From a bacterium ADurb.Bin243 (lineage in GTDB: Bacteria > Muiribacteriota > UBA9980), in contig MWBZ01000007.1 in the NCBI GenBank assembly GCA_002069765.1, forward strand, positions 1 to 64,000: a DNA stretch of 64,000 bases, in the 5' to 3' direction. The translations under genes were made by a program, and so were the position numbers. Below the pieces are notes generated by a model that saw only the letters and a program-made list of their open reading frames with translations, was not told where the DNA came from and ran no database searches. Positions 1-64,000 of this stretch are shown here, piece by piece; within the stretch, counting starts at the first letter, position 1; each line of letters starts with the position of its first letter.

Positions 1-1778
1 GCGCTGTTTGAAAATAAAACATCAAAGGACTCAAAATCGTAATTATCCATAGCGATTTCAATCGCGGTTTTATTATTTTTGTCTTTTTCGTTGCAATCGG
101 CGCAGTTTTTAATAAGCCATCGCAGAATATCCGGGCTTTTTAAAATAGCGGCCTGATGAAGTTTTGGATAAGTATTAAAGCATAATGACCGCCCGGGTTT
201 TATTTTATTATAGGTTTCCAGAAACACCGTTTCGCCCGTACAGGAAGTTATTTCTTCAAATTTCGCGATCCGTTTTCTGAGTTTTTTTTCTATAATCGCA
301 TCGGGCGTCAAACCGGCTTTATCGCTCAAGAAAAAGGCTGCGCCGTATTGTTTTAGAAGGGCCATTAATTCGCCATTATCGGCTTCTGCGGCAAGATGAA
401 GAGGCGTTTGCCCGGCGCTGTTGCGGCAGTTAATGTCCGCCCCCGCTTTTATTAAGAAATCGATAATTTCTAAATTGCTGCGGATTACGGATAAATGAAG
501 CGCCGTATTGCCATAAGCTCCATAAGCGTTAATATCGGCGCCGTTTTTAATCAATTTTTCAATGATTTTTATATTTGCGTTTTCAGCCGCAGCCAATAGC
601 AGCCTGTTTTTTTCGTTTGTATTCAAAGACGACAGCGTAGCAGGGTAATTTGTCATGAAAAAATCGGCGATTTCGGATTTATTTGCAAAAACCGCATTCA
701 TAAAGGGCGTGGTATTAGAAGAGTCCCTGGCGTTAATGTTTGCGCCGGCCTTTATAAGCAATTTTACAGCCTGAAGGGAACCTCTGGCGACGGCAAAAAA
801 CAATGGCGTACTTCCATTTTTTGAAACAGAGTCGCAATCGGCGTTTTTAGAAAGCAAAATCTCCATTAACCCCGTCATGCCCTCCTGCGCCGCTCTGTGC
901 AGCGGAGTTATGCCGTATTCATTTTTAAACTTGAAATCCGCGCCTTTTTCTACAAGATATATGGCGGCGGTTTCGCGGCAATGGGACACCGCGGCGTCGA
1001 GCATCGTATAATTACTTCTCACGGAAGTTTTAATATCGGCGCCATTTTCTATAAAATATTTCATCGCCGCCGTTTTATTGTTAATTATCATTAAAAACAA
1101 AGGAGTTTCGCCATATTTATTTTTAACGTTAAAGTCGAACTTATATTTTTTAAAAAAATCCACGGCGCGCGTATCTTCGCAATCTCTCATAACTATATGT
1201 ATAAGCGAATTTTCACCGGCGTCTTTTAAACCAGTATCGGCGCCTCGTTCAATAAGCGTTTCCGCAATATCGAACCGGCCGCAGGTCAGCGCAATTAATA
1301 AAGGATAAAGTCCGCGCCATTTTTCGTTAATATCGGCCCCGCTTTCCAGCAGCAATTCAATTATTTCTTTATCGGCGTCCCGCGCTTGCAGATATTCATG
1401 TAAAAGCGGCCTTTTTGTATCGGTGCCGCTCTTTTTAACGCCGGGGTATTTTTTAATTAAAAGCCTCGCTTCTTCAGTCTGATTATTGATTAAAGCGTTT
1501 CTGAGGCTGTCGTAATCGTTCAGCCCTGCGGCGATCGCATTTGAGCTTGCGGCCCCGGTTTTAGGAGCAATATCGCCGATATTTACGCTTACGGTTTCAC
1601 CGGCATCTATCAAAAGAGGCTTTTTTACAAATCCGCCAAGTTTTCGGCCGGAGATGTCCTTTTTAATTTTATCTAAAAATGATTCGGCGGACGTTGATTT
1701 TAAATTTATGCCTGCCTCAAGAGCAAAGATAATAGCTAATTGTAATATAAGCGAAAGATAAAATGTTTTAGTTTTCAT
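1..1778 (-). CDS. Secreted ankyrin-repeat protein, partial (C-terminus beyond the window edge)
   Basis: Reading leftwards from an ATG at 1778, the frame stays open to position 1, giving about 592 codons with no stop inside the window. The N-terminus is a plausible Sec signal peptide (basic MKTKT start, then a hydrophobic stretch of about 20 residues ending near an ALEA motif). A linker of about 100 residues follows, then many ankyrin units with the usual TPLH / LLI..GADIN pattern, for example around 1300-1000 and 600-370. Ankyrin arrays are protein-binding scaffolds; no enzymatic domain is visible in this part. The start overlaps the stop of the upstream ankyrin gene by 4 bases (ATGA), so the two are very likely one operon and translationally coupled. 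Partners and function are unknown. Confidence 0.85.
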   Translation of the reverse strand, partial: MKTKTFYLSLILQLAIIFALEAGINLKSTSAESFLDKIKKDISGRKLGGFVKKPLLIDAGETVSVNIGDIAPKTGAASSNAIAAGLNDYDSLRNALINNQTEEARLLIKKYPGVKKSGTDTKRPLLHEYLQARDADKEIIELLLESGADINEKWRGLYPLLIALTCGRFDIAETLIERGADTGLKDAGENSLIHIVMRDCEDTRAVDFFKKYKFDFNVKNKYGETPLFLMIINNKTAAMKYFIENGADIKTSVRSNYTMLDAAVSHCRETAAIYLVEKGADFKFKNEYGITPLHRAAQEGMTGLMEILLSKNADCDSVSKNGSTPLFFAVARGSLQAVKLLIKAGANINARDSSNTTPFMNAVFANKSEIADFFMTNYPATLSSLNTNEKNRLLLAAAENANIKIIEKLIKNGADINAYGAYGNTALHLSVIRSNLEIIDFLIKAGADINCRNSAGQTPLHLAAEADNGELMALLKQYGAAFFLSDKAGLTPDAIIEKKLRKRIAKFEEITSCTGETVFLETYNKIKPGRSLCFNTYPKLHQAAILKSPDILRWLIKNCADCNEKDKNNKTAIEIAMDNYDFESFDVLFSNS

Positions 1779-4700
1779 TTTCCATCACCGGCCAGCATGT
1801 TTATTAGAATATTTTTATATTCTACGGCTTTTTCTTTTGATAACGGGCCATGGTTCTTTGAAGCACGCCACCAAAAAACCGTTTCAATCGGTAAGTAATG
1901 ATCTTTTGGCGCGTCTTTTTCACAGACATCAAGGCCGTTCGCTTTTAAAGCTTCCATGGTTTTGATCAAAGCGTCAAAACGCTCTACGGCTCGAGCTTCG
2001 CTTAATTTACTGTTGTATATAAAATCGTCGATAAAACTTTTTAATGCAGTTGAAATCGCCTTAGTGCCTTTTATTTCCGCGCCATGCTTCATAAGTAGAT
2101 TGACAACCTCCGCGTTCAACCTGGCCGCGGCTAATTCCATTATATTTTCGTTATATCTTTCTTTAAGTTTTATATCGGCGCCGCTTGCGATTAACGTTTT
2201 TACGATTTCGATTCCGGAAGTGCTATTGCAATCCACACGGTGTTTAACCGCCGAGAAAACAGGCAAATGTTCTTCCCGGGGACGAACATTAAAATCATAT
2301 CCGCGTTCGGATAAAACTTTCATTATGCTTAAACATTCTTCGGTAGTGAACCGTTCGGTCGAAGATAAAATTTTTGAGGCCAGACCGCTTTGCATATCAT
2401 TACTGAATTTGTAATTTTTGAACGCGACGGCCAGCTTTATAAAAGTTTTATAATCCACATAATGAAAAATCGATTTGCCGTTCTCCAGAGCGTCGATTTT
2501 AGCGCTTCTGGAGATTGCCGCATCTAATAAATCAAGCCATCCGTTATTTTTAAATTTAAACAACGAATCGGGGCTTATATCGAAGTTAAATTCGTCAGAT
2601 AATAAATAATGGATTATTTTTTTTCGTTTAAGTTTTACCGCCGGATCGAATATTGATCGTCCGAGCTCGTTTCTTTTTGCATCGGCGCTTTCGTTGTATA
2701 AATAGGCTTCGACCGCATCGAACATATTAAGCCATACTGCTTTTTGAATATCCGGAAGCGCCATGAACGAAGGCGTATATCTTGAAGGCCCCGGATCGTG
2801 GTCGCAGCCGCAGGCAATATGGCAGATTTCGCGAAACGCCTCTCCGCTTAAATTTGAAATTTTTATAAGTTCATCATTATCGGTTGTTTTAATGGCCTTT
2901 CCAAGCGTTTCAACAGCTTTTAGATGACGCTCTTTTTTAAAATCATCGGGCGTTTTTCCAAAATAATTTTTTTTCGAAGCGTCGGCGCCGTTTTTTCTTA
3001 AATATTCAGATACTTCCGAAGCGCCTCTTTTTTCGCTGATATGTAAAGCGGTTTCCGAATTTAAATCGCTCGAAACATTATCGATTTTAAAACCGAGCCC
3101 GGCAAGTTTTTTAACGGCGTAAAGGTTGTCATAAAAAGCTGCGTAGCAAAGCAAATCATAGCCGTCGGAAGTTTTTATTTTTAAATCTATGCCCCGCGAT
3201 ATAAGCGAATCGAATATATCGTTTTGAAATGTATTTATAGCATAGTGTATCGGCGCAAGCTTCTTTGCCGAAAGCATATTGACATCGGCGCCTTTTTTTA
3301 TTAAAAAATTCACCATATCCGGCTTTTTCGCAATTATCGCAGCCGTCAAAGGCGTTATCATGTTATCTTGCATATAAGGCCCGTCTCTTTTGGGAATAAG
3401 CATGCTTACGGTCACTAAATTTGAATTTTCGTGAATTTTTTCGACCTTGGGCTTTTGAGGCTGGCTGACGCCGCAGCTATCGACGACCGCGCCTCTCGCT
3501 ATAAGTTTTTCCGCAAAACCTATGTTGCCTTTTTTAGCCGCTAAGTGAAGAGGCGTTTCGCCGTCGTGATTGCATATATTTATTTCGGCGCTGTTTTCAA
3601 TTAAAGCCGTGAAGCATTCGGTAAAGTTTTTATCTATAGCGTCAAAAATTGCGGTTTCATAATACCGGTCACGTTTGTTAACGTCATAGCCGCGCTTTAA
3701 TATTAATCCAGCTATATCCGCATAGTTTTTATCAACGGCCGTATGAAGTATTTTATAGCTTTCAGAATCGGCGAAATTAAGATCGGCGCCTTTTTCAATC
3801 AAATACCGGGCTATTTCAGGTTTATTTTCATTTAAGGCAGTGAGCAATAAAGAAGACTTATCATAATAATTCACTTCGTTAATTTCAGCGCCGTTTTCAA
3901 CTAAAAGTTTAACAACGTCGAACATTCCCCATAGAACAGCCCAATGAAGCGCCGGCGATTCGTGTTCATCGTGGGCGTTAAAATCAGCGCCGCATTTTAT
4001 CAACATTTTAACGCCTTCTATGTTCCGGTTTTTAACCGTATTTATTATTAATTTCGGGTTAATCGCGCCGTTTTTTTCTTTTATATTATAGTCATTAATG
4101 TTGCCCGGAGAGTCTTTCAAAAGAGATTTGACCGTGTCGCACATTTTAAATTCGCCTTTTAAAAATGTATATTCAACTGGAGTCTGACCGTATAACCGCC
4201 AGTCGCGGTCTTTATAATTTTTTAATATTAGCTCGACCGCTTCGCTGCAGCGATTATCGATTGCCGAAAATAAAAAATTATTTTTATATTCTTTCATAAA
4301 CTCATAATCTAAACCGTTTTTTATAATAGGTTCCAGCAAAGCTATATTTTCTTTACGCGTTAAATAATGCATTAAAGATACTTCGCCGCTTTCGGTAATG
4401 ATTACGAACCTTTTAAAATCATCGAAATATCTGTCGCCGGAGGCGCTAACCGCAAGCTTAGAGCCTCGTTTTGCCAGAGCGTCCGCCGTTTTTCTTTTGT
4501 TTTTTATGAGCGCAGATAATAATGGAGTTCGCCCATTAAATTTTAAATCATCTATTTTTTTTACATAACCGGATTCTATGCAATACAAGACGATTTCATC
4601 GGAAAAATTATCGATAAGATAGTTAATAAGCGACTTATAATATGATTTATTAAATATATTTTCGTCGGCTTTTTTATCGATTAAAACCTTTACCAGTTCA

Positions 4701-5395
4701 AGATCGCCGTTTTTTAAAGCCGCATTCAAAGACTTTTTTGCAGGCGACTTTGAAAGATTGACGTCGGCTCCGCTTTGCAGAAGAAGATAAACGCTCTGCG
4801 TGCTTTTGTTTTCAACGGCATAATATAGCAGCGAAGCTTCGCCGTGCAGCACATTGACGTTTGCACCGTTGTCGATCAATACTTTTAATATTTCAAAAGA
4901 CTCCGCCTTCAGGCAGTTGAAAATTATAGGCGTTTTAAATTGATCGGATGCGTTATTGATAGCGGCGCCTTTTTTTATCACAGCATCGATTAATTCCGTA
5001 TCAGCCATGCTTATGGTTTTTTCGAGAAATTTTTTACCGCCGTCGGGCATGGATTTAAAATCATCGATAAAGGATATTATCGATTTTATGAAATCTGGAT
5101 TTTTATAAATTTCAGGATAGTTAAGCAGATTTTCAAAAATATATGAATTAGTGAGTTTTTCCTTATACATGCTTAAAATACAGCTAAAAGCAGCCGGCTC
5201 ATCATTATAAATAATCGAAACAAGAATCTCTTCCAGCTGCATCGGCGTTAAGTCAGGCTTTATATTGGAAATGGAGACGTTAAAAAGAAGCTCTTCCGCG
5301 CTCAGACAAGACGGGGGCATAAAAAAAAGGAAAAAAGATAAAGCAAAAACCGGTGATAATATTGTGGCTGAGAGTTTCAATAATTTTTTTTTCAT
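1775..5395 (-). CDS. Very large secreted ankyrin-repeat protein (1206 aa)
   Basis: The N-terminus (MKKKLLKLSATILSPVFALS, then hydrophobic residues up to a CLSAEE cleavage region) is a clear signal peptide, so the protein is probably periplasmic or exported. Almost the whole remainder is ankyrin-like repeats: many units carry LLI..GADVN or A..KGN...A..LI.RGA signatures, including good ones near residues 470-700. The C-terminal quarter has degenerate repeats and no recognised catalytic motif. The start is an ATG preceded by AGGTGAT, and a sigma70-like promoter lies 50-80 bases upstream. The stop overlaps the next ankyrin gene by 4 bases. Exported ankyrin proteins of this size are often linked to host or cell-surface interactions, but that is inference; no substrate can be named. 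Confidence 0.88.
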   Translation of the reverse strand: MKKKLLKLSATILSPVFALSFFLFFMPPSCLSAEELLFNVSISNIKPDLTPMQLEEILVSIIYNDEPAAFSCILSMYKEKLTNSYIFENLLNYPEIYKNPDFIKSIISFIDDFKSMPDGGKKFLEKTISMADTELIDAVIKKGAAINNASDQFKTPIIFNCLKAESFEILKVLIDNGANVNVLHGEASLLYYAVENKSTQSVYLLLQSGADVNLSKSPAKKSLNAALKNGDLELVKVLIDKKADENIFNKSYYKSLINYLIDNFSDEIVLYCIESGYVKKIDDLKFNGRTPLLSALIKNKRKTADALAKRGSKLAVSASGDRYFDDFKRFVIITESGEVSLMHYLTRKENIALLEPIIKNGLDYEFMKEYKNNFLFSAIDNRCSEAVELILKNYKDRDWRLYGQTPVEYTFLKGEFKMCDTVKSLLKDSPGNINDYNIKEKNGAINPKLIINTVKNRNIEGVKMLIKCGADFNAHDEHESPALHWAVLWGMFDVVKLLVENGAEINEVNYYDKSSLLLTALNENKPEIARYLIEKGADLNFADSESYKILHTAVDKNYADIAGLILKRGYDVNKRDRYYETAIFDAIDKNFTECFTALIENSAEINICNHDGETPLHLAAKKGNIGFAEKLIARGAVVDSCGVSQPQKPKVEKIHENSNLVTVSMLIPKRDGPYMQDNMITPLTAAIIAKKPDMVNFLIKKGADVNMLSAKKLAPIHYAINTFQNDIFDSLISRGIDLKIKTSDGYDLLCYAAFYDNLYAVKKLAGLGFKIDNVSSDLNSETALHISEKRGASEVSEYLRKNGADASKKNYFGKTPDDFKKERHLKAVETLGKAIKTTDNDELIKISNLSGEAFREICHIACGCDHDPGPSRYTPSFMALPDIQKAVWLNMFDAVEAYLYNESADAKRNELGRSIFDPAVKLKRKKIIHYLLSDEFNFDISPDSLFKFKNNGWLDLLDAAISRSAKIDALENGKSIFHYVDYKTFIKLAVAFKNYKFSNDMQSGLASKILSSTERFTTEECLSIMKVLSERGYDFNVRPREEHLPVFSAVKHRVDCNSTSGIEIVKTLIASGADIKLKERYNENIMELAAARLNAEVVNLLMKHGAEIKGTKAISTALKSFIDDFIYNSKLSEARAVERFDALIKTMEALKANGLDVCEKDAPKDHYLPIETVFWWRASKNHGPLSKEKAVEYKNILINMLAGDGK

Positions 5396-5445
5396 AAAAC
5401 AGCTATCACCTGCGTTATTTAATTAAATAATCGGCTAAGGATTTC

Positions 5446-5474
5446 ATACTACCGCAATTATAAATAAATGTCAA
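5446..5474 (-). promoter_or_regulatory. Sigma70-like promoter for the ankyrin operon
   Basis: On the minus strand a perfect -35 TTGACA (5474-5469) is followed by a 17-bp spacer and a -10 TAGTAT (5451-5446). It lies about 50 bases before the ATG at 5395. The same -35/-10 pair and spacing occur at 7178-7206 on the plus strand. Confidence 0.65.
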
Positions 5475-5576
5475 TAAAATATAACATGAAGCTTAAAAAT
5501 AGTGTATAATATAACAGTAATCAAAAATAAATAAAATTAATATAACCGCTTTAAAAATTAATTTTAAGGGAGACAT

Positions 5577-6917
5577 ATGTTTTTTTTAACGTCGCTTTCC
5601 ATAGCGTTTATAATAGTCTTGATCACTAATAAAAAAGCGCTGGCGCATCGATTCACCGACCAAGTAAAACTGGATATAATTAATACCATGAAATATGGCG
5701 TCAATTGGAACTCCTCTTTACCTTTCCGAAACACTATATCTTATTGCCCGCGTGAATATATAGTCAATAAAAATATCAAGTCGATGAGTTCGTATTATTA
5801 TAAAGGGCTTGAATATTCGTTCAAAAAATTATATGAAGAATACGATGATTCTGGAAATATAAAAAGAGCTTTTGAATTCGACCGGGAAGGAAGCATAGTT
5901 AAAACGGCCATCTATAATTATAACGCGGAATTAAAAATAACGGAGATCATCGAATACTCTCCTGCCGGAAACATACACTGCAGGCAAACCTATAAATACG
6001 AAGACGGAGAAATTTCCGAATTCGCATATTTCGGCCGCGACGATAAGCCGTTATATAAAATAGAATATTCGCGGAAAGAAGGCAGAACGAGCAAAATCAA
6101 ACGATCGGAAGAAGACGGTTCCATCAGTGAAAGTATTTATAAATATTCAAACGGAAGGCTGAACGAAAAAAAATATTATTCAGACCGCGACGGCGACGTT
6201 ACGGAACGCTATAATTACGATCATCAAAACAGGCTGCTGGAAGTCGTTACAACAAACCCGCAAAATTCCGAAATTTCCAGATGGGATTATAATTATAATG
6301 AAAACGGTTTGCCCATAGCGATAGTCTTTAATAACTCGCAAACCGGTTTTAAAATTGAAAATAATTTACTTTTCGATAAGGAAGGTGAATTGGTAAGCCT
6401 TTCAACTAAAACTTCAAGTCCGCAATTTATTATGTCCTTATCGCATCGGTTCGAGAACGACTCCGACGGGAACTGGACATTTTATTTTTTTTCCGGCGAC
6501 AACGCCGATCATCCCGATGAAATATATCGATATGGCAGAGACGGCGCCCTTCTGGAATCCGTCGCTTATTTAAAATCAGGCGATATGGAACATGCGGTAA
6601 AATATACTTACAGCCAGGACTTTACTGAAAACCTTCCGGCCGAACCGGCGGCTTTCGCAACTGATAATAACATAAGAAAAGAATGCGGTCTGAATATGAG
6701 AATGCTGGAAGGCGCAATAGATCTTTATCAAATGGAAAACGGCGACGAACTTCCTGAAAGCCTTGAAAAGCTTGCCGAACTCGATTATATTCAAAAGGTT
6801 CCACAATGCCCCGGAAACGGAAAATATTCGTTCGAAAAGAGCGATCTGTCAAAAGACGCCGGGACCGATTTTTTCCGCATCGAGATAGAATGCAGCGTAC
6901 ATGGCGGATTATATTAA
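5577..6917 (+). CDS. Secreted YD-like repeat protein with pseudopilin-like C-terminal tail
   Basis: This 446-residue protein has an N-terminal hydrophobic export signal (FFLTSLSIAFIIVLITN) and starts at an ATG after AAGGGAGA. Residues of about 75-340 contain a tyrosine/aspartate-rich repeat (phrases like YNYDHQNRLLEV and YKYEDGEISEF), resembling RHS/YD strips but too degenerate to assign firmly. The last 80 residues are different: CGLNMRMLEGAIDLYQMENG, then VPQCPGNGKYSF and a terminal ECSVHG. This closely matches the C-terminal segment of certain type II secretion/pseudopilin-like proteins (C..N.R.L.GAI..Y...N, CP..G.Y, C..HG). The usual N-terminal pilin methylation signal is absent, so this is not an ordinary pilin. 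It stands alone, divergent from the ankyrin operon. Confidence 0.65.
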   Translation: MFFLTSLSIAFIIVLITNKKALAHRFTDQVKLDIINTMKYGVNWNSSLPFRNTISYCPREYIVNKNIKSMSSYYYKGLEYSFKKLYEEYDDSGNIKRAFEFDREGSIVKTAIYNYNAELKITEIIEYSPAGNIHCRQTYKYEDGEISEFAYFGRDDKPLYKIEYSRKEGRTSKIKRSEEDGSISESIYKYSNGRLNEKKYYSDRDGDVTERYNYDHQNRLLEVVTTNPQNSEISRWDYNYNENGLPIAIVFNNSQTGFKIENNLLFDKEGELVSLSTKTSSPQFIMSLSHRFENDSDGNWTFYFFSGDNADHPDEIYRYGRDGALLESVAYLKSGDMEHAVKYTYSQDFTENLPAEPAAFATDNNIRKECGLNMRMLEGAIDLYQMENGDELPESLEKLAELDYIQKVPQCPGNGKYSFEKSDLSKDAGTDFFRIEIECSVHGGLY

Positions 6918-7036
6918 TTCCAATGCATACGCCGCATTTTTAGCGCTAAGCGTTCATTTATATAAGAACTTTCCATATTTTAAATGCGACCCTGTTCACT
7001 TAATTTAACCAATCTCAAATGAAAAGGCCCCCGCCA

Positions 7037-7102
7037 AAAAAATAAAATCCGTGTCCGAAAATAGCGGGAAATATTTCGGCTGCTATGGTATAATTTTATA
7101 TA
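7037..7102 (+). promoter_or_regulatory. Shared regulatory module, copy 1 (palindrome plus extended -10)
   Basis: Bases 7037-7077 match 13731-13771 at 39 of 41 positions. The block ends in the perfect palindrome GAAATATTTC (7068-7077). After exactly 11 further bases comes an extended -10, TGGTATAAT (TATAAT at 7089-7094). There is no good -35: the region 17 bases upstream falls on the palindrome, as expected for an activator-dependent or operator-controlled promoter. It precedes the hydrogenase operon. Confidence 0.55.
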
Positions 7103-7177
7103 AGTAAAGACTGAATATAGCATTTAACGTAATATTTTCTTAGAATAATTGGCTGCTTGAACTGCTCAAAAAAAACA

Positions 7178-7206
7178 TTGACATTCAATTTAAATTATGA
7201 TAGTAT
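7178..7206 (+). promoter_or_regulatory. Sigma70-like promoter of the hydrogenase operon
   Basis: A consensus -35 TTGACA (7178-7183), a 17-bp spacer and a -10 TAGTAT (7201-7206) lie about 65 bases before the first small ORF (7273) and about 400 before the response-regulator gene. With the extended -10 module at 7037-7102 upstream, the operon may have two promoters. Confidence 0.6.
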
Positions 7207-7272
7207 CCCTTTGGCTTAACAGCCGACTTTTTCAAATCAATTAATCAGCAAATCCATCAGGGAGGTTGACAG

Positions 7273-7425
7273 ATGTCCGGTAAAAATCGCTCCGATTCAA
7301 CCCTTACCGCAAGAAGGCACAGGCTCGAAACATTAATATCGAGTTATGACAAACACTCCAACGAAAATATCTTTTCAAAAATTCTCCATTACAGTCAATT
7401 CAATTATTGCATTAACCTTTTCTAA
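7273..7425 (+). CDS. Small ORF, 50 aa, at the head of the hydrogenase operon
   Basis: An ATG at 7273 is preceded by a strong ribosome-binding site (GGAGG at 7261-7265) and opens a 50-codon frame ending in TAA at 7425. The predicted peptide begins MSGKNRSDSTLTARRHRLE, is basic at the N-terminus and more hydrophobic at the C-terminus, with no recognised domain. The strong Shine-Dalgarno and the promoter at 7178 are the main reasons for thinking it is translated. It could be a leader peptide, a small regulatory protein, or the remnant of a longer gene; about 180 non-coding bases separate it from the response regulator. Confidence 0.4.
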   Translation: MSGKNRSDSTLTARRHRLETLISSYDKHSNENIFSKILHYSQFNYCINLF

Positions 7426-7603
7426 TTTTTATTTAATTCAATCTATCCGGTTGCCCGGCATTTTCTAAAAACTACAATTTAATACAATATGTTTCGATTC
7501 GTCATGACGAAGCTTTTCGGTTTTTTTCGCGCGTAAATCGCGTGAAATATCATCGGACGCTTTCAGACGTTTTGAAGCTTTATAAAAAACAAGGAGGAAA
7601 ACC

Positions 7604-8014
7604 ATGTCTTTCAGGATCCTTATTGTGGATGATGACAATGACGTCGTCGATACTATGAAAACTGTTTTAATCGCGAGGAAGTTTGCCGTGGATTCGGCTT
7701 CCGACTCGCAGGAAGCGCTCGAAAAAATCAAAACGTTCGACCCGCAAATGATATTGCTCGACGTTATGATGCGAACGCCTTCCGACGGCTTCTCTCTTTC
7801 TTACACCCTTCGCTCCGGCCGGGGCGAATATGAGAGGTGGTCAAAAATACCTATAGTAATGATTTCCGGAATAAATAAGGAACTTAAAATGAACTATTCT
7901 TCAGCGACCGATTCCGAAATCATTGCCGCGAACGAGTTCGTGGACAAACCCATAACGGCGGAAAAATTGATCGAGCTGGCCGAAAAATATATGAACGCCG
8001 CTAAGAACAAATAA
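7604..8014 (+). CDS. CheY-like single-domain response regulator
   Basis: This 136-residue protein is a stand-alone receiver domain. The N-terminal ILIVDDDNDV supplies the acidic pocket, LDVMM the phosphorylatable aspartate (about residue 48), MISG the switch Thr/Ser position, and VDKPIT the conserved Lys-Pro near the C-terminus. There is no output domain, so signalling would go through a partner protein. A strong AAGGAGG precedes the ATG. It lies 31 bases before the hydC-like gene and on the same strand, so it is probably co-transcribed with the hydrogenase. Its kinase is not in the window. Single receivers beside [FeFe]-hydrogenases suggest redox- or H2-responsive regulation, but this is inference. 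Confidence 0.85.
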   Translation: MSFRILIVDDDNDVVDTMKTVLIARKFAVDSASDSQEALEKIKTFDPQMILLDVMMRTPSDGFSLSYTLRSGRGEYERWSKIPIVMISGINKELKMNYSSATDSEIIAANEFVDKPITAEKLIELAEKYMNAAKNK

Positions 8015-8045
8015 AAACTACTACTATTATAATGGAGGCTAAAAA

Positions 8046-8513
8046 ATGAGTAACACTTCGTCAATAATAAAAAAGACGATCGAAAAATATGGCGCATCGA
8101 GAGAAGCGCTGCTTCCGGTCCTTCAGGCGGTAAAACGCGAGGCAGGCAGTCTCGATGCCGCAAAGATCAGGGAAATATCGGCAGCACTCGATATTCCGGC
8201 AGCTGACGCATACGGCGTAGCTTCGTTTTATTCCTTTCTCGAACCAGTGAAGCTCGGCAGGCACGTGATAAGAATATGCCGAACTATATCGTGTGAAATG
8301 AATAAAAAACAGGCGGTTCTAAACGCGATCGAAAACAAGCTCGGCGTAAAACTGGGCGAAACAACCAATGACGGCATGTTTTCACTATTGGAGACCAGCT
8401 GCCTGGGCCACTGTCACAAAGGTCCCGTAATGCTTATAAATGACGACATTTATACGAGTCTGACACCCGCGGCAGCCGTATCGGCGATCGAAAAATATAT
8501 CGGGAAGGAGTGA
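8046..8513 (+). CDS. hydC: NADH-dependent hydrogenase subunit HydC (NuoE-like [2Fe-2S] protein)
   Basis: This is a 155-residue NuoE/HndA-family protein with a thioredoxin-like [2Fe-2S] domain. Cluster ligands are visible as CRTISC (first pair) and CLGHC (second pair, followed by the usual HKGPVM). The N-terminal helical region (LLPVLQAVKREAGSLDAAKIREISAALDIPAADAYGVASFYSF) is typical of the family. In HydABC hydrogenases this subunit passes electrons at the NADH-oxidising end of the complex. A GGAGG ribosome-binding site precedes the ATG. Its stop abuts the hydB-like gene, whose Shine-Dalgarno lies inside this gene's last codons, so translation is coupled. No HndB-like subunit is present between it and hydB. 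Confidence 0.92.
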   Translation: MSNTSSIIKKTIEKYGASREALLPVLQAVKREAGSLDAAKIREISAALDIPAADAYGVASFYSFLEPVKLGRHVIRICRTISCEMNKKQAVLNAIENKLGVKLGETTNDGMFSLLETSCLGHCHKGPVMLINDDIYTSLTPAAAVSAIEKYIGKE

Positions 8514-8518
8514 GTAAA

Positions 8519-9694
8519 ATGATTGATAGATCGGAAAAACTCAATAAAATGCTGGCAAAAGTGAATATGATATTCAATGATTGCGACCATCTGGCTGTTT
8601 TGAAAAAGGCGATAGCCGATGGCTCCGATCAAATAATAAAAAAAATATTCGCTTCCGGATTGCGCGGCCGCGGCGGCGCCGGATTCAACACCGCTTTAAA
8701 GTGGAAAATGGCGCGCGAAAATGCCGCGCCGCAAAAATACGTCATATGCAATGCCGACGAAGGCGAACCCGGCACTTTCAAAGACCGTGAAATTCTCGAA
8801 AAAGTTCTGGAAAAAGTGTTGCTCGGAATGGCCATATGCGCGACAGCTATAGGTTCCAGCAAGGGGTTTTTGTATTTAAGAGGCGAATATAATTTCATGC
8901 TGCCGAAACTGCAAAAAAAGATCGACGTGTTCAACGAGGCCGTCAAAAACATGCTTAATTTTAACGTTTCGGTTTTTTCGGGCAGCGGAGCGTATATATG
9001 CGGCGAAGAAACGGCACTGATCGAATCGATGGAAGGCAGGCGCGGCGAACCACGCAATAAGCCGCCGTTTCCTGTTTCTGAAGGCTATCGCGGCTGTCCT
9101 ACAGTCGTAAATAACGTCGAAACTCTTGTTTATGCAGGAATCATAATGGAGATCGGCCCGCAGAAATTCTTTGATCTCGGCACGCATGATTCGAAAGGCG
9201 CAAAAGTTTTCAGCATATCGGGAGATACGCCTATTCCCGGGATCTACGAACTCGAACTCGGTATGAAACTCGACGAGTTCGTAGAAATATTCGGCGACGG
9301 AGATACAAAAGCCGTTCAGGTAGGCGGTGCATCAGGTTTTTGCGTACCGCGAAAAAAATTCGCCGAAACTGTAATAGGTTTTGAAGGCGTTCCGACGGGC
9401 GGATCCATGATGCTTTTCAACAGCGGCCGCTCTATGTATAACGTTCTTCACAATTATCTCGATTTTTTCTGCGAGGAATCGTGCGGCCAGTGCGCGCCGT
9501 GCCGCATAGGCTGCGTGCAGATGAAGCGCGGTATCGAGGCTATAAAACAGAGGCGCGTCGGAGGGGCTTACGCCGAAGAATTGAAAAAACTCGGAAGTAC
9601 AATGCGCATAGCTGCAAAATGCGGCCTCGGGCAGTCTGTGCCTAACTCGTTCAACTCTATAGTGGATAATTTTATTGAAGAAATAATATATTAA
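8519..9694 (+). CDS. hydB: NADH-dependent hydrogenase subunit HydB (NuoF-like, FMN/NADH binding)
   Basis: A NuoF-family flavoprotein of about 391 residues that oxidises or reduces NAD(H). Visible motifs: GLRGRGGAGF (FMN/NADH Rossmann glycine loop), NADEGEPGTFKDR, the SLBB segment (KVFSISGDTPIPGIYELELG), and the C-terminal 4Fe-4S motif SCGQCAPCRIG plus a later cysteine (AAKCGLGQ). It lacks the N-terminal thioredoxin-like extension and the C-terminal double ferredoxin domain found in longer bifurcating HydB proteins. I chose ATG 8519 rather than GTG 8510 because GGAG at 8507-8510 is correctly spaced for 8519. It sits between hydC and hydA in one operon. Confidence 0.92.
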   Translation: MIDRSEKLNKMLAKVNMIFNDCDHLAVLKKAIADGSDQIIKKIFASGLRGRGGAGFNTALKWKMARENAAPQKYVICNADEGEPGTFKDREILEKVLEKVLLGMAICATAIGSSKGFLYLRGEYNFMLPKLQKKIDVFNEAVKNMLNFNVSVFSGSGAYICGEETALIESMEGRRGEPRNKPPFPVSEGYRGCPTVVNNVETLVYAGIIMEIGPQKFFDLGTHDSKGAKVFSISGDTPIPGIYELELGMKLDEFVEIFGDGDTKAVQVGGASGFCVPRKKFAETVIGFEGVPTGGSMMLFNSGRSMYNVLHNYLDFFCEESCGQCAPCRIGCVQMKRGIEAIKQRRVGGAYAEELKKLGSTMRIAAKCGLGQSVPNSFNSIVDNFIEEIIY

Positions 9695-9720
9695 TTTTTA
9701 ATGATATGGAGGCGATAATA

Positions 9721-11502
9721 ATGAAAGAAATCGAGGTAATTATAAACGGACGCCCTATCACCGTTCCCGAATCGGTAACGATACTCGAGGCGGCGAAAAA
9801 AGCCGGCTTCAAGATACCGACGCTGTGCCATCACCAGGATCTGTGCGTAGCCGGAAACTGCAGAATATGCGTTGTAGAAGTCGAAGGCGCAAGAACTCTG
9901 CAAGCATCATGCTGCACGCCGGTCTCACCCGGAATGAAGATAAAAACAGGCAGCGACAGGGTGCGGGCCGCCAGAAAAACCATAATAGACCTGCTTTTAT
10001 CGGAACACGCAGGCGAATGCACGCGCTGCTATAAAAACGGCAACTGCGAACTACAAAGCATTTCATTCGAATACGCTTCGGCGGAAAACCCTTTTATCGA
10101 TATTTCGACCGATTCAGCCGTCGACCGTTCATCGCCGTCAGTGCAGAAAGACGATGGTAAGTGCATCAAATGCCAGCGCTGCGTTAGAACTTGCGCCGAG
10201 CTTCAAAAAATAGGCGCGCTCACCATGGCGCACAAAGGCGGCAGGGCTAAAATAGAAACGTTTTTTAATATGCCTATGTCTGAAGTGGTATGCACTAACT
10301 GCGGTCAGTGCATTAATCGCTGCCCGACAGGAGCGCTCACTGAAAGAAATTATGTGGAAGAAGTCTGGAACTCCCTTAGTGATCCGGATAAACACGTTGT
10401 CGTGCAGACCGCTCCGGCGGTGCGCGTGGGACTTGGCGAACACTTCGGCCTGAATCCGGGCGAACGCGTAACCGGAAAAATGGTCGGCGCGCTTAGAATG
10501 CTCGGATTCGATAAAGTTTTCGACACCAACTTCACGGCCGATCTCACTATCATGGAAGAAGGCACCGAGCTTCTTACAAGGCTCAAATCCGTTGTGAAGG
10601 AAGGAAAAAAGGCCCATCTGCCAATGTTTACTTCATGTTCGCCCGGCTGGATCAAATTCATAGAACACGAACACCCCGATATGCTCGAACATCTTTCAAC
10701 CTGCAAATCACCGCAACAGATGTTCGGCGCATTATCTAAAACCTATTACGCCGGGAAGGCCGGAATAGATCCCTCAAAAATAATAAGCGTTTCCATAATG
10801 CCTTGCACGGCTAAAAAATTCGAGGCCGATCGTCCTGAAATGCGCTCCAGCGGTTTTAAAGACGTAGATTATGTCCTGACCACCCGTGAACTGGCTCAGA
10901 TGATAAAACAGGCCGGTATCGAATTCGATAAAATAGAAGAATGCAAATGCGACAGCCTTCTCGGCGAACATACGGGAGCCGCGGTGATATTCGGCGCCAC
11001 CGGAGGCGTTATGGAAGCCGCGATAAGAACTGCTTATGAAATAGTCACAGGCCGCGAGGTTCCGTTCAAAAACCTCAATGTAACTCCGGTTCGCGGCATG
11101 GAAGGCGTTAAAGAAGCCTCGCTCAAAATCGAGGGCGTTAAAGAAGAATGGAATTTCCTCGAAGGGGTCGAGTTAAAAGTAGCCATAGCCCACGGTTTGA
11201 TCAACGCCGAAGCCGTCGTCAAAAAAGCGAAGAACGACAAGTGCGCCTACCATTTCATAGAAGTCATGGCATGCCCGGGCGGATGTCTGGGCGGCGGCGG
11301 TCAGCCGATACCGACGAATATCGATATCAGAAGCAAGCGTATGCAGGCCACTTATGAAGAAGACGAATCGCTCCCGATCAGAAAATCTCATGAAAACCCC
11401 GAAGTGAAAAGGCTTTATCAAAATTTTCTGACCGAAGGGCCGCTTGGGCACAAATCACACGAACTGCTTCATACTAGATATACCAAAAGATGTAAAATGT
11501 GA
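9721..11502 (+). CDS. hydA: [FeFe]-hydrogenase catalytic subunit HydA
   Basis: Catalyses reversible H2 formation at an H-cluster. Domains in order: N-terminal [2Fe-2S] ferredoxin (cysteines from about residue 36), His-Cys3 [4Fe-4S] motif (HAGECTRC, His near 96), two [4Fe-4S] clusters (CIKCQRC and CTNCGQCINRC), then the catalytic domain. H-cluster ligands are Cys306 (TSCSPGW), Cys362 (MPCTAKKFE), and Cys518/Cys522 (ACPGGCLGGGGQP). The length of about 593 residues lacks the extra C-terminal [2Fe-2S] domain of some bifurcating HydA proteins. ATG 9721 is preferred over 9706 because the GGAGG at 9709-9713 serves it. The maturation genes hydE, hydF and hydG are not in the window. Confidence 0.95.
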   Translation: MKEIEVIINGRPITVPESVTILEAAKKAGFKIPTLCHHQDLCVAGNCRICVVEVEGARTLQASCCTPVSPGMKIKTGSDRVRAARKTIIDLLLSEHAGECTRCYKNGNCELQSISFEYASAENPFIDISTDSAVDRSSPSVQKDDGKCIKCQRCVRTCAELQKIGALTMAHKGGRAKIETFFNMPMSEVVCTNCGQCINRCPTGALTERNYVEEVWNSLSDPDKHVVVQTAPAVRVGLGEHFGLNPGERVTGKMVGALRMLGFDKVFDTNFTADLTIMEEGTELLTRLKSVVKEGKKAHLPMFTSCSPGWIKFIEHEHPDMLEHLSTCKSPQQMFGALSKTYYAGKAGIDPSKIISVSIMPCTAKKFEADRPEMRSSGFKDVDYVLTTRELAQMIKQAGIEFDKIEECKCDSLLGEHTGAAVIFGATGGVMEAAIRTAYEIVTGREVPFKNLNVTPVRGMEGVKEASLKIEGVKEEWNFLEGVELKVAIAHGLINAEAVVKKAKNDKCAYHFIEVMACPGGCLGGGGQPIPTNIDIRSKRMQATYEEDESLPIRKSHENPEVKRLYQNFLTEGPLGHKSHELLHTRYTKRCKM

Positions 11503-11525
11503 CAATGAATGAAAGGACTAATAAA

Positions 11526-12569
11526 ATGAAATTCAAAAAAAAATGCGTTTTAAGCGATCAGGTCAAACACTTCGACATAAAAAAAATCGATTCGACTGCG
11601 ATAATCGAGTCGATGAAAGATATGTCCTTCACTTCCAGAGACGCCTGGCGTGCGGCCGATATATTCGATAAAATGCTATCTGACAAAAACTGCATAATCA
11701 TAATGACGCTAGCCGGAAGCACGAGCGCCGGCGGCTGCATGAAAGTATACGCCGATCTCGTCGAAAATAACATGGTGGACGCAGTGGTCGCAACGGGTGC
11801 GTCTATAGTAGACATGGACTTTTTCGAGGGCCTCGGATTCCGTCATTACAAAGGCACGCCATTCGCAGATGACAACAAGCTCCGTGAAATGGGAATAGAC
11901 AGAATATACGACACATATATCGATGAAGATGAGCTTAAAGTATGCGATTCGACAATAAGATCGATAGCCGACTCAATGAAACCGGGCTCGTATTCTTCGC
12001 GTGAATTCATAAGGGAGATGGGAAAATATCTGAGCCTGCAAGGAAAGAAAAAAGATTCTCTCGTACGGATAGCATATGAAAAAGGCGTCCCGATATTCTG
12101 CCCTGCGTTTTCCGATTCGAGCGCAGGCTTCGGTCTTGTTATGCATCAGTGGAAGCGCATAAACGAAGGTAAAAAACACGTTTCAATTGATTCAGTTAAA
12201 GATTTTCTCGAGCTGACAAAGATCAAGATGAGTTCTTCCGAATCCGGCCTGTTCATGGTAGGCGGCGGCGTTCCTAAAAATTTCGCGCAGGACACCGTCG
12301 TATGCGCGGAATGTCTGGGTGTAGAGGTCCCTATGCATAAATACGCGGTGCAAATAACAGTGGCCGACGTAAGAGACGGCGCCTGCTCCAGTTCGACGCT
12401 CAAAGAAGCCTGCTCATGGGGAAAAGTGGACACAACTTTCGAACAGATGGTTTACGCGGAAGCAACCACGGTCGTACCGTTGATAGCGAGCTACGCATAT
12501 CATAAAGGATCCTGGAAAAATAGGAAAACGGGAAACTTTAATAAAAAACTCGACAAAAAAGGAAAATAA
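11526..12569 (+). CDS. Deoxyhypusine-synthase-like protein
   Basis: This 347-residue protein belongs to the deoxyhypusine synthase (DHS) fold family. It has the NAD-binding features LAGSTSAGG, VATGAS and VGGGVPKNF, and near the C-terminus EACSWGK, where Lys300 corresponds to the active-site lysine that forms the enzyme-imine with the aminobutyl group in eukaryotic DHS. Bacteria lack eIF5A, so bacterial homologues are thought to act on free polyamines (for example homospermidine synthesis) or unknown amines; which applies here is not visible. ATG 11526 is preferred because AAGGA lies 8 bases upstream. It starts 23 bases after hydA on the same strand, so it is probably part of the hydrogenase operon, an odd setting for this family. 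Confidence 0.85.
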   Translation: MKFKKKCVLSDQVKHFDIKKIDSTAIIESMKDMSFTSRDAWRAADIFDKMLSDKNCIIIMTLAGSTSAGGCMKVYADLVENNMVDAVVATGASIVDMDFFEGLGFRHYKGTPFADDNKLREMGIDRIYDTYIDEDELKVCDSTIRSIADSMKPGSYSSREFIREMGKYLSLQGKKKDSLVRIAYEKGVPIFCPAFSDSSAGFGLVMHQWKRINEGKKHVSIDSVKDFLELTKIKMSSSESGLFMVGGGVPKNFAQDTVVCAECLGVEVPMHKYAVQITVADVRDGACSSSTLKEACSWGKVDTTFEQMVYAEATTVVPLIASYAYHKGSWKNRKTGNFNKKLDKKGK

Positions 12570-12580
12570 CCTGACAATAA

Positions 12581-12634
12581 GGCATCCAGGGTAATCCGCC
12601 ATGCTTCTGGACGACCGGATTACCTTGGAATGCC
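12581..12634. repeat. Long imperfect inverted repeat between the DHS-like and epimerase genes
   Basis: Bases 12581-12598 and 12616-12634 are inverted copies (an 18/19-base stem with about two irregularities) around a 17-base loop. It is not followed by a T-run on the plus strand, so it does not look like a standard terminator in the direction of the operon. It could be an mRNA processing or stability hairpin, or a small palindromic repeat. Confidence 0.6.
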
Positions 12635-12660
12635 TGAAAATAAAAATTAAGGAGAAACTT

Positions 12661-13725
12661 ATGAAAAAATGCGGTTCGGCCGAAAAATTAAAAGTGCTTG
12701 TAAGCGGCGGTTCTGGATTTTTAGGTATCAATATGGTCAGAAAATTACTTGAAAAAGGCGTGACCGACATAGTCGTTCTCGATTCCGCTGATTTCGACTA
12801 TCCGGAAAAAGAGCGGATCGCTTTCATAAAAGGCGACATCAGGGATAAATTTAAGGTCGGCGAAGCTATGCGGGGCGTGAAGCAGGTGGTACATACGGCG
12901 GCGGCCCTGCCTTTATATTCAAAAAAAGACATTATGACGACCGACGTTGACGGAACGCGCAATCTGCTGGAAGCGGCCGAAAAAAACAACGTCGAAAGAT
13001 TCATCCACATTTCGTCGACAGCTGTTTACGGAATACCTGACCATCATCCGCTGCTCGAAAACGATAAGCTTATCGGCGTCGGACCTTATGGAGAGGCAAA
13101 AATACTGGCTGAAGAAGTATGTCTTGAATTTCGTAAAAAAGGAATGATCGTACCGATTCTCAGGCCAAAGTCATTTATCGGTCCAGAGCGGCTCGGCGTA
13201 TTCGTCTTACTTTATGACTGGGCAAAGGACGGTAAAAATTTCCCGATGATAGGATCCGGCAATAATCGCTACCAACTGCTCGACGTCGAAGATCTCGCGG
13301 AAAGCATATGGCTTTGTATGACCAGGAACGCCGATATCGTCAACGATACTTTCAACATCGGAGCGAAAAATTTTACTACCATGAAAGAAGATTATCAGGC
13401 AGTTCTGGATTATGCCGGTTTCGGCAAAAAAATAATTGGATTTCCGGCAAAGCCCGCCATATGGGCTTTACGTATTCTTGAATTTCTCCGCCTTTCTCCT
13501 CTTTATAAATGGGTTTACGAAACGGCTTGCGAAGATTCCTTCGTGTCGATCGAAAAGGCAGAAAAGGTCCTCGAATACAAACCCGTATTTTCAAACAAGG
13601 ATGCCTTGATTCGAAACTATAAATGGTATTTGGATAATCTCAAAAAGTTCGAAAGCGTTTCAGGAATTTCACACCGGGTCCCATGGAAACAGGGCATCCT
13701 CAAAATAATTAAAAAGTTTTTTTAA
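12661..13725 (+). CDS. NAD(P)-dependent epimerase/dehydratase (extended SDR)
   Basis: A 354-residue extended short-chain dehydrogenase. The N-terminus has the Rossmann motif SGGSGFLGINM, an acidic residue after the second strand (VLDSADF), then GDIRD, and the catalytic serine-tyrosine-lysine set as ISSTAVYG and PYGEAK (YxxxK). Such enzymes modify nucleotide sugars or sterol-like/terpenoid substrates; the substrate cannot be read from sequence. The ATG at 12661 follows a strong AAGGAG, whereas an in-frame ATG at 12601 lies inside the inverted repeat with no ribosome-binding site. It is on the same strand as the hydrogenase genes, about 90 bases after the DHS-like gene, so membership of that operon is possible but not certain. 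Confidence 0.85.
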   Translation: MKKCGSAEKLKVLVSGGSGFLGINMVRKLLEKGVTDIVVLDSADFDYPEKERIAFIKGDIRDKFKVGEAMRGVKQVVHTAAALPLYSKKDIMTTDVDGTRNLLEAAEKNNVERFIHISSTAVYGIPDHHPLLENDKLIGVGPYGEAKILAEEVCLEFRKKGMIVPILRPKSFIGPERLGVFVLLYDWAKDGKNFPMIGSGNNRYQLLDVEDLAESIWLCMTRNADIVNDTFNIGAKNFTTMKEDYQAVLDYAGFGKKIIGFPAKPAIWALRILEFLRLSPLYKWVYETACEDSFVSIEKAEKVLEYKPVFSNKDALIRNYKWYLDNLKKFESVSGISHRVPWKQGILKIIKKFF

Positions 13726-13730
13726 CCTTG

Positions 13731-13796
13731 AAAAAATAAAATCCATGTCCAAAAATAGCGGGAAATATTTCTAAAGTTGTGATATAATTTTACATA
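13731..13796 (+). promoter_or_regulatory. Shared regulatory module, copy 2 (palindrome plus extended -10)
   Basis: Second copy of the module at 7037, identical at 39 of 41 bases up to the palindrome GAAATATTTC (13762-13771). Eleven bases later is the extended -10 TGATATAAT (TATAAT at 13783-13788). It ends about 55 bases before the ATG of the alkyltransferase gene and is the probable promoter for it. Confidence 0.6.
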
Positions 13797-13843
13797 TAGC
13801 TTGATTTTACAATTGTTTATAATACTTCCAGGAGGAAAACGAT

Positions 13844-14383
13844 ATGTATTACACCACCGATTACGCTTCTCCCGTTGGACGGCTCACAATGGCAAGCGAC
13901 GGCGATAACCTTATTGGCCTGTGGCTCGAGGGCCAAAAATATTTTTGCGGCGCCGTCAAAGAACGTATGACTTCGAAAAATAATTTGAGCATATTCGACG
14001 CCTCAAAAAAATGGCTGGACAGGTATTTTGCGGGTAAAAAACCGGCGGTATCGGAACTTTCGTTAACCCCTGCCGGCGGAGATTTCAGACAGGAAGTATG
14101 GAAATTGCTTTGCGAAATCCCCTACGGCAAGCTCGCGACCTACGGTGAAATAGCGAAAAAAGCGGCCGTAAAAATGAGCAAGCCAAATATGTCCGCTCAG
14201 GCCGTGGGCGGCGCCGTCGGCCATAATCCCATTTCCATTATCATTCCATGCCACCGCGTGGTGGGCGCTAACGGCAGCCTCACAGGCTACGCCGGAGGCG
14301 TCGGCGTCAAACAAAAATTGCTTGAACTGGAAGGCGTCGATATGACAGGTATTTTCGTTCCCTCTAAGGGCACGGCATTATAA
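13844..14383 (+). CDS. ogt: Methylated-DNA--protein-cysteine S-methyltransferase (O6-alkylguanine repair)
   Basis: Suicide repair protein that moves the alkyl group from O6-alkylguanine in DNA to its own cysteine. At 179 residues it has the usual size. The C-terminal domain shows EVWKLLCEIPYGKLATYGEIA (recognition-helix region) and the catalytic IPCHRVVG with Cys136, followed by LTGYAGGVGVKQKLLELE. A strong AGGAGG precedes the ATG. It is the first gene after the shared palindrome/extended -10 module, so it is probably regulated with whatever recognises that module. The next gene, a glyoxalase-fold protein, follows after 39 bases and may be co-transcribed. Confidence 0.95.
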   Translation: MYYTTDYASPVGRLTMASDGDNLIGLWLEGQKYFCGAVKERMTSKNNLSIFDASKKWLDRYFAGKKPAVSELSLTPAGGDFRQEVWKLLCEIPYGKLATYGEIAKKAAVKMSKPNMSAQAVGGAVGHNPISIIIPCHRVVGANGSLTGYAGGVGVKQKLLELEGVDMTGIFVPSKGTAL

Positions 14384-14422
14384 GCGCCTTGAAAAATATA
14401 TAAAGCGATAAGGAGAATAATT

Positions 14423-14818
14423 ATGTCAAAAATGAATCCGGTAGTGCATTTTGAAATGCCGTACGAAAACAGGGAACGCATGGCCGATTTTTATACCGGC
14501 GCTTTCGGCTGGAAAATGAATAAACTCGGCGAAGAGATGGGCAATTACGTTATAGCTCATACGGCAGAAACCGACGAAAAAAATATGGTAAAGCATCCCG
14601 GCGCCATAAACGGCGGATTTTATCCTAAAAACGAAGACGCGCCTCAACCGTCGGTAGTGATCGCCGTCGCCGATATTAACGAGGCCGTTCAAAATATAAA
14701 AAAATTCGGAGGAAAAGTTCCGGGCGAACCCGTAGAGATCCCGGGCATCGGCTTGTACGTTTCATTTTTAGACACGGAAGGAAACCGCGTGAGCGTTCTG
14801 CAGCCGAAAAATATGTGA
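14423..14818 (+). CDS. VOC/glyoxalase-fold protein
   Basis: A 131-residue protein of the vicinal-oxygen-chelate superfamily. Recognisable features are VVHFEMPYENRERMADFYTGAFGW at the N-terminus (first beta-alpha-beta module) and VYVSFLDTEGNRVSVLQP-like residues at the C-terminus, where the DTEGN turn and following strand are typical. It resembles the PhnB/27-kDa-glyoxalase type often annotated as a predicted enzyme of unknown substrate. A GGAG precedes the ATG. It follows the alkyltransferase on the same strand and may share its promoter. A convergent esterase gene starts 25 bases after its stop. Confidence 0.85.
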   Translation: MSKMNPVVHFEMPYENRERMADFYTGAFGWKMNKLGEEMGNYVIAHTAETDEKNMVKHPGAINGGFYPKNEDAPQPSVVIAVADINEAVQNIKKFGGKVPGEPVEIPGIGLYVSFLDTEGNRVSVLQPKNM

Positions 14819-14843
14819 GAATAACCTTCCGCCGATTTATTTT

Positions 14844-15797
14844 TTACTCCATGGCGGAGGCCGGCGTTTTATTGCGCCCGCCGAAATGCTGTTTTATAAA
14901 CGCTACGATTTCATCCATTGCCTCGCTGGCTTCCGGGAACATCGGCGCCAGAAGAGGATAACAATGAACCATTCCCTCGCCGGACCTGAATCTGACGTCC
15001 GCTCCGGCCGCCTTTGCTTTTAAATAAAAATTCTTCCCGTCATCATAAAGTTCGTCGTCGGCGCCGGAATTTATCAATATTGGCGGCAGGTCATTAAGAT
15101 CGCCGTACAGCGGCGATATAAGCGGATTGGACGGATCGGCGCTTCCCGCATAATACCTGCTGAATACAGTCCATGAGTTCAGCGGCGCGAGCGAAACTTT
15201 ATTTTTGGTCCTGTACGATTCGCCTTCGCATTTAAGATCGGTCCACGGCGATATGGCTACGGCGGCGGCTGGCAGCAGCAGCCCTTTCTTTTTAAGCGCG
15301 AGAAGCAGCGCCAGCGTCAGGCCGCCGCCCGCCGATTCGCCTGCTATAATTATATCGGACGGCGAATATTTAGATTCTGTGAGAGCGCGGTACACATTAA
15401 CTGAATCATCGACGGCGGCCGGAAATGGATGCTCAGGCGCCAGCCTGTATTCGTAAGTGAGCGCCTGATAACCGCAGCGAACCGCAAATCTGGCCACAAA
15501 TCCTCGATGGTCTGCGCAAGAACCCGATACATAGCCGCCGCCGTGAACGTACATAATTATCTTATCGGCCGGCGCGCCCGCAGGTACAAGCCATTCAGCC
15601 TTGACGCCGCCGATCACGCAGCCGGTAACAGAAACGCCTTCGGGAATCCGGCCGTATTTTGCCGCTCCTTCCTCGCATTCGCGCCTGAAATCATCTATGG
15701 ATGAGTTGAAATCGAATACTGGTTTTTTCAGCTTCAACTTCAGCAAATGCCGGTTGCGCAATATGAAATTGATTATCCTGCTTTTGACGCTCTGCAT
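14844..15797 (-). CDS. Alpha/beta-hydrolase, hormone-sensitive-lipase family esterase
   Basis: A 317-residue carboxylesterase. The HSL-family oxyanion motif HGGGYVSGS, the nucleophile elbow GESAGGG, an acid in the DDELYDDG region and a late histidine (GMVHCYP) complete a Ser-Asp-His triad. The preferred start is ATG 15797, because GGAG lies 8 bases upstream of it on the minus strand; a longer frame reaching 15866 lacks a ribosome-binding site. No signal peptide is evident. The substrate is probably a short-chain ester or lipid, but cannot be stated. It stands alone between two plus-strand groups. Confidence 0.9.
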   Translation of the reverse strand: MQSVKSRIINFILRNRHLLKLKLKKPVFDFNSSIDDFRRECEEGAAKYGRIPEGVSVTGCVIGGVKAEWLVPAGAPADKIIMYVHGGGYVSGSCADHRGFVARFAVRCGYQALTYEYRLAPEHPFPAAVDDSVNVYRALTESKYSPSDIIIAGESAGGGLTLALLLALKKKGLLLPAAAVAISPWTDLKCEGESYRTKNKVSLAPLNSWTVFSRYYAGSADPSNPLISPLYGDLNDLPPILINSGADDELYDDGKNFYLKAKAAGADVRFRSGEGMVHCYPLLAPMFPEASEAMDEIVAFIKQHFGGRNKTPASAME

Positions 15798-16010
15798 GTA
15801 TATGGCTCCTTTTACGCTTTCAGACAGCCTGCAAAAAAATGCCGGCCGCCGGTTTATCCGATACAAAATATACTCGGTATAATTTTAAACTAAACTCAAT
15901 TTTAAACTAAGTATAATATAACAAAAATTCAATTTACAGTCAATAAACTTTAAAAATAAAATTAATAAAAACAATTCATATATGTTGAACCTTGATTGTT
16001 TTTTTGCCAA

Positions 16011-16039
16011 TTGTTTTATACCGGCGTTTCTGATATAAT
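16011..16039 (+). promoter_or_regulatory. Sigma70-like promoter for the DUF218/transpeptidase pair
   Basis: A -35 TTGTTT (16011-16016), 17-bp spacer and -10 TATAAT (16034-16039, with an upstream TG) end only 7 bases before the ATG at 16047. Transcription from it would begin at or next to the start codon, so the mRNA may be leaderless; no Shine-Dalgarno is visible. Confidence 0.6.
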
Positions 16040-16046
16040 GTAACCT

Positions 16047-16661
16047 ATGAAACCGGTTAAAAAAATTAAATTTAAAACAATTGTAATTCTGTCTTTTTCA
16101 TTGTTTTTCTTGTGGTTCATATCACATTATTTGCTTATGATGTATCCATACCTGAAAGACGATTATGTAAAGGCCGACCTGATGGTCGTATTCGGCAATA
16201 AAGTCGAAAAGACGGGCATCGTATCGGAACGGTTGAAACGCCGTCTCGATAAGGCCGTTAAACTTTACAGGGCAGGCACTTCGAAAAAAATAATTGTCAG
16301 CGGCGCTACAGGCGTCGAAGGGTTCAATGAGCCGGTCGTCATGAAAAATTATCTTATCGATAAAGGCATATCCGCAAGCGATATTACCGTCGATGAAAAG
16401 GGATTCAACACCTTCGCCACCGTAAAAAACGTGAAATCAATGCTTAAAGAGCAAAAAATGCACGATCCCGAAATCATCATAATAACCGATTATTATCATA
16501 TGGCTCGCGCCAGACTCGCTTTCAACAGGGCCGGCTTTAAAAAAACAAGCTGCGCCAGGGCGGAAATCGCTCCTGAAACGACCGATATAAAAAGCGTCGC
16601 CCGCGAGTTTGCAGGCTATTATTATTATTTCTTTAGAAGCTATGATCAGGAGAAGCCATGA
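16047..16661 (+). CDS. DUF218 (YdcF/SanA/ElyC-like) membrane-anchored protein
   Basis: A 204-residue protein with one N-terminal transmembrane segment (about residues 11-31, IVILSFSLFFLWFISHYLLM) and a DUF218 domain. Family motifs are ADLMVVFGNKV, RLKRRLDKAVKLYRAG, IIVSGATG and the E..A.NT-like stretch before a DYYHMARARL helix. DUF218 members such as SanA and ElyC act in envelope integrity and peptidoglycan-precursor metabolism; the exact reaction is unsettled. Its stop overlaps the next gene by 4 bases (ATGA), so translation is coupled to an L,D-transpeptidase-like protein, consistent with a cell-wall role. Confidence 0.85.
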   Translation: MKPVKKIKFKTIVILSFSLFFLWFISHYLLMMYPYLKDDYVKADLMVVFGNKVEKTGIVSERLKRRLDKAVKLYRAGTSKKIIVSGATGVEGFNEPVVMKNYLIDKGISASDITVDEKGFNTFATVKNVKSMLKEQKMHDPEIIIITDYYHMARARLAFNRAGFKKTSCARAEIAPETTDIKSVAREFAGYYYYFFRSYDQEKP

Positions 16662-17392
16662 AAAAACATTTCGCGTTAGCTATCGCAATAGCGGCCCTGG
16701 CGGCAACAACGGTTTATTTCGTTTCATTTCACGATACGGGCGTTACCGATTATTATCAAAAATATGTGAAAGGCCGCAAAACAGTGAGCGATGTGATGCG
16801 TCAGCATGAAGCGGCGGTCGCGGCGCGTTTAAAAGAAAATTTCAAAAATATAAAAATAAACTATCCGCCCGATAAGATCGCTTTGATAGTTTTAAAAAGC
16901 GAAAAAATTCTGGAATTATGGATAGAAACCGGAGAAGCGGCGATTCTTCTGAAAAAATATACGATACTCGGAGCCAGCGGCGGCGCCGGCCCTAAGCTTA
17001 TCGAAGGCGATTGCCAGGTGCCCGAGGGAATATATAAAATAGAGAGCCTTAACCCTAACAGCCATTTTCATCTTTCCATGAAAGTGAATTACCCGAACGA
17101 GTTTGACCTCAAAAAAGCGGCTGCAGATGGAAGAAACAACCCCGGCGGCGATATTTTCATTCATGGAAATAAAATGTCCGTCGGCTGTATCGCAATCGGC
17201 GACGAGGCCGTCGAGGAATTATTCATTCTTTCGGCGCGGGCCATTAAAAACGGCATAAAAGTTATAATCATGCCCTATGACATGAGAAAAACCGGCCGCC
17301 TGGCCGCAGAAAACCCCGGCGTAAAAACCCGGCCGCTATGGATAAATGAGCTGTATTCGAACATCAGTGATGAAATCGTGAAATACAAATAA
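16658..17392 (+). CDS. L,D-transpeptidase-like (YkuD/YafK family) protein
   Basis: A 244-residue protein with an N-terminal membrane or signal segment (HFALAIAIAALAATTVYFV). The YkuD catalytic signature is FIHGNKMSVGCIAIG, with the nucleophile at Cys177 and the upstream histidine in place; the order resembles the YafK type. L,D-transpeptidases cross-link peptidoglycan or attach proteins to it in the periplasm. About 60 residues between the membrane segment and the domain are probably a linker. It is coupled to the DUF218 gene by a 4-base overlap. A glyoxalase-fold gene follows after 16 bases and may be co-transcribed. Confidence 0.85.
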   Translation: MKKHFALAIAIAALAATTVYFVSFHDTGVTDYYQKYVKGRKTVSDVMRQHEAAVAARLKENFKNIKINYPPDKIALIVLKSEKILELWIETGEAAILLKKYTILGASGGAGPKLIEGDCQVPEGIYKIESLNPNSHFHLSMKVNYPNEFDLKKAAADGRNNPGGDIFIHGNKMSVGCIAIGDEAVEELFILSARAIKNGIKVIIMPYDMRKTGRLAAENPGVKTRPLWINELYSNISDEIVKYK

Positions 17393-17408
17393 AATCGTGG
17401 AGGTCATT

Positions 17409-17888
17409 ATGCAGTATAACGATCATTCAAACACGTGCGAAATCAAATTCTCCCATGTCAACATCATTGCAAAAGACTGGAAATCCCTCGCCGGATTTTA
17501 TATGGACGTTTTCGGCTGCCGGCCGACATACCCCGAAAGAGACCTGGCCGGCGATTGGGTTGATGCTCTTACCGGAATAAAAAACGCTCATATTAAAGGA
17601 ATGCATCTGGCCCTGCCTGGCTTCGAAAACGGCCCCACGCTCGAAATATTCGAATATGTCCCGCAAAACCTGCGCGGCGACAAGCCCGCGATTAACCGTC
17701 AGGGCATCGGCCATATCGCCTTCCACGTCGACGACGTGGAAATGATCGCAAAAAAGCTCGTGGATCATGGCGGAAAACTTTCAGGCAAAATCGTAAAAAG
17801 GCAGTATCCGGAGCTGGGACTGCTTACGGCCGCATACGCGCAGGATCCCGAGGGCAATTTTATCGAAATCCAGAATTGGAAGAAGTAG
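17409..17888 (+). CDS. VOC/glyoxalase-fold protein
   Basis: A 159-residue vicinal-oxygen-chelate protein. The N-terminal module contains KFSHVNIIAKDWKSLAGFY, with the first metal-ligand histidine, and the second contains GIGHIAFHVDDVEMIAKKL; near the end EGNFIEIQNW carries the usual glutamate. These positions fit metal-dependent lyases of the glyoxalase I/lactoylglutathione-lyase type, although the substrate is unknown. ATG 17409 is used because GGAGG at 17399-17403 is correctly spaced; an in-frame GTG at 17397 precedes that site. It is the last gene of the run starting at 16047. It is a different subtype from the VOC protein at 14423. Confidence 0.88.
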   Translation: MQYNDHSNTCEIKFSHVNIIAKDWKSLAGFYMDVFGCRPTYPERDLAGDWVDALTGIKNAHIKGMHLALPGFENGPTLEIFEYVPQNLRGDKPAINRQGIGHIAFHVDDVEMIAKKLVDHGGKLSGKIVKRQYPELGLLTAAYAQDPEGNFIEIQNWKK

Positions 17889-17967
17889 GATCGTCTAAAG
17901 GCTGCGAAATGCCGTAGGAAACGGCCCTGAAATTAAGGACGCATGACGCAGCCCGCCGGCTCGAATT

Positions 17968-18477
17968 TTATTTTTTATGTTCAGAGGCAGTTAAGCAGCC
18001 GCCTTCATTTTTAATCTCATTGAAAGGGTTCCACCTGTCAATGCCTTTTTCCTTTATCAATTTTTCGTAATATTCCTTCTTTTTCCTGATGACGTCAAGC
18101 TGCGTGTTGAGCTCGGTCATCTTGTCCTCGAGCACTTTTTCCTGCTGGAAGATTATCTTCGCGCGCTCGATAATAGTGTCGTCGCCCTGAAGGCATAATT
18201 TGATGTAGTCTTTTATCTGCAGGATAGTCAATCCCGAATACCTCAGACAGTTCACCGTTTTAAGCCACGCTATGTCGTAATCGGAAAACATCCTTATGTT
18301 CGAATCGCTCCTCGAAACGTAAGGCAGCAGATTCTCGTTGTCGTAATATCGGATGGTGTGCTTCGAAAGTCCCGTCATTTCGGAAATATCTTTGACTGTG
18401 TATCTGGGCGTCCGGTTATATACTACCTCGTCGACATTCTCGTCGTTTTTTTTTGTTTTAACTTTTTTCTCGAGCAT
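17968..18477 (-). CDS. MerR-family transcriptional regulator
   Basis: A 169-residue MerR-type activator. The DNA-binding domain is at about residues 25-95 (YTVKDISEMTGLSKHTIRYYDNENLL, then SDYDIAWLKTVNCLRYSGLTILQIKDYI), followed by a dimerisation coiled coil (about 115-150). The C-terminal region is short and has only one cysteine, so it is not of the metal-binding CueR/ZntR kind. The start is ATG 18477, with GGGAGAG upstream; longer frames run into its promoter. It is transcribed away from the redox cluster, and matching operator sequences occur in both promoters, which points to activation of the cluster and autoregulation. Confidence 0.92.
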   Translation of the reverse strand: MLEKKVKTKKNDENVDEVVYNRTPRYTVKDISEMTGLSKHTIRYYDNENLLPYVSRSDSNIRMFSDYDIAWLKTVNCLRYSGLTILQIKDYIKLCLQGDDTIIERAKIIFQQEKVLEDKMTELNTQLDVIRKKKEYYEKLIKEKGIDRWNPFNEIKNEGGCLTASEHKK

Positions 18478-18495
18478 TTTTTCACTCTCCCAAAC

Positions 18496-18510
18496 TTCGA
18501 GTAACTTTAA
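18496..18510. promoter_or_regulatory. Degenerate MerR operator in front of the regulator gene
   Basis: A 15-bp imperfect palindrome, TTCGAGTAACTTTAA, keeps the left half and spacing of the perfect operator at 18616-18630 and matches 5 of 7 bases in the right half. It lies between the regulator's own promoter and its start codon, a position suited to autoregulation. Confidence 0.5.
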
Positions 18511-18517
18511 TATTTTA

Positions 18518-18546
18518 ATTATACTATAAAATTTTATGAAAAGCAA
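18518..18546 (-). promoter_or_regulatory. Promoter of the MerR-family gene
   Basis: On the minus strand -35 TTGCTT (18546-18541), a 17-bp spacer and -10 TATAAT (18523-18518) lie about 40 bases before the ATG at 18477. It is a normal 17-bp-spacer promoter, unlike the divergent 19-bp one. Confidence 0.6.
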
Positions 18547-18610
18547 CAATGTGATTATAGTTGATTTATCTGAATTAATAAAATTATTTTATTTTTTTTG
18601 TTTTTTTATA

Positions 18611-18641
18611 TTGACTTCGAGTTACTCGAATGTTTTAGAAT
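18611..18641 (+). promoter_or_regulatory. MerR-type promoter/operator of the redox cluster
   Basis: The -35 TTGACT (18611-18616) and -10 TAGAAT (18636-18641) are separated by 19 bp, the elongated spacing that MerR-family activators correct by twisting DNA. Inside the spacer is a perfect 15-bp palindrome, TTCGAGTTACTCGAA (18616-18630). The architecture is a textbook MerR target. Confidence 0.8.
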
Positions 18642-18690
18642 TAAATTAAGAGCGACAAAAATAAATTCATTAGCAGCAGGAGGAAATTTT

Positions 18691-19323
18691 ATGAAAATGG
18701 TAATTTTGAGTATAACGATGTTCACGGTACTGATGGCATTTATGGCGGCAGACATACGGACGATTTTCGCTCAGGAAAAAGGCGACCCGTCTGAAAAGGC
18801 AGTGGCGGTTCAGGGAAAAAGCACACCGGCGCAGGGCGGCAAAACGATACTGATAGCCTTCTTTTCCCACAGCGGCAACACGCGCGTGATCGCGGACATG
18901 ATATGCGAAATGACTGGCGGCGACACCTTCGAGATAAAGGCCGTCCGTCCTTATCCGAAAGAGTATGATGCGGTAGTCGAGCAGGCGAAGCGCGAGCTGG
19001 AATCTAATTTAAGGCCGCCGCTCGCCGAAAAACTTAAGAACGCGGAGGCGTACGACGTGATTTTCGTAGGTTATCCGAACTGGTGGGGAACCATGCCTAT
19101 GGCGGTTTTCACCTTTTTATCTGAAAACGGTTTCGCCGGAAAAACGATAGTTCCGTTCTGCACGCACGAAGGCAGCGAACTCGGTGCGAGCGTTAGAGAT
19201 ATCGAAAAGCTATGCCCGAAATCTACCGTCATGGAAGGTCTCGCCGTTTACGGCGACGAAGTCAAAAATGCCCGCGGAGCTGCGGCCGAATGGCTGAACC
19301 GGCTCGGAATATCGAAGCGGTGA
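18691..19323 (+). CDS. Exported or membrane-anchored flavodoxin
   Basis: A 210-residue protein with an N-terminal hydrophobic signal (VILSITMFTVLMAFMAADI, FAQE cleavage region) and a flavodoxin-fold domain from about residue 50. The FMN phosphate loop is FFSHSGNTR, and GYPNWWGTMP with the following FCTHEGSELG complete the flavin-binding region. This is the flavodoxin subtype often found near aldo/keto reductases. The ATG at 18691 follows AGGAGG; an in-frame start further upstream overlaps the promoter. It is the first gene controlled by the MerR-type promoter at 18611. Electron partners are not obvious, but an FMN-reductase-like protein follows after 42 bases. Confidence 0.88.
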   Translation: MKMVILSITMFTVLMAFMAADIRTIFAQEKGDPSEKAVAVQGKSTPAQGGKTILIAFFSHSGNTRVIADMICEMTGGDTFEIKAVRPYPKEYDAVVEQAKRELESNLRPPLAEKLKNAEAYDVIFVGYPNWWGTMPMAVFTFLSENGFAGKTIVPFCTHEGSELGASVRDIEKLCPKSTVMEGLAVYGDEVKNARGAAAEWLNRLGISKR

Positions 19324-19365
19324 AAGACCGCAAGTTAAATTTTAAATATTATGGAGGTAAATGCA

Positions 19366-19908
19366 ATGGGAAAAAAAATACTTGTAATATCGGCCAGTCC
19401 AAGGAAGGGCGGAAATTCAGATCTATTATGCGACCAGTTTATAAAGGGAGCGAAAGAGGCCGGGCACGACGCCGGGAAAATTTATGTCATAGATAAAAGA
19501 ATAGAATACTGCACAGGCTGCGGCGCCTGCTATAACGGCGGAAATCCCTGTTCCCTGAAAGACGACATGGCGGAAGTCCTCGATAAAATGATCGCCGCCG
19601 ACGTTATCGTAATGGCTACGCCCGTATACTTTTATACAATGGCCGGGCAGATGAAAACGCTCATCGACAGGACCTGTTCCCGTTATACCGAAATAAAAAA
19701 TAAGAAATTTTATTTCATAGCGGCCGCCGCCGACAGCAATAAAAATTCCATTGAACGGACGATCGAGGAATTCAGGGGGTTCATATCCTGCCTGAGCGGA
19801 GCTAAGGAAAAAGGCGTAATATACGGAACCGGCGCCTGGCAGATGGGCGATATAAAAGAAAAACCTTCGATGACGGCGGCATATGAAGCCGGTAAATCGG
19901 TCAAATAA
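19366..19908 (+). CDS. NADPH-dependent FMN-reductase-like flavodoxin-fold protein
   Basis: A 180-residue cytoplasmic flavoprotein of the iron-sulfur flavoprotein/FMN-reductase group. It begins with the FMN phosphate loop ISASPRKGGNSD and contains YCTGCGACYNGGNPC (about residues 47-61), a cysteine-rich motif seen in this family, plus MATPVYFYTMAGQMKTLIDR, the typical isoalloxazine-contact segment. ATG 19366 is chosen because GGAGG lies 8 bases upstream; the ATG at 19351 precedes the ribosome-binding site. Part of the MerR-controlled run. The cysteine spacing resembles but does not equal the 4Fe-4S motif of the archaeal iron-sulfur flavoprotein, so whether it holds a cluster is uncertain. Confidence 0.88.
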   Translation: MGKKILVISASPRKGGNSDLLCDQFIKGAKEAGHDAGKIYVIDKRIEYCTGCGACYNGGNPCSLKDDMAEVLDKMIAADVIVMATPVYFYTMAGQMKTLIDRTCSRYTEIKNKKFYFIAAAADSNKNSIERTIEEFRGFISCLSGAKEKGVIYGTGAWQMGDIKEKPSMTAAYEAGKSVK

Positions 19909-20004
19909 AAATTATCGTAAATATGAAGTAATAACCAGGCGGCAACCAGGTAAATAATCGATTAACCATAACTAAAAAATTTATTTTTAAAAAGGAGATA
20001 ACAT

Positions 20005-21063
20005 ATGTACAAATCAAAAGCCTATTCAGCAGCCGGCGCGACTTCCCCGTTAGCATCGGATGTGATCAACCGCCGCGAGGCGACCGACCGCGACGTTCAG
20101 ATCGAAATACTCTACTGCGGCGTCTGCCATTCAGACCTGCACACCGTAAGAAACGAGTGGAGCGGCGTCATGCCCACCGTTTATCCCGTAGTTCCCGGGC
20201 ACGAGATCGTAGGCCGCGTGACGAAGGTCGGCACGGCCGTTAAAAAGTACAAGGCGGGCGACCTCGTCGGCGTCGGCTGCCTCGTCGATTCGGACCGCAG
20301 CTGCCCTAGCTGCAAAGACCACCAGGAGCAGTTCTGCCCGTCGTCGACATTCACTTATAACTCGCCGGACAAGCATCTCGGCGGCGTCACCTACGGCGGC
20401 TATTCCGAAAGTATCGTCGTGGACGAGCATTTCGTTCTTGCGGTCCCGGAAAATCTTAATCTGGCAGGTGTCGCGCCGCTGCTTTGCGCCGGGATAACCA
20501 CCTATTCGCCGATCCGTCGCTGGGGCGACATAGCCGGCAAAAAGGTCGGCGTCGTGGGTCTCGGCGGCCTCGGCCACATGGGCGTTAAATTCGCGAAAGC
20601 CTTCGGCGCGCACGTCGTCGTCTTCACGACATCCGCCGGCAAAAAGGAAGACGCATTGCGCCTCGGCGCGTCGGAGGTCATTATATCCAGAAACCCGGAT
20701 GAAATGAAGAAACACGCCGGTTCGTTCAACTTCATATTAGACACCGTGGCGGCCGAACACGACATAAACGCCTACATCAATATGCTCGGCCGCGGCGGCA
20801 ATATCACCCTGGTCGGCGCGCCGGATAAACCGCTTCCGCTTTTCGCATTCTCGCTGCTGTTCGGCCGCCGCACGCTTTCCGGATCGCTCATAGGTGGCAT
20901 CGCCGAAACGCAGGAAATGCTCGATTTCTGCGGAAAGCACAATATAACCGCCGACGTGGAGGTAATTCCCATCCAGAAGATCAATGAAGCGTATGAAAGA
21001 CTCGTCAGATCCGACGTTAAATATCGCTTTTCAATCGACATGGCGTCGTTGAAATCCGAATAA
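20005..21063 (+). CDS. Zinc-dependent NAD(P) alcohol dehydrogenase (YahK/cinnamyl type)
   Basis: A 352-residue medium-chain dehydrogenase. The catalytic zinc site is CGVCHSD, GHE (about residue 68) and a later cysteine (LLCAG). The Rossmann motif is GLGGLGHMG, followed by FTTSAGK, a sequence associated with NADPH preference in the YahK/CAD subfamily. The structural-zinc lobe reads DRSCPSCKDHQEQFC: three cysteines remain and the usual first one is replaced by Asp, so structural zinc binding may be altered. These enzymes usually reduce aldehydes. A GGAG precedes the ATG. It follows the flavodoxin genes in the MerR-controlled cluster, suiting an aldehyde-detoxification role. Confidence 0.92.
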   Translation: MYKSKAYSAAGATSPLASDVINRREATDRDVQIEILYCGVCHSDLHTVRNEWSGVMPTVYPVVPGHEIVGRVTKVGTAVKKYKAGDLVGVGCLVDSDRSCPSCKDHQEQFCPSSTFTYNSPDKHLGGVTYGGYSESIVVDEHFVLAVPENLNLAGVAPLLCAGITTYSPIRRWGDIAGKKVGVVGLGGLGHMGVKFAKAFGAHVVVFTTSAGKKEDALRLGASEVIISRNPDEMKKHAGSFNFILDTVAAEHDINAYINMLGRGGNITLVGAPDKPLPLFAFSLLFGRRTLSGSLIGGIAETQEMLDFCGKHNITADVEVIPIQKINEAYERLVRSDVKYRFSIDMASLKSE

Positions 21064-21145
21064 ACAAATTTATCTGAATGAGCTTATATGGCGGCCGTCA
21101 TATTACGAGCCGCCACGATGAATAATATTTTTAAGAAGACTTTAA

Positions 21146-22149
<1,004 letters not shown>

Positions 22150-22238
22150 TCAATAAAAATCAATTAAAAATATGGCGTGAGCGGTTCATAATATGTTCAG
22201 ACCGCAGACGGTCAAATAATAGCAAAAGGAATTGACAA

Positions 22239-23291
22239 ATGAGAGAATTTAAAAACAAATTATCGTTCAGGCAGTATGCTCTGGTTTTGTTTATAATAAG
22301 CGTTATGATATTTGCCGCGGTTAATGTAAGCGCGGGCGCGTCTAAAGCCATGGCGGCCGATTCCAGCGAAATCGCCGCCGTATCAAAACAAGCGCCGCAA
22401 AAAGAATTGCCGGTAGTTTATATGACGGCTGAAATCACACCTGAAAGCCTGGTTTCGATTTTCAATAAGATGGGACGCAAACTTCCCGGCAGGGTTGGCG
22501 TCAAGATCAGCACGGGCGAGCCCGGCGGCCATAATTTCCTCGCGCCCGCCCTTATTAAAGACCTCGTCAAGTCGCTGAACGGCGTAATCGTCGAATGCAA
22601 TACGGCCTACGGCGGCAAACGCTCTACTACCGAGGCGCACAGGCAGGCCGCGAAAGACCACGGTTTCACCGCTATCGCCGAGGTCGACATCCTCGACGAG
22701 ACCGGCTCGGTGAGCCTGCCGTTCCCCGCCGGAAAGCGCATCAAAGAAGATCTTGTCGGCTCGCGCTTTTTAAATTACGACTCGTTCCTCGTTCTTTCGC
22801 ATTTCAAAGGGCACCAGATGGGCGGCTTCGGCGGCGCGCTAAAGAACATGTCGATAGGATTCGCATCCGCCGACGGAAAAATGTGGATACATACGGCCGG
22901 AGCCGTCAAAAAAACCGGGGATTTCACTCCTGCCATGAAGACCGACCAGAACGCTTTTCTCGAATCGATGGCGGAAGCGTCGGGCGCCGTTATGAACAAG
23001 ATGGGCGATAATATTGCGTATGTTAATGTTATGAACAATCTTTCGATAGACTGCGACTGCAACGGCAACCCTGCGCCGCCCGAAATGGCCGATATAGGCA
23101 TTCTCGCTTCGCTCGATCCCGTCGCGCTCGACCAGGCCTGCGTCGACCTTGTTTACGCTTCGCCGGACAAGAAAAAAAGCGAAGCGTTATGCAAGAGAAT
23201 GGAAAAGCAGAACGCCGTTCACATTCTCGAGCATGCAGTGGAACTCGGCCTTGGCAGGCGCGAATATAATCTGGTAAAAATCGATAAATAA
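22239..23291 (+). CDS. Secreted DUF362 protein
   Basis: A 350-residue DUF362 protein with a signal sequence (QYALVLFIISVMIFAAVNVSAGASKAMA). Family features include VGVKISTGEPGGHNFLAP, VECNTAYGGKR, LSHFKGHQMGGFGGALKNMSIG and DPVALDQACVDLV. DUF362 proteins occur with ferredoxin domains and redox clusters, but their reaction is not established. This one has no ferredoxin domain. AAGGA precedes the ATG. It ends the MerR-controlled cluster, where its company of flavodoxin, alcohol dehydrogenase and aldo/keto reductase suggests a redox role. The convergent serine-rich gene ends 21 bases downstream. Confidence 0.88.
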   Translation: MREFKNKLSFRQYALVLFIISVMIFAAVNVSAGASKAMAADSSEIAAVSKQAPQKELPVVYMTAEITPESLVSIFNKMGRKLPGRVGVKISTGEPGGHNFLAPALIKDLVKSLNGVIVECNTAYGGKRSTTEAHRQAAKDHGFTAIAEVDILDETGSVSLPFPAGKRIKEDLVGSRFLNYDSFLVLSHFKGHQMGGFGGALKNMSIGFASADGKMWIHTAGAVKKTGDFTPAMKTDQNAFLESMAEASGAVMNKMGDNIAYVNVMNNLSIDCDCNGNPAPPEMADIGILASLDPVALDQACVDLVYASPDKKKSEALCKRMEKQNAVHILEHAVELGLGRREYNLVKIDK

Positions 23292-23312
23292 CTACAATAA
23301 TAAAAGCTTTAT

Positions 23313-23882
23313 TTAATAATAAATTTCGCTTCCATTGCCCGTGTACGGATCGCCCGACGAATAATCGTCGGAAGATGACGACGAAGACGATGATGAATCG
23401 CTGCCGGATGAAGAGCCGCAGCCGCTATCTTCGCAGGGATATCCGGTCGAAGGATAAGGGACCGTGCCGTTCTGCGTATGATCGTAATCGCTTGAAGAAG
23501 ATGATGACGACGAACTGGAAGACGAAGAATAGCCGCCGGCGTCTGATTCGGTCGGATAACCTGTAGCCGGAAATTGTACTGTGCCGTTTTGCGTATGATC
23601 GTAGTCAGGCGAAGATGAATTAGCGGAAGAAGAGCTGCTGTTCGAATTGGCTTCTTCACCGGGGCATCCAGGATACGCGGGTATTTCGTTGCCTATGTTG
23701 TCGGTATGAGGAATAACGGGTTCTTCTTTTGTAGTTTTCTGCGTTTTTTCTGATTTTTTAGCAGTGGAATGCTTTCCGGCGTTTTCTTTTTTCGCGCTTT
23801 TTTCTGCAGCCATGGAAACTGAACCGGGTGTCGACGACGCGACCAAAAATAATGCCGCCATGATAAGAATTGATTTTTTCAT
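23313..23882 (-). CDS. Secreted low-complexity serine-rich protein with a short internal repeat
   Basis: A 189-residue protein of unknown function. It has a signal peptide (MKKSILIMAALFLVASSTPG...SMAAE), a lysine-rich segment (about residues 28-55), then a low-complexity region with three serine tracts. A motif is repeated between the tracts: DYDHTQNGTV..P.TGYP.E appears twice (about residues 92-112 and 132-152), and a divergent first copy, HTDNIGNEIPAYPGCPGEE, precedes them. It resembles cell-surface or matrix linkers, but no domain is recognised. GC-rich serine codons mean homology searches will be dominated by composition. It is a single minus-strand gene convergent with the DUF362 gene. 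Confidence 0.7.
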   Translation of the reverse strand: MKKSILIMAALFLVASSTPGSVSMAAEKSAKKENAGKHSTAKKSEKTQKTTKEEPVIPHTDNIGNEIPAYPGCPGEEANSNSSSSSANSSSPDYDHTQNGTVQFPATGYPTESDAGGYSSSSSSSSSSSSSDYDHTQNGTVPYPSTGYPCEDSGCGSSSGSDSSSSSSSSSDDYSSGDPYTGNGSEIYY

Positions 23883-24009
23883 TGAGAGCCTCCGTATAGG
23901 TATTTAATTAACCATATACTTTATACTCGATTTCTCATTGGTAAAGAATTGTTAGTATATCACCCTTAACTTTAAATGTCAATAAATTTTATGGCCCGTT
24001 TTGCAAAAA

Positions 24010-24044
24010 TTAGTCGTTAGTCTTTAGATGTTAGTGATTAGTGT
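24010..24044 (+). repeat. Degenerate TTAGTG microrepeats upstream of structured element A
   Basis: About five degenerate copies of a TTAGT(G/C) unit lie in tandem. Related units, on the opposite strand, occur at 54731-54766 beside element B, in the same order relative to the element. Confidence 0.5.
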
Positions 24045-24060
24045 TTATATGAAAGTTGAT

Positions 24061-24320
24061 TAACCATAATACCTGCCATTAAACTATAATGCCGACTTGC
24101 CAGCCAGCCATTATTGCAGCGCAGACGCGAGCGTACGCGCGTCTGCAAACGAACGAAAGGCAGTGAAGAGATTTGAGGCAGTTAACGAAAAGAGCATAAT
24201 TGAATTAAAGCGCCGGCAGAAAAACCGGCAATCTTCAAAAATAAAGCGACAGGCTAACCAGGGGTTGGAAGGGATTTTAAGGGAAGGAAGGGGCCATTGG
24301 CACCTTGCCTTCCCTTATCT
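24061..24320 (+). ncRNA. Structured repeat element, copy A (candidate non-coding RNA)
   Basis: This is one of two related elements in the window; copy B is at 54248-54570 on the minus strand. It has a promoter-like TATAAT (24085-24090), a conserved CCATTATTGC segment, hairpin I (arms 24121-24129 and 24138-24146), a variable linker, a small CCGG hairpin near 24212-24228, a conserved block containing AAATAAAGCG and GGGGTTGGAAGGGATTTT, and hairpin II (outer arms 24279-24287 and 24308-24316). Hairpin II shows an A-T pair where copy B has C-G, a compensatory change. A 101-codon frame over it is not protein-like. The family is not one I recognise. Confidence 0.55.
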
Positions 24321-24394
24321 ACAAAAAAGCGTTAATTATATTTCAATAGCGCCAAATAAAAAAAGGCGACGCATCGGCTCGCTAAAACCGGCTA

Positions 24395-25144
24395 TCAGAT
24401 GAAATTCCGGCAGATTTCAAAGTCGCTCATTTTATCTATATCGAAAACGATTTCGGCGTATCCGGATTCGAAAGCGGCGCACGGCGTTTTTATTATTTTA
24501 TAAACCGCTTCCAGTGCGTCTTTTTTAGAGGCGAGCCCCATTTTATATTTTAAGAGCAGCCCGACGCCGAAAAGCCCGGCTATTTTAAGAGGGTTTTTGC
24601 GGTTTTCGAAGATATCTGAAATAATATCTTTATTTTTAAAGAATATATCAGGTTTTATGCATATGAAATTGCCGCCGGTGTATGTGCCGTCTTTGCAATA
24701 ATACCATGTCCTGCGCGTGTTTTTAAATTTAACGTCATAGACCGATTTTTCGACGACGGGATAAATGGCGTCGAAACCGCAATTTTGCGAATATCCGATG
24801 AAATTATCTACGGCTTCGTGATTTATGAGCGGAATATCGCAGGAAGTAATCATTATTTTTTTATTTTTATCTATTTTATCGTGCGAAAGCGAGCGGGATA
24901 TATTTTCAAGAATATCCGCGCCTTCGTTTATAAAATAATCGTAATATTGTCGCGGCACGGCGTTTTTTATTTCATCTCCTGCCGTCAGGAACAACCTGCC
25001 TCTCAGCCTGGACTCTTTAAAAGCCCTGAGGGTAAGATTTATCATGAATTCGTTTTTAATTTTTACGAGCGCCTTGTATCCGCGTTCCGCGGCCGGCAGC
25101 AAGTCGGCGCCCGCGAGGCCGCCGGCGAGCATTATGACGTCCAT
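24395..25144 (-). CDS. Nucleotidyltransferase-fold (MobA-like) protein
   Basis: A 249-residue protein of the NTP-transferase (GT-A) fold. The N-terminus MDVIMLAGGLAG...RGYKALVKIK resembles the MobA/GlmU/IspD signature LAGG..........K.L, and ITSCDIPLI supplies the metal-binding aspartate (SCDIPL). The glycine loop is atypical: there is no GxGTRM. The product nucleotide (sugar, molybdopterin or isoprenoid) cannot be told. It starts 7 bases after the methyltransferase-like gene and is the last gene of a five-gene minus-strand run from 29556. The substrate-binding half between about residues 120 and 200 is not closely like any family I know. Confidence 0.75.
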   Translation of the reverse strand: MDVIMLAGGLAGADLLPAAERGYKALVKIKNEFMINLTLRAFKESRLRGRLFLTAGDEIKNAVPRQYYDYFINEGADILENISRSLSHDKIDKNKKIMITSCDIPLINHEAVDNFIGYSQNCGFDAIYPVVEKSVYDVKFKNTRRTWYYCKDGTYTGGNFICIKPDIFFKNKDIISDIFENRKNPLKIAGLFGVGLLLKYKMGLASKKDALEAVYKIIKTPCAAFESGYAEIVFDIDKMSDFEICRNFI

Positions 25145-25151
25145 AAATCAA

Positions 25152-25931
25152 TCACTCTTCTTTTTTGAGTTTATCGGCCGTGTCGGTTGTTTTACCGTCG
25201 CCGGCAAAGTGTTTTGGATGGTAATAGATCATATAAAAAACGCTCCAGGCGGCTAAAGCGGCGGCCGAATAAATGTAAACGCATCGCTCCATGGAAGCGC
25301 GCGAATCCCCGGCGAAAGCCGCGGCTATAAAAGCCGCGCCGATGCCCGCGAAATAAACGTTCGACATTATCGCGTCAGGCCAGTCGGGACTGTATTTTTT
25401 GATAAATTCTTCGTATCCGGAATGCCTGTAAGGTTTAAGCGAAGGCATCAGCCTGTTGACGCCGGCAAGAAATTCCGCGTAACCCTCGCCGTATTTCAAA
25501 AGCATTTTCTTTTCTTCGTAGCGCGCAAGCAGATAACTATGAAGCGCGAGCGGCGCCGTCATTATAACGAAGCCTTCCGCCGGCAGCGCGCAGGCGATGG
25601 CTGTCGCGCCCAGTATATCGCCGAAATAAAGCGGGTTTCTAACGAACCTGAAAGGCCCCGCCACTATAAGTTTATCCTGATTGGCGTCCCTGGCCATCAC
25701 CACGTATGAAGATAGATAAGCCGCGCCCCAGGCCCTTATGGCGAAAGCCGCAAAGCACCCCGCGCCTATCGCCAAATATAAAATTTTTATGCCGCCGGCA
25801 GCCGTCAGCCCAAAATATTCATAAACACGAATATTTGTGAACATCGGGGTGACAAGGGCCGCAGCAGCTATAAACGTAGTGATCTGCAGCCGCAGATTGA
25901 ATTCTATTTCGTGCAGTCTGTTAAAATTCAC
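25152..25931 (-). CDS. Isoprenylcysteine/phospholipid methyltransferase-like membrane protein
   Basis: A 259-residue integral membrane protein with about five transmembrane segments. The motif RFVRNPLYFGD (about residue 100) and the later LLKYGEGYAEFLAGVNRLMP resemble the ICMT/PEMT-like catalytic region (RHP.Y.G and E.....YGE.Y..Y...V.R). These enzymes methylate lipid or isoprenylated substrates with SAM. The C-terminal 90 residues add two more hydrophobic segments. The start is a GTG after AAGGCGGA. It lies in the five-gene minus-strand run with a CPBP protease upstream and a nucleotidyltransferase downstream. The substrate is unknown. Confidence 0.78.
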   Translation of the reverse strand: MNFNRLHEIEFNLRLQITTFIAAAALVTPMFTNIRVYEYFGLTAAGGIKILYLAIGAGCFAAFAIRAWGAAYLSSYVVMARDANQDKLIVAGPFRFVRNPLYFGDILGATAIACALPAEGFVIMTAPLALHSYLLARYEEKKMLLKYGEGYAEFLAGVNRLMPSLKPYRHSGYEEFIKKYSPDWPDAIMSNVYFAGIGAAFIAAAFAGDSRASMERCVYIYSAAALAAWSVFYMIYYHPKHFAGDGKTTDTADKLKKEE

Positions 25932-25976
25932 TTTATTCCGCCTTCATTTTTTTGGTAAATAGACGATTTGATTTAA

Positions 25977-26723
25977 TTAAAAACCGCTTCCGCCGCCGAA
26001 TATAACGGAGCATACACCGAAGGATATATTGCCGGCGAAATGAACTATTATCGACGAGAGAACGTTTTCTTCTTTTTCATATACGTAGCCGAAAAAAACG
26101 AAAGAAACGAACGCCGCTAAAGTTAAAAATACCGCGGAATAACCCATCGGCTGGCACAATATCGTAAACAGGGCCAGATGCCTCGCGGCCACGAGCAGCG
26201 CCGGTACGGTAACGGCGAAATAAATGTTATAATACCGCTTGAGGCTTTCCTGAAGATAGCATCGGAAAAAAAGTTCTTCGCAAACAGGCAGCATCACGGC
26301 GAGCATAAGCCCGGCTTCGCGTATGAACTTATTGTCGGCTTTAATTCCCGCGCTGCCCTGTATGTGCAATATCATAGAATCGATATATTGAAAAATCGAA
26401 TATTGCCCGCCCGAAAGGTTCATGGATTTTAACGCGTATTCTATGGCGCCGAAATATAAAAAGCACGCCGCAAAAGTCAGCACGCTGAAATTATTGACCC
26501 TGAAAACGTTTATCTGGGGCGATATGCTGATTCTGGAAAAGACCATCGGTATCGCCGCGTATGCTATGAACAGCAGGGCGAAAAACGAATAAACGAAATA
26601 AATCCATGACCTGGCATCAAGCGCTTTATAAGCGAGCGAAGGCAGAAAGTATATCAGCGTCGTCATGAATATGGCTATAAGTACTCCGTCTTCGCGGTTA
26701 ATAAATCTTCTGTTTTCAATCAT
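25977..26723 (-). CDS. CPBP-family intramembrane glutamic protease
   Basis: A 248-residue polytopic membrane protein with the CPBP (Rce1-like) motifs: EELFFRCYLQ (catalytic glutamates), a later ARHLALF (Arg/His), and HFAGN near the C-terminus. At least six hydrophobic segments are visible. Family members cleave prenylated proteins or act in bacteriocin maturation and self-immunity; the substrate is unknown here. I use ATG 26723, preceded by GGTGG; a GTG at 26732 is possible. The next gene on the strand is a methyltransferase-like protein. The ICMT-like and Rce1-like pair is notable because Rce1 and ICMT act in series on prenylated proteins in eukaryotes, though no prenyltransferase substrate is evident. 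Confidence 0.82.
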   Translation of the reverse strand: MIENRRFINREDGVLIAIFMTTLIYFLPSLAYKALDARSWIYFVYSFFALLFIAYAAIPMVFSRISISPQINVFRVNNFSVLTFAACFLYFGAIEYALKSMNLSGGQYSIFQYIDSMILHIQGSAGIKADNKFIREAGLMLAVMLPVCEELFFRCYLQESLKRYYNIYFAVTVPALLVAARHLALFTILCQPMGYSAVFLTLAAFVSFVFFGYVYEKEENVLSSIIVHFAGNISFGVCSVIFGGGSGF

Positions 26724-26787
26724 TGGTTCCACCGTTTATCTAATATTTTGGCGCTTAACGTTTTTTATTTATAACACGTTTTATTTT

Positions 26788-27696
26788 TTAGTTTAATATT
26801 TCAAGCCTGGGGGGGAAGTTTATTTTATTTATAAGTTCGACGTATTCGCCCGGAAAAAGAGGCCTTTTTCTTCCAGACACCGCGATAAGCAGCGCTTCTA
26901 TGACGTTAGCGCCGTAAGCCCTGCCGCCTATCCTCGGATAGGTGGTCACCAGATATTTGACGCCGCGACGCCTGAGGGTTTCGATATTTTCCTCGGTCGC
27001 GCTGGTAGTTACGACCGTTTTTCCATGTAAATCAAGAGGAGCGTGAAGGTTTATATAATTATAATCGCCGGCGATGATATCGGCCCATCTGAAGTAATCG
27101 CCGAAGCGCTCGCTGTGAGATTTTTTCGAACTTTTGACCGGATAGATGAACCAGTAAGGAAGGATTCTGGTAACGATGGGGCCGAAAATTTTAGCGGCGA
27201 TTTTTCCGGCGGCGAGGCTTTTAACCGGCAGCGGAAGTTTGGCGGCCGTCATCAGATCTCCGAAGATTATATCGAAACCGGCGTTTTCAAAACTTTCAGC
27301 CATGAGGGCGCGATTTGTCGCGCATACGAAAAACACTTTTTTATCGGCCGGGTTTATTTTAAGCTCGTCTATAAGTATTCCGACTACCTTGTCTTCGACC
27401 TGATTTTTTATTCCGCTGCCGTCGACTACCGGCGTGTTTTTAGCCGCCCTGGCTATTTTAAACGCGTCGGGCATCGGATATTTATCGCCTTTGATGGTGA
27501 GGTAAAAATCTATTCCGCCGATTCCTATGGCGTCCACGCGGCCGTCGAGCGTTGCGGCGAGCCTGACGGCCTTTTCTACGTCGCCGTCGGAGCCTATTCT
27601 TTTAATATTTATTCTTTTACCCAGAAGCTCTATTTCGGCTTCGTGATCGCGGTCGGAAGGGCCCAGTGAAACCGACACTACTTTTAAAACTTTCAT
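26788..27696 (-). CDS. Conserved protein annotated in relatives as quinate 5-dehydrogenase-like
   Basis: A 302-residue protein whose start (VVSVSLGPSDRDHEAEIELLG) and the segment RVDAIGIGGIDFYL resemble a family often labelled quinate 5-dehydrogenase in automatic annotation. I do not see firm evidence of that activity: there is no clear Rossmann GxGxxG and no shikimate-dehydrogenase motif. Recognisable pieces are VVDGSGIKNQVE, FFVCATNRALMAE, VTTSATEENIETLRRRGVKYLVTTYPRIGG and a C-terminal PGEYVELI. The last resembles a phosphate-binding or nucleotide-like fold. No Shine-Dalgarno precedes the ATG; the upstream gene's stop is 9 bases before it, so translation may be coupled. Confidence 0.6.
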   Translation of the reverse strand: MKVLKVVSVSLGPSDRDHEAEIELLGKRINIKRIGSDGDVEKAVRLAATLDGRVDAIGIGGIDFYLTIKGDKYPMPDAFKIARAAKNTPVVDGSGIKNQVEDKVVGILIDELKINPADKKVFFVCATNRALMAESFENAGFDIIFGDLMTAAKLPLPVKSLAAGKIAAKIFGPIVTRILPYWFIYPVKSSKKSHSERFGDYFRWADIIAGDYNYINLHAPLDLHGKTVVTTSATEENIETLRRRGVKYLVTTYPRIGGRAYGANVIEALLIAVSGRKRPLFPGEYVELINKINFPPRLEILN

Positions 27697-27705
27697 CGCG
27701 GATAT

Positions 27706-29556
27706 TTATTCAACTTTCATTATATATGCTTTCCCCGCTTCTTTTTCGCTGGAGACCAGCTCCGCGTCGAGCGTGAAGGCGAGCTTTTTATTGTTTATCT
27801 GATAAGCTATGAAATATACTTTCGCTATCGATTTTCCGTACGAGGGCACGGCTATTTTAGCCTGGTTATCTTTGAGAGGAACGTCGCCCGCGGTGATTTT
27901 TCCGTTAGCGTCTTCTATTATTTCTATAAGGCGGAACTCTTTATTTTTATCGGCTTCGGTGGGTTTTGCGCCTTTAAATTTGACTACCAGCACGCTTTTT
28001 TCGGCCACGCGTTTTTCAGCCGCGGCGGCTCTTCCGGCCGGGCCGATTATATCTATGGTTCTTTCCTGAGAGCAGGTGCCGTCGTCGTATTTTAATATGT
28101 AGTTGAAAGTGTCTACGCTGCCCGCGCCGGTGAAAGGCCCGAATTCGACTTTATAAAGGCCGTTTTCATCAGTGTCGGTCATCCTGGTTTCGGTTTTGTT
28201 GGCGCTTAAAAGCCATGAGGTTTTAGGAGGCAGATATTTTCCCGGCGGCATGTTCCAGCCGTTTATGCCCCATGATATGACGGCCGGCTTCTGCGAATAA
28301 ACTACGAATTTTTCTATGCAGGCCGGAGTTTCGGGAAGGTGGGGCGTAAAAGGCGTAAACACGATGTTGGCCGCGCCGTGATTTAAAAGCTGCGCTTTTT
28401 CTATTTTAGCCGGAAGCGCCGTAATATTGTGCGTAGCGTGGACGCGCATGGTGAGGCTCCGGTCGTAGCCGTAAAGCCCTCCGTTCAAATCGGGGCGGTT
28501 TATAAGGTTCGCGATGAGCCAGTCTCTGTAAATATCTTCGAAAGTTTTGCCCGCGTTGAATTCTTTAAGCGCGGCGTCGACGCTTTCTATGCCCTTTAGC
28601 GGCGAAGCCACGAGCGACCTGTAAAACTTGCGCTTTTCATCGAGCGTGGCGCCCGCGTATTTCTGGAAAATGTAGTAATGCATGAGATATACCGCGCCGT
28701 AATCTTCTATCGAATTCTGCCATACGGTGGTATCTTCGCCGGGGTTCGCCATAAAAGACGAGATCTGCGCCGGATGATCGTAGCCGCACGCGTGGAAGGC
28801 GAGCTGAGAGCAACCTTCGTTGAGCCATTTATCTTCCCTGGGATCGCACGCGAAATGGATCATATGCTGAAATTCGTGAGCTATCACGCCGGGATAAAAC
28901 GGATCGTCGGGTTTAGCGGGATAGCAGTCGAGATATATCATTTCCCGTTCGTTGGAATAATTGACGGTATTGGCCGGGTAGCAGTCGAACGGGAAAAAAT
29001 ATCCGCCCACGAAGCCTTTGCCGGGTTTCCAGCCGTCCTTTATATCTACCATTAAAAGCGTTATGCGCTCGTCGTTGTCTATTCCGGGCCTGGGTTCGGA
29101 GCCGAAGGTTTCGGTGGCTGCTTTATAAATCACGTCGTCGAAACGATCGACTATACTTTGAAGCACTTCGCCGGAAAATTCCTTTCCTTCTTCCAGATAT
29201 AAATAGCAATGCCGGCCGATTTTTTTGAGTACAGCGGCCCTTTTTTCGGGCTCGTTGGACTCTATGTTCATTACGTTGAACTCTTCTTTCATGCCTTCGG
29301 TTTTAGGTTCAGTCGCCTTCGGCGAGCGGGGGATATTATCCTGCGGCGTTCCGAACTCTTCGACCAGCTTTTGAGCGGCTTCATGAAAATTACCGGTGGC
29401 GTCGATCCATTGGTCCTGCGCGTACGGCTCTTTGACAAAATCATTAGCCGGAAGTTCCAGTTCGCCGGCCGTCGCTTCAAAATTACCGGACGCGGCCGTT
29501 ATTAATATAAATAAAGCCGTAACGCAAAAGAATTTCAGGCATTTTACACCGTTCAT
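27706..29556 (-). CDS. Secreted zinc metallopeptidase (gluzincin-like)
   Basis: A 616-residue exported protease. It has a signal peptide (MNGVKCLKFFCVTALFILIT...ATAGE) and the zinc motif HEFQH (His227-His231), with the third ligand probably the glutamate in the NEGCSQ segment about 20 residues on. This HEXXH plus NEG pattern resembles M6/immune-inhibitor-like and related peptidases. The C-terminal 300 residues contain beta-rich, Ig-like sequence (FTGAGSVDTFNYILKYDDGTCSQ). GGAGG precedes the ATG. It is divergent from the M6 protease at 29746, with a shared 190-base intergenic region, and is the first gene of the minus-strand run. Its target is unknown. Confidence 0.82.
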   Translation of the reverse strand: MNGVKCLKFFCVTALFILITAASGNFEATAGELELPANDFVKEPYAQDQWIDATGNFHEAAQKLVEEFGTPQDNIPRSPKATEPKTEGMKEEFNVMNIESNEPEKRAAVLKKIGRHCYLYLEEGKEFSGEVLQSIVDRFDDVIYKAATETFGSEPRPGIDNDERITLLMVDIKDGWKPGKGFVGGYFFPFDCYPANTVNYSNEREMIYLDCYPAKPDDPFYPGVIAHEFQHMIHFACDPREDKWLNEGCSQLAFHACGYDHPAQISSFMANPGEDTTVWQNSIEDYGAVYLMHYYIFQKYAGATLDEKRKFYRSLVASPLKGIESVDAALKEFNAGKTFEDIYRDWLIANLINRPDLNGGLYGYDRSLTMRVHATHNITALPAKIEKAQLLNHGAANIVFTPFTPHLPETPACIEKFVVYSQKPAVISWGINGWNMPPGKYLPPKTSWLLSANKTETRMTDTDENGLYKVEFGPFTGAGSVDTFNYILKYDDGTCSQERTIDIIGPAGRAAAAEKRVAEKSVLVVKFKGAKPTEADKNKEFRLIEIIEDANGKITAGDVPLKDNQAKIAVPSYGKSIAKVYFIAYQINNKKLAFTLDAELVSSEKEAGKAYIMKVE

Positions 29557-29745
29557 GATCGATCCTCCATACGCGCCTGCAAAGGCGGTTGATTACAAAT
29601 CTATACACCTGATTATATACTGAGCTGAAATTTATTTTCTAATTATTATATCATATTATTAATAAAAAATAAACTCAATAAAGAGTTTAAAATTTATTCC
29701 GATAATAAAAAGCGAATTATATTATTTTTTAAGATCGGGTTATAT

Positions 29746-31521
29746 ATGAACAACTTAAACAATCCATATTTGAATTTCATATTAGTATCGACCGTTTTTA
29801 TATTTTATCTTTTTAACGGCCTGTGTTTTCATCAGCAAACCGTAAAAAAAATAGCCAGGCCTTTCGCGCTTTCGTCGTTAAAAAAATCGCCGCCGTATCC
29901 CGGTAAAATTTTATCGGGCGCGTCGGCTAAGTCTCACGCGGCGGCAAGTTCCGCCATGAGATCGGTTTTAAACGAAAAAGTGTCGCGCGCGGCGCTTGGC
30001 TCTAAGGGCGCGCTCAAGCTTATAGCCGTCAGGTGCGAATTCGCGCTTGAAAACACAAATCCGCTTATTACGGGAAACGGCAAAATGAGCCTTTCCAGAG
30101 AGGCCATAACAGCCAATCTCAATAAATTCGCCGATTATTATAAAAAAGTGTCTTACGCTAACCTCGATATTTCCATTGACGTATCGGCGCAGGTTTACGA
30201 ATCTTCTAAAAAAATGTCGTTTTACGGCGCGGGCGGAGATAACCCCGCGCTCATAAAATCCCTGGCCGAAGAAATTTTTTCATTATCGGAGCTCAACCCG
30301 GCCGCCGGCCGTTCGGATACGTCTAAATATATCGATTATTCTCCTTATGACGCGCTCGTCATAGTCCACGCGGGCGTAGGCGAAGAAAGCGACGTGGCCG
30401 GAGGGGGCGCGGGAAATACGCCGGACGACATCTGGTCGATGGCTTTCGACGATCTTAATATAAAACTCGCCGGCGGCAAAACGTTAAATTTCGCCATGGT
30501 AGTTCCGGAATCGGAAGCGCAGGACAACAACGACGCCAACAGCCCGGTCGGGGTAATGTGCCATGAATTCGGCCATTTGCTTGGGCTGCCTGATTTATAC
30601 GACGCCGATAATTCTTCCCTCGGCGCCGGCGCATGGGACCTTATGGGCTACGGCACCTGGCGCAACGGCGGAAACGATCCGTGCATGCCGTCTTCTTGGT
30701 CTTTGATTCAGCTCGGATACCTCGCGCCTTCCGAAGTATTGTCGAACAGCCCGTCGCTTGCGCTGGCCGCGCTTTCAGACACGCCCGCCGCGCTTAAGAT
30801 ATACGCGGCCGGAAAAGAAAAAAATAAAAACGAATATTTTTTAGTGGAAAACCGTCAGAAAAAAGGCGTGGATTCTTATATAGAGGGCGGCGGAATTTTG
30901 ATATGGCATATCGACGACAATGCCGGTTCGATTGAAAACAACAATATAAACTCAGACGAAACTCATAAAAGGGTGGATCTTGAATCGGCGGAAGGCCTCG
31001 ACGCCAAAGGCAGGGACAGGCTCGATTTTAACGCCGCGGGAACGCGCACGATGAGCGATAAAGATCCGTTTTATGCCGGATATAAAACTATTTTCGACGC
31101 ATGGTCGAACCCGCCGTCGCTATCTTATAATTTAATAGACGCTCCGGCGGCGGTCGAGGCGCTTTCCCCACGCCAGGACGTTATGAACGTAAAGATAACG
31201 GTAGATAATAAAGACACCCCTTCCAGCTTGCAGATTTCAAAAGCTTATTTTTATCCCAACCCCGTATCAGACAAAAGCGGAAAGCTTTTTTATTTTATAA
31301 ATTTCAATCCCGACGAAGTTAAAATCAAGATATTCGACCGCAACAGAAGAACTATCGCCTCGCGCGATATTTTCGGCAGAAAGGGCCCCAATGAATACAG
31401 ATGGGACCTCTCCGACGACAATTTTACCGAAGTGGCGAACGGCACTTATTTTTATAAGATAACGGCCAGAGGGACGGCCGGTGAAGCTGAAAAAACAGGA
31501 AAAATAGCGGTTTTAAAATAA
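29746..31521 (+). CDS. Secreted M6-family zinc protease with FlgD/sorting-like C-terminal domain
   Basis: A 591-residue exported protease. The N-terminus is a signal segment (FILVSTVFIFYLFNGLC). The catalytic motif is HEFGHLLGLPDLYD (His273, with the downstream GxxD metal ligand), typical of M6 immune-inhibitor peptidases. The last ~90 residues (YFYPNPVSDKSGKLFYFI... IKIFDRNRRT ... GTYFYKITARG) match the FlgD/T9SS type A sorting-domain fold (YPNP, bend, WD, GTYFYK). Such C-terminal domains target cargo to the type IX secretion system or anchor at the surface, but no T9SS genes are visible other than the PorV-like next gene. A low A+T-rich leader precedes the ATG and no strong SD is seen. Confidence 0.85.
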   Translation: MNNLNNPYLNFILVSTVFIFYLFNGLCFHQQTVKKIARPFALSSLKKSPPYPGKILSGASAKSHAAASSAMRSVLNEKVSRAALGSKGALKLIAVRCEFALENTNPLITGNGKMSLSREAITANLNKFADYYKKVSYANLDISIDVSAQVYESSKKMSFYGAGGDNPALIKSLAEEIFSLSELNPAAGRSDTSKYIDYSPYDALVIVHAGVGEESDVAGGGAGNTPDDIWSMAFDDLNIKLAGGKTLNFAMVVPESEAQDNNDANSPVGVMCHEFGHLLGLPDLYDADNSSLGAGAWDLMGYGTWRNGGNDPCMPSSWSLIQLGYLAPSEVLSNSPSLALAALSDTPAALKIYAAGKEKNKNEYFLVENRQKKGVDSYIEGGGILIWHIDDNAGSIENNNINSDETHKRVDLESAEGLDAKGRDRLDFNAAGTRTMSDKDPFYAGYKTIFDAWSNPPSLSYNLIDAPAAVEALSPRQDVMNVKITVDNKDTPSSLQISKAYFYPNPVSDKSGKLFYFINFNPDEVKIKIFDRNRRTIASRDIFGRKGPNEYRWDLSDDNFTEVANGTYFYKITARGTAGEAEKTGKIAVLK

Positions 31522-31541
31522 GCCGGTTAAAGGCGGAATTT

Positions 31542-32516
31542 TTGAAGGCTCAAAACTTTAAAAACTATAGTGAATATATTAAAAATAAAATATGCCGAGG
31601 GCTTTTTGCGGTTGCGCTGATAATAACTGCGGCGCTTCTTAATGCGACTGAAAAAGCTTTAGCTTCGGCCGATATAAGCTATATACAATCGAACGCCTCG
31701 GCCGCCGCGGCCGCAATGGGCGGCGCATATTCGACGATGGGCGAAGACTGCGGCGCAATGCACTATAACCCGGCTTGCTTATACGGGCTCAGGCAGGTGG
31801 AGATAGCGGCTTCATCGTCTAAAAGCGATTTCGGCCAGAAATACGACAGCTTTAATTACGCTTTTTTGAACGGCTATAAAAAACGCGCATACGGCGGCGT
31901 AACTTATATAAAAGACGAGATCGGCGGCATAGAAGGCCGCGATAAATCCGGAAACTTCACTAAAATGTTTTCCGACAAAGCCCAGCTCTTTGGTTATTCA
32001 GTGGGCAATACCAATAATTACCTCAGGCAATCGGGCATTTCATATGGATTTACAGCCAAATACCTTTCACATGAAATTTTGAATTCGGAGGCTTCCGGGT
32101 TCGGCCTGGATATCGGCGTATTAAAAGAGGAAAAAGACGGCCGCCGGTTCGGCCTGGCTGTAAAAAATATCGCCGGAAGCGTCAAATGGACTGGCAGCGC
32201 AACCAATCCGTCGGAAAGGCTCGACAGGATACTGAGCGCGGGCTTTTCGCTGAGATGCCTTAAAACCGGAAGGCTGGCCGCAGAAATAACTTCGGCCCCG
32301 CGCTCGGCGAAAAAAGTTATAACTTCTTTCGGGTTCGAAAAGAGCGTTTCGGCCAAAGCCAGAGTGCGCCTGGGCTTGAACGACGGAAATATGTCTTACG
32401 GCGCCGGGTTTTTACTTAATCAGAGCAAGGTGGATTACGCCTTCGTCAAAACCGATTACGACGACATACACAGAATAGGCGCGACGTTTTATCTTGACGA
32501 CGACCGGCGGAAATGA
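31542..32516 (+). CDS. PorV/UPF0164-like outer-membrane beta-barrel protein
   Basis: A 324-residue protein with an N-terminal export signal (ICRGLFAVALIITAALLNA...ALA) and the pattern SNASAAAAAMGGAYSTMGEDCGAMHYNPACL, which is characteristic of the PorV/PorQ/UPF0164 family. The rest alternates as a beta-barrel (many YG.T.K, F..S...R strands) and ends ATFYLDD. PorV-type barrels shuttle type IX cargo in Bacteroidota. The start is a TTG at 31542 with an AGGCGG site; no ATG lies near. It follows the M6 protease by 20 bases, so both are probably one operon and could be a cargo/barrel pair. Confidence 0.75.
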   Translation: MKAQNFKNYSEYIKNKICRGLFAVALIITAALLNATEKALASADISYIQSNASAAAAAMGGAYSTMGEDCGAMHYNPACLYGLRQVEIAASSSKSDFGQKYDSFNYAFLNGYKKRAYGGVTYIKDEIGGIEGRDKSGNFTKMFSDKAQLFGYSVGNTNNYLRQSGISYGFTAKYLSHEILNSEASGFGLDIGVLKEEKDGRRFGLAVKNIAGSVKWTGSATNPSERLDRILSAGFSLRCLKTGRLAAEITSAPRSAKKVITSFGFEKSVSAKARVRLGLNDGNMSYGAGFLLNQSKVDYAFVKTDYDDIHRIGATFYLDDDRRK

Positions 32517-32592
32517 ATAAATCAAATTTATATTTACTAAACTATGGCAATTATGATATAATCTTAGTACAATGAAAAAGAGCGTGTAAAAT

Positions 32593-34116
32593 ATGGCGTT
32601 ACCAGCTGAAGTAGTTAAATTATTAGAAGACCTGAAATCGGCCAAGGAAGAGACCAGAAAAAAAGCCGTAATCACTCTCGGCAGATACAATTTGCCGGAA
32701 GTGAAAGCTTCGCTTTCAGAGCTGACGAACGACGCTTCCACTGCGGTGCGTTACTTCGCCAAAAAGGCCCTCAAAGATTTCGAATCCATGACCGCAACTA
32801 ACGTTGAGCACAGCGGCGGTTTCGACCTTAACGCCCATTCTTCTCCCGCGCCGCCGCCCGTCAATCCTCCGGCCGCGCCCTCGCTCGATTCCATCGTAAA
32901 AGAAGAAGCCTTTAAAAAGCCGGTCGCGCCTCCTCCGGCCGATTTATTCGGTTCCGGCGGCGGTTCGCTCACTAAAATATTGAACGACCTTAAAAGCCCC
33001 GATGAAAACGTAAAGATAGAAGCAATAAAACAGCTCGGCGAAAAAAAAGAAGTGGTCGCCACCGAGCCCCTTTTAGGGCTCATACACGATCCGGTCAAAA
33101 GCGTAAGGCTCTACGCGGTGCAGTCGCTCGGATTGATCGGCGAAAACCGGGTTTTAACCCCGCTATTGAATCTTCTCAATTCCGAGCAGGACGCTTTCGT
33201 AGTGGCCACTCTCGTAAAAGCCATCGCCAGGGTGGGCGGCGCGCAGCTTATACCCATAATCGCCCGCTACCTCAAAGATCCCGACGCCAGAACGCGCGCC
33301 AACACCATCGAAGCGCTCGAAATTATAGGCGATCCTAAAATCATTAAATTTTTGATACCTCTTCTCCAGGACGAAAATAACCGCGTCAAGGCTAATTCAA
33401 TAAAGGTGCTCTCCAAATTCGGAAAGACCAATATGTTCGAAAAGCTCGACGAGATGCTCCAGTCTGACGATATTTCCATCCGCGGCTCCGCCATATACGC
33501 CCTTAGCGCCATTGGCGGCGAGCAGGTAATAGAGCTGCTCGAAAAGGCTAAAAACGACGAAGACCCGAGCAACTTAAAGAAGCTGGCCGAAGGCCTTGCC
33601 AAAATAAATACCGAACGCTCGCTCGAATTGCTAAGGGAGCTCAGCGTTCATCCGGACGCCGAAGTTTCCGCGTTCGCGCTTTCGCTTCTCGGAGGCGAAG
33701 AAGAAGGCCCCGAAGATGAAACGCCGGCCGCGCCCAAGCCCGAAACGGTTCCCGTCGAAAAGCCTCATATTCATGAGGCGCCTAAATCGGTAACGCCTGA
33801 GCCTAAAATTGCGCATACCGAAGTTGTTCAGCCGCAGGAGCGCAAAATAGAAAAGCGTCCGGAGCCCGAGCACCATAAAGCTCCGGCCGTGCAGACCGCG
33901 CAGGCGCAGCATGGCGCAAAACCGCAGCCCGATACGGCACAACTGAAGACTCTGAATGCTCAGCCTGCGCATCCGCGCAATTTCACGCAGCAGGATTTCG
34001 AAAACCTGTGGAACGACACTTTATTTTTGCTCAACAACTTTCAAAAAAGCCATCCTGACTTTTCAAAAGACAAAATGGCGGCTTTTCTAAGGTCTTTAGA
34101 AACCGTCCTCGAGTGA
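32593..34116 (+). CDS. HEAT-repeat protein
   Basis: A 507-residue, apparently cytoplasmic protein. Residues of about 1-70 and 125-370 are HEAT/PBS-lyase-like repeats (for example SLTKILNDLKSPDENVKIEAIKQLGEKK, LLGLIHDPVKSVRLYAVQSLGLIG, LLQDENNRVKANSIKVLSKFG). The two blocks are joined by a proline-rich linker, and the protein ends in a Pro/Glu/His-rich tail of about 100 residues and a short helical segment. HEAT arrays mediate protein-protein binding; the function is unknown. An extended -10 (TGATATAAT, TATAAT at 32557-32562) lies about 30 bases upstream and a 5-codon ORF (32572-32589) precedes the weakly spaced start. Its 3' end overlaps the convergent isomerase gene by 21 bases. Confidence 0.85.
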   Translation: MALPAEVVKLLEDLKSAKEETRKKAVITLGRYNLPEVKASLSELTNDASTAVRYFAKKALKDFESMTATNVEHSGGFDLNAHSSPAPPPVNPPAAPSLDSIVKEEAFKKPVAPPPADLFGSGGGSLTKILNDLKSPDENVKIEAIKQLGEKKEVVATEPLLGLIHDPVKSVRLYAVQSLGLIGENRVLTPLLNLLNSEQDAFVVATLVKAIARVGGAQLIPIIARYLKDPDARTRANTIEALEIIGDPKIIKFLIPLLQDENNRVKANSIKVLSKFGKTNMFEKLDEMLQSDDISIRGSAIYALSAIGGEQVIELLEKAKNDEDPSNLKKLAEGLAKINTERSLELLRELSVHPDAEVSAFALSLLGGEEEGPEDETPAAPKPETVPVEKPHIHEAPKSVTPEPKIAHTEVVQPQERKIEKRPEPEHHKAPAVQTAQAQHGAKPQPDTAQLKTLNAQPAHPRNFTQQDFENLWNDTLFLLNNFQKSHPDFSKDKMAAFLRSLETVLE

Positions 34117-35001
34117 CGATTTTATAAATTTTATGTCGTCGATTAATTTCCTGGAGGTTATCGCGAAAGAACGATGATTTTCAAAGGAATAAGGGTCCGT
34201 TTCTATCGTTATTCCCCCGCCGTATTTCATTTTAGTCAATTTAGACAAAAACCTCGCCAGATCCATAATTCCGTCATCCACCGTGCGGTGCTCGCGGCTT
34301 ATTTTGTAATTGGAAAGATGGACGTGAGCTATGGACGTTTCGATTTTATCCAGATATTCGTGCGGCGCGCAGTTCCATGTTCCAAGGTGCGTGGTATCGA
34401 TGGTGACGTACTGGAATTTATTTAGAAAATCTATGGAATTGAGCGAACGGGCGATATCGTCGAGCTCTATAGGCGCGAATTTATCGTATTCAGGATGATG
34501 GGCGGCGATATCGTAAGTTATTTTTTTTCTGATCTTATACGGCAGCTTTTTAAAATTATAAAACGTCCGTCCCAGTTTTCCAAATAAAACAAAACGGCGC
34601 GGCATGTTTTCGATTCCTATTTTAATGTCCGGATTTTCTTTTTGATAGCGGCCCAGTTCGTTTATAAGCCATTGCTTATATTCTCCGTCTTCGGAAAGCG
34701 CGGTGTGGGCAACGACCACTTTTGCGCCGAGCCGGTATGCCATTTCGACCGTGCGCATCAGTTTTTCATGCGGTTTTTTGGGCCAGTAATCGTTCTGCCA
34801 TGAATTAAAAGGGCAATGGAGCACTTTTATGGGCATTTTAAAATCGGCCGCGAGTTTTTTCATAAGGCTCACGTTAGATAATTCCTCGTTGCGCCCGACT
34901 ATTATTTCCACGCCGTCGAAAGAGCATTTAGACGCCATGTTGAAAAAAGGCATGAGCTGGTAATCATATAACGAGCCGTGGCTGAGATAAATTTCGTTCA
35001 A
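34096..35001 (-). CDS. Sugar-phosphate isomerase/epimerase-like TIM-barrel protein
   Basis: A 301-residue protein of the xylose-isomerase-like TIM-barrel superfamily (AP-endonuclease family 2). The metal-binding residues usually seen include a histidine (AHTALSEDGE), a glutamate (IGIENMP), an aspartate/histidine pair (VTIDTTHLGTW), a histidine (AHVHLSNYK) and a late glutamate (ITIETDP). These suggest a divalent-metal isomerase, epimerase or endonuclease, but the substrate is open. The start ATG at 35001 has weak SD. It is convergent with, and overlaps by 21 bases, the HEAT-repeat gene, and is the last of three minus-strand genes together with two transporter-like genes upstream. Confidence 0.82.
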   Translation of the reverse strand: MNEIYLSHGSLYDYQLMPFFNMASKCSFDGVEIIVGRNEELSNVSLMKKLAADFKMPIKVLHCPFNSWQNDYWPKKPHEKLMRTVEMAYRLGAKVVVAHTALSEDGEYKQWLINELGRYQKENPDIKIGIENMPRRFVLFGKLGRTFYNFKKLPYKIRKKITYDIAAHHPEYDKFAPIELDDIARSLNSIDFLNKFQYVTIDTTHLGTWNCAPHEYLDKIETSIAHVHLSNYKISREHRTVDDGIMDLARFLSKLTKMKYGGGITIETDPYSFENHRSFAITSRKLIDDIKFIKSSLEDGF

Positions 35002-35048
35002 TTTGACTTCCCTTCCATGATATTTATAAAAACTTAATTTATTTTTGG

Positions 35049-35948
35049 TTATTTCCAGCTGTACTTTTTGAGTATGAGCTGTTCGTATAAGTCGAGGCCC
35101 TGCGCGTTGAGGCGGAGGCTGTGTATTTTATCCTTTTCGAAAACGTCGAAGGTGAGCACCATGCAGCCGTACTCCTGCAGGTAAAATAAATTCGGCACGA
35201 TGTCGTCGGTGCCGGTTTTTTCTTTAACTATGGCCTGAAGGGCTTTTAGTTCCATTTCCTGATAAGCGTTTTTCTGCCAGTGCTTATATAAAGCTTCGAA
35301 TATATTGTACCTTACTGAAAAATCGAAAGAAGCCTTTTTAGGCGCGAAAAACATGGGGCCGGGCACTTTAAAGATGCTGCGGCCCGAAACGGGGTTGATA
35401 AGTGCGGCGAACGCAAGCCACAGGGCTATCAAACCCATGCCGGCGGTCAGAAGCGCTATGGGAAAGGCGAGCGCCTGGGTCCCTGTAAGGCCGTTGACTA
35501 TCTTGCAAAGGTATAAAAGGTCTATATCGAGCAAAAAGGCGAACAGGAGCTTGCTGAAAAAACCGAACCCGTAGGTGAGCACCGAAAATATAACGAAAAG
35601 CAGCATATCTACCGACAGAGCGACGGTGTGATCCGGCAAAAAACCGCTGGCGCCGAAAGAGTAAAAAGACCAGGCCAGATAGGCCCATGAAAAAGAAAAC
35701 GCCGTAAATATAGTTCCGCCGAAAAGATTTTTATTGGCGAATTCCATTAATCCCGTTATCATCTGGCAGCCGCAGCCGAAAAAAAGCGCCCATACGGCGG
35801 TAGTTTTAAAAGCCGCAGGGGTGAGAGTATATCCGAGGGCTATCGGCATAAGCGCGGCGCATGAGACGGCCAGGCCTATAAGGCCGAGCGGCGTGGGGCT
35901 GGCGAAAACTTCCTTGTGGTTAAGATCCAGATCGACTTTTTTGATCAT
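35049..35948 (-). CDS. Acetate/succinate transporter (GPR1/FUN34/YaaH family) with C-terminal extension
   Basis: A 299-residue membrane protein. The first 190 residues are the GPR1/FUN34/YaaH fold with about six membrane helices: it starts FASPTPLGLIGLAV (the family's N-P-(A/P)PLGL motif region) and continues ALMPIALGY..., FFGCGCQMITGLMEF (the GG-Q-G..E motif). These proteins carry acetate or succinate as a monocarboxylate channel/symporter. The extra 100 residues after about 200 are soluble, charged, and contain FEALYKHWQKNAYQEMELKALQAIVKEKTGTD and LNAQGLDLYEQLI, resembling a winged-helix-like or regulatory domain. AGAGGTG precedes the ATG. In a minus-strand trio with an EamA transporter upstream. 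Confidence 0.78.
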   Translation of the reverse strand: MIKKVDLDLNHKEVFASPTPLGLIGLAVSCAALMPIALGYTLTPAAFKTTAVWALFFGCGCQMITGLMEFANKNLFGGTIFTAFSFSWAYLAWSFYSFGASGFLPDHTVALSVDMLLFVIFSVLTYGFGFFSKLLFAFLLDIDLLYLCKIVNGLTGTQALAFPIALLTAGMGLIALWLAFAALINPVSGRSIFKVPGPMFFAPKKASFDFSVRYNIFEALYKHWQKNAYQEMELKALQAIVKEKTGTDDIVPNLFYLQEYGCMVLTFDVFEKDKIHSLRLNAQGLDLYEQLILKKYSWK

Positions 35949-35978
35949 TGAAACACCTCTGTTTATTATTATATTTTT

Positions 35979-37055
35979 TTATTTAGCGTGTTCGTGTTCG
36001 TGATGTATGTCGGGATAATGGAAATGCGTATGAAAAACGCTGTGATGTTCATGCACGTGAGTGTGAGCCGCGGCGCAATTTGCGCCTTGAGATTCTTCGT
36101 GTTCGTGTTCGTGGTGCATATCGTCGTGAGTGTGAAGGTGCTCGTGGCGAATATATTCGTGTTCATGGCCGTGCTCGTGGTCTTCGGAAAGATGGCAGTA
36201 AACTCCAGCCGCCATCAGTAAAAATGCGGCGCAGAAAGCGGCCGTTAAATTTTCACGAAAGATCAATATGGAAGCGATCGAACCGAAAAAAGGCGCCATC
36301 GAGAAATAAGCCCCGGTGCGCGACGTTCCGATGTGGCGAAGCGCGAGAACGAACATCACGAGGCTCAGGCCGTATCCGAAAAAGCCTACCACGAAAGATT
36401 TGAGCATGACGCTATATTGCGGAAAACTAATATTCAATATGAAAAAAGATATCAATAGATTTGTGGAACCCGCTATCAAACCTTTAATCGAAGCTATATG
36501 AAAAGGGTCGCCGCCCGATATTTTTTTCGTCAAATTATTGTCTATCGCCCACGAAAGGCAGGCGATCACTATAGCCAGCGGGCCGGTCAGCGACATAAAA
36601 ACGGCGTTTCCTTCCCACGAAAGCGCCGCGCTTCCGGCTGTGATTAAAAGCATTCCGGCGGCTATTCTTTTATCGAAATTTTCCATGAATACGAACCATG
36701 CTATCAGAGCGGTGAAAACGCCTTCAAGGTTCAATAGCAGCGAAGCGGTCGAAGCCTGAGAATTAGAAAGGCCGAATACCAGGAATATGGGGCCGAGAAA
36801 CCCGCCGAAAAAAGTGGCGCCTATAAGCCACGGCCAGTCCCGGCGTTTAAGCGGCGCTTCGGCCCCGCCAGGGTTTAAATTTAAGATTTTTTTGAGAATT
36901 ATAACTATAAGAAGTCCGAAGCCTGAACCGGCGTATAAAAGGCCGGCGAGCATGAACGGCTTTATTTCCCCGATAAATATCTTTGCCAGCGGCGTGCTGA
37001 GCCCGAAAAGCGCCGCTGCGGAAATAGCGTTTATGACGCCCGCATTAAATTTCAT
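35979..37055 (-). CDS. EamA/DMT-family transporter with histidine-rich tail
   Basis: A 358-residue membrane protein with the ten-helix EamA (drug/metabolite transporter) repeat: an N-terminal half (about residues 1-140) and second half (about 150-285) with FFGYGLSLVMFVLALRHIGTSRTGAYFSMAPFFGSIASIL typical of the family. The last ~70 residues are a His/Glu tail with about 25 histidines (such as DHEHGHEHE and HHEHEHAK). This resembles metal-handling tails of zinc, nickel or cobalt transporters, so metal binding or metal efflux is suggested, but the family normally moves metabolites. It is first in a minus-strand trio with the acetate-type transporter and the isomerase. Confidence 0.82.
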   Translation of the reverse strand: MKFNAGVINAISAAALFGLSTPLAKIFIGEIKPFMLAGLLYAGSGFGLLIVIILKKILNLNPGGAEAPLKRRDWPWLIGATFFGGFLGPIFLVFGLSNSQASTASLLLNLEGVFTALIAWFVFMENFDKRIAAGMLLITAGSAALSWEGNAVFMSLTGPLAIVIACLSWAIDNNLTKKISGGDPFHIASIKGLIAGSTNLLISFFILNISFPQYSVMLKSFVVGFFGYGLSLVMFVLALRHIGTSRTGAYFSMAPFFGSIASILIFRENLTAAFCAAFLLMAAGVYCHLSEDHEHGHEHEYIRHEHLHTHDDMHHEHEHEESQGANCAAAHTHVHEHHSVFHTHFHYPDIHHEHEHAK

Positions 37056-37180
37056 TTTATACCCTTTCCCGTTTTATTTAATTTAAGATAAGTTCTTATA
37101 ATAACATAATGTTTTTTAATAATCAATTATTTCGTTCCGGCATCATTAAATAAAATGAAAGATTTTCCGATAGGTATAAT

Positions 37181-37453
37181 ATGGCGATATATAATTATTT
37201 AGAAGACCTTATACAAGTTAAAATTCAGCAGATTTTATCCAATAAAAACAACGTCTGCAAATGCGATAAGTGTTTAAGCGATATGCTCGCTTATGCGATA
37301 AACGGGCTTCCCGTAATATCGTATGTAACATCGGACGGCGGCATACACCGTGAAGTTCAGAACCTGACCAACGATAATTTGAAAATCGAACTCGCCACGC
37401 GCTGCGTTAAAGCGGTGGACCTTGTAGGAAAAAATCCAAAGCATAAAAAGTAA
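37181..37453 (+). CDS. comFB: ComFB-family late-competence protein
   Basis: A 90-residue protein of the ComFB family. It begins with YNYLEDLIQVKIQQIL and contains the cysteine motif CKCDKC (about residues 25-30), then LAYAINGLPVISYVT, which are the family hallmarks. In Bacillus ComFB is encoded with competence-helicase genes; in other bacteria it is a small, probably zinc-linked regulatory protein of unknown mechanism, sometimes a nucleotide-second-messenger binder. It is followed by a STAS protein 17 bases later and may be co-transcribed. A TATAAT directly abutting the ATG is probably coincidental. Confidence 0.8.
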   Translation: MAIYNYLEDLIQVKIQQILSNKNNVCKCDKCLSDMLAYAINGLPVISYVTSDGGIHREVQNLTNDNLKIELATRCVKAVDLVGKNPKHKK

Positions 37454-37470
37454 AATTATAAACGGGGTGA

Positions 37471-37911
37471 ATGAAATTGGCCATTAAAAAAACTTCAGGC
37501 GCGGCTAAACCCGGCAAAGCCGAAATCGCGTCGAATGAAGCTAAAAAAGAAAATACGGTTAAGGGCGCGGCCGTAAAAGGCGTTGAAGTCGCTATCGAGA
37601 AAAAGAAAAATTACGTGAAATTAAGCGTTTCAGGAGACGTTACTATAAGAACGGTCTCTTCGCTCAAAAAGACCGTAAAAGAGCTTACGGATGAAAAATT
37701 CATTAACATGGTATTCGACCTTTCCAATACCAGATACGTGGATTCGTCGGGCCTGGGTTTTTTCATCGGCACGCTTAAAACGCTGAAAGAAGCGCACGGC
37801 GCGCTTCATATTTCGGGCTTGAACGATCATATCAAAGGGCTTTTTCAGCTCATCAACCTCACCAATATTTTTGAAATATTCGAAGACCCGAAAGAGGCTG
37901 CTAAATTTTAG
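37471..37911 (+). CDS. STAS-domain anti-sigma-factor antagonist
   Basis: A 146-residue protein. A low-complexity Lys/Ala-rich N-terminus of about 45 residues precedes a STAS domain (KNYVKLSVSGDVTIRTVSSLKKTVKELTDEKFINMVFDLSNTRYVDSSGLGFFIGTLK). The DSSGLG motif carries the serine (about residue 93) that anti-sigma kinases phosphorylate in SpoIIAA/RsbV proteins. STAS proteins of this kind control alternative sigma factors by partner switching; the kinase and sigma factor are not in the window. It follows ComFB and precedes the FN3 lipoprotein. A weakly spaced GGGG precedes the ATG. Confidence 0.85.
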   Translation: MKLAIKKTSGAAKPGKAEIASNEAKKENTVKGAAVKGVEVAIEKKKNYVKLSVSGDVTIRTVSSLKKTVKELTDEKFINMVFDLSNTRYVDSSGLGFFIGTLKTLKEAHGALHISGLNDHIKGLFQLINLTNIFEIFEDPKEAAKF

Positions 37912-37968
37912 TTTCCGCCGGGGGCATTATATGGTTATCAAATCTTCATCCTGAGAGAGTATTTAAAA

Positions 37969-39873
37969 ATGAGCAAAACCGGTATTTATAACGTCAAATT
38001 CATAGCGTATTGCGTTTTATTGATATTGCTTACCATGGCGCTTTCCACCGGCTGCCAGAGCAAATCGACGGGAACTTCGCCCACAGGGCAGGTTTTAATC
38101 GACGACGGATATATTCCGGACAGCCCCAAGTGGGATAAAAACTCTCCCATAGCGCTTCAGAAGGTAAGCGAAAAAGCTTATCAGGCCATACTCGACTGGG
38201 ACATAGTCACCACGAGCAAAGAAGACAATACTAAAAAGAACGTAATAGGCTATAACATATACCGCCGCAAAGAATCGGCCATAGACAAAAAAATCGCGAC
38301 GCTCTCTTCGGACCAGCATTATTATATAGATAAATCGCTCGAACTGATAGAGGGCGAAAAGTTCATATACACGATATCGGCCTTCGACAATATGCTGCGC
38401 GAAAGCAACCGCAGCGACCCGCAGATGGTTATAGTACAGCCTGAAAAAAAAGCCGTTCCGAAGCCCCCGTCCAGGATGTTTTTCGCGCCCGGCTCCAGCA
38501 TAGCTTTCGGAAACGACCGCGGCGATATAATTATTTCATGGGACGCGCCCATGGAAAACACCGACAACTCGACGACGTCGGATATCGTAGAATACGAGAT
38601 AGAAGCGCACACGCATAATCAGACGGCCTGGAAGCAAATCGCCAAGGTGCCGGGCGACAAGAATATATTCATAGACTCCAATCTTACGCAGGGCACTTAT
38701 TTCTACAGGGTGCGCGCTAAAAATTCAGTCGGCAACTACTCGCAGTACGTGGACGGCAATTTTTCCATTTTCGGAAAGATAGATAACACCGCCCCGGGCC
38801 CGGTCACGAATCTGGAAGTCTGGTACCAGAAAGGGAAAAACTTTTTAAGATGGCAGAACCCGGTAAAAGACGCGGACGGCAAAACTCTCGATTTTATAGG
38901 CGTAAAGGTTTACCGTAAGATAAAAGACAGCTCGGAGCCCTTCACTCTCGTAAAAATACTGCCGCCCGATATTTCATATACGGATTTCAATATAAATTTA
39001 GATAACTATTATATTTACACTGTGACGACTTTCGACGTTTCGGGCAACGAGTCCATAATGTCTAAACCCGCTTCTTCCGAACCTTCGATCACATACCTGG
39101 AAACGCCCAAAAATTTATTCGCGAAGCTCAGCAAGAACTCCGCTCTCACGCTTAACTGGGACGCCGTTTCAGGGGCTAAGTCCTATAACGTTTACCGCTC
39201 CCAGATAGAAAACGGCGTTTACGTAAAAACCGGCGACAGCGCGGTTAATTCATATTTAATGAGCATCCCCTACGGCAACGTTTATTATTATAAAGTAAGC
39301 GCCGTAGATGAAAAAGGCGTTGAAAGCTCGCCTTCCAGAGCCATCGAAGTGATCGGGAACATATTATATAAAACGCTCGAGTGCGAATCTTACCTCAACG
39401 ATATTTCAAAAGGCGTAAATGCCGTATCCAGGCCGTTCGAGCTTGAAGTAAACGTTATGGACTTCAGCGACATCAACCAGTACGGCGATTACTTGAAATT
39501 TATGCCTATATCGGTTTCCGATGGAGAATCGGTGAGAGGCGTTCCCATTTCAGGCAAAGACGTGGACGCGGTGGACGATTATATAGATATCAACCAGTTT
39601 ATGAGTTCCGGCACGTATAAATGCGAAATATGGATCAAAAAAAGCGACGACAGCGGCATATACCGCATCGAAGTGGGAGGAAACACATACGGCCCGATAG
39701 ATTGCTACTCCAACAATAATTACGATATTTTGAAATTTCCAGTTTCTTTTACCGTAGCGGACGACGCCACTTATCATGGCAAAAACGTAACGTATAAATT
39801 CACCTGCCTCGGCAAGTCTGAAAATTCGTCGAATTACTCTATAAATTTAGATAAGATAGTAGTTTTAAGGTAA
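37969..39873 (+). CDS. FN3-domain lipoprotein
   Basis: A 634-residue probable lipoprotein: a signal peptide ends in the lipobox LSTGC (Cys about residue 29). The body is a series of fibronectin type III-like modules, for example around residues 50-150, 165-265, 275-370 and 375-465 (recurring Y.IYRR / Y.V.A.D phrases such as NVYRSQIENGVY and YYKVSAVDEKGVESSPS). The last 160 residues are a separate beta-rich domain starting TLECESYLNDIS, with no recognised match. FN3 lipoproteins usually bind polysaccharide or other proteins at the cell surface. No partner enzyme is adjacent. It ends 29 bases before a terminator. Confidence 0.85.
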   Translation: MSKTGIYNVKFIAYCVLLILLTMALSTGCQSKSTGTSPTGQVLIDDGYIPDSPKWDKNSPIALQKVSEKAYQAILDWDIVTTSKEDNTKKNVIGYNIYRRKESAIDKKIATLSSDQHYYIDKSLELIEGEKFIYTISAFDNMLRESNRSDPQMVIVQPEKKAVPKPPSRMFFAPGSSIAFGNDRGDIIISWDAPMENTDNSTTSDIVEYEIEAHTHNQTAWKQIAKVPGDKNIFIDSNLTQGTYFYRVRAKNSVGNYSQYVDGNFSIFGKIDNTAPGPVTNLEVWYQKGKNFLRWQNPVKDADGKTLDFIGVKVYRKIKDSSEPFTLVKILPPDISYTDFNINLDNYYIYTVTTFDVSGNESIMSKPASSEPSITYLETPKNLFAKLSKNSALTLNWDAVSGAKSYNVYRSQIENGVYVKTGDSAVNSYLMSIPYGNVYYYKVSAVDEKGVESSPSRAIEVIGNILYKTLECESYLNDISKGVNAVSRPFELEVNVMDFSDINQYGDYLKFMPISVSDGESVRGVPISGKDVDAVDDYIDINQFMSSGTYKCEIWIKKSDDSGIYRIEVGGNTYGPIDCYSNNNYDILKFPVSFTVADDATYHGKNVTYKFTCLGKSENSSNYSINLDKIVVLR

Positions 39874-39901
39874 ACACGCCGGCTATTTTCTAATAGAAAT
39901 C

Positions 39902-39948
39902 AAAAAGAAGCCTTCCTGATGATAAATTTCAGGCGGCTTCTTTTTTTA
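39902..39948. terminator. Bidirectional rho-independent terminator
   Basis: Stem AAGAAGCC / GGCTTCTT with a loop of about 20 bases, preceded by an A-run and followed by a T-run. It sits between the FN3 lipoprotein (plus) and the MFS gene (minus), so it can stop both. Confidence 0.8.
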
Positions 39949-39975
39949 TTCAGTTTCATAAACGGTTTTTTTAAT

Positions 39976-41181
39976 TTATCGGACGCGCTTTTCTTCTTTA
40001 GCCGCTATCATGAAAAAAATGGTGCCTGTTGCTCCGAATGCGAAGGCGGTGAATAAATTAAGAGCGGGCGAACTTCTCCATAAAAAAGCCCCGCCGAAAG
40101 CCGCCAGAGATACTATTACGTCTCTGATCAGGTAATAAACTCCGTATGTATATGCCCTGTGGCCCTCCGGAACCAGGTCGAGAATCATGGCCTTTCTGGT
40201 TGGCTCGCCGAATTCCTTGAACCCCCTCAATATAAAAGCGAATACGAGCGCGGTAAAAGTTTGAGAATAATAAAGCGCGGGCGGAAATAGCGTAAAAAAC
40301 ACAAAAGTTGCGGCCACGAATGGTTTTTTAGAGCCCCTGTCGGCAAAATGGGCCACAGGTATATAAATTAAAATGGCCGCGGTCATTTCTACGGCCGTGA
40401 GAATGCCGAAATCGAAAGCGGATATTTTGGGCGCGATCATCGAATTTTTATCTCCCAGGCACCACAGCACGACGAAGGCGTAGGGTATCTGCTCGCAAAA
40501 CCTTATTAAAATGTCCGAAATCAAAAGTATTTTAAGCTGGGGTGAAAACAGCTCCCGCCATGGCGCGCCTATGTCTTTTTTATCTTTAGCGCCTTCGTCT
40601 TCCTCCATTAAAAGCTGCTGCATAATAAGCGATATTACGGCGAGCGCCGCGGCGAATATGAACGAATATCTTATGCCGTCCCGTATCCCGTAAGAGCCTA
40701 TTAGCCAGCCGCCTATAATAGGGCCGAGAGCCATGGGCAGCCGCCTTACGAGCGAATGCATCGTAACGCCCATGGTGCGTTTTTTGTCGGGAAGCACTTT
40801 AGAAACAAGGCTCATGGTAGCGGGAAGCGCGAGCGCGTCCCAGGAAATAAAGAATATAGACCCTATGACGGCGGCCTGCCAGCTTGGAAATAATATAACA
40901 ATAAAATAGCCCGTCATTGCGAACAGGTTGAATACGACGAGCGCTTTTTTGAAGCCTATGAGGTCGCTCAGATAACCGCCGGGAAGCGAATACAGCGCGC
41001 TGAGAAGGTTGTCCAGGCCGTTGAGAAGGCCTATAGCCAGAGCGCCGCCGCCGAGGGTTTCTATATATTTGGGCAGAAACCTTTCGGCCAGCTTTTCGCC
41101 CATGCCCACGAAAACTACCATTAAAAGAAGAGCGGCCATGCTCTTTTTCAGCGCCAGGAAGTCGGCGATTTTAGAAAGCAA
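39976..41181 (-). CDS. MFS transporter
   Basis: A 401-residue major-facilitator protein with about twelve hydrophobic segments and a typical GYLSDLIGFKKALVVF loop between TM2 and TM3. The later loop HFADRGSKKPFVAAT resembles the equivalent one in the second half. The substrate is unknown; the sequence is closest in feel to uncharacterised MFS proteins. A frame reaching 41253 exists, but a perfect TTGACA-17-TATAAT promoter lies inside it at 41246-41218. The real start is therefore probably TTG 41181 after AAAGGGG. It is a single minus-strand gene, divergent from the cyclase gene. Confidence 0.85.
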   Translation of the reverse strand: MLSKIADFLALKKSMAALLLMVVFVGMGEKLAERFLPKYIETLGGGALAIGLLNGLDNLLSALYSLPGGYLSDLIGFKKALVVFNLFAMTGYFIVILFPSWQAAVIGSIFFISWDALALPATMSLVSKVLPDKKRTMGVTMHSLVRRLPMALGPIIGGWLIGSYGIRDGIRYSFIFAAALAVISLIMQQLLMEEDEGAKDKKDIGAPWRELFSPQLKILLISDILIRFCEQIPYAFVVLWCLGDKNSMIAPKISAFDFGILTAVEMTAAILIYIPVAHFADRGSKKPFVAATFVFFTLFPPALYYSQTFTALVFAFILRGFKEFGEPTRKAMILDLVPEGHRAYTYGVYYLIRDVIVSLAAFGGAFLWRSSPALNLFTAFAFGATGTIFFMIAAKEEKRVR

Positions 41182-41217
41182 TTCAAAGCCCCTTTCGCGA
41201 TTTGTTAAAACCACGGT

Positions 41218-41246
41218 ATTATAAGAAAATCCGCTATTTTTGTCAA
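41218..41246 (-). promoter_or_regulatory. Consensus promoter for the MFS gene
   Basis: On the minus strand, TTGACA (41246-41241), a 17-bp spacer and TATAAT (41223-41218). Both hexamers match consensus exactly, and it ends about 37 bases before the chosen TTG start at 41181. Confidence 0.75.
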
Positions 41247-41302
41247 GCCGCATAAGCGGTTTTATTAGCGGTTTTATTTTTTATTATGTCAAATTTTTAT
41301 TA

Positions 41303-41331
41303 TTGATTTAAAAACCGAAATAATGTATAAT
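41303..41331 (+). promoter_or_regulatory. Promoter for the cyclase gene
   Basis: TTGATT (41303-41308), a 17-bp spacer and TATAAT (41326-41331) precede the ATG at 41395 by about 63 bases; GGTGAT provides the ribosome-binding site. Confidence 0.6.
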
Positions 41332-41394
41332 TAAATTATAATATAGTTATATTCCCCGTAAACGGGCTTAAATTTCATAAAACGACGGTGATTT

Positions 41395-42840
41395 ATGCAA
41401 TATTTAAACGACGAATACGTAATGTACTCGTTAATAACGCTGACGGTATCCATCGCCATTCTTATAATTTTTTTGATTTCATATAAAAAGATAACTATAA
41501 TGATCGAAAAATACGAGGCCAGAAAAAAAGAGGACGCCGAACGCGAAAAGAAGAAAACTTCCACGGGAAAGGAAAGTTTCGTAGCAGAAATCGAAAAAGA
41601 GTACATGACTAAGCTCGACAAGCTGCAAATCGAATATAACGATAAAATGATAAAGGCCTCCACGCTGGTTCTTAAAATCAAAAACATAACTTCTTCGCTG
41701 AGCCCGCAGGTCATAATAAAAGAAATACAGGAACTGCTCAAAAATAACCTTCCCGTCAATAAGGCCGTAATTTACCTTAAAAGAAAAGATTCGGGCAATA
41801 TACTTCTGGCCGGCGGCGTGGGCACGGCCATCAACGATCAGGTTATAGAAGAATTTCCGGTAGAGCAGATACCGCTTGTCGCTCACTCTTTTTACGCTAA
41901 AAAACTCGTCCATATAGAAGACGCCTGCGCCGATAAAAAAATACAGGAACTGCTGTTATCCAGTACGCAAAAATTCATATACGCGCTTCCGCTTCTGGCT
42001 ATAGCCGAAGGAGAGCTGGTTCCCTCCGGCGCGATCGCCATCGAAAAGTTTAACGATCAGATCACGGCTCTCGCTTCCGAAGACCTTTCCCTTCTTTCGA
42101 TGCTTTCCACGATCATAGGCAACGCGCTTTATAACGCGGCCGATCTGGAAAGCTCTAAAAAATTCTCCGAAGAGCAGCTGCTCGAAAAGAAAAAACTGAC
42201 CAAAATATTTTCTAAATACGTTTCGTCGCAGATCGTCGACGAACTCATGAAAAATCCGGATTCAACGGCGCTCGGCGGTAAAAAACAGAAAACGACAATT
42301 CTTTTCAGCGATATACGCGGCTTCACTTCTATGAGTGAAAAATTCGAGCCGGAAGCGATAGTCTCGCTCCTGAACGAATATTTTTCCGAAATGAGCGGCG
42401 TCATATTCAACTGGAACGGTACGCTCGATAAATATATAGGCGACGCCATGATGGTGCTTTTTGGAGCGCCGATACTCGGCTCCGACGATGAATTGAGGGC
42501 CGTGACCGCGGCCATCGAAATGCAGAGAAAGCTCAAAAAACTTAACGAATTCTTCGATAAAAAAGGCCAGAAAACCATAGGCGTAGGAATAGGCATCAAT
42601 ACCGGCGACGTGGTAGTCGGAAATATAGGCTCCGAAAATAGGCTCGAATATACCGCCATAGGCGATTCGGTCAACCTCGCTTCACGCCTCTGCTCGGTGG
42701 CTAAAGCCGGCCAGATAATAATATCCGATTTCACATATAACCACGTAAAAGATTTTATCGAAGTCAATAAACTCGAAATGGTGCAGGTAAAAGGCAAGGC
42801 CGAAAAAATCCAGATTTACGAAGTGCTTAATTTAAAATAA
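41395..42840 (+). CDS. Class III adenylate/guanylate cyclase with membrane anchor and GAF domain
   Basis: A 481-residue protein: one transmembrane helix at residues ~11-30 (YSLITLTVSIAILIIFLIS), a charged coiled-coil (~35-85), a GAF domain (~95-245) and a C-terminal cyclase homology domain (~295-475). Cyclase motifs are TILFSDIRGFTSM (metal aspartate), NGTLDKYIGDAMMVLFGAP (second metal aspartate and the Lys position), and GINTGDVVVGNIGSENRLEYTAIGDSVNLASRL, containing the transition-state Asn and Arg. It probably makes cAMP; the Lys and Thr/Asp positions are consistent with ATP, but specificity cannot be stated firmly. GAF would sense a ligand. Ends 73 bases before a terminator. Confidence 0.9.
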   Translation: MQYLNDEYVMYSLITLTVSIAILIIFLISYKKITIMIEKYEARKKEDAEREKKKTSTGKESFVAEIEKEYMTKLDKLQIEYNDKMIKASTLVLKIKNITSSLSPQVIIKEIQELLKNNLPVNKAVIYLKRKDSGNILLAGGVGTAINDQVIEEFPVEQIPLVAHSFYAKKLVHIEDACADKKIQELLLSSTQKFIYALPLLAIAEGELVPSGAIAIEKFNDQITALASEDLSLLSMLSTIIGNALYNAADLESSKKFSEEQLLEKKKLTKIFSKYVSSQIVDELMKNPDSTALGGKKQKTTILFSDIRGFTSMSEKFEPEAIVSLLNEYFSEMSGVIFNWNGTLDKYIGDAMMVLFGAPILGSDDELRAVTAAIEMQRKLKKLNEFFDKKGQKTIGVGIGINTGDVVVGNIGSENRLEYTAIGDSVNLASRLCSVAKAGQIIISDFTYNHVKDFIEVNKLEMVQVKGKAEKIQIYEVLNLK

Positions 42841-42912
42841 AAATTAACGCGCCGCGAACCGCGCGATATATTAATATGTTAGAATATTTAATTTAATTGT
42901 TATAGCATAATG

Positions 42913-42969
42913 TTTCGACAAAAAAAGAGGGGCCGTTTTTAACCCGCGGCCCCTCTTTTTTTGTCGAAA
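42913..42969. terminator. Strong bidirectional rho-independent terminator
   Basis: A long perfect inverted repeat, TTTCGACA...GAGGGGCCG paired with CGGCCCCTC...TGTCGAAA, with an 11-base loop and poly-A/T flanks. Lies between the cyclase (plus) and the 536-residue unknown gene (minus) and borders the DnaA-box cluster. Confidence 0.85.
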
Positions 42970-43012
42970 ATATATTCAAAAAATAAAAGACTGAATCAGT
43001 CGTTTTTATTAT

Positions 43013-43051
43013 TTATCCACTTGTGGAAATTGTGGATAAGTCTGTGAATAA
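43013..43051. other. Cluster of four DnaA-box-like 9-mers (candidate replication origin)
   Basis: Four 9-mers lie within 39 bp: TTATCCACT at 43013-43021 (one mismatch to TTATNCACA), TGTGGAAAT at 43022-43030 (reverse, one mismatch), TGTGGATAA at 43031-43039 (reverse, exact) and TGTGAATAA at 43043-43051 (reverse, exact). Spacing is essentially gapless. An A+T-rich segment with runs such as AAATTATTTTTTAAAAAC follows (43052-43130), suited to a DNA-unwinding element. No dnaA, gyrB or parA gene is beside it, so it is only a candidate origin; DnaA-titration or regulation by DnaA is the alternative. Confidence 0.6.
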
Positions 43052-43131
43052 CTATAAATCAAGGCTTTTTAAAATATCGAAATTGTTAGTAATTTTGTTT
43101 AAATTATTTTTTAAAAACTATTGACACGATT

Positions 43132-44742
43132 TTAGCTTTTAGGCGGCGGCGGGGGCGGAAACAATGTTTTAAAATTGGAGCCGTCTATGATAATTCCGTT
43201 TTTATTTTTATCGTCTTCGATTGAAAACATTTTTTTAACCAGTTCCTCGTAAATCGAATTTATGCTGACGCCCGCTTCCTGCGGAACCGCAAGGTCGTCG
43301 TATATATTCAATTCGCATATTCTGATATTTGTTTTGCATAGATTTTTCGCCAATTTTACAAGCATCGAAGAGTTCGCCGTTTCTTTTAAATTTTCTTCAG
43401 GCATATTTTTTAAAAATACCGAGCTCTGGAAGTTTTCAGCATGCATTTTTTTAAAAACGCCCAGGCATTTTAACCGCGCGCTATAGAACGGGTTCGATAT
43501 TATTTTCACCTTCCCGAATATTTTGGCCATATCTATTAAGACATAAGATTCGCCGAAACAGCTGAATCTGGCGACGTATTTTTTGCCGTCTTCCTCGGAG
43601 ATGGAGTTGAAATACTTAGCGATCGAGGCGTCTTTCGAGCCGCGCAGTTCGTTTCTCACGAACGCTTCCAGAGTCTGGGAATTGGCGATCATAAATTCCT
43701 GGGTAATTTCCGGGATATTTTCCAGCTTCGAATGCAGAAACTGGTATGTGGCAGCCGGATAATGATTGATAGTAGAGGATTTTTGATAAAAATTCTTGAA
43801 AAGCGGGTACGAAAAAATTTCAGCCCCGCCGTTTATATCGAGATTCGAAAGAAGGACTTCGCATTTTTCGTCGGTCGTCGAAAGGCATGAAAGCATTACG
43901 TTGAGATTCGATATGTAAACGTTTTCATCGGATATGCATTCGCATAAAAATTCCATGAGCTCCGAGCCTTTTTTAATTTCGCCGTTTGCCATTACCGCTT
44001 TGATAGGCGATAAATATTTATTGGTCGATACGCATTTAAACGCGAACCTGTAAACCGCGTAATCCATGGATTGCATTTTAAAAGCCGGACCCTGTATTGG
44101 CTTATAACAATAAGAGCAAAAAGTGTCGCCGCACGAATAGCCCGAATGGTTGCAGCCTAAAACGGCGACAGAATTTTTATTGCTTTCGACGACGGTCGTT
44201 TTTTCTATTATGAAACCGCGGTCTTCGCGTAAAATTTTGGCGGCGGCTTCTATAACTATTTCATATAAAACCTTATAGAACGAGCAATTGAAAATATATA
44301 TCGAATTGGTAGAAGTATTGTAGCAGTATAGCGGGACGTTATCGAAAATACCGTTGATGACGTAAACGTTGACTTTGAAAGGCACAATGCTTCCCTGGCG
44401 TTCCACTCCGGATTCCTGGGCCTGCTCGGAATATTCGCGGGGATTGTAAAAATTATCGGTGAAAAATTCGGAAATGTGCCTGGAAGTGGTGGTAAGCCTC
44501 ACGCGCACTCCGTGTATAATGACGTCGCATAGAAAAACTTTTTCTTTTTCTTCTATGCTTTTGATATGCGCGAACATTTTTTCGAGCACGGTTTCATCGA
44601 CATTGATCCGGTTTGATGACGATTTCGTAAAATCCTCACGCACAGACGTTATTACGTTCGAAACGCCTATTTTAGATCCTTCGTATTCAAAAACGCCTGA
44701 ATCGTTATTGCTGGCGGAAGACGTGAAATAATATAAATCCAT
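43132..44742 (-). CDS. Unrecognised 536-residue protein with a Cys/His motif
   Basis: I do not recognise this protein. It has no signal peptide or membrane segment and is rich in Ser/Asn at the start (MDLYYFTSSASNNDSGVFEYEG). A cysteine/histidine cluster, LGCNHSGYSCGDTFCSYC, at about residues 204-221 might bind zinc. The C-terminus ends in a proline run (PPPPPPKS). The rest has mixed alpha/beta predictions by eye with no repeat. A GGGAG precedes the ATG. It is next to the DnaA-box cluster, on the minus strand, so if that cluster is the origin it is the first gene on that side. No functional inference is warranted. Confidence 0.75.
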   Translation of the reverse strand: MDLYYFTSSASNNDSGVFEYEGSKIGVSNVITSVREDFTKSSSNRINVDETVLEKMFAHIKSIEEKEKVFLCDVIIHGVRVRLTTTSRHISEFFTDNFYNPREYSEQAQESGVERQGSIVPFKVNVYVINGIFDNVPLYCYNTSTNSIYIFNCSFYKVLYEIVIEAAAKILREDRGFIIEKTTVVESNKNSVAVLGCNHSGYSCGDTFCSYCYKPIQGPAFKMQSMDYAVYRFAFKCVSTNKYLSPIKAVMANGEIKKGSELMEFLCECISDENVYISNLNVMLSCLSTTDEKCEVLLSNLDINGGAEIFSYPLFKNFYQKSSTINHYPAATYQFLHSKLENIPEITQEFMIANSQTLEAFVRNELRGSKDASIAKYFNSISEEDGKKYVARFSCFGESYVLIDMAKIFGKVKIISNPFYSARLKCLGVFKKMHAENFQSSVFLKNMPEENLKETANSSMLVKLAKNLCKTNIRICELNIYDDLAVPQEAGVSINSIYEELVKKMFSIEDDKNKNGIIIDGSNFKTLFPPPPPPKS

Positions 44743-44989
44743 CGAAAATACTCCCGTAAAATACTTTTACCATTTAAGTTATTATCGGCATTTAATTCGG
44801 TTTACGAACATATATTATATAAAAAAGCTTTATGTAAAAAGCGCGGAGGTTTAGTTTAAAAATTCAGAACCGATATTTTAGCGTCAAATTTTAGTTGAAA
44901 AATAAAGAAAATTAATGTAAAATTAAAACCGCTTCACTTAATCCGCCAATTTTACGATTTTAACCTCATATTTTATTGCGTGTTAAATT

Positions 44990-45976
44990 ATGAATTATTT
45001 AGAAATCATATCGCCCGTAAAAAAAGAGCTCGAGTCGGTCGAAACGATTATCGGCAAATATTTGAAATCCGAATTTAAAGCTATCGACGATTTAAGCGAA
45101 TATATATTCAGCACGCGCGGAAAACTCATAAGGCCGGCTTTGCTGCTCTTATCATGCGCGCTCTTTTCCCGCGTTAATTCCAGAGCCATTAAAACGGCCG
45201 CCGCTGTAGAACTCGTGCATTCGGCCACGCTCGTCCACGACGATATTATCGATAACGCCGCCATACGCCGCGGAAAACCCTCGTTCAATAAAAAATTCGG
45301 CAATACCGCGGCGGTACTGTTCGGAGATTATCTTTACTGCCAGGCTTTTGAAATAATATCTAAATTCGGGGAAAAATATATAGCCGAAAACCTCCTTTTT
45401 GCGGCCCGCTCCATGTGCGAAGGCGAAATATTTCAAAATATAGTCAATTACAACCCCGATATCGGCTTTAACGAATATATTAAGATAATAGAAAGCAAAA
45501 CCGCCCGCTTTATTTCTAAATGCGCGGAACTTGGCGCCTATTGCGCCAAAGCCTCGCCAGCCGACGTTGAAAACATTAGAAAATTCGGCCTTAATATGGG
45601 AATCGCCTTCCAGATAGCCGACGACGTCCTCGACGTTTCGTCCGACGATAAAACCATAGGTAAACCTGCCGCTAAAGATTTACCCGAAGGTAAAATCACT
45701 CTCCCGCTAATGCTGCTTTTCGATAAACTCGATCCAAAAATCAGCGCGGGCATTATAAAAAAAATAAAATCGGCTAAAAATAAAAAAATGGACCCCGGCT
45801 TCGTGAGTAAGCTTATGAGCCTGTGCAGGCAGCACGGCACGCCGGCCCTTTCCATGGGCATAGCTCAAAAATATACCGCGCGGGCTATTTCATATTTAAA
45901 TAAAGCCGGCGGCGATAAAAAAATAAAAGAAGCTATGAAAGCCTTCTGCGAATTCATGACATCTCGCAACTCTTAA
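44990..45976 (+). CDS. Polyprenyl diphosphate synthase
   Basis: A 328-residue trans-prenyltransferase of the octaprenyl/solanesyl type. The first aspartate-rich motif is VHDDIIDNAAIRRGKPS and the second FQIADDVLDVSSDD; both are complete. Aromatic or bulky residues before the first motif set the chain length, and the ALVH...HSATLVHDDII context fits long-chain (C40-C50) synthases. It supplies the side chain of quinones or similar lipids, in the cytoplasm at the membrane. The ATG follows a poorly matched SD. It is a single plus-strand gene, facing away from the unknown minus-strand gene across 250 bases. Confidence 0.93.
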   Translation: MNYLEIISPVKKELESVETIIGKYLKSEFKAIDDLSEYIFSTRGKLIRPALLLLSCALFSRVNSRAIKTAAAVELVHSATLVHDDIIDNAAIRRGKPSFNKKFGNTAAVLFGDYLYCQAFEIISKFGEKYIAENLLFAARSMCEGEIFQNIVNYNPDIGFNEYIKIIESKTARFISKCAELGAYCAKASPADVENIRKFGLNMGIAFQIADDVLDVSSDDKTIGKPAAKDLPEGKITLPLMLLFDKLDPKISAGIIKKIKSAKNKKMDPGFVSKLMSLCRQHGTPALSMGIAQKYTARAISYLNKAGGDKKIKEAMKAFCEFMTSRNS

Positions 45977-46121
45977 ATTTTCGAATCTAATAAATTTAAA
46001 ATTTTGAAACAAAACGGCGGATTTTTAGTATAATACAGTATGCGTTTTTATCCCGCGCCTGTTTTATAATTTTTTTGTTAAAAATTTCAAACGGATAAAA
46101 TAAAAAATGAAGGTGATGAGT

Positions 46122-47783
46122 ATGATTAGTTCCGCAGTCCTGCATTTAAGGCGGATCAGGCCCGTATATTTAACGGCGGCCGCACTGATATGCCTCATGC
46201 TTTTTAGTTACATTTCTTACGCCGGAGAGGTTTCCGACGTTTTAGACTCGATAAAAAAAGACAGAATACAACGTGGCGAAGACGGCGCCGCAAACGGCTC
46301 GGTCAACGTTTCCGACGGATCTTATCTTAACGTAAGAACCGGGCCCGGAACTAATTTTGAAATAATCGGCCGCCTCCACAGAAGCGACAGCGTAAAAATC
46401 CTCGAAGAAAATCTCGGCTGGTATAAAATAAATTATAACGGCTCCACTGCCTGGATAAACGGATATTACGTAAGCGGCGTGTCTTTGAACGATATGATGC
46501 CCGTCGCGGTTTACGGCGTAGTTTCCGTTCCTGACGGAGAAAGCGTGAGCCTCAGAGTGGGCGCCGGAATTAATAATACCGCGGTGGACAGCCTTGCCAA
46601 CGGAACGCGCTTCAGGGTGCTCGATAAACAGGACGGCTGGTATAAAGTAGAAGTGGCCGGTCACGAAAACGCTCTGTGGGTAAACGGTTCATTCGTTAAA
46701 TTAATAGATTCCATAGAAGACCCGCCCGCCGTCGATAACCAGCCCGCATACGTCGACGTAGATACCACCCTTAATTTAAGGACCGGCCCGTCCACCTCCA
46801 ATCCCATAATGCAGGAGCTCGCCGACAGGACGCAGCTTACCATAATAGGCGTTGAAGGCGCGTGGTATAAGGTGAAACTTTCAAACGGAACTATAGGATA
46901 TTGCCACTCCAGCTATATTAAAAAAGGCGTTCCTCCGGCCGTCGACGAAACAAGCGGCCCCGGAGTCTCAGATGCCGTTTCCGGCGATAAAAACGTTCTC
47001 GAATCCATGCAGCTGCCGGCGGACGCGAGCGGCATTACCCCGGAAGTCGCTTCAAATATACTCGCCGGCCTCGGCTACGGCCGCTTCAACGGCTTCGACC
47101 AGGCGCTTAAAACCTTCCAGTCGGCTTCCATCGGAAGCTGGAATGCCGGAAAAACCTATACCAGAGGAGTTCTTGACGACACCACAAAGAAAAAGCTCCT
47201 CGAACAGGGCAAAATGTTCCAGCAGGCCCTGGCTAAATATCCTGCCGGAACGGTTTCTAAAAACAGCACGCAGTTCAATCAGTGGGTTTCAAACGCGGCG
47301 GCGGCAATGAAAAATATGCCCACCGGCCTTATGGACAATTCCGGAAACGCCATATCTAAAGAAGCTTTAGTCCACGGCATACTGCAGCAGGAATCGGGCA
47401 AATATCACTGGCGCGACAGAAAAATAACGGTTTCGAGCGCCGGCGCGGTGGGCTTTATGCAGATAATGCCATTTCATACCGCCACCGCCGGAAATATATA
47501 CGATCCCGAAGCCAATCTCGCCTTCGGCGTAAAATATATAGACGATCAATTAGGCCGTTCCGACTGGAAAACTTCAGGCGACGACGCCTCCTCTATGCTC
47601 GCTAAAGCGCTTGCCGCCTATAACGGCGGGCCGGGCCGGGCGGCTTTAAAAAATATGAGCTGGGACGAAATAGTCAGAAGCAACTCAATCCCCCGCGAAT
47701 CAATACATTACGCCATCAATATCAGAAAAAAACTTAACGTGAGAATATCGGCCGCCGAAGAAGCCTGGATGGCTTCGCGCTAA
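46122..47783 (+). CDS. Triple SH3-domain lytic transglycosylase
   Basis: A 553-residue exported enzyme. It has a signal segment (RPVYLTAAALICLMLFSYISYAGE) and three bacterial SH3 domains (~60-120, ~135-200, ~215-270; each with L.VR.GP/GAG ... W.KV). A C-terminal SLT domain follows (~405-520), with the catalytic glutamate in QESGKYHW, then GAVGFMQIMPFHTA and the ALAAYNGGPG motif. It cleaves peptidoglycan glycan strands to 1,6-anhydro products. ATG 46122 is preferred over 46107/46116 because an AAGGTG site precedes it, as for the next gene. A TTGAAA-TATAAT pair (46004-46034) is a possible but 19-bp-spaced promoter. It and the following gene appear to be co-transcribed. Confidence 0.9.
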   Translation: MISSAVLHLRRIRPVYLTAAALICLMLFSYISYAGEVSDVLDSIKKDRIQRGEDGAANGSVNVSDGSYLNVRTGPGTNFEIIGRLHRSDSVKILEENLGWYKINYNGSTAWINGYYVSGVSLNDMMPVAVYGVVSVPDGESVSLRVGAGINNTAVDSLANGTRFRVLDKQDGWYKVEVAGHENALWVNGSFVKLIDSIEDPPAVDNQPAYVDVDTTLNLRTGPSTSNPIMQELADRTQLTIIGVEGAWYKVKLSNGTIGYCHSSYIKKGVPPAVDETSGPGVSDAVSGDKNVLESMQLPADASGITPEVASNILAGLGYGRFNGFDQALKTFQSASIGSWNAGKTYTRGVLDDTTKKKLLEQGKMFQQALAKYPAGTVSKNSTQFNQWVSNAAAAMKNMPTGLMDNSGNAISKEALVHGILQQESGKYHWRDRKITVSSAGAVGFMQIMPFHTATAGNIYDPEANLAFGVKYIDDQLGRSDWKTSGDDASSMLAKALAAYNGGPGRAALKNMSWDEIVRSNSIPRESIHYAINIRKKLNVRISAAEEAWMASR

Positions 47784-47832
47784 AACTCGAACGGCCTGCG
47801 ATTTAACAAATTTAAATAAAAAGGTGATATAA

Positions 47833-48687
47833 ATGAAGCATATCAATAAAAATGAATATATAGGCGGTTATAATAAAATTTCAGGTTACGCCCGCGTGGC
47901 TTGCACGGCGTTATTGGCCCTGACGGCTTTTATGCCGATAGCGTCCTACGCCGGCACCCCTGCCGCAAGGCCGCTGGATGAAAGAATAATAGAAAAGCTC
48001 GATAAAAACGAACGCCCGGGCTTTACGGCCTTCGGCGACGTGGACGGCGATAAAATCGACGAGATTATATTGAGCGTGGATAAAATTTCGCAGGCCTCTC
48101 AACAGGACGCGCCCGAATCGAAACTGGCTATTTTTTATAAAGATAAAATAACCACGATCGACTCGTTCTCGGTCTATATTGAAAAATTAGAGTTAGCCGA
48201 TATAGACGGCTGCGGCAACAAAGAAATAATATTTTTAAGGCGCGGCGGAATGAAAAACCTTATGGAAGTATATGCGCTTAAGGCCGAAAAAAAAGACGGC
48301 GGCGATAAAAATTTCAAAGTGTTCTTTAAATCAGATGGAGTCAACGAAGGAAAGTTCGACATTATAAAATCACCCGAAGGCGCCGTCACTCTGGTGATCG
48401 GCGGTTATCTCGCCGCGCCGGGCGCTATAGCGCCTCATCTCGAATTCAGCCATTTTTACGCGTATGATAAAACCGCTTCAAGGCTCAAACTGGTTAAAAA
48501 AAATTACGAGCGGCCTAAAACCCTTTCGCAGGAATACGAAATGGCGTATCTGAGCCTTCTGGAAAATAAAAAAGACGATGCGGTAAAACGACTCGAACGC
48601 ATTATACGCTCGGCCAAAACCGCCAAATCCGAAGACAGCGCCGATATTCTCAAGGAATGCGAAACGCTTCTGGCTAAAATAAAATAA
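47833..48687 (+). CDS. Secreted FG-GAP-like protein, function unknown
   Basis: A 284-residue protein with a signal region (ACTALLALTAFMPIASYAGTPAA). Two segments look like FG-GAP/VCBS-type beta-propeller repeats: AFGDVDGDKIDEIILSV and LELADIDGCGNKEIIFLRR. The C-terminus is helical, with DDAVKRLERIIRS resembling a TPR. Together these suggest a calcium- or protein-binding surface protein. The start uses AAGGTGAT. It lies 49 bases after the transglycosylase gene and is likely in its operon, so a role at the wall is suggested. Confidence 0.7.
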   Translation: MKHINKNEYIGGYNKISGYARVACTALLALTAFMPIASYAGTPAARPLDERIIEKLDKNERPGFTAFGDVDGDKIDEIILSVDKISQASQQDAPESKLAIFYKDKITTIDSFSVYIEKLELADIDGCGNKEIIFLRRGGMKNLMEVYALKAEKKDGGDKNFKVFFKSDGVNEGKFDIIKSPEGAVTLVIGGYLAAPGAIAPHLEFSHFYAYDKTASRLKLVKKNYERPKTLSQEYEMAYLSLLENKKDDAVKRLERIIRSAKTAKSEDSADILKECETLLAKIK

Positions 48688-48738
48688 GCGGTTACGCCTC
48701 GCAAGCACACACTCAATAACTAAATAACATAAAGCATC

Positions 48739-48780
48739 AAACGGCGCTCGTTTTGTTAAAACAGCGCCGTTTAATATTCT
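48739..48780. terminator. Hairpin terminator downstream of the FG-GAP-like gene
   Basis: A 10-bp stem, AAACGGCGCT / AGCGCCGTTT (48739-48748 and 48763-48772), with a 14-base loop. The T-tract is weak, so termination may be partial. Confidence 0.55.
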
Positions 48781-48782
48781 TA

Positions 48783-48811
48783 TTGAAATATATCCATTAA
48801 TCTGTTATCAT
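48783..48811 (+). promoter_or_regulatory. Promoter of the pseudouridine synthase gene
   Basis: TTGAAA (48783-48788), a 17-bp spacer and TATCAT (48806-48811), ending 7 bases before the ATG at 48819. Like 16034, its start point would coincide with the start codon, giving a possibly leaderless mRNA; no Shine-Dalgarno is present. Confidence 0.55.
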
Positions 48812-48818
48812 ATAGCTT

Positions 48819-49694
48819 ATGATGATAAATAAAGATAAAAAAACAACAACCGGAAAATCCTTTAAAAAAAATAACGAAAAAACTGGCGCCAAATTTAAAT
48901 CCAGGCCCGATGCGGCGCCGAAAGCTAAAACTATCAGCTTCAACTCTCAGGACGGCGTGTGCGCGCTTTACAGGGCGCTGTCTAAATTATCAGTGTGCTC
49001 GAGGACCGCTGCCAAAGAATATATAACCGGCGGCCGCGTCATGGTCAACGGCACGATCATAAATGATATGATGTACAGCGTTAATCTTAAAAAAGATAAA
49101 ATCAAAGTCGATGGAAAAGCCGTCAGCGAAAAAAAATACCAGTACATCGCGTTCAACAAGCCCGCAGGCTACGAAACCAGCTGCCGCGCGTCTATTAAAT
49201 CAGCTAAAACCATATACGAACTCATCCCGTTCGCAAAAGCTAACGGCCTCAATCCCGCCGGATGGCTCGATAAGGAATCGCGCGGCCTTATAATACTTAC
49301 CAACGATAACGCTTTTTCAGATAAAATATCGGGCGGAAACTCTAAATTAGCTAAGCATTATATGGTTAAAACCAACGCGGATATCGACGAAGAACAGATA
49401 AAAGAATTCGCTCAGGGAATCGTAATAACCGACGGAACGGGCGATAGCGTTAAAACCCGCCCATGCAGCATAAAACATGTCGGTGAATGCGCTTACGAAG
49501 TAACGCTCACCCAGGGAATCAACCGGCAGATAAGAAAAATGTTCGAATATTTCGGCGTTAAAGTCGTTGATTTATTCAGGTATAAAATAGGCAAACTCGA
49601 AATAGCAGACGATAACGAAGGAACTTTCTTCAATATAAAACCAGAAGACATCACAGGCGTTCAAACTGATAAGCAGGCTAAAAAGAAAGTATAA
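48819..49694 (+). CDS. Pseudouridine synthase (RsuA/RluB/RluF type)
   Basis: A 291-residue rRNA pseudouridine synthase. A basic N-terminus precedes an S4 RNA-binding domain (~50-115: LYRALSKLSVCSRTAAKEYITGGRVMVNG) and the catalytic domain (~120-275). The motif with the catalytic aspartate is GWLDKESRGLIILTND; QGINRQIRKMFEYFGVKVVDLFRYKIG is the family's C-terminal motif. It isomerises specific uridines in 16S or 23S rRNA; which one is not visible. The N-terminal 40 residues are Lys-rich and low complexity, longer than usual. The start is unusual because no ribosome-binding site precedes it. Confidence 0.92.
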   Translation: MMINKDKKTTTGKSFKKNNEKTGAKFKSRPDAAPKAKTISFNSQDGVCALYRALSKLSVCSRTAAKEYITGGRVMVNGTIINDMMYSVNLKKDKIKVDGKAVSEKKYQYIAFNKPAGYETSCRASIKSAKTIYELIPFAKANGLNPAGWLDKESRGLIILTNDNAFSDKISGGNSKLAKHYMVKTNADIDEEQIKEFAQGIVITDGTGDSVKTRPCSIKHVGECAYEVTLTQGINRQIRKMFEYFGVKVVDLFRYKIGKLEIADDNEGTFFNIKPEDITGVQTDKQAKKKV

Positions 49695-49888
49695 ATTAAC
49701 GGCAGCCCGCTGCCGGTTAAATGTGCATTACATAAAAATATAATAAAACGATTGAATCACGCCAGCGTTTCGGCTCTAATAAATCCCTATTTTAACAACG
49801 GTTTTGGTAAATTTGAAAAATATCTTAATAAGTTTTTATTGATGGCATATTACTTGCTTTATTAAAATTGGACAGGAGGGCTTCAAGA

Positions 49889-51373
49889 ATGGCAATTGCT
49901 AAAAACGGTAAAAAAAATGAAACCAAGAAAACGTCTGCGGTGAAGGAAAAATCTGCTGAAAAAAAAGGAGTTTCCGGCGCGGCGTCTTCGCGAAAATCGA
50001 TCGCGGCTGAAGAAAAACCTTTAAAAACCGCTAAAGCGAAAGCCGAAAAGCCCCTGAAAACCGAAAAGAAAATCACTGCTAAAAGCGCTAAAACGGCGGC
50101 GCCTGAAAAAAAGAAAATAAATGCGGCAAAAATGCCGGAACCTGAAACCGTTAAAAAAGAAGAAATTTTAAAAACCGTAAAAGCCTCTTCCGCGGCCGTA
50201 AAAACAAAAACCGCGGATACGGCCGAAGTAAAGGAGCGGGTTGGCGTGAAAAAAACATTGACCTCCAGGCCTAAATCATCGGGCCCGGCTAAAACTGAAA
50301 AAAACGGCGCAGTTTCTAAAACGGCCGTTAAAGATGAAAAAAAATCTAAAACCCCCGCCGGCGCAAAAGCTAAAACTGCCATAAAAAAGACGGCGGCAGA
50401 AAAAAGCCCATCAAAAGTCCAGAAGCGCGAAGTTAAAAAAGTCGTCGTTAAAACTCCTCTCGCTAAACCCGAAGCTATGAACGTCATATCTTCCGACGTC
50501 GAAAACCTTTACGGCAAGCATTATATAATAAACACAGCCCAGGAATTGCCTGAATCATACGGCAAAAACAGGCTTATAACTCTCGTGCGCGACCCCGAGT
50601 GGATATACACTTTCTGGGACGTGGCCGGAGAAACCATAACCGAAATTAAAAATACCATGGGCGCTAAAGAATTCAACGACGCTAAAAGAATACTGCGTTT
50701 ATACGACGGCGGCGAAGCCGGAAACTACTCCGATATAGAACTCACCGACACCGCTTCTTCATGGTACATTCACGTGAAACCCGAAGCCAGATACGTTCTC
50801 GAACTCGGGTACCGCTCTAAAACCGGAGATTTTTATAAAATGGCGTCTTCTAACGATGTGGCTATGCCCAGCCAGAGGGTTTCAGAACACAGCGACGAAA
50901 AATGGATGGTCAAAGACGGAGTTTTCGAGAAAATATACGAACTTTCAGGCGGATCGCAGCTCGGAATGAGCTCGGCCGATATCATGCAGGCTATGGCGCG
51001 CGGAATGAAACCCGAAGAATTTTCCCAGCTTATATCGCGCGGAATTTCATCCGAAACCCTTTCGTCGCAGTTCGCAGCCGAAAAAGCCCGCGAAGAACAG
51101 GAAGTTAAAAAACAACGCAAATTCTGGATGGTGCTCAATACCGAACTTATCGTCTATGGCGCCACCGAACCCGACGCCAGCGTCACCCTCATGGATAAAC
51201 CCATCAAATTGAGGCCGGATGGAACTTTTTCGATCAGAATGGCCCTGCCCGACGGCGACGTAGATATACCCGCGGTCGGAGTTTCAGCCGATAAGATCGA
51301 CAAAATAACCATTACCCCCGAAGTGCATAAGAGAACACACTACAGCAAGGCCGAAAAGGAGAGCGCTCTCTAA
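49889..51373 (+). CDS. DUF4912 protein with long Lys/Ala-rich N-terminal tail
   Basis: A 494-residue protein. Residues ~1-200 are a histone-H1-like Lys/Ala/Pro-rich tail. The second part (~205-330) is DUF4912: YGKNRLITLVRDPEWIYTFWDVAGE and later LRLYDGGEAGNYSDIELTDTASSWYIHV are typical, and a C-terminal 120 residues hold an Ig-like region. DUF4912 genes are often next to GH57 glucan-branching enzymes, as here, pointing to alpha-glucan metabolism; the tail suggests binding to a polyanion such as nucleic acid or glycogen. The start is ATG 49889 behind AGGAGG; a TTG at 49868 precedes the site. Its stop overlaps the GH57 start by one base (TAATG). Confidence 0.85.
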   Translation: MAIAKNGKKNETKKTSAVKEKSAEKKGVSGAASSRKSIAAEEKPLKTAKAKAEKPLKTEKKITAKSAKTAAPEKKKINAAKMPEPETVKKEEILKTVKASSAAVKTKTADTAEVKERVGVKKTLTSRPKSSGPAKTEKNGAVSKTAVKDEKKSKTPAGAKAKTAIKKTAAEKSPSKVQKREVKKVVVKTPLAKPEAMNVISSDVENLYGKHYIINTAQELPESYGKNRLITLVRDPEWIYTFWDVAGETITEIKNTMGAKEFNDAKRILRLYDGGEAGNYSDIELTDTASSWYIHVKPEARYVLELGYRSKTGDFYKMASSNDVAMPSQRVSEHSDEKWMVKDGVFEKIYELSGGSQLGMSSADIMQAMARGMKPEEFSQLISRGISSETLSSQFAAEKAREEQEVKKQRKFWMVLNTELIVYGATEPDASVTLMDKPIKLRPDGTFSIRMALPDGDVDIPAVGVSADKIDKITITPEVHKRTHYSKAEKESAL

Positions 51374-52965
51374 TGCAAGAAAAAGGCTATATCTCAATGG
51401 TGCTTCACGCGCACCTGCCTTACGTCCGCCATCCCGAATATAAATATTTTTTAGAGGAAAACTGGCTTTTCGAGGCCATAAACGAAACGTATATCCCGCT
51501 TCTCAATATATTCGAAACTCTCCGCCACGACGGCGTTAATTTTAAAATAACCATGTCGCTTACGCCCACGCTCCTTGCAATGCTTTCAGATCCTCTCCTG
51601 CAGGAACGCTACATAAAACATATCGACGCGCTTATAGAACTCGCCGATAAAGAAGTGACAAGAACCCAGCTGATGGCTGATTTTAACAAAGTAGCCAGGA
51701 TGTACCTCGATAAGTTCACGCTTAACCGCAACGTATTCGTCGGAAAATACGGCGGCAACCTCATAAGCGGCTTTAAAAAATTCCAGGATTCGGGCAATCT
51801 TGAAATAATCACCTGCTGCGCTACGCACGGCTTTCTGCCGCTTATGTCGGTCAACTCCAAGGCTGTCGAAGCCCAAATAAAAATAGCCGTCGATTCTTAC
51901 GAAAGACACCTCGGCAGAAAACCCCGCGGAATATGGCTTGCCGAATGCGGATACTTTCCCGGCCACGACGAGATACTCAAAAAATACGGAATACAATTCT
52001 TCTTTACCGATACCCACGGAGTCCTTCACGCTTCGCCGCGCCCTAAATACGGCGTTTTCGCGCCCGTGTTCTGCGGGTCCGGAGTGGCCGCTTTCGGCCG
52101 CGACGTAGAATCTTCACGCTCCGTGTGGAGCATGAACGAAGGATACCCCGGCGATTACAACTACCGCGAATTCTACCGCGACGTCGGCTTCGATCTCGAT
52201 CTCGATTATATCAGGCCTTATATCCATCCGGACGGAATCAGGATAAATACCGGCATTAAATACTATAAAATAACCGGAAAGACCAACCAGAAAGAAATTT
52301 ATAATCCCGAAAAAGCTTCCTACATGGCTAAAGAACATGCGGCTAACTTCCACTTCAACCGGGTTAAACAGGTCGAACACCTATCCCGCTACATGGACCG
52401 CAAGCCGCTCGTGGTTTCGCCCTATGACGCCGAACTCTTCGGCCACTGGTGGTACGAAGGCCCCCAATTCATAGAACATTTCCTCAGAATGTCCAGCGAT
52501 TCAAAAAGCGCCGTCAAACCCATTACGCCGGCCGAATACCTCGATATGTACCCTAAAAACCAGGTGGTCACCCCGTCTTTCAGCTCCTGGGGCCACAAAG
52601 GCTATTCAGAAGTGTGGCTCGCGCCACAAAATGACTGGATATATAAACACCTTATAGAAATCGCCGAAAGAATGGTCGAACTGGCCACTTATTACCAGAA
52701 CCAGAGCTCAGACCTCCTGGTAAACCGCGCGCTCGCTCAGGCGGCCCGCGAACTCCTGCTGGCCCAGAGCTCCGATTGGGCGTTCATTATGTATAATAAC
52801 ACTACGGTCGAATACGCCGTTAAACGCACAAAAGATCATATCAACCGCTTTAACTCGCTTTACGATCAGATAAAACGCCGCCGTATCGTGCCGGAATTCC
52901 TCCAGGCGCTAGAATACCACGATAATATTTTTCCCGATATAGATTACAGAGTTTATGCCATGTAA
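51373..52965 (+). CDS. GH57 1,4-alpha-glucan branching enzyme
   Basis: A 530-residue GH57 protein with the DUF1957 C-terminus characteristic of the bacterial/archaeal branching enzymes. Key features: MVLHAHLPYVRHPE near the N-terminus, GIWLAECGYFPGHDEIL with the likely nucleophile Glu191, and SPYDAELFGHWWYEGP with the catalytic aspartate. The enzyme cuts alpha-1,4 links and makes alpha-1,6 branches in a glycogen-like glucan in the cytoplasm. Start and stop are coupled to the DUF4912 gene through TAATG. No glgA, glgC or glgP is in the window. It is 28 bases from a strong terminator. Confidence 0.93.
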   Translation: MQEKGYISMVLHAHLPYVRHPEYKYFLEENWLFEAINETYIPLLNIFETLRHDGVNFKITMSLTPTLLAMLSDPLLQERYIKHIDALIELADKEVTRTQLMADFNKVARMYLDKFTLNRNVFVGKYGGNLISGFKKFQDSGNLEIITCCATHGFLPLMSVNSKAVEAQIKIAVDSYERHLGRKPRGIWLAECGYFPGHDEILKKYGIQFFFTDTHGVLHASPRPKYGVFAPVFCGSGVAAFGRDVESSRSVWSMNEGYPGDYNYREFYRDVGFDLDLDYIRPYIHPDGIRINTGIKYYKITGKTNQKEIYNPEKASYMAKEHAANFHFNRVKQVEHLSRYMDRKPLVVSPYDAELFGHWWYEGPQFIEHFLRMSSDSKSAVKPITPAEYLDMYPKNQVVTPSFSSWGHKGYSEVWLAPQNDWIYKHLIEIAERMVELATYYQNQSSDLLVNRALAQAARELLLAQSSDWAFIMYNNTTVEYAVKRTKDHINRFNSLYDQIKRRRIVPEFLQALEYHDNIFPDIDYRVYAM

Positions 52966-52992
52966 TCACTAAATCCAATTAAAAATAAACAT

Positions 52993-53035
52993 AAAACAGG
53001 GGAGAAAAGGCCGAAACCTCTCTCCCCTGTTTTTA
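52993..53035. terminator. Rho-independent terminator
   Basis: Stem AAACAGGGGAGA / TCTCCCCTGTTT around a 15-base loop, then TTTTA. It ends the branching-enzyme operon, and its A-rich left flank could also stop the convergent phosphoesterase. Confidence 0.85.
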
Positions 53036-53089
53036 TATTATTCGTATTTTATTTTTAGCTTGCCGCTTTATTCAAATACTAATTAAAAA

Positions 53090-54043
53090 TTATTCGCCGC
53101 CGTGCATTTCGTTGAGAACCCTTCTGCTGAGACGGAATTTATCGCGAAGTTTTTTATTTTCATCGTAAACCGAAAATGTTACGTCAGGCCCGGATACTTC
53201 AATTAATACATGCTGGAAGAACGAACCGCTATAGTTTTCGGTGCCGCCGCGGCCGATTTTGGTTCTGATAGGCGCGCCGCAGGAGCCGTTTATTATCTGA
53301 AAGACGTTATTTATCTTCTGCCTGTCGAAAAGATGTTCGTGGCCGCAAAAATAAGCGTCTACACGGTACTTGTTGAGAAGCGACCAGAATTTGTCGCGCT
53401 GAGATGGATATTTATCGAGAGAGCTGCCTATGTGGCCGCCTACGGGATAAGCCGGCGAGTGGCCGAATACGAAAACATGGTCGGCCGACATGCTCATCTT
53501 CAGATCGCCTTCCAGCCAGTTAAGCTGTTCATTGGTCAGGTTGTTATTTTCATCGGGAAGATTGGTCGTAAGGCATATAAAATGAGAACCTTTGTGGTCG
53601 AAAGAATAAGCGAGTTTATTGTACTTGCCGCTGAGCGTCGCTGGATTATCAAAGGTTTTTTTCAAAATATCTACGTGAGCCTGCGTGGTGCATTCGTGAT
53701 TGCCGAATGAAAAATATATGGGAACCCTATCCGTGAGAGGTTTCATTGCCGCGCGAAAATTATCGAGCTGTTTTTTGAATACATTGAGGTCTTTTTTACT
53801 GCCGAGAACCATATCGCCCTGGAATAGAACAAATTCAGGTTCGTCGCCGACGGCGTTCGCTACGATCTTATCGAGTATCGGTTTGTTTATGCCTATAGGT
53901 TCGCCGTTGGAACGCGAATCGGCCATGCTCACGAATTTGAACTCTTCCGCTAAAACCGTTCCCGCAGCCAGCATTACCATGCATAATACCGCCGCCGATA
54001 AAAATAAATTTCTTAAAACAACCGTGTACTTTGCTCTTTGCAT
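53090..54043 (-). CDS. Secreted metallophosphoesterase
   Basis: A 317-residue exported phosphoesterase. A signal sequence (LRNLFLSAAVLCMVMLAAGTVLAEE) precedes a calcineurin-like domain. Metal-ligand motifs: SMADSRSNG (weak D-x-H equivalent), LFQGDMV (GD), SFGNHECT (GNHE), and later HVFVFGHSPAYP and FCGHEH. The first D-x-H is altered to DSR, so activity may be limited. Substrates of such proteins include nucleotides, phospholipids and phosphoproteins. The start is ATG 54043 after an AGAGAG site; the frame reaching 54109 lacks one. It is a single gene between the GH57 operon and repeat element B. Confidence 0.85.
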   Translation of the reverse strand: MQRAKYTVVLRNLFLSAAVLCMVMLAAGTVLAEEFKFVSMADSRSNGEPIGINKPILDKIVANAVGDEPEFVLFQGDMVLGSKKDLNVFKKQLDNFRAAMKPLTDRVPIYFSFGNHECTTQAHVDILKKTFDNPATLSGKYNKLAYSFDHKGSHFICLTTNLPDENNNLTNEQLNWLEGDLKMSMSADHVFVFGHSPAYPVGGHIGSSLDKYPSQRDKFWSLLNKYRVDAYFCGHEHLFDRQKINNVFQIINGSCGAPIRTKIGRGGTENYSGSFFQHVLIEVSGPDVTFSVYDENKKLRDKFRLSRRVLNEMHGGE

Positions 54044-54247
54044 CTTGAAATACTCTCTTTCTACTTTTTTGATATTGATATCTTTACTATATCTTAATTT
54101 GAAATACAAGATTATAGTAACACATCAATTATACTCGCTAAAAAATGGTTTGTCAATTTTTCGAACAACTTTATAGCCTTTTTAATTTTATACTTGGAAA
54201 TATAGCTTTTATAGCTAAATACCGTTAAAAATTTTACGGCCTTTTTT

Positions 54248-54570
54248 TGATAAGGGAAGGCCAGGTGCCAAAGGCCCCTGCCTTCCCTTAAAATCCCTTC
54301 CAACCCCTGACTCGCCTGACGCTTTATTTTTGTGGAGTGCCGGCTTTTCAGTCGGGACTTTAACTCAGATTAGCTCTTTTCTTACGTTGCTATAAATTCT
54401 TATCTGTTTTTATTTTATTTTCCTAAAATCTGCTAAAATTTCTTTTATGCTCAGCTTTCTTTTATCTCTTTATTTGCTCTGTTTTTTGCAGACGCGCGCA
54501 CGCGCGCGTCTGCGCAGCAATAATGGCTTGTTGGTAAGTCCACATTAATGTTTTATATTATACTTTTTGG
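54248..54570 (-). ncRNA. Structured repeat element, copy B (candidate non-coding RNA)
   Basis: Related to the element at 24061-24320 but on the minus strand. In its reading direction it has a TATAAT-containing leader (about 54560), the conserved CCATTATTGC, hairpin I (54513-54488, a 12-13 bp GC-rich stem), a linker longer than in copy A by about 65 bases, the conserved AAATAAAGCG / GGGGTTGGAAGGGATTTT block and hairpin II (arms 54289-54281 and 54260-54252). Hairpin II has a C-G pair where copy A has A-T. A 63-codon frame over it is considered non-coding. Confidence 0.55.
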
Positions 54571-54799
54571 TTAATAACCTTTTTTTAAGTTGCCTTTAAG
54601 CTTATAGCAGGGGCCAGACAAAATTTTTGAGGAGCGTTGCGGCGGCACTAAGACCTCCATGTCTATCGGATGGGCGTGAGGTCTGTACACGAGTTAAACA
54701 AATAGAGCTCGCAGGGCGAGCCCCAGCCTTAACTATTCACTGTTCACTATCCACTATTCACTAATAAATTGCCCGGAGGGAACCTTTAAAAAAGTCCTT
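54571..54799. other. Non-coding region with two further hairpins
   Basis: No gene is seen. It holds a 7-bp hairpin (AGACCTC at 54651-54657 with GAGGTCT at 54678-54684) and a 6-bp hairpin (GCTCGC at 54707-54712 with GCGAGC at 54716-54721), then the degenerate microrepeats at 54731-54766. It may be part of the extended copy-B element. Confidence 0.4.
54731..54766 (-). repeat. Degenerate microrepeats upstream of structured element B
   Basis: Several units of an ATTCACT-like motif (reading TTAGTG/ATAGTG on the other strand) lie in tandem. Seen from element B's direction they lie upstream of it, as the units at 24010 do for element A. Confidence 0.5.
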
Positions 54800-55909
54800 T
54801 CAATTCAACTCGTCGATTGTGAATTTATAAAACCGTACCTTGTTCGGAGCGTCGCTTTTTTTCATATAAAAGATCGAGCCCGCGGCGTCTATGTATATGT
54901 ACCGCCGGGCCGGCATTTCCGGCGATTCCGGCACACGGACGCGGCCCATGAATTTTCCGTTTTTATTGAATTTATAAATATAACAAGCCGTGAACGCCCC
55001 GGACGCGCCGCCGTAAAGCGCCTCAATATAAACGCACCCCGAGGCGTCTGAGCCGGCCGGCCTGACGCTTTTAACGCCTTCGCCTTTAGCGCCGGCGGGG
55101 GCGAGTTCCTTCAAAAGCGGCACCCAGTCGTAATCTCCGGTTGCAAGATCGAAGGTGGACATTATAGCTTCGCTGCCGCGCGCCTCGACGCCGAATACGG
55201 CGGAACCGCCGTTGAAAGAGGCAGAACCCGTGAAATTTTTCGGAAATTTTTTGACCGGCGCGATGACGCCTTTTTTATAAATAAACGCGCGGTCGGACGA
55301 AGCGCCAAAAACGGCATTGAGCAGCAGGCCTTCATCGAAGGCGCCGCGCGCCGCTAACGGCCAGATGCCGCCCGGAGTGAAATCATCGGCGGGAGAACCT
55401 TCGGATAGAGCCGGAATGCCGATCTTTTTCAGCGGTGAAAATATTTTGCCGGAAGACATATCGGCTTCTATGACGCCTATTTCACACGCGCCGTCGAATA
55501 TAAAAAACGACGCGCGCGATGACGCAAGCCAGACGAATCCCGATAAATTCGCGCCTGCCTGAACTTTCAGCTCGCCCAGAAATTTTCCCGACATATCGAA
55601 ACGGCAAAGCCTTTCCCTGCCGGGATCGAGCACCAGCAGAAGATTAAGCTTCTCAAAAACACTGAAAGAAACTGGAAAATCAGAGGCGGCGTACATGGAG
55701 ATAGTTTCATCGTTAGTCCCCGCAGGCGACGGTTTAACTGAAGCGGAGCCGCCGGACGCGCAATCGATCTCGAATAATGGTATGGGCTGAAACGCACCGC
55801 TGCCGCCGAAGGCGGCACTAAACTCGAAAAAAGTTAAAAATAACGACGCTATAATAAAAAACGGCAATATTAAAACGCGCCCGACGCGAGAATTTTCTTT
55901 TATCTTCAC
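54800..55909 (-). CDS. Secreted propeller-like protein, function unknown
   Basis: A 369-residue protein with a signal sequence (VLILPFFIIASLFLTFFEFSAAFG). The body shows repeating beta-strand patterns (LLLVLDPGRERLCRFDMSGKFLGEL, YIYKFNKNGKFMGRVRVP, YIYIDAAGSIFYM), resembling a six-bladed NHL-like beta-propeller. No catalytic motif is visible; such proteins usually bind ligands or partners. The start is a GTG at 55909, with a GAGGTGCGGAA site in front of it. It is a single minus-strand gene next to repeat element B. Confidence 0.7.
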   Translation of the reverse strand: MKIKENSRVGRVLILPFFIIASLFLTFFEFSAAFGGSGAFQPIPLFEIDCASGGSASVKPSPAGTNDETISMYAASDFPVSFSVFEKLNLLLVLDPGRERLCRFDMSGKFLGELKVQAGANLSGFVWLASSRASFFIFDGACEIGVIEADMSSGKIFSPLKKIGIPALSEGSPADDFTPGGIWPLAARGAFDEGLLLNAVFGASSDRAFIYKKGVIAPVKKFPKNFTGSASFNGGSAVFGVEARGSEAIMSTFDLATGDYDWVPLLKELAPAGAKGEGVKSVRPAGSDASGCVYIEALYGGASGAFTACYIYKFNKNGKFMGRVRVPESPEMPARRYIYIDAAGSIFYMKKSDAPNKVRFYKFTIDELN

Positions 55910-56089
55910 TTCCGCACCTCTAATTTTTATTCATAATCAGTTAAGTTTCAACTATCGGTTATCCGTCAAATATGGATCGGATCTTTATAATTTTAACAGC
56001 AATCGGCTGACTATGCAAGAAATAATTGGTCCTTTCTCATATCGTATGGATAAAATATTTTATTTAATTTAAGAGTTCAGAACGGATAA

Positions 56090-56118
56090 TTGAAAAAGCA
56101 TTTTTTTTATGTTATAAT
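56090..56118 (+). promoter_or_regulatory. Promoter of the receiver-FHA gene
   Basis: TTGAAA (56090-56095), a 17-bp spacer and TATAAT (56113-56118) with an upstream TG (extended -10). It lies about 54 bases before the chosen ATG at 56172. Confidence 0.65.
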
Positions 56119-56171
56119 TGCTTCGAAGTTATCGATTTTTAAATTTAAACGGATCGGACTGCGGTGCAATT

Positions 56172-56918
56172 ATGATAATAAGAAACGAAAAGATACTCAT
56201 AGTAGACGACGCTAAATTCATGCGGCTGATGATAAAAAGAGCCCTGCAAAAACTCGGGTTTTACAATATGTACGAGGCAGGCAGCATACTCGAAGCCATG
56301 CCGCTTTATCAGCAGATCAGGCCCGATCTGGTTACGATGGATATCACGATGCCCGGCGATTCCGGAATAGACGGGCTCACCATGATAAAAAAAATCAACC
56401 CCGACGCTAAAGTCATTATGATATCGGCCGTTTCCACCCGCGAAAATATAGTGAAAGCGTTCTCGCTCGGCGCGGTATATTTTGTGAGCAAGCCTTTCGA
56501 AGAAGAAAAATTCAACGCGGTGCTCGAAAAAGCCCTTCCGGGCCCGGTCGTAAAAGCCGCTCCCGAAGCCCAGGTGCTGTTTTTAACTTCAAGCGACGAA
56601 TCCATTAAATTAAACTGCCGCAACGGCGACATAATAGGCCGCTGCGATAAATGCAAATCCGACGAAGAACGCTCGCGTAACAATCTTAAATGCAATATAG
56701 ATAACAAAAGCAAAAATTTTATATCGTGCAAACATATAACCGCTGACGCCGAACAGGCAAAATTTTTATTCGAAGACGGAATTTTTTATATGACGCCTCT
56801 TTCAAACTCGGTCGTAACGCGCTTAAACGGCGCGGCGCTGAACGTGTCGCAAAAATATCCGCTGAAATCAGGCGATATGGTCAGCTTTGGAACGGTCTAT
56901 CTAAAAGTGACCGTTTAA
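56172..56918 (+). CDS. Receiver-FHA response regulator
   Basis: A 248-residue protein. Residues ~5-125 are a receiver domain: ILIVDDAKFMR, VTMDITMPG (phosphorylated aspartate near 55), MISAV and VSKPFEEE. The C-terminal part (~165-245) is FHA-like: DIIGR, SCKHI, LSNSVVTRLNG and LKSGDMVSFG; FHA domains bind phosphothreonine. Four cysteines near ~160-185 (CDKCKSDEERSRNNLKC) may bind metal. A receiver-FHA chain implies cross-talk between a two-component system and Ser/Thr phosphorylation. The ATG follows GCGGTG. A frame from 56118 exists, but it overlaps the promoter. Confidence 0.82.
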   Translation: MIIRNEKILIVDDAKFMRLMIKRALQKLGFYNMYEAGSILEAMPLYQQIRPDLVTMDITMPGDSGIDGLTMIKKINPDAKVIMISAVSTRENIVKAFSLGAVYFVSKPFEEEKFNAVLEKALPGPVVKAAPEAQVLFLTSSDESIKLNCRNGDIIGRCDKCKSDEERSRNNLKCNIDNKSKNFISCKHITADAEQAKFLFEDGIFYMTPLSNSVVTRLNGAALNVSQKYPLKSGDMVSFGTVYLKVTV

Positions 56919-56952
56919 TAAAAACGCGGCTTATATTTTTAAAATCAATTCA

Positions 56953-58365
56953 ATGCAAAACGAGCGCATTAAAAAATTAAACTCCAATAACCCTCTGGAA
57001 GGCGATTACATCCTTTACTGGATGCAGGCTTCGGTGCGCTCGGAATATAACCACGCCCTCGAATTTGCCATAAATCTCGCCAATGAATTAAAAAAACCCC
57101 TCCTGGCTTTCTTCGCCATATACGGCCGGTACCCGGAAGCGAACCTGAGACACTTTCATTTTCTTTTAGAAGGCCTCGACGATACCGAAAAACTTCTCGA
57201 AAAAAGAAAGATCAAACTTGTCTGCCGGATCTGCGACCCCGTGAACGAAATCGTAAAATTATCGCAAAAAGCATGCGCCGTTGTGACCGACCGCGGATAT
57301 CTGCGCATCCAGAAAGAATGGCGGAAATCGGCCGCCGAAAAAGTCAAATGCGCCTTTTACCAGGTCGAATCCGAAGCCGTAGTTCCGGTGAACGAGGCCT
57401 CCGGTAAAGAAGAATTCGCCGCGCGCACGCTGAGACCTAAAATACATAAAAAACTCGATAAATACCTTATAACTTTACCTCAGGGCAAAGTCGGCGCAAG
57501 CTCGCTCGGCCTTAAAATATCCGGAGAATATTTCGCCCCTGCCGATTTTAATATATCACAATTAAATAATATAGATAAAACAGTTTTTAAATCGCCGCGA
57601 TTTACGGGCGGCGAAACCCGAGCGCTCGAAACCGTAAAAGATTTTATAGAAACAAGGCTACATAACTACGACTCCATGCGAAACGACCCGGCGCTGAACC
57701 ACCTTTCGCATATTTCGCCCTACCTTCATTTCGGTCAGATATCGCCGGTCCATATAGCGCTTCTGATTAAAAACTCCGACGCTCCTGCGGCCGCAAAAGA
57801 AAAATTCCTCGAAGAGCTTATAGTACGCCGCGAACTGTCGTTCAATTTTTGCGAATATAACGATAAATACGATTCGCATGAATCGCTTCCCGAATGGGCC
57901 GTACAAACGCTCGAAGGGCGGGCCATAGATAAAAGGCCTTATATCTACGAAATGGACGATTTTGAAAAGGCGCGCACTCACGATCATTGCTGGAACGCCG
58001 CGCAGCTGGAAATGATAGTCACCGGCAAGATGCACAACTACATGAGAATGTACTGGGGCAAAAAAATAATAGAATGGACGCCAAATTATAAAGAAGCTTA
58101 TAAAACCGCGATTTATTTGAACAACAAATACAGCCTCGACGGCCGCGATCCAAACAGCTTCGCCGGCGTGGCGTGGTGTTTTGGAAAGCACGACCGCCCC
58201 TGGACGCGCCGCCCTGTTTTTGGCAGCATAAGGTATATGAACGAAGCCGGACTGAAGCGCAAATTCGACATGGAATCATATATTCAAAGGGTAGCGAAAC
58301 TTTGCTCGGACAATAATTACGAGCTGGATTCGCTGACGCACCTCATGGAAAAATCAAATGAGTGA
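56953..58365 (+). CDS. phr: Class II CPD photolyase
   Basis: A 470-residue class II cyclobutane-pyrimidine-dimer photolyase, a light-driven repair enzyme. It begins with the characteristic class II segment GDYILYWMQASVRSEYNHALEFAINLAN. The FAD-binding domain shows LNHLSHISPYLHFGQISP, ELIVRRELSFNFCEYN, EMIVTGKMHNYMRMYWGKKIIEWT and NNKYSLDGRDPNSFAGVAWCFGKHDRPW, all family hallmarks. The size fits. Its 3' end overlaps the phosphopantetheinyl transferase gene by 8 bases, so the two are co-transcribed and translationally coupled. Such an enzyme implies the organism meets light at some stage despite a hydrogenase-based metabolism. Confidence 0.95.
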   Translation: MQNERIKKLNSNNPLEGDYILYWMQASVRSEYNHALEFAINLANELKKPLLAFFAIYGRYPEANLRHFHFLLEGLDDTEKLLEKRKIKLVCRICDPVNEIVKLSQKACAVVTDRGYLRIQKEWRKSAAEKVKCAFYQVESEAVVPVNEASGKEEFAARTLRPKIHKKLDKYLITLPQGKVGASSLGLKISGEYFAPADFNISQLNNIDKTVFKSPRFTGGETRALETVKDFIETRLHNYDSMRNDPALNHLSHISPYLHFGQISPVHIALLIKNSDAPAAAKEKFLEELIVRRELSFNFCEYNDKYDSHESLPEWAVQTLEGRAIDKRPYIYEMDDFEKARTHDHCWNAAQLEMIVTGKMHNYMRMYWGKKIIEWTPNYKEAYKTAIYLNNKYSLDGRDPNSFAGVAWCFGKHDRPWTRRPVFGSIRYMNEAGLKRKFDMESYIQRVAKLCSDNNYELDSLTHLMEKSNE

Positions 58366-59068
58366 ATTATACGCGCTCGACGTAAACTCCAGCCGCGATT
58401 TTATCATATCGGACGCGGCTATCAAACTCGTTTCCATAGAACGCCTCGAAGCGTCGCGCAAATTCCGCAAAGAATCGGATTTTCTGCTTTCAATGGGCGG
58501 CGAATTGCTCGCCAGAGCTATAATACGCGAAAAACTCAAAATCAAAAACGATGATATAAATTTCGGCAGAACTTATTATGGAAAACCTTTTCTGAAGGGA
58601 GTCGAGGGCTTTCATTTCAACGTCTCGCATTCGGGCGGCCTGGTTATATGCGCGATATCTAATATAGAAATCGGCTGCGACTGCGAATTTATAAGCGAAG
58701 AAAATAAAATAGACGAAATACGTATAGTCTATACTGACAACGAATATAAACTCATCCGGTCTTTTAAAGGACCCGAAAAGACCCTGCTGTGCCACAAAAT
58801 ATGGGCGCTGAAGGAAAGCTACCTTAAATGCGCAGGAATAGGCCTGAGCGAAGAGCCGGGCTCGCTGGAAATCTCATTCGGCGGCGAAAGCCCGGCGGTT
58901 TATAAAAACGGCCGCAGGCTGGATTACCGGCTTAAATTATACGGCGATATAAAAAGCTACGCTATGGCTGCATGCATAAAAAACGGCGCAGGCAAAGCGA
59001 TTGAAAGTCTGCCGGATAAGATCATTTTCACCGGCCGCGATTTCCTGTCCGCAAACATATTAAAATAA
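58358..59068 (+). CDS. 4'-phosphopantetheinyl transferase (Sfp type)
   Basis: A 236-residue Sfp-type enzyme that moves phosphopantetheine from CoA to a carrier-protein serine. The motifs are FHFNVSHSGG (~87-96), IGCDCEFI (the metal-binding D/E pair) and KIWALKESYLKCAGIGLSE (W-x-x-KE-x-x-x-K). Sfp enzymes of this size usually serve PKS, NRPS, fatty-acid or lysine-pathway carriers. No carrier protein is next to it, but the incomplete thioester reductase at the end of the window is a candidate partner. It overlaps the photolyase gene by 8 bases. Confidence 0.92.
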   Translation: MSELYALDVNSSRDFIISDAAIKLVSIERLEASRKFRKESDFLLSMGGELLARAIIREKLKIKNDDINFGRTYYGKPFLKGVEGFHFNVSHSGGLVICAISNIEIGCDCEFISEENKIDEIRIVYTDNEYKLIRSFKGPEKTLLCHKIWALKESYLKCAGIGLSEEPGSLEISFGGESPAVYKNGRRLDYRLKLYGDIKSYAMAACIKNGAGKAIESLPDKIIFTGRDFLSANILK

Positions 59069-59070
59069 AA

Positions 59071-59105
59071 CAGGCCCGTTCGCTTAAAACAGGCCTGATT
59101 TATTT
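59071..59105. terminator. Weak hairpin terminator
   Basis: CAGGCC (59071-59076) pairs with GGCCTG (59092-59097) around a 15-base loop, then ATTTATTTT. Short stem, so moderate support. It is between the convergent transferase and porin genes. Confidence 0.5.
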
Positions 59106-59142
59106 TATGATTTAATTTTCGATTTACGCGAACCCGTATTTT

Positions 59143-60513
59143 TTAGAATTCCAGCTGCAGCTGTGACGCCCAGAAATCGTTTTTAACTTCGGGTGTTTCT
59201 TTGCGGTTTTCGTAGAGAATCTGCCATTTTGCGTTTTTCACGAAATACCAGTTGAGGCCTGCCGCGTGTATAGTTCTTTTGGTGGCGGAATTATCGGTAT
59301 CGGGCGTAAATATATCTTCTTTGAGAGCGAGTTCGAGAGTTTTGGTCATCATATAGCCGCCCTGAAGATAGCCGCCCTTTCCTTTCAGATCGTTGATACG
59401 GCCTGCAAGGCCGGTTCTGAGCCACTGATACTCGCCCTGCCAGTACCATCTGTCTTTTTTATATTTGAAATCGAAGCCGGTTCCGTTTCTTTTGAAATCC
59501 TGCGCAGGAGTAGCTCCGCCCTGAGTTCCATATAACGCGATGCCGGCGGCAGCCGTGGAAGCGGCTTTATACCTCTTGCCGGAAAGCGCCGAAACGCCTA
59601 TCTGCCAGAAAGCGTTAGGCGCGTAAGATATCTTGCCGGAAACGGTTTTGCTGTCGTTTGAATCGTTGCGGCGGTTGATGCCTTCGCCGTTGGTGGCGGA
59701 CAGATAATAAGTGAACGGGCTTTCTTTCTTTTTGTGAATGAACATAAGGCCCGTATCACGCTGGTCGTCGCCTAAGATTTCGTGGTCGGCGTTAGCTCCC
59801 ACCTGCGAGTAATTTATCATATATAAATTTTTAGGGCCGAGCACAACTTCGAGACCGTAAGGAATAACGAACTGGCCGGCTTTAATTTCAAGGTCCGGCG
59901 TAGCCTGATAATTAACGGTAGCGTCGAGAAGCGTCAGCTTGGGATTACTCGAGCTGTTCGCGTTGTTGGCGGCGTTTCCCGATAAATTAGTCTGAAGAAA
60001 GAAGCTCAATTTATCGTCGACTTTTTTCTTCACTATCATTCTTGTTCTCGCTATGTTAAACGATGAAGAATTTCCCGCGGCATTGTTATCGGTGTACTGA
60101 ACCTGAGTATATCCGGAAATGCTCAGTTCTTTTTCCTTTGATTTTTTAGCTATTTCTACTTCTTTGGATTTTTCGATTTTAGCTTCGGCCTGAATTTCCT
60201 GCTTGACATCGGCTTTTACGTCGCCTTTAAGCTCTTCTTTTAATTCGGCTTTGATCTCGCTTATTATTTCGTTTTTGAGCTCATTTTTAATTTCTTCCTT
60301 GATTTTAGCGGCTTCGGCTTCGCTCAATTTGCCTTTTTTAACGTATCTTTTAAGGGTGTTTTCCTTTTTGGCTTTTTTAGCTTTCGGTTTTTCCTGCGTT
60401 TCGATTGCCTGCGGCTGTTTTTCAGCTAAAGTTTCTTTTTCCGCCGCGGCGGCGGTTCCGCCGAAAAGCACCAGCGAGTAAAGAATTAACGTAAGTTTTG
60501 CGATCGATTTCAC
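59143..60513 (-). CDS. Outer-membrane porin (phosphate-selective O/P-like)
   Basis: A 456-residue porin. A signal sequence (IAKLTLILYSLVLFGGTAAAAE) is followed by a Lys/Glu-rich coiled coil (~25-125, with repeated KEEIK-type heptads) and then a beta-barrel of about 320 residues. Phrases LSISGYTQVQYTDN, FNIARTRMIVKKKVDDKLSFFLQ, IKAGQFVIPYGLEVVLGPKNL, and the C-terminal WASQLQLEF (terminal aromatic Phe) fit the OprP/OprO-like family. The coiled coil probably reaches through the periplasm towards the cell wall. GTG 60513 is chosen because GGAGG precedes it; the frame reaching 60555 has no such site. The transported solute is unknown. Confidence 0.85.
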   Translation of the reverse strand: MKSIAKLTLILYSLVLFGGTAAAAEKETLAEKQPQAIETQEKPKAKKAKKENTLKRYVKKGKLSEAEAAKIKEEIKNELKNEIISEIKAELKEELKGDVKADVKQEIQAEAKIEKSKEVEIAKKSKEKELSISGYTQVQYTDNNAAGNSSSFNIARTRMIVKKKVDDKLSFFLQTNLSGNAANNANSSSNPKLTLLDATVNYQATPDLEIKAGQFVIPYGLEVVLGPKNLYMINYSQVGANADHEILGDDQRDTGLMFIHKKKESPFTYYLSATNGEGINRRNDSNDSKTVSGKISYAPNAFWQIGVSALSGKRYKAASTAAAGIALYGTQGGATPAQDFKRNGTGFDFKYKKDRWYWQGEYQWLRTGLAGRINDLKGKGGYLQGGYMMTKTLELALKEDIFTPDTDNSATKRTIHAAGLNWYFVKNAKWQILYENRKETPEVKNDFWASQLQLEF

Positions 60514-60655
60514 TTTTTCCTCCAAATATTTTTTAACTTTAATGTTGAAATGCATTTTATCACATTTAATTGCATTAACGCAATATTAAAAATTTTTTAA
60601 ACTTCAGGCGATAAGAAACCCGGTGATTTTTTTTTATGGCTTTTCGAAAATATTT

Positions 60656-60684
60656 TCGACAAATTTCAATTTTTATGTTATAAT
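60656..60684 (+). promoter_or_regulatory. Extended -10 promoter of the radical SAM gene
   Basis: TCGACA (60656-60661), a 17-bp spacer and TATAAT (60679-60684), with TGT immediately before the -10 hexamer. It lies about 36 bases before the ATG at 60720. Confidence 0.6.
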
Positions 60685-60719
60685 AAAAATATAAAACATT
60701 TAAATTACGGAGTACGTTT

Positions 60720-62054
60720 ATGGACGTTAAAGACAAGCTTAAAATACTGTCCGCCGCCGCTAAATACGATGTTTCATGCGTATCCAGCGGAAGCAGCCGT
60801 CAAAACACCGAAGGCGGCATCGGCAATGCCGCCGAAAGCGGCATCTGCCACACCTGGGGCGCCGACGGGCGCTGCGTTTCTCTTTTAAAAGTGCTTCTCA
60901 CCAATAATTGCATCTATAATTGCGCGTACTGCATTAACCGCACTACCAACGACGTGCCCCGCGCGTCATTTACCGTAGATGAAATAGTCGATCTCACTAT
61001 TAATTTTTATATCAGAAACTACATCGAAGGGCTGTTTTTAAGCTCCGGAGTGGAAGTCAACGCAAATTACACCATGGAGCGCATGCTTCTTGCCGTAAAA
61101 AAACTCCGTATCGAAAAGAAGTTCAACGGCTATATCCATTTAAAAGCCATACCCGGAGCCGATTACAGCCTGGTATCGGAGGCCGGAAGATACGCCGATA
61201 GAATGAGCGTAAATATCGAGCTTCCAAGCGAAGAGAGCCTCAAGGCGCTCGCGCCCCAAAAAAACAGGGAAAATATACTTCTGCCTATGAAGCGCATCGG
61301 CGCAGAAATAATAGAAAAGGCCGAAGAGCACAAAAAAAACTATAAAGCGCCTCAGTTCGTTCCGGCGGGCCAGAGCACCCAGCTTATAATAGGCGCCTCG
61401 CCCGAACCCGATTATAAAATTATAAAATTATCCGAATCGCTTTATGATAAATTCAATTTAAAGCGCGTATTTTATTCCGCGTATATTCCGGTTTCAGACA
61501 ACCCGAAGCTTCCCGTCATATCCAAGCCGCCGCTGCTGCGCGAACACAGGCTTTATCAGGCCGACTGGCTGCTGCGCTTCTACGGCTTTCTCGCCGACGA
61601 ACTGGTTAACCCCGCAAGGCCGCAGCTCGACGCCGCTCTCGATCCCAAAGCCGCGTGGGCCGTAAACAACCTGCATCTATTCCCGGTGGAAATCAACCGC
61701 GCAAGTTACGAAACCATATTACGCATACCTGGCGTCGGAGTGCGCTCCGCTAAAAAAATAGTTACCGCCAGACGCGTGCACGCTCTAAATTTCGACGACT
61801 TAAAGCGGCTTGGAGTGGTTTTAAAGCGAGCTAAATATTTCATAACGTGCTCGGGGAAATATTACGAAAAACTGGTATATGAAGAAAGCTCGCTGCGCGT
61901 TAAATTAATAGGGCCGCCCCCGGCGCTCCCCGGCTCCGGCGCAGCCGGACTGAAAAAGAAAAAAGAAGACGAAGGCCAGCTTTCGCTTTTCGAAAACGAC
62001 ATCCCGCACGACGTTTCAACTAATATAAGCGCGGCCGTAACGGGGGAATTTTAA
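60720..62054 (+). CDS. Putative DNA modification/repair radical SAM protein
   Basis: A 444-residue protein matching the TIGR03916 type of radical SAM proteins, assigned to DNA modification or repair by context. The SAM-cluster motif is CIYNCAYC (~60-67, CxxxCxxC), followed by RASFTVDEIVDLTINFYIRNYIEGLFLSSGV. A helix-hairpin-helix near the C-terminus (YETILRIPGVGVRSAKKIVTARR, ~325-350) would bind DNA. The CGGAG site precedes the ATG. It directly abuts the next gene (TAA then ATG), the usual partner of this family, so the two form a functional pair. Their precise substrate remains uncharacterised in the literature I know. Confidence 0.88.
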   Translation: MDVKDKLKILSAAAKYDVSCVSSGSSRQNTEGGIGNAAESGICHTWGADGRCVSLLKVLLTNNCIYNCAYCINRTTNDVPRASFTVDEIVDLTINFYIRNYIEGLFLSSGVEVNANYTMERMLLAVKKLRIEKKFNGYIHLKAIPGADYSLVSEAGRYADRMSVNIELPSEESLKALAPQKNRENILLPMKRIGAEIIEKAEEHKKNYKAPQFVPAGQSTQLIIGASPEPDYKIIKLSESLYDKFNLKRVFYSAYIPVSDNPKLPVISKPPLLREHRLYQADWLLRFYGFLADELVNPARPQLDAALDPKAAWAVNNLHLFPVEINRASYETILRIPGVGVRSAKKIVTARRVHALNFDDLKRLGVVLKRAKYFITCSGKYYEKLVYEESSLRVKLIGPPPALPGSGAAGLKKKKEDEGQLSLFENDIPHDVSTNISAAVTGEF

Positions 62055-62840
62055 ATGGGCGCAACATATATCTACGACGACAGTTTCGACGGGCTTTTAA
62101 CGGCGCTCTTTACGGCGTATTGCGCGGCGCAAAAACCCGACGCCATTGCGGCCGAAAGCGAGTTCGAAGACGGGCTTTTCGTCGAAAAAGTCCCGCTCAA
62201 AACCGATCCGCGCAAAGCGGCTAAAGCCGTGAATATAATATCGAATTTCATTTCATTAGACGCCATGCATAATATATTCTACGCTTTTTTAGCCGAATCG
62301 GAAAACCACGGCGGAGTAATTTACGATTATTTCAAATTCGGCATCGAAAAAGGCCGCAAGGCCGATAAATTTCTTCACGATCCGCGCGTCATAGGCGTGC
62401 ATAAGCTGCGAGACAAACTGCACTGCGAAAAGCACAGACTGCTCGGGCTTATAAGATTTAAAAAAGTGGAAACCGGCGCTGCCGGAGAAATTAATTCGCG
62501 GCGTCATATTTACTACGCCGAAATAGAGCCGGACAACAATGTGGTAGGGCTCGTGGCGCCGCATTTCGCCCACAGACTCCCCGGCGAGCCCTGGATGATA
62601 CACGATCTGAAACGCGGCATAGCGGCTTTAAACGACGGTCAAGGCGGGGGCGCGAACTGGTCGGTCGTGGATATTTCCCTGAACGGCGCGCCGCAATCGG
62701 CGGAAAACGAAGATATCTACCAGGACCTATGGCGGGCGTTCCTCAAAAGCCTCGTCATAGAAACGCGCATAAACCCCAAACTCCAGAAACGATGCATGCC
62801 GGTCCGCTACTGGAAGCACCTCGTAGAAATGGCCGATTAA
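62055..62840 (+). CDS. DNA metabolism protein paired with the radical SAM protein (TIGR03915/DUF4130 type)
   Basis: A 261-residue protein of the family often annotated as probable DNA metabolism protein. Recognisable are YIYDDSFDGLLTALFTAY at the N-terminus, VHKLRDKLHCEKHRLLGLIRFKKV, VGLVAPHFAHRLPGEPWMIHDLKRGIA and the C-terminal NPKLQKRCMPVRYWKHL. Members are encoded directly beside TIGR03916 radical SAM proteins, as here with zero spacing, so they are probably one functional unit. Its reaction is unknown. The convergent thioester-reductase gene ends 26 bases downstream. Confidence 0.88.
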   Translation: MGATYIYDDSFDGLLTALFTAYCAAQKPDAIAAESEFEDGLFVEKVPLKTDPRKAAKAVNIISNFISLDAMHNIFYAFLAESENHGGVIYDYFKFGIEKGRKADKFLHDPRVIGVHKLRDKLHCEKHRLLGLIRFKKVETGAAGEINSRRHIYYAEIEPDNNVVGLVAPHFAHRLPGEPWMIHDLKRGIAALNDGQGGGANWSVVDISLNGAPQSAENEDIYQDLWRAFLKSLVIETRINPKLQKRCMPVRYWKHLVEMAD

Positions 62841-62866
62841 AAACGGGCGCGCGTAATCTCAATGCT

Positions 62867-64000
62867 CTATCCCATACTCACTATCAGCTTTTCAAGCCTG
62901 GCTATCTTTTCGGCCATAAGCTTAAGCATTTCGCTCACGGCGCCGGGGTTTTTCATTATACGCCCGTTGATTCTGTCAAAATTGAACGCGAGCACCAGCG
63001 AATCGCCCATTATGGATTCCGCCGTAATGGTAGAGGGCTTGTTCAAAATGAAATTTTCCTCTCCGACTATGCTCTGAGGGCCAGCCACCATAAGCGTTCC
63101 GGTCCATCCGTCCACGGAATTGCGGCATATTTCTATAAAACCGTCCATTAAAACGTAAAATTCGTTACTGTAAACGCCTTCCCACAGAAGATCTTCATTG
63201 TTTTTAAAGACTTTCTGACGGGCGGAGCCGGCTATTTTTATGAGCTCGGCTTCGCTGAATGATGAAAATACGGAAATATTTTTTAAAAAGTCTATCCTTT
63301 CGCTAAACGCGCGAGTGATCATTTTAGAAAGTTTATCGGTTTCGAGCTTCGGCCATTTAAAACCGGCGCGCCGCAGGATCGTTTCGGTTTTATCCGACAG
63401 CACGCTGAAGTAGGCTTCCTTTTTATCGGAGTCGTCGAGCCAGCCCATGTGCGTCATGATCTGCCCTATATAGTCAGCCATGCCTTTTTTATCGTAGTTA
63501 TCGTATAAATGCTCGATGAACTTTTTAAGCTCGAGCCGCTCAACGTTCAATTCCAGCGCCTCGTCGGTCAGAAGCTCCGAAAGTTTGACCGTTTCGGGGT
63601 TCCATAGGTGAAATATCTCGTTATCGAGTCCGGCGCGGCCGAACAGCAGGCATATTGCCCGCGAGAGATGATTTACGAATGAAAATTCGGCTTCGTCGAG
63701 AGCTTCGGGCACCGCGCCTATATTCAAATAAGATTTGATCTGGTTATAAAACGCGTTGTCTTCTATATTTTCCTGGTAAAGCCCCGAGTCGGAGTTAAAC
63801 ACTATATTTCCGACCCTGTATATGCTGGCGTTAAGTCCGGCGTTTCTGGCGTTTATGACTTCCTTCTCGGCGAGAAATTTCGTTTTTAGATAATAGTTAT
63901 CGTGCCCCTGGCCGAAGTCGGTGTCGTACTCGGTGAAAACGGCGAATTCACGGCCGTCTAAAGTTCCGGAAGCGACGGATACGGTGGATATATAGCTGAA
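62867..64000 (-). CDS. Thioester reductase domain fused to cyclic-nucleotide-binding domain, partial
   Basis: The frame is open from position 64000 leftwards to a stop at 62867, giving about 377 codons of the C-terminal end; the start is beyond the window. The first ~200 residues are a thioester reductase/male-sterility type extended SDR: FSYISTVSVASG, the catalytic NYYLKTKFLAEKEV (YxxxK), ASIYRVGNIV and HLWNPETVKLSELL. NRPS/CAR-type enzymes use this domain to release a carrier-bound acyl chain as aldehyde or alcohol. The last ~130 residues are a CRP-like domain (FLKNISVFSSFSEAEL, VGEENFILNKPSTITAES); the usual phosphate-binding Arg is Ser, so cAMP binding is doubtful. The full protein may be an A-T-R-type enzyme. 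Confidence 0.78.
   Translation of the reverse strand, partial: FSYISTVSVASGTLDGREFAVFTEYDTDFGQGHDNYYLKTKFLAEKEVINARNAGLNASIYRVGNIVFNSDSGLYQENIEDNAFYNQIKSYLNIGAVPEALDEAEFSFVNHLSRAICLLFGRAGLDNEIFHLWNPETVKLSELLTDEALELNVERLELKKFIEHLYDNYDKKGMADYIGQIMTHMGWLDDSDKKEAYFSVLSDKTETILRRAGFKWPKLETDKLSKMITRAFSERIDFLKNISVFSSFSEAELIKIAGSARQKVFKNNEDLLWEGVYSNEFYVLMDGFIEICRNSVDGWTGTLMVAGPQSIVGEENFILNKPSTITAESIMGDSLVLAFNFDRINGRIMKNPGAVSEMLKLMAEKIARLEKLIVSMG

What the first reader, a model, noticed from the sequence alone, without database searches (positions are those of the whole stretch)
24061..24320. Two-copy structured element of unknown family with a compensatory base change
Copy A (24061-24320, plus) and copy B (54248-54570, minus) share a leader, hairpin I, a conserved AAATAAAGCG/GGGGTTGGAAGGGATTTT block and hairpin II, while the linker between differs in length and sequence. 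In hairpin II one pair is A-T in copy A and C-G in copy B, with the stem kept. Conserved ends plus a variable centre and pairing-preserving change suggest an expressed RNA or a mobile structured element. Both copies have a TATAAT-containing leader and, further upstream, degenerate TTAGTG microrepeats.
Basis: partly seen in the sequence, partly recalled or inferred. Interest (0 to 1): 0.75.

Follow-up and report, generated by a model that had tools for sequence, protein, structure and literature searches.

The report
Genomic repeat with three-strand DNA fold
The two "copies" belong to a family of dozens of non-coding repeats scattered between genes in one genus of uncultured bacteria (Ca. Wallbacteria), and their ends are built so that one DNA strand can fold into a triple helix whose three strands have changed together in evolution, a pattern that suggests selection on such DNA folds.

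Summary
Copies A (24056-24328, +) and B (54241-54579, -) belong to a dispersed intergenic family ("Y") with at least 55 copies in this genome and dozens in the three other genomes of its genus; none was found in 36 other genomes of the phylum, Rfam, phages, plasmids or viral contigs. No predicted ORF of 110 aa or more spans any of 123 copies examined.

Hairpins I and II show extensive compensatory change. The "conserved block" GGGGTTGGAAGGGAT before hairpin II is a mirror of that hairpin's purine arm and follows the purine-motif triplex code (G on G; A or T on A). Across 26 distinct arms it obeys the code at 316 of 338 positions (column shuffles 203±8), and swapping blocks between copies destroys the match (0 of 20,000 permutations). 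This matches the class I intrastrand triplex described for DNA, which reportedly cannot form in RNA, so I read Y as a DNA-structure element (kin in kind to E. coli BoxC/PIT/TM elements), not a small RNA gene.

Copy B lies at one junction of a reciprocal rearrangement; the other junction also carries a Y copy. No IS200/IS605-type transposase was detected. Function is inferred: a structural polymerase barrier and recombination site. In vivo folding is untested.

The parts
24056..24328 (+). Copy A of repeat family Y (whole element as aligned, with A-run)
24107..24117 (+). Head box GCCATTATTGC, copy A
   Evidence: conserved in most copies
24121..24146 (+). Hairpin I, copy A (arms vary between copies while complementarity is kept)
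24241..24253 (+). Box ATAAAGCGACAGG (family consensus ATAAAGCGTCAGG), copy A
24261..24275 (+). Third strand S3 (reverse-Hoogsteen strand) GGGGTTGGAAGGGAT, copy A
   Evidence: mirror of R
24279..24293 (+). Purine arm R of hairpin II, copy A
24301..24316 (+). Pyrimidine arm of hairpin II, copy A, followed by ATCTAC and A-run
54241..54579 (-). Copy B of repeat family Y (whole element)
54517..54527 (-). Head box GCCATTATTGC, copy B
54488..54513 (-). Hairpin I, copy B
54315..54327 (-). Box ATAAAGCGTCAGG, copy B
54293..54307 (-). Third strand S3, copy B
54275..54289 (-). Purine arm R of hairpin II, copy B
54252..54267 (-). Pyrimidine arm of hairpin II, copy B
54578..54649 (-). Remnant of a second structured repeat (X) upstream of copy B; full X (~230 nt imperfect hairpin, often tandem) precedes many other Y copies
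48688..48818 (.). Site without Y in this genome; relative G037 carries a Y copy between the orthologous genes

Best explanation
Y is a genus-specific dispersed intergenic DNA repeat of about 230-350 bp. Shown by sequence: a head box, a self-complementary hairpin I, a fixed box (ATAAAGCGTCAGG), and a 3' end ordered 5'-third strand / loop / purine arm / loop / pyrimidine arm-3', the class I purine-motif intrastrand triplex order, with all three strands co-varying between copies. Inferred: when the purine-rich strand becomes single-stranded (replication, transcription bubble, negative supercoiling) the end folds into a hairpin with the third strand in its major groove, making a polymerase barrier at the edge of a transcription unit; because copies are numerous and similar, they also serve as homologous recombination and gene-conversion sites. 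How copies are first inserted is unknown.
For: Copy number and genus restriction. R/Y arm complementarity own vs swapped 10.6 vs 7.0 of 13; over 26 distinct R, 300 pairs vs 194 (sd 9) permuted, max 234. S3 vs R: own score 12.7 vs 6.2 swapped; permutation 411 vs 207 (sd 17), 0 of 20,000 reach it; mirror match beats direct match in 45 of 45 distinct pairs, which argues against an alternative Watson-Crick hairpin. Code: R=G gives G 397/415, R=A gives A or T 248/252; 316/338 vs column-shuffled 203 (sd 8). A triplex scan made without use of the family finds copies A and B plus one A-rich hit in the window and none in 5 Markov-random windows; in 94 kb of G037/G038 loci it finds 13 stems of 16-17 triads, all class I, none in shuffled loci. 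T opposite A (53 of 140) is allowed in the purine motif but not in a pyrimidine motif on the other strand. Purine-motif triplexes are stated not to form in RNA, and R-type triplexes to arrest polymerase (PMC4666352). No ORF of at least 110 aa spans any of 123 copies; 3' end a median 38 nt from the stop codon of convergent genes, or upstream of promoters (31 of 123 vs 0-5 shuffled). Rearrangement: 53090-gene next to MKKV gene in G037 and G038, MNNETKKV gene next to 54800-gene in G037 (same contig in G039); here the partners are exchanged and a Y copy sits at both junctions.
Against: No folding, transcription or replication data exist here. S3 windows were chosen as the best match in each copy, which favours the hypothesis (the permutation allowed offsets of 2; the column shuffle did not). 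Copies are related and exchange tops of hairpins, so changes are not independent events. Published tests of the E. coli relatives found no promoter, terminator or in vivo effect and no stable triplex in vivo (PMC4666352). One rearrangement is one case.
Confidence: 0.72

Rival explanations
1. Y is a small RNA gene family (structured ncRNA), each copy transcribed from its leader.
For: Two hairpins with compensatory changes, fixed unpaired boxes, folding energy below shuffles (z -2.7 as RNA; similar as DNA, z -3.3).
Against: Promoter-like sites in 6 of 101 leaders; no U-tract after hairpin II; no Rfam match; RNAalifold long-range helix has almost no covariation; the third-strand code is one reported for DNA only (PMC4666352).
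Confidence: 0.12
2. Y is a MITE-like non-autonomous transposon moved by an unidentified transposase, and the structures are transposition signals; there is no host function.
For: Dispersed; filled/empty differences between species; ends TTGATTA...TTATCAA are weakly inverted; species-specific subfamilies.
Against: No target duplication could be defined; no Y1 transposase in the genus; most sites tested are shared by G000 and G039 and keep intact structures while linkers diverge, unlike decaying transposon relics.
Confidence: 0.3
3. The purine tract is conserved for G-quadruplex formation, not a triplex.
For: Several G-runs of 3-5 in S3 plus R.
Against: A quadruplex needs neither mirror symmetry, nor the A/T-on-A code, nor a complementary pyrimidine arm.
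Confidence: 0.08
4. S3 is a competing arm that pairs with the pyrimidine arm in an alternative hairpin (switch).
For: Short direct matches such as GGAAGG exist.
Against: Mirror identity exceeds direct identity in 45 of 45 distinct pairs; in subfamilies such as GAGAGGGG/GGGGAGAG direct pairing is poor.
Confidence: 0.04

Closest known systems
BoxC / PIT / TM_ECO intrastrand triplex repeats of E. coli and relatives (PMC4666352)
   Same: Dispersed, intergenic, both orientations, sometimes as inverted pairs; purine-motif intrastrand triplex; link to genome instability.
   Different: TM_ECO is a 37-nt class II motif (pyrimidine arm first), 9-nt stems, one nearly invariant sequence; Y is class I, up to 16-17 triads, sits at the end of a 230-350 bp element with its own head, hairpin I and boxes, and exists in many co-varying subfamilies.
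H-DNA (mirror-repeat triplex)
   Same: Mirror symmetry of a purine tract.
   Different: H-DNA uses both strands of one tract; here a single strand supplies all three strands because an inverted repeat adjoins the mirror repeat.
REP/BIME elements with RAYT transposase; IS200/IS605 ends
   Same: Many intergenic hairpin repeats.
   Different: No Y1 transposase found in any of the four genomes.
MITEs
   Same: Non-coding, dispersed, structured, gained and lost between species.
   Different: No clear terminal inverted repeats beyond TTGATTA/TTATCAA, no defined target duplication, no partner enzyme.

Membership tests
Class I purine-motif intrastrand triplex (structural class) | 5' reverse-Hoogsteen strand, then purine, then pyrimidine domain on one strand | tested here: met
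Class I purine-motif intrastrand triplex (structural class) | G.GC, A.AT, T.AT triads with antiparallel (mirror) third strand | tested here: met
   316/338 positions of S3 vs R; 599/767 full triads canonical on a simple register
   A strict scan of the window (stem at least 9, one mismatch, second loop up to 7) gave 0 hits; with an apical loop up to 25 copies A and B are found; 13 G037/G038 stems have at most one mismatch but exceed 15 triads and loops reach 7
Class I purine-motif intrastrand triplex (structural class) | Triplex actually forms in DNA | not testable with these tools
   needs CD/NMR/footprinting
TM_ECO / BoxC | Class II order and consensus CCCTCNCCC...GGGNGAGGG...GGGNGAGGG | tested here: not met
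   only class I found
REP/RAYT or IS200/IS605 | Y1 transposase in the genome | tested here: not met
   PF01797 0 of 4 genomes, control genomes positive
Known Rfam RNA family | Match above gathering score | tested here: not met
MITE | Terminal inverted repeats and target site duplication | tested here: inconclusive
   only TTGATTA/TTATCAA; empty sites too diverged to define a duplication

The most novel reading that the evidence does not exclude
Natural three-strand covariation shows that an intrastrand DNA triple helix is selected at dozens of chromosomal sites in a bacterial genus, where it works as a boundary or barrier element between transcription units and as a hot spot of chromosome rearrangement.
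Probability: 0.4. Interest if true: 0.85.

Novelty: new variant of a known kind. Interest (0 to 1): 0.66.

Why it matters
Whether DNA triplexes matter in living cells is a long-standing open question; the best-studied E. coli motifs are nearly invariant, so evolution could not be asked. Here natural sequence variation supplies three-way compensatory changes, the kind of comparative evidence used for RNA structures, and so makes selection on the triplex itself testable, with many natural double and triple variants ready as substrates.

Tried and rejected
Rfam at gathering and at E<=10: nothing. Coding: an open frame runs through some tails, but loop and linker lengths differ by one or two bases between copies, so rejected. 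A common neighbouring gene or partner protein: neighbours are unrelated. IS200/IS605 or RAYT: no PF01797. Phage, plasmid, viral contigs: no match. Long-range head-tail helix from RNAalifold: pairs invariant or wobble, not supported in G038 heads. Strict triplex scan found nothing in the window because the main subfamily has a mismatched apical stem; repeated with a longer loop. Left-flank orthology was often unreadable because of X arrays, so I do not claim that one-sided matches are rearrangements. A first version of a stem script failed and was redone.

Full report
Observation. Copies A and B are present as described. blastn of copy A against its own genome (G000, 5.0 Mb, 317 contigs) gives dozens of further places at 71-89% identity; within the phylum only the four genomes of the same genus match, none of 36 others. 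One of these genomes, G037, has a contig of the same length as MGFH01000022.1, Ca. Wallbacteria GWC2_49_35, and G038 one of the same length as DIVV01000102.1, UBA6123, so the genus is inferred to be Ca. Wallbacteria. The 13-mer ATAAAGCGTCAGG occurs 55, 16, 32 and 59 times in G000, G037, G038 and G039, with 0-2 elsewhere and a reversed control of 0-1.

Anatomy. An alignment of 36 copies shows: a leader; the box GCCATTATTGC; hairpin I; an A-rich linker of variable length; the fixed box ATAAAGCGTCAGG; a purine block GGGGTTGGAAGGGAT; hairpin II with a purine 5' arm and a pyrimidine 3' arm; then usually ATC and 5-8 A. The head is recognisable upstream of 104 of 123 collected tails. Lengths between parts change by amounts that are not multiples of three, so it is not coding.

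Pairing. In G000 most stem positions are invariant, and one pair shows G-C, C-G, A-T and T-A. Other species supply the rest: hairpin I arms in G038 differ from copy to copy and remain self-complementary (e.g. GCATGTGCGTAC/GTACGCACATGC, GCAGTCGCGCGC/GCGCGCGACTGC, GCATTCGCGAGC/GCTCGCGAATGC), and hairpin II arms differ between subfamilies (AAGGGAAGG/CCTTCCCTT, AAGGGGAGG/CCTCCCCTT, AGGGAGGGAG/CTCCCTCCCT, CAGGGGAGAG/CTCTCCCCTG). Arms match their own partner and not a swapped one.

Third strand. In every subfamily the purine block before hairpin II reads as the mirror of that hairpin's purine arm, with T allowed opposite A: GGGATAGATGGGGGTT before AAGGGGGAAGAAAGGG; GGGAGAGATTGGGAGG before GGAGGGAAAGAGAGGG; GGGATAGAGAGGGGT before AGGGGAGAGAAAGGG. 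This is the base code of the purine-motif triplex. Over 45 distinct pairs, G faces G 397 of 415 times and A or T faces A 248 of 252 times; swapped pairs score half; no permutation of 20,000 reaches the observed sum; mirror beats direct identity 45 of 45 times. Over 26 distinct arms the code holds at 316 of 338 positions against 203 (sd 8) when columns are shuffled. Because S3 was picked as the best match in each copy, I also ran a scan that knows nothing of the family: in the window it returns copies A and B and one A-rich site, none in random windows; in G037/G038 loci 13 class I motifs of 16-17 triads, none in shuffled loci, and among them further copies that lack the 13-mer.

DNA or RNA. 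The published survey of intrastrand triplex repeats (PMC4666352) defines class I as third strand, purine, pyrimidine, and states that purine-motif triplexes cannot form in RNA while pyrimidine-motif ones can. On the complementary strand a pyrimidine motif would need A, not T, at S3 positions facing A; 53 of 140 are T. With the lack of leader promoters (6 of 101), I read Y as acting as DNA.

Setting. No predicted ORF of 110 aa or more spans any of the 123 copies. If the gene on the 3' side converges, its stop codon lies a median 38 nt away; if it runs in the same direction, the element lies a median 139 nt upstream; a sigma-70-like promoter lies within 170 nt of the 3' end in 31 of 123 copies (0-5 in shuffles). 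Copy B precedes a perfect TTGACA-17-TATAAT.

Age, turnover, rearrangement. Many copies sit at the same place in G000 and G039, one also in G038 (L123/L153). Between most such pairs linkers have diverged more than tails, and tops of hairpin II change as blocks (ACC, CCA, CTC; G-C to T-A), which I take as gene conversion within the family. At window 48688-48818 this genome has no Y where G037 has one. At copy B, genes 53090-54109 and MKKV are divergent neighbours in G037 and G038, and genes MNNETKKV and 54800-55909 are neighbours in G037 (378 bp apart, no Y) and lie on one contig in G039; in G000 the partners are exchanged and both new junctions (copy B; L032 on contig C8) hold a Y copy. The simplest account is a crossover between two Y copies; G039 has a Y by MKKV in the other orientation, so the history is not simple.

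Mechanism. Shown: sequence anatomy, covariation, location, the rearrangement. Inferred: folding in cells, polymerase barrier, boundary role. The E. coli relatives block DNA polymerase in vitro but gave no promoter, terminator or other in vivo effect (PMC4666352), so the functional part is held with low confidence (about 0.35); the structural identification with higher confidence (about 0.8).

Noticed in passing
window 54578-54649; L041 950-1760; L074; L034: A second repeat, X (~230 nt, imperfect giant hairpin GGGGCAGGGCGCCAGACAAG...TTGTCTGGCCCCTGC with inner stems that also vary in a compensating way, e.g. GGCCCT/AGGGCC, GACTTC/GAAGTC, AGCGCC/GGCGCT), stands upstream of many Y copies, often in tandem; at orthologous sites it can be present in one species and absent in the other (winA vs G039:C475, L046 vs G039:C495).
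   Followed up: partly
window 24010-24050 and 54701-54765: A third repeat: TTAGTGAATAGTGGATAGTGAACAGTG microrepeats followed by AAGGCTGGGGCTCGCCCTGCGAGCTC, also in G038 at about 90% identity.
   Followed up: no
L045/L232 (G000:C28), L230 (G000:C25), L229 and L231 (G037): All four places found in the genus with the searched group II intron 3' end (CCTACTCGAT) abut these repeats: two at exactly the same point in the Y tail, just past hairpin II on the minus strand (CTCGAT|AATCCCTTCCAACCCC), two next to another palindromic repeat. Looks like group IIC introns using repeat hairpins as landing sites; the intron class was not tested.
   Followed up: partly
L137, L138 (G037), L067, L075 (G000): A small insert around GCCGTTGCCGTCCATGGCGCG interrupts some Y copies, in two cases inside hairpin II.
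   Followed up: no
L118, L123, L175; G037 loci L133, L134, L138, L139, L140, L143: Y copies often occur as close pairs on opposite strands, as described for the E. coli TM elements.
   Followed up: partly
hairpin II apex in G000/G039 copies: The three bases facing GGG are usually ACC, CCA, CTC, CAC or CAA, rarely the fully paired CCC: one imperfect position seems to be kept and its place changes between orthologous copies.
   Followed up: no
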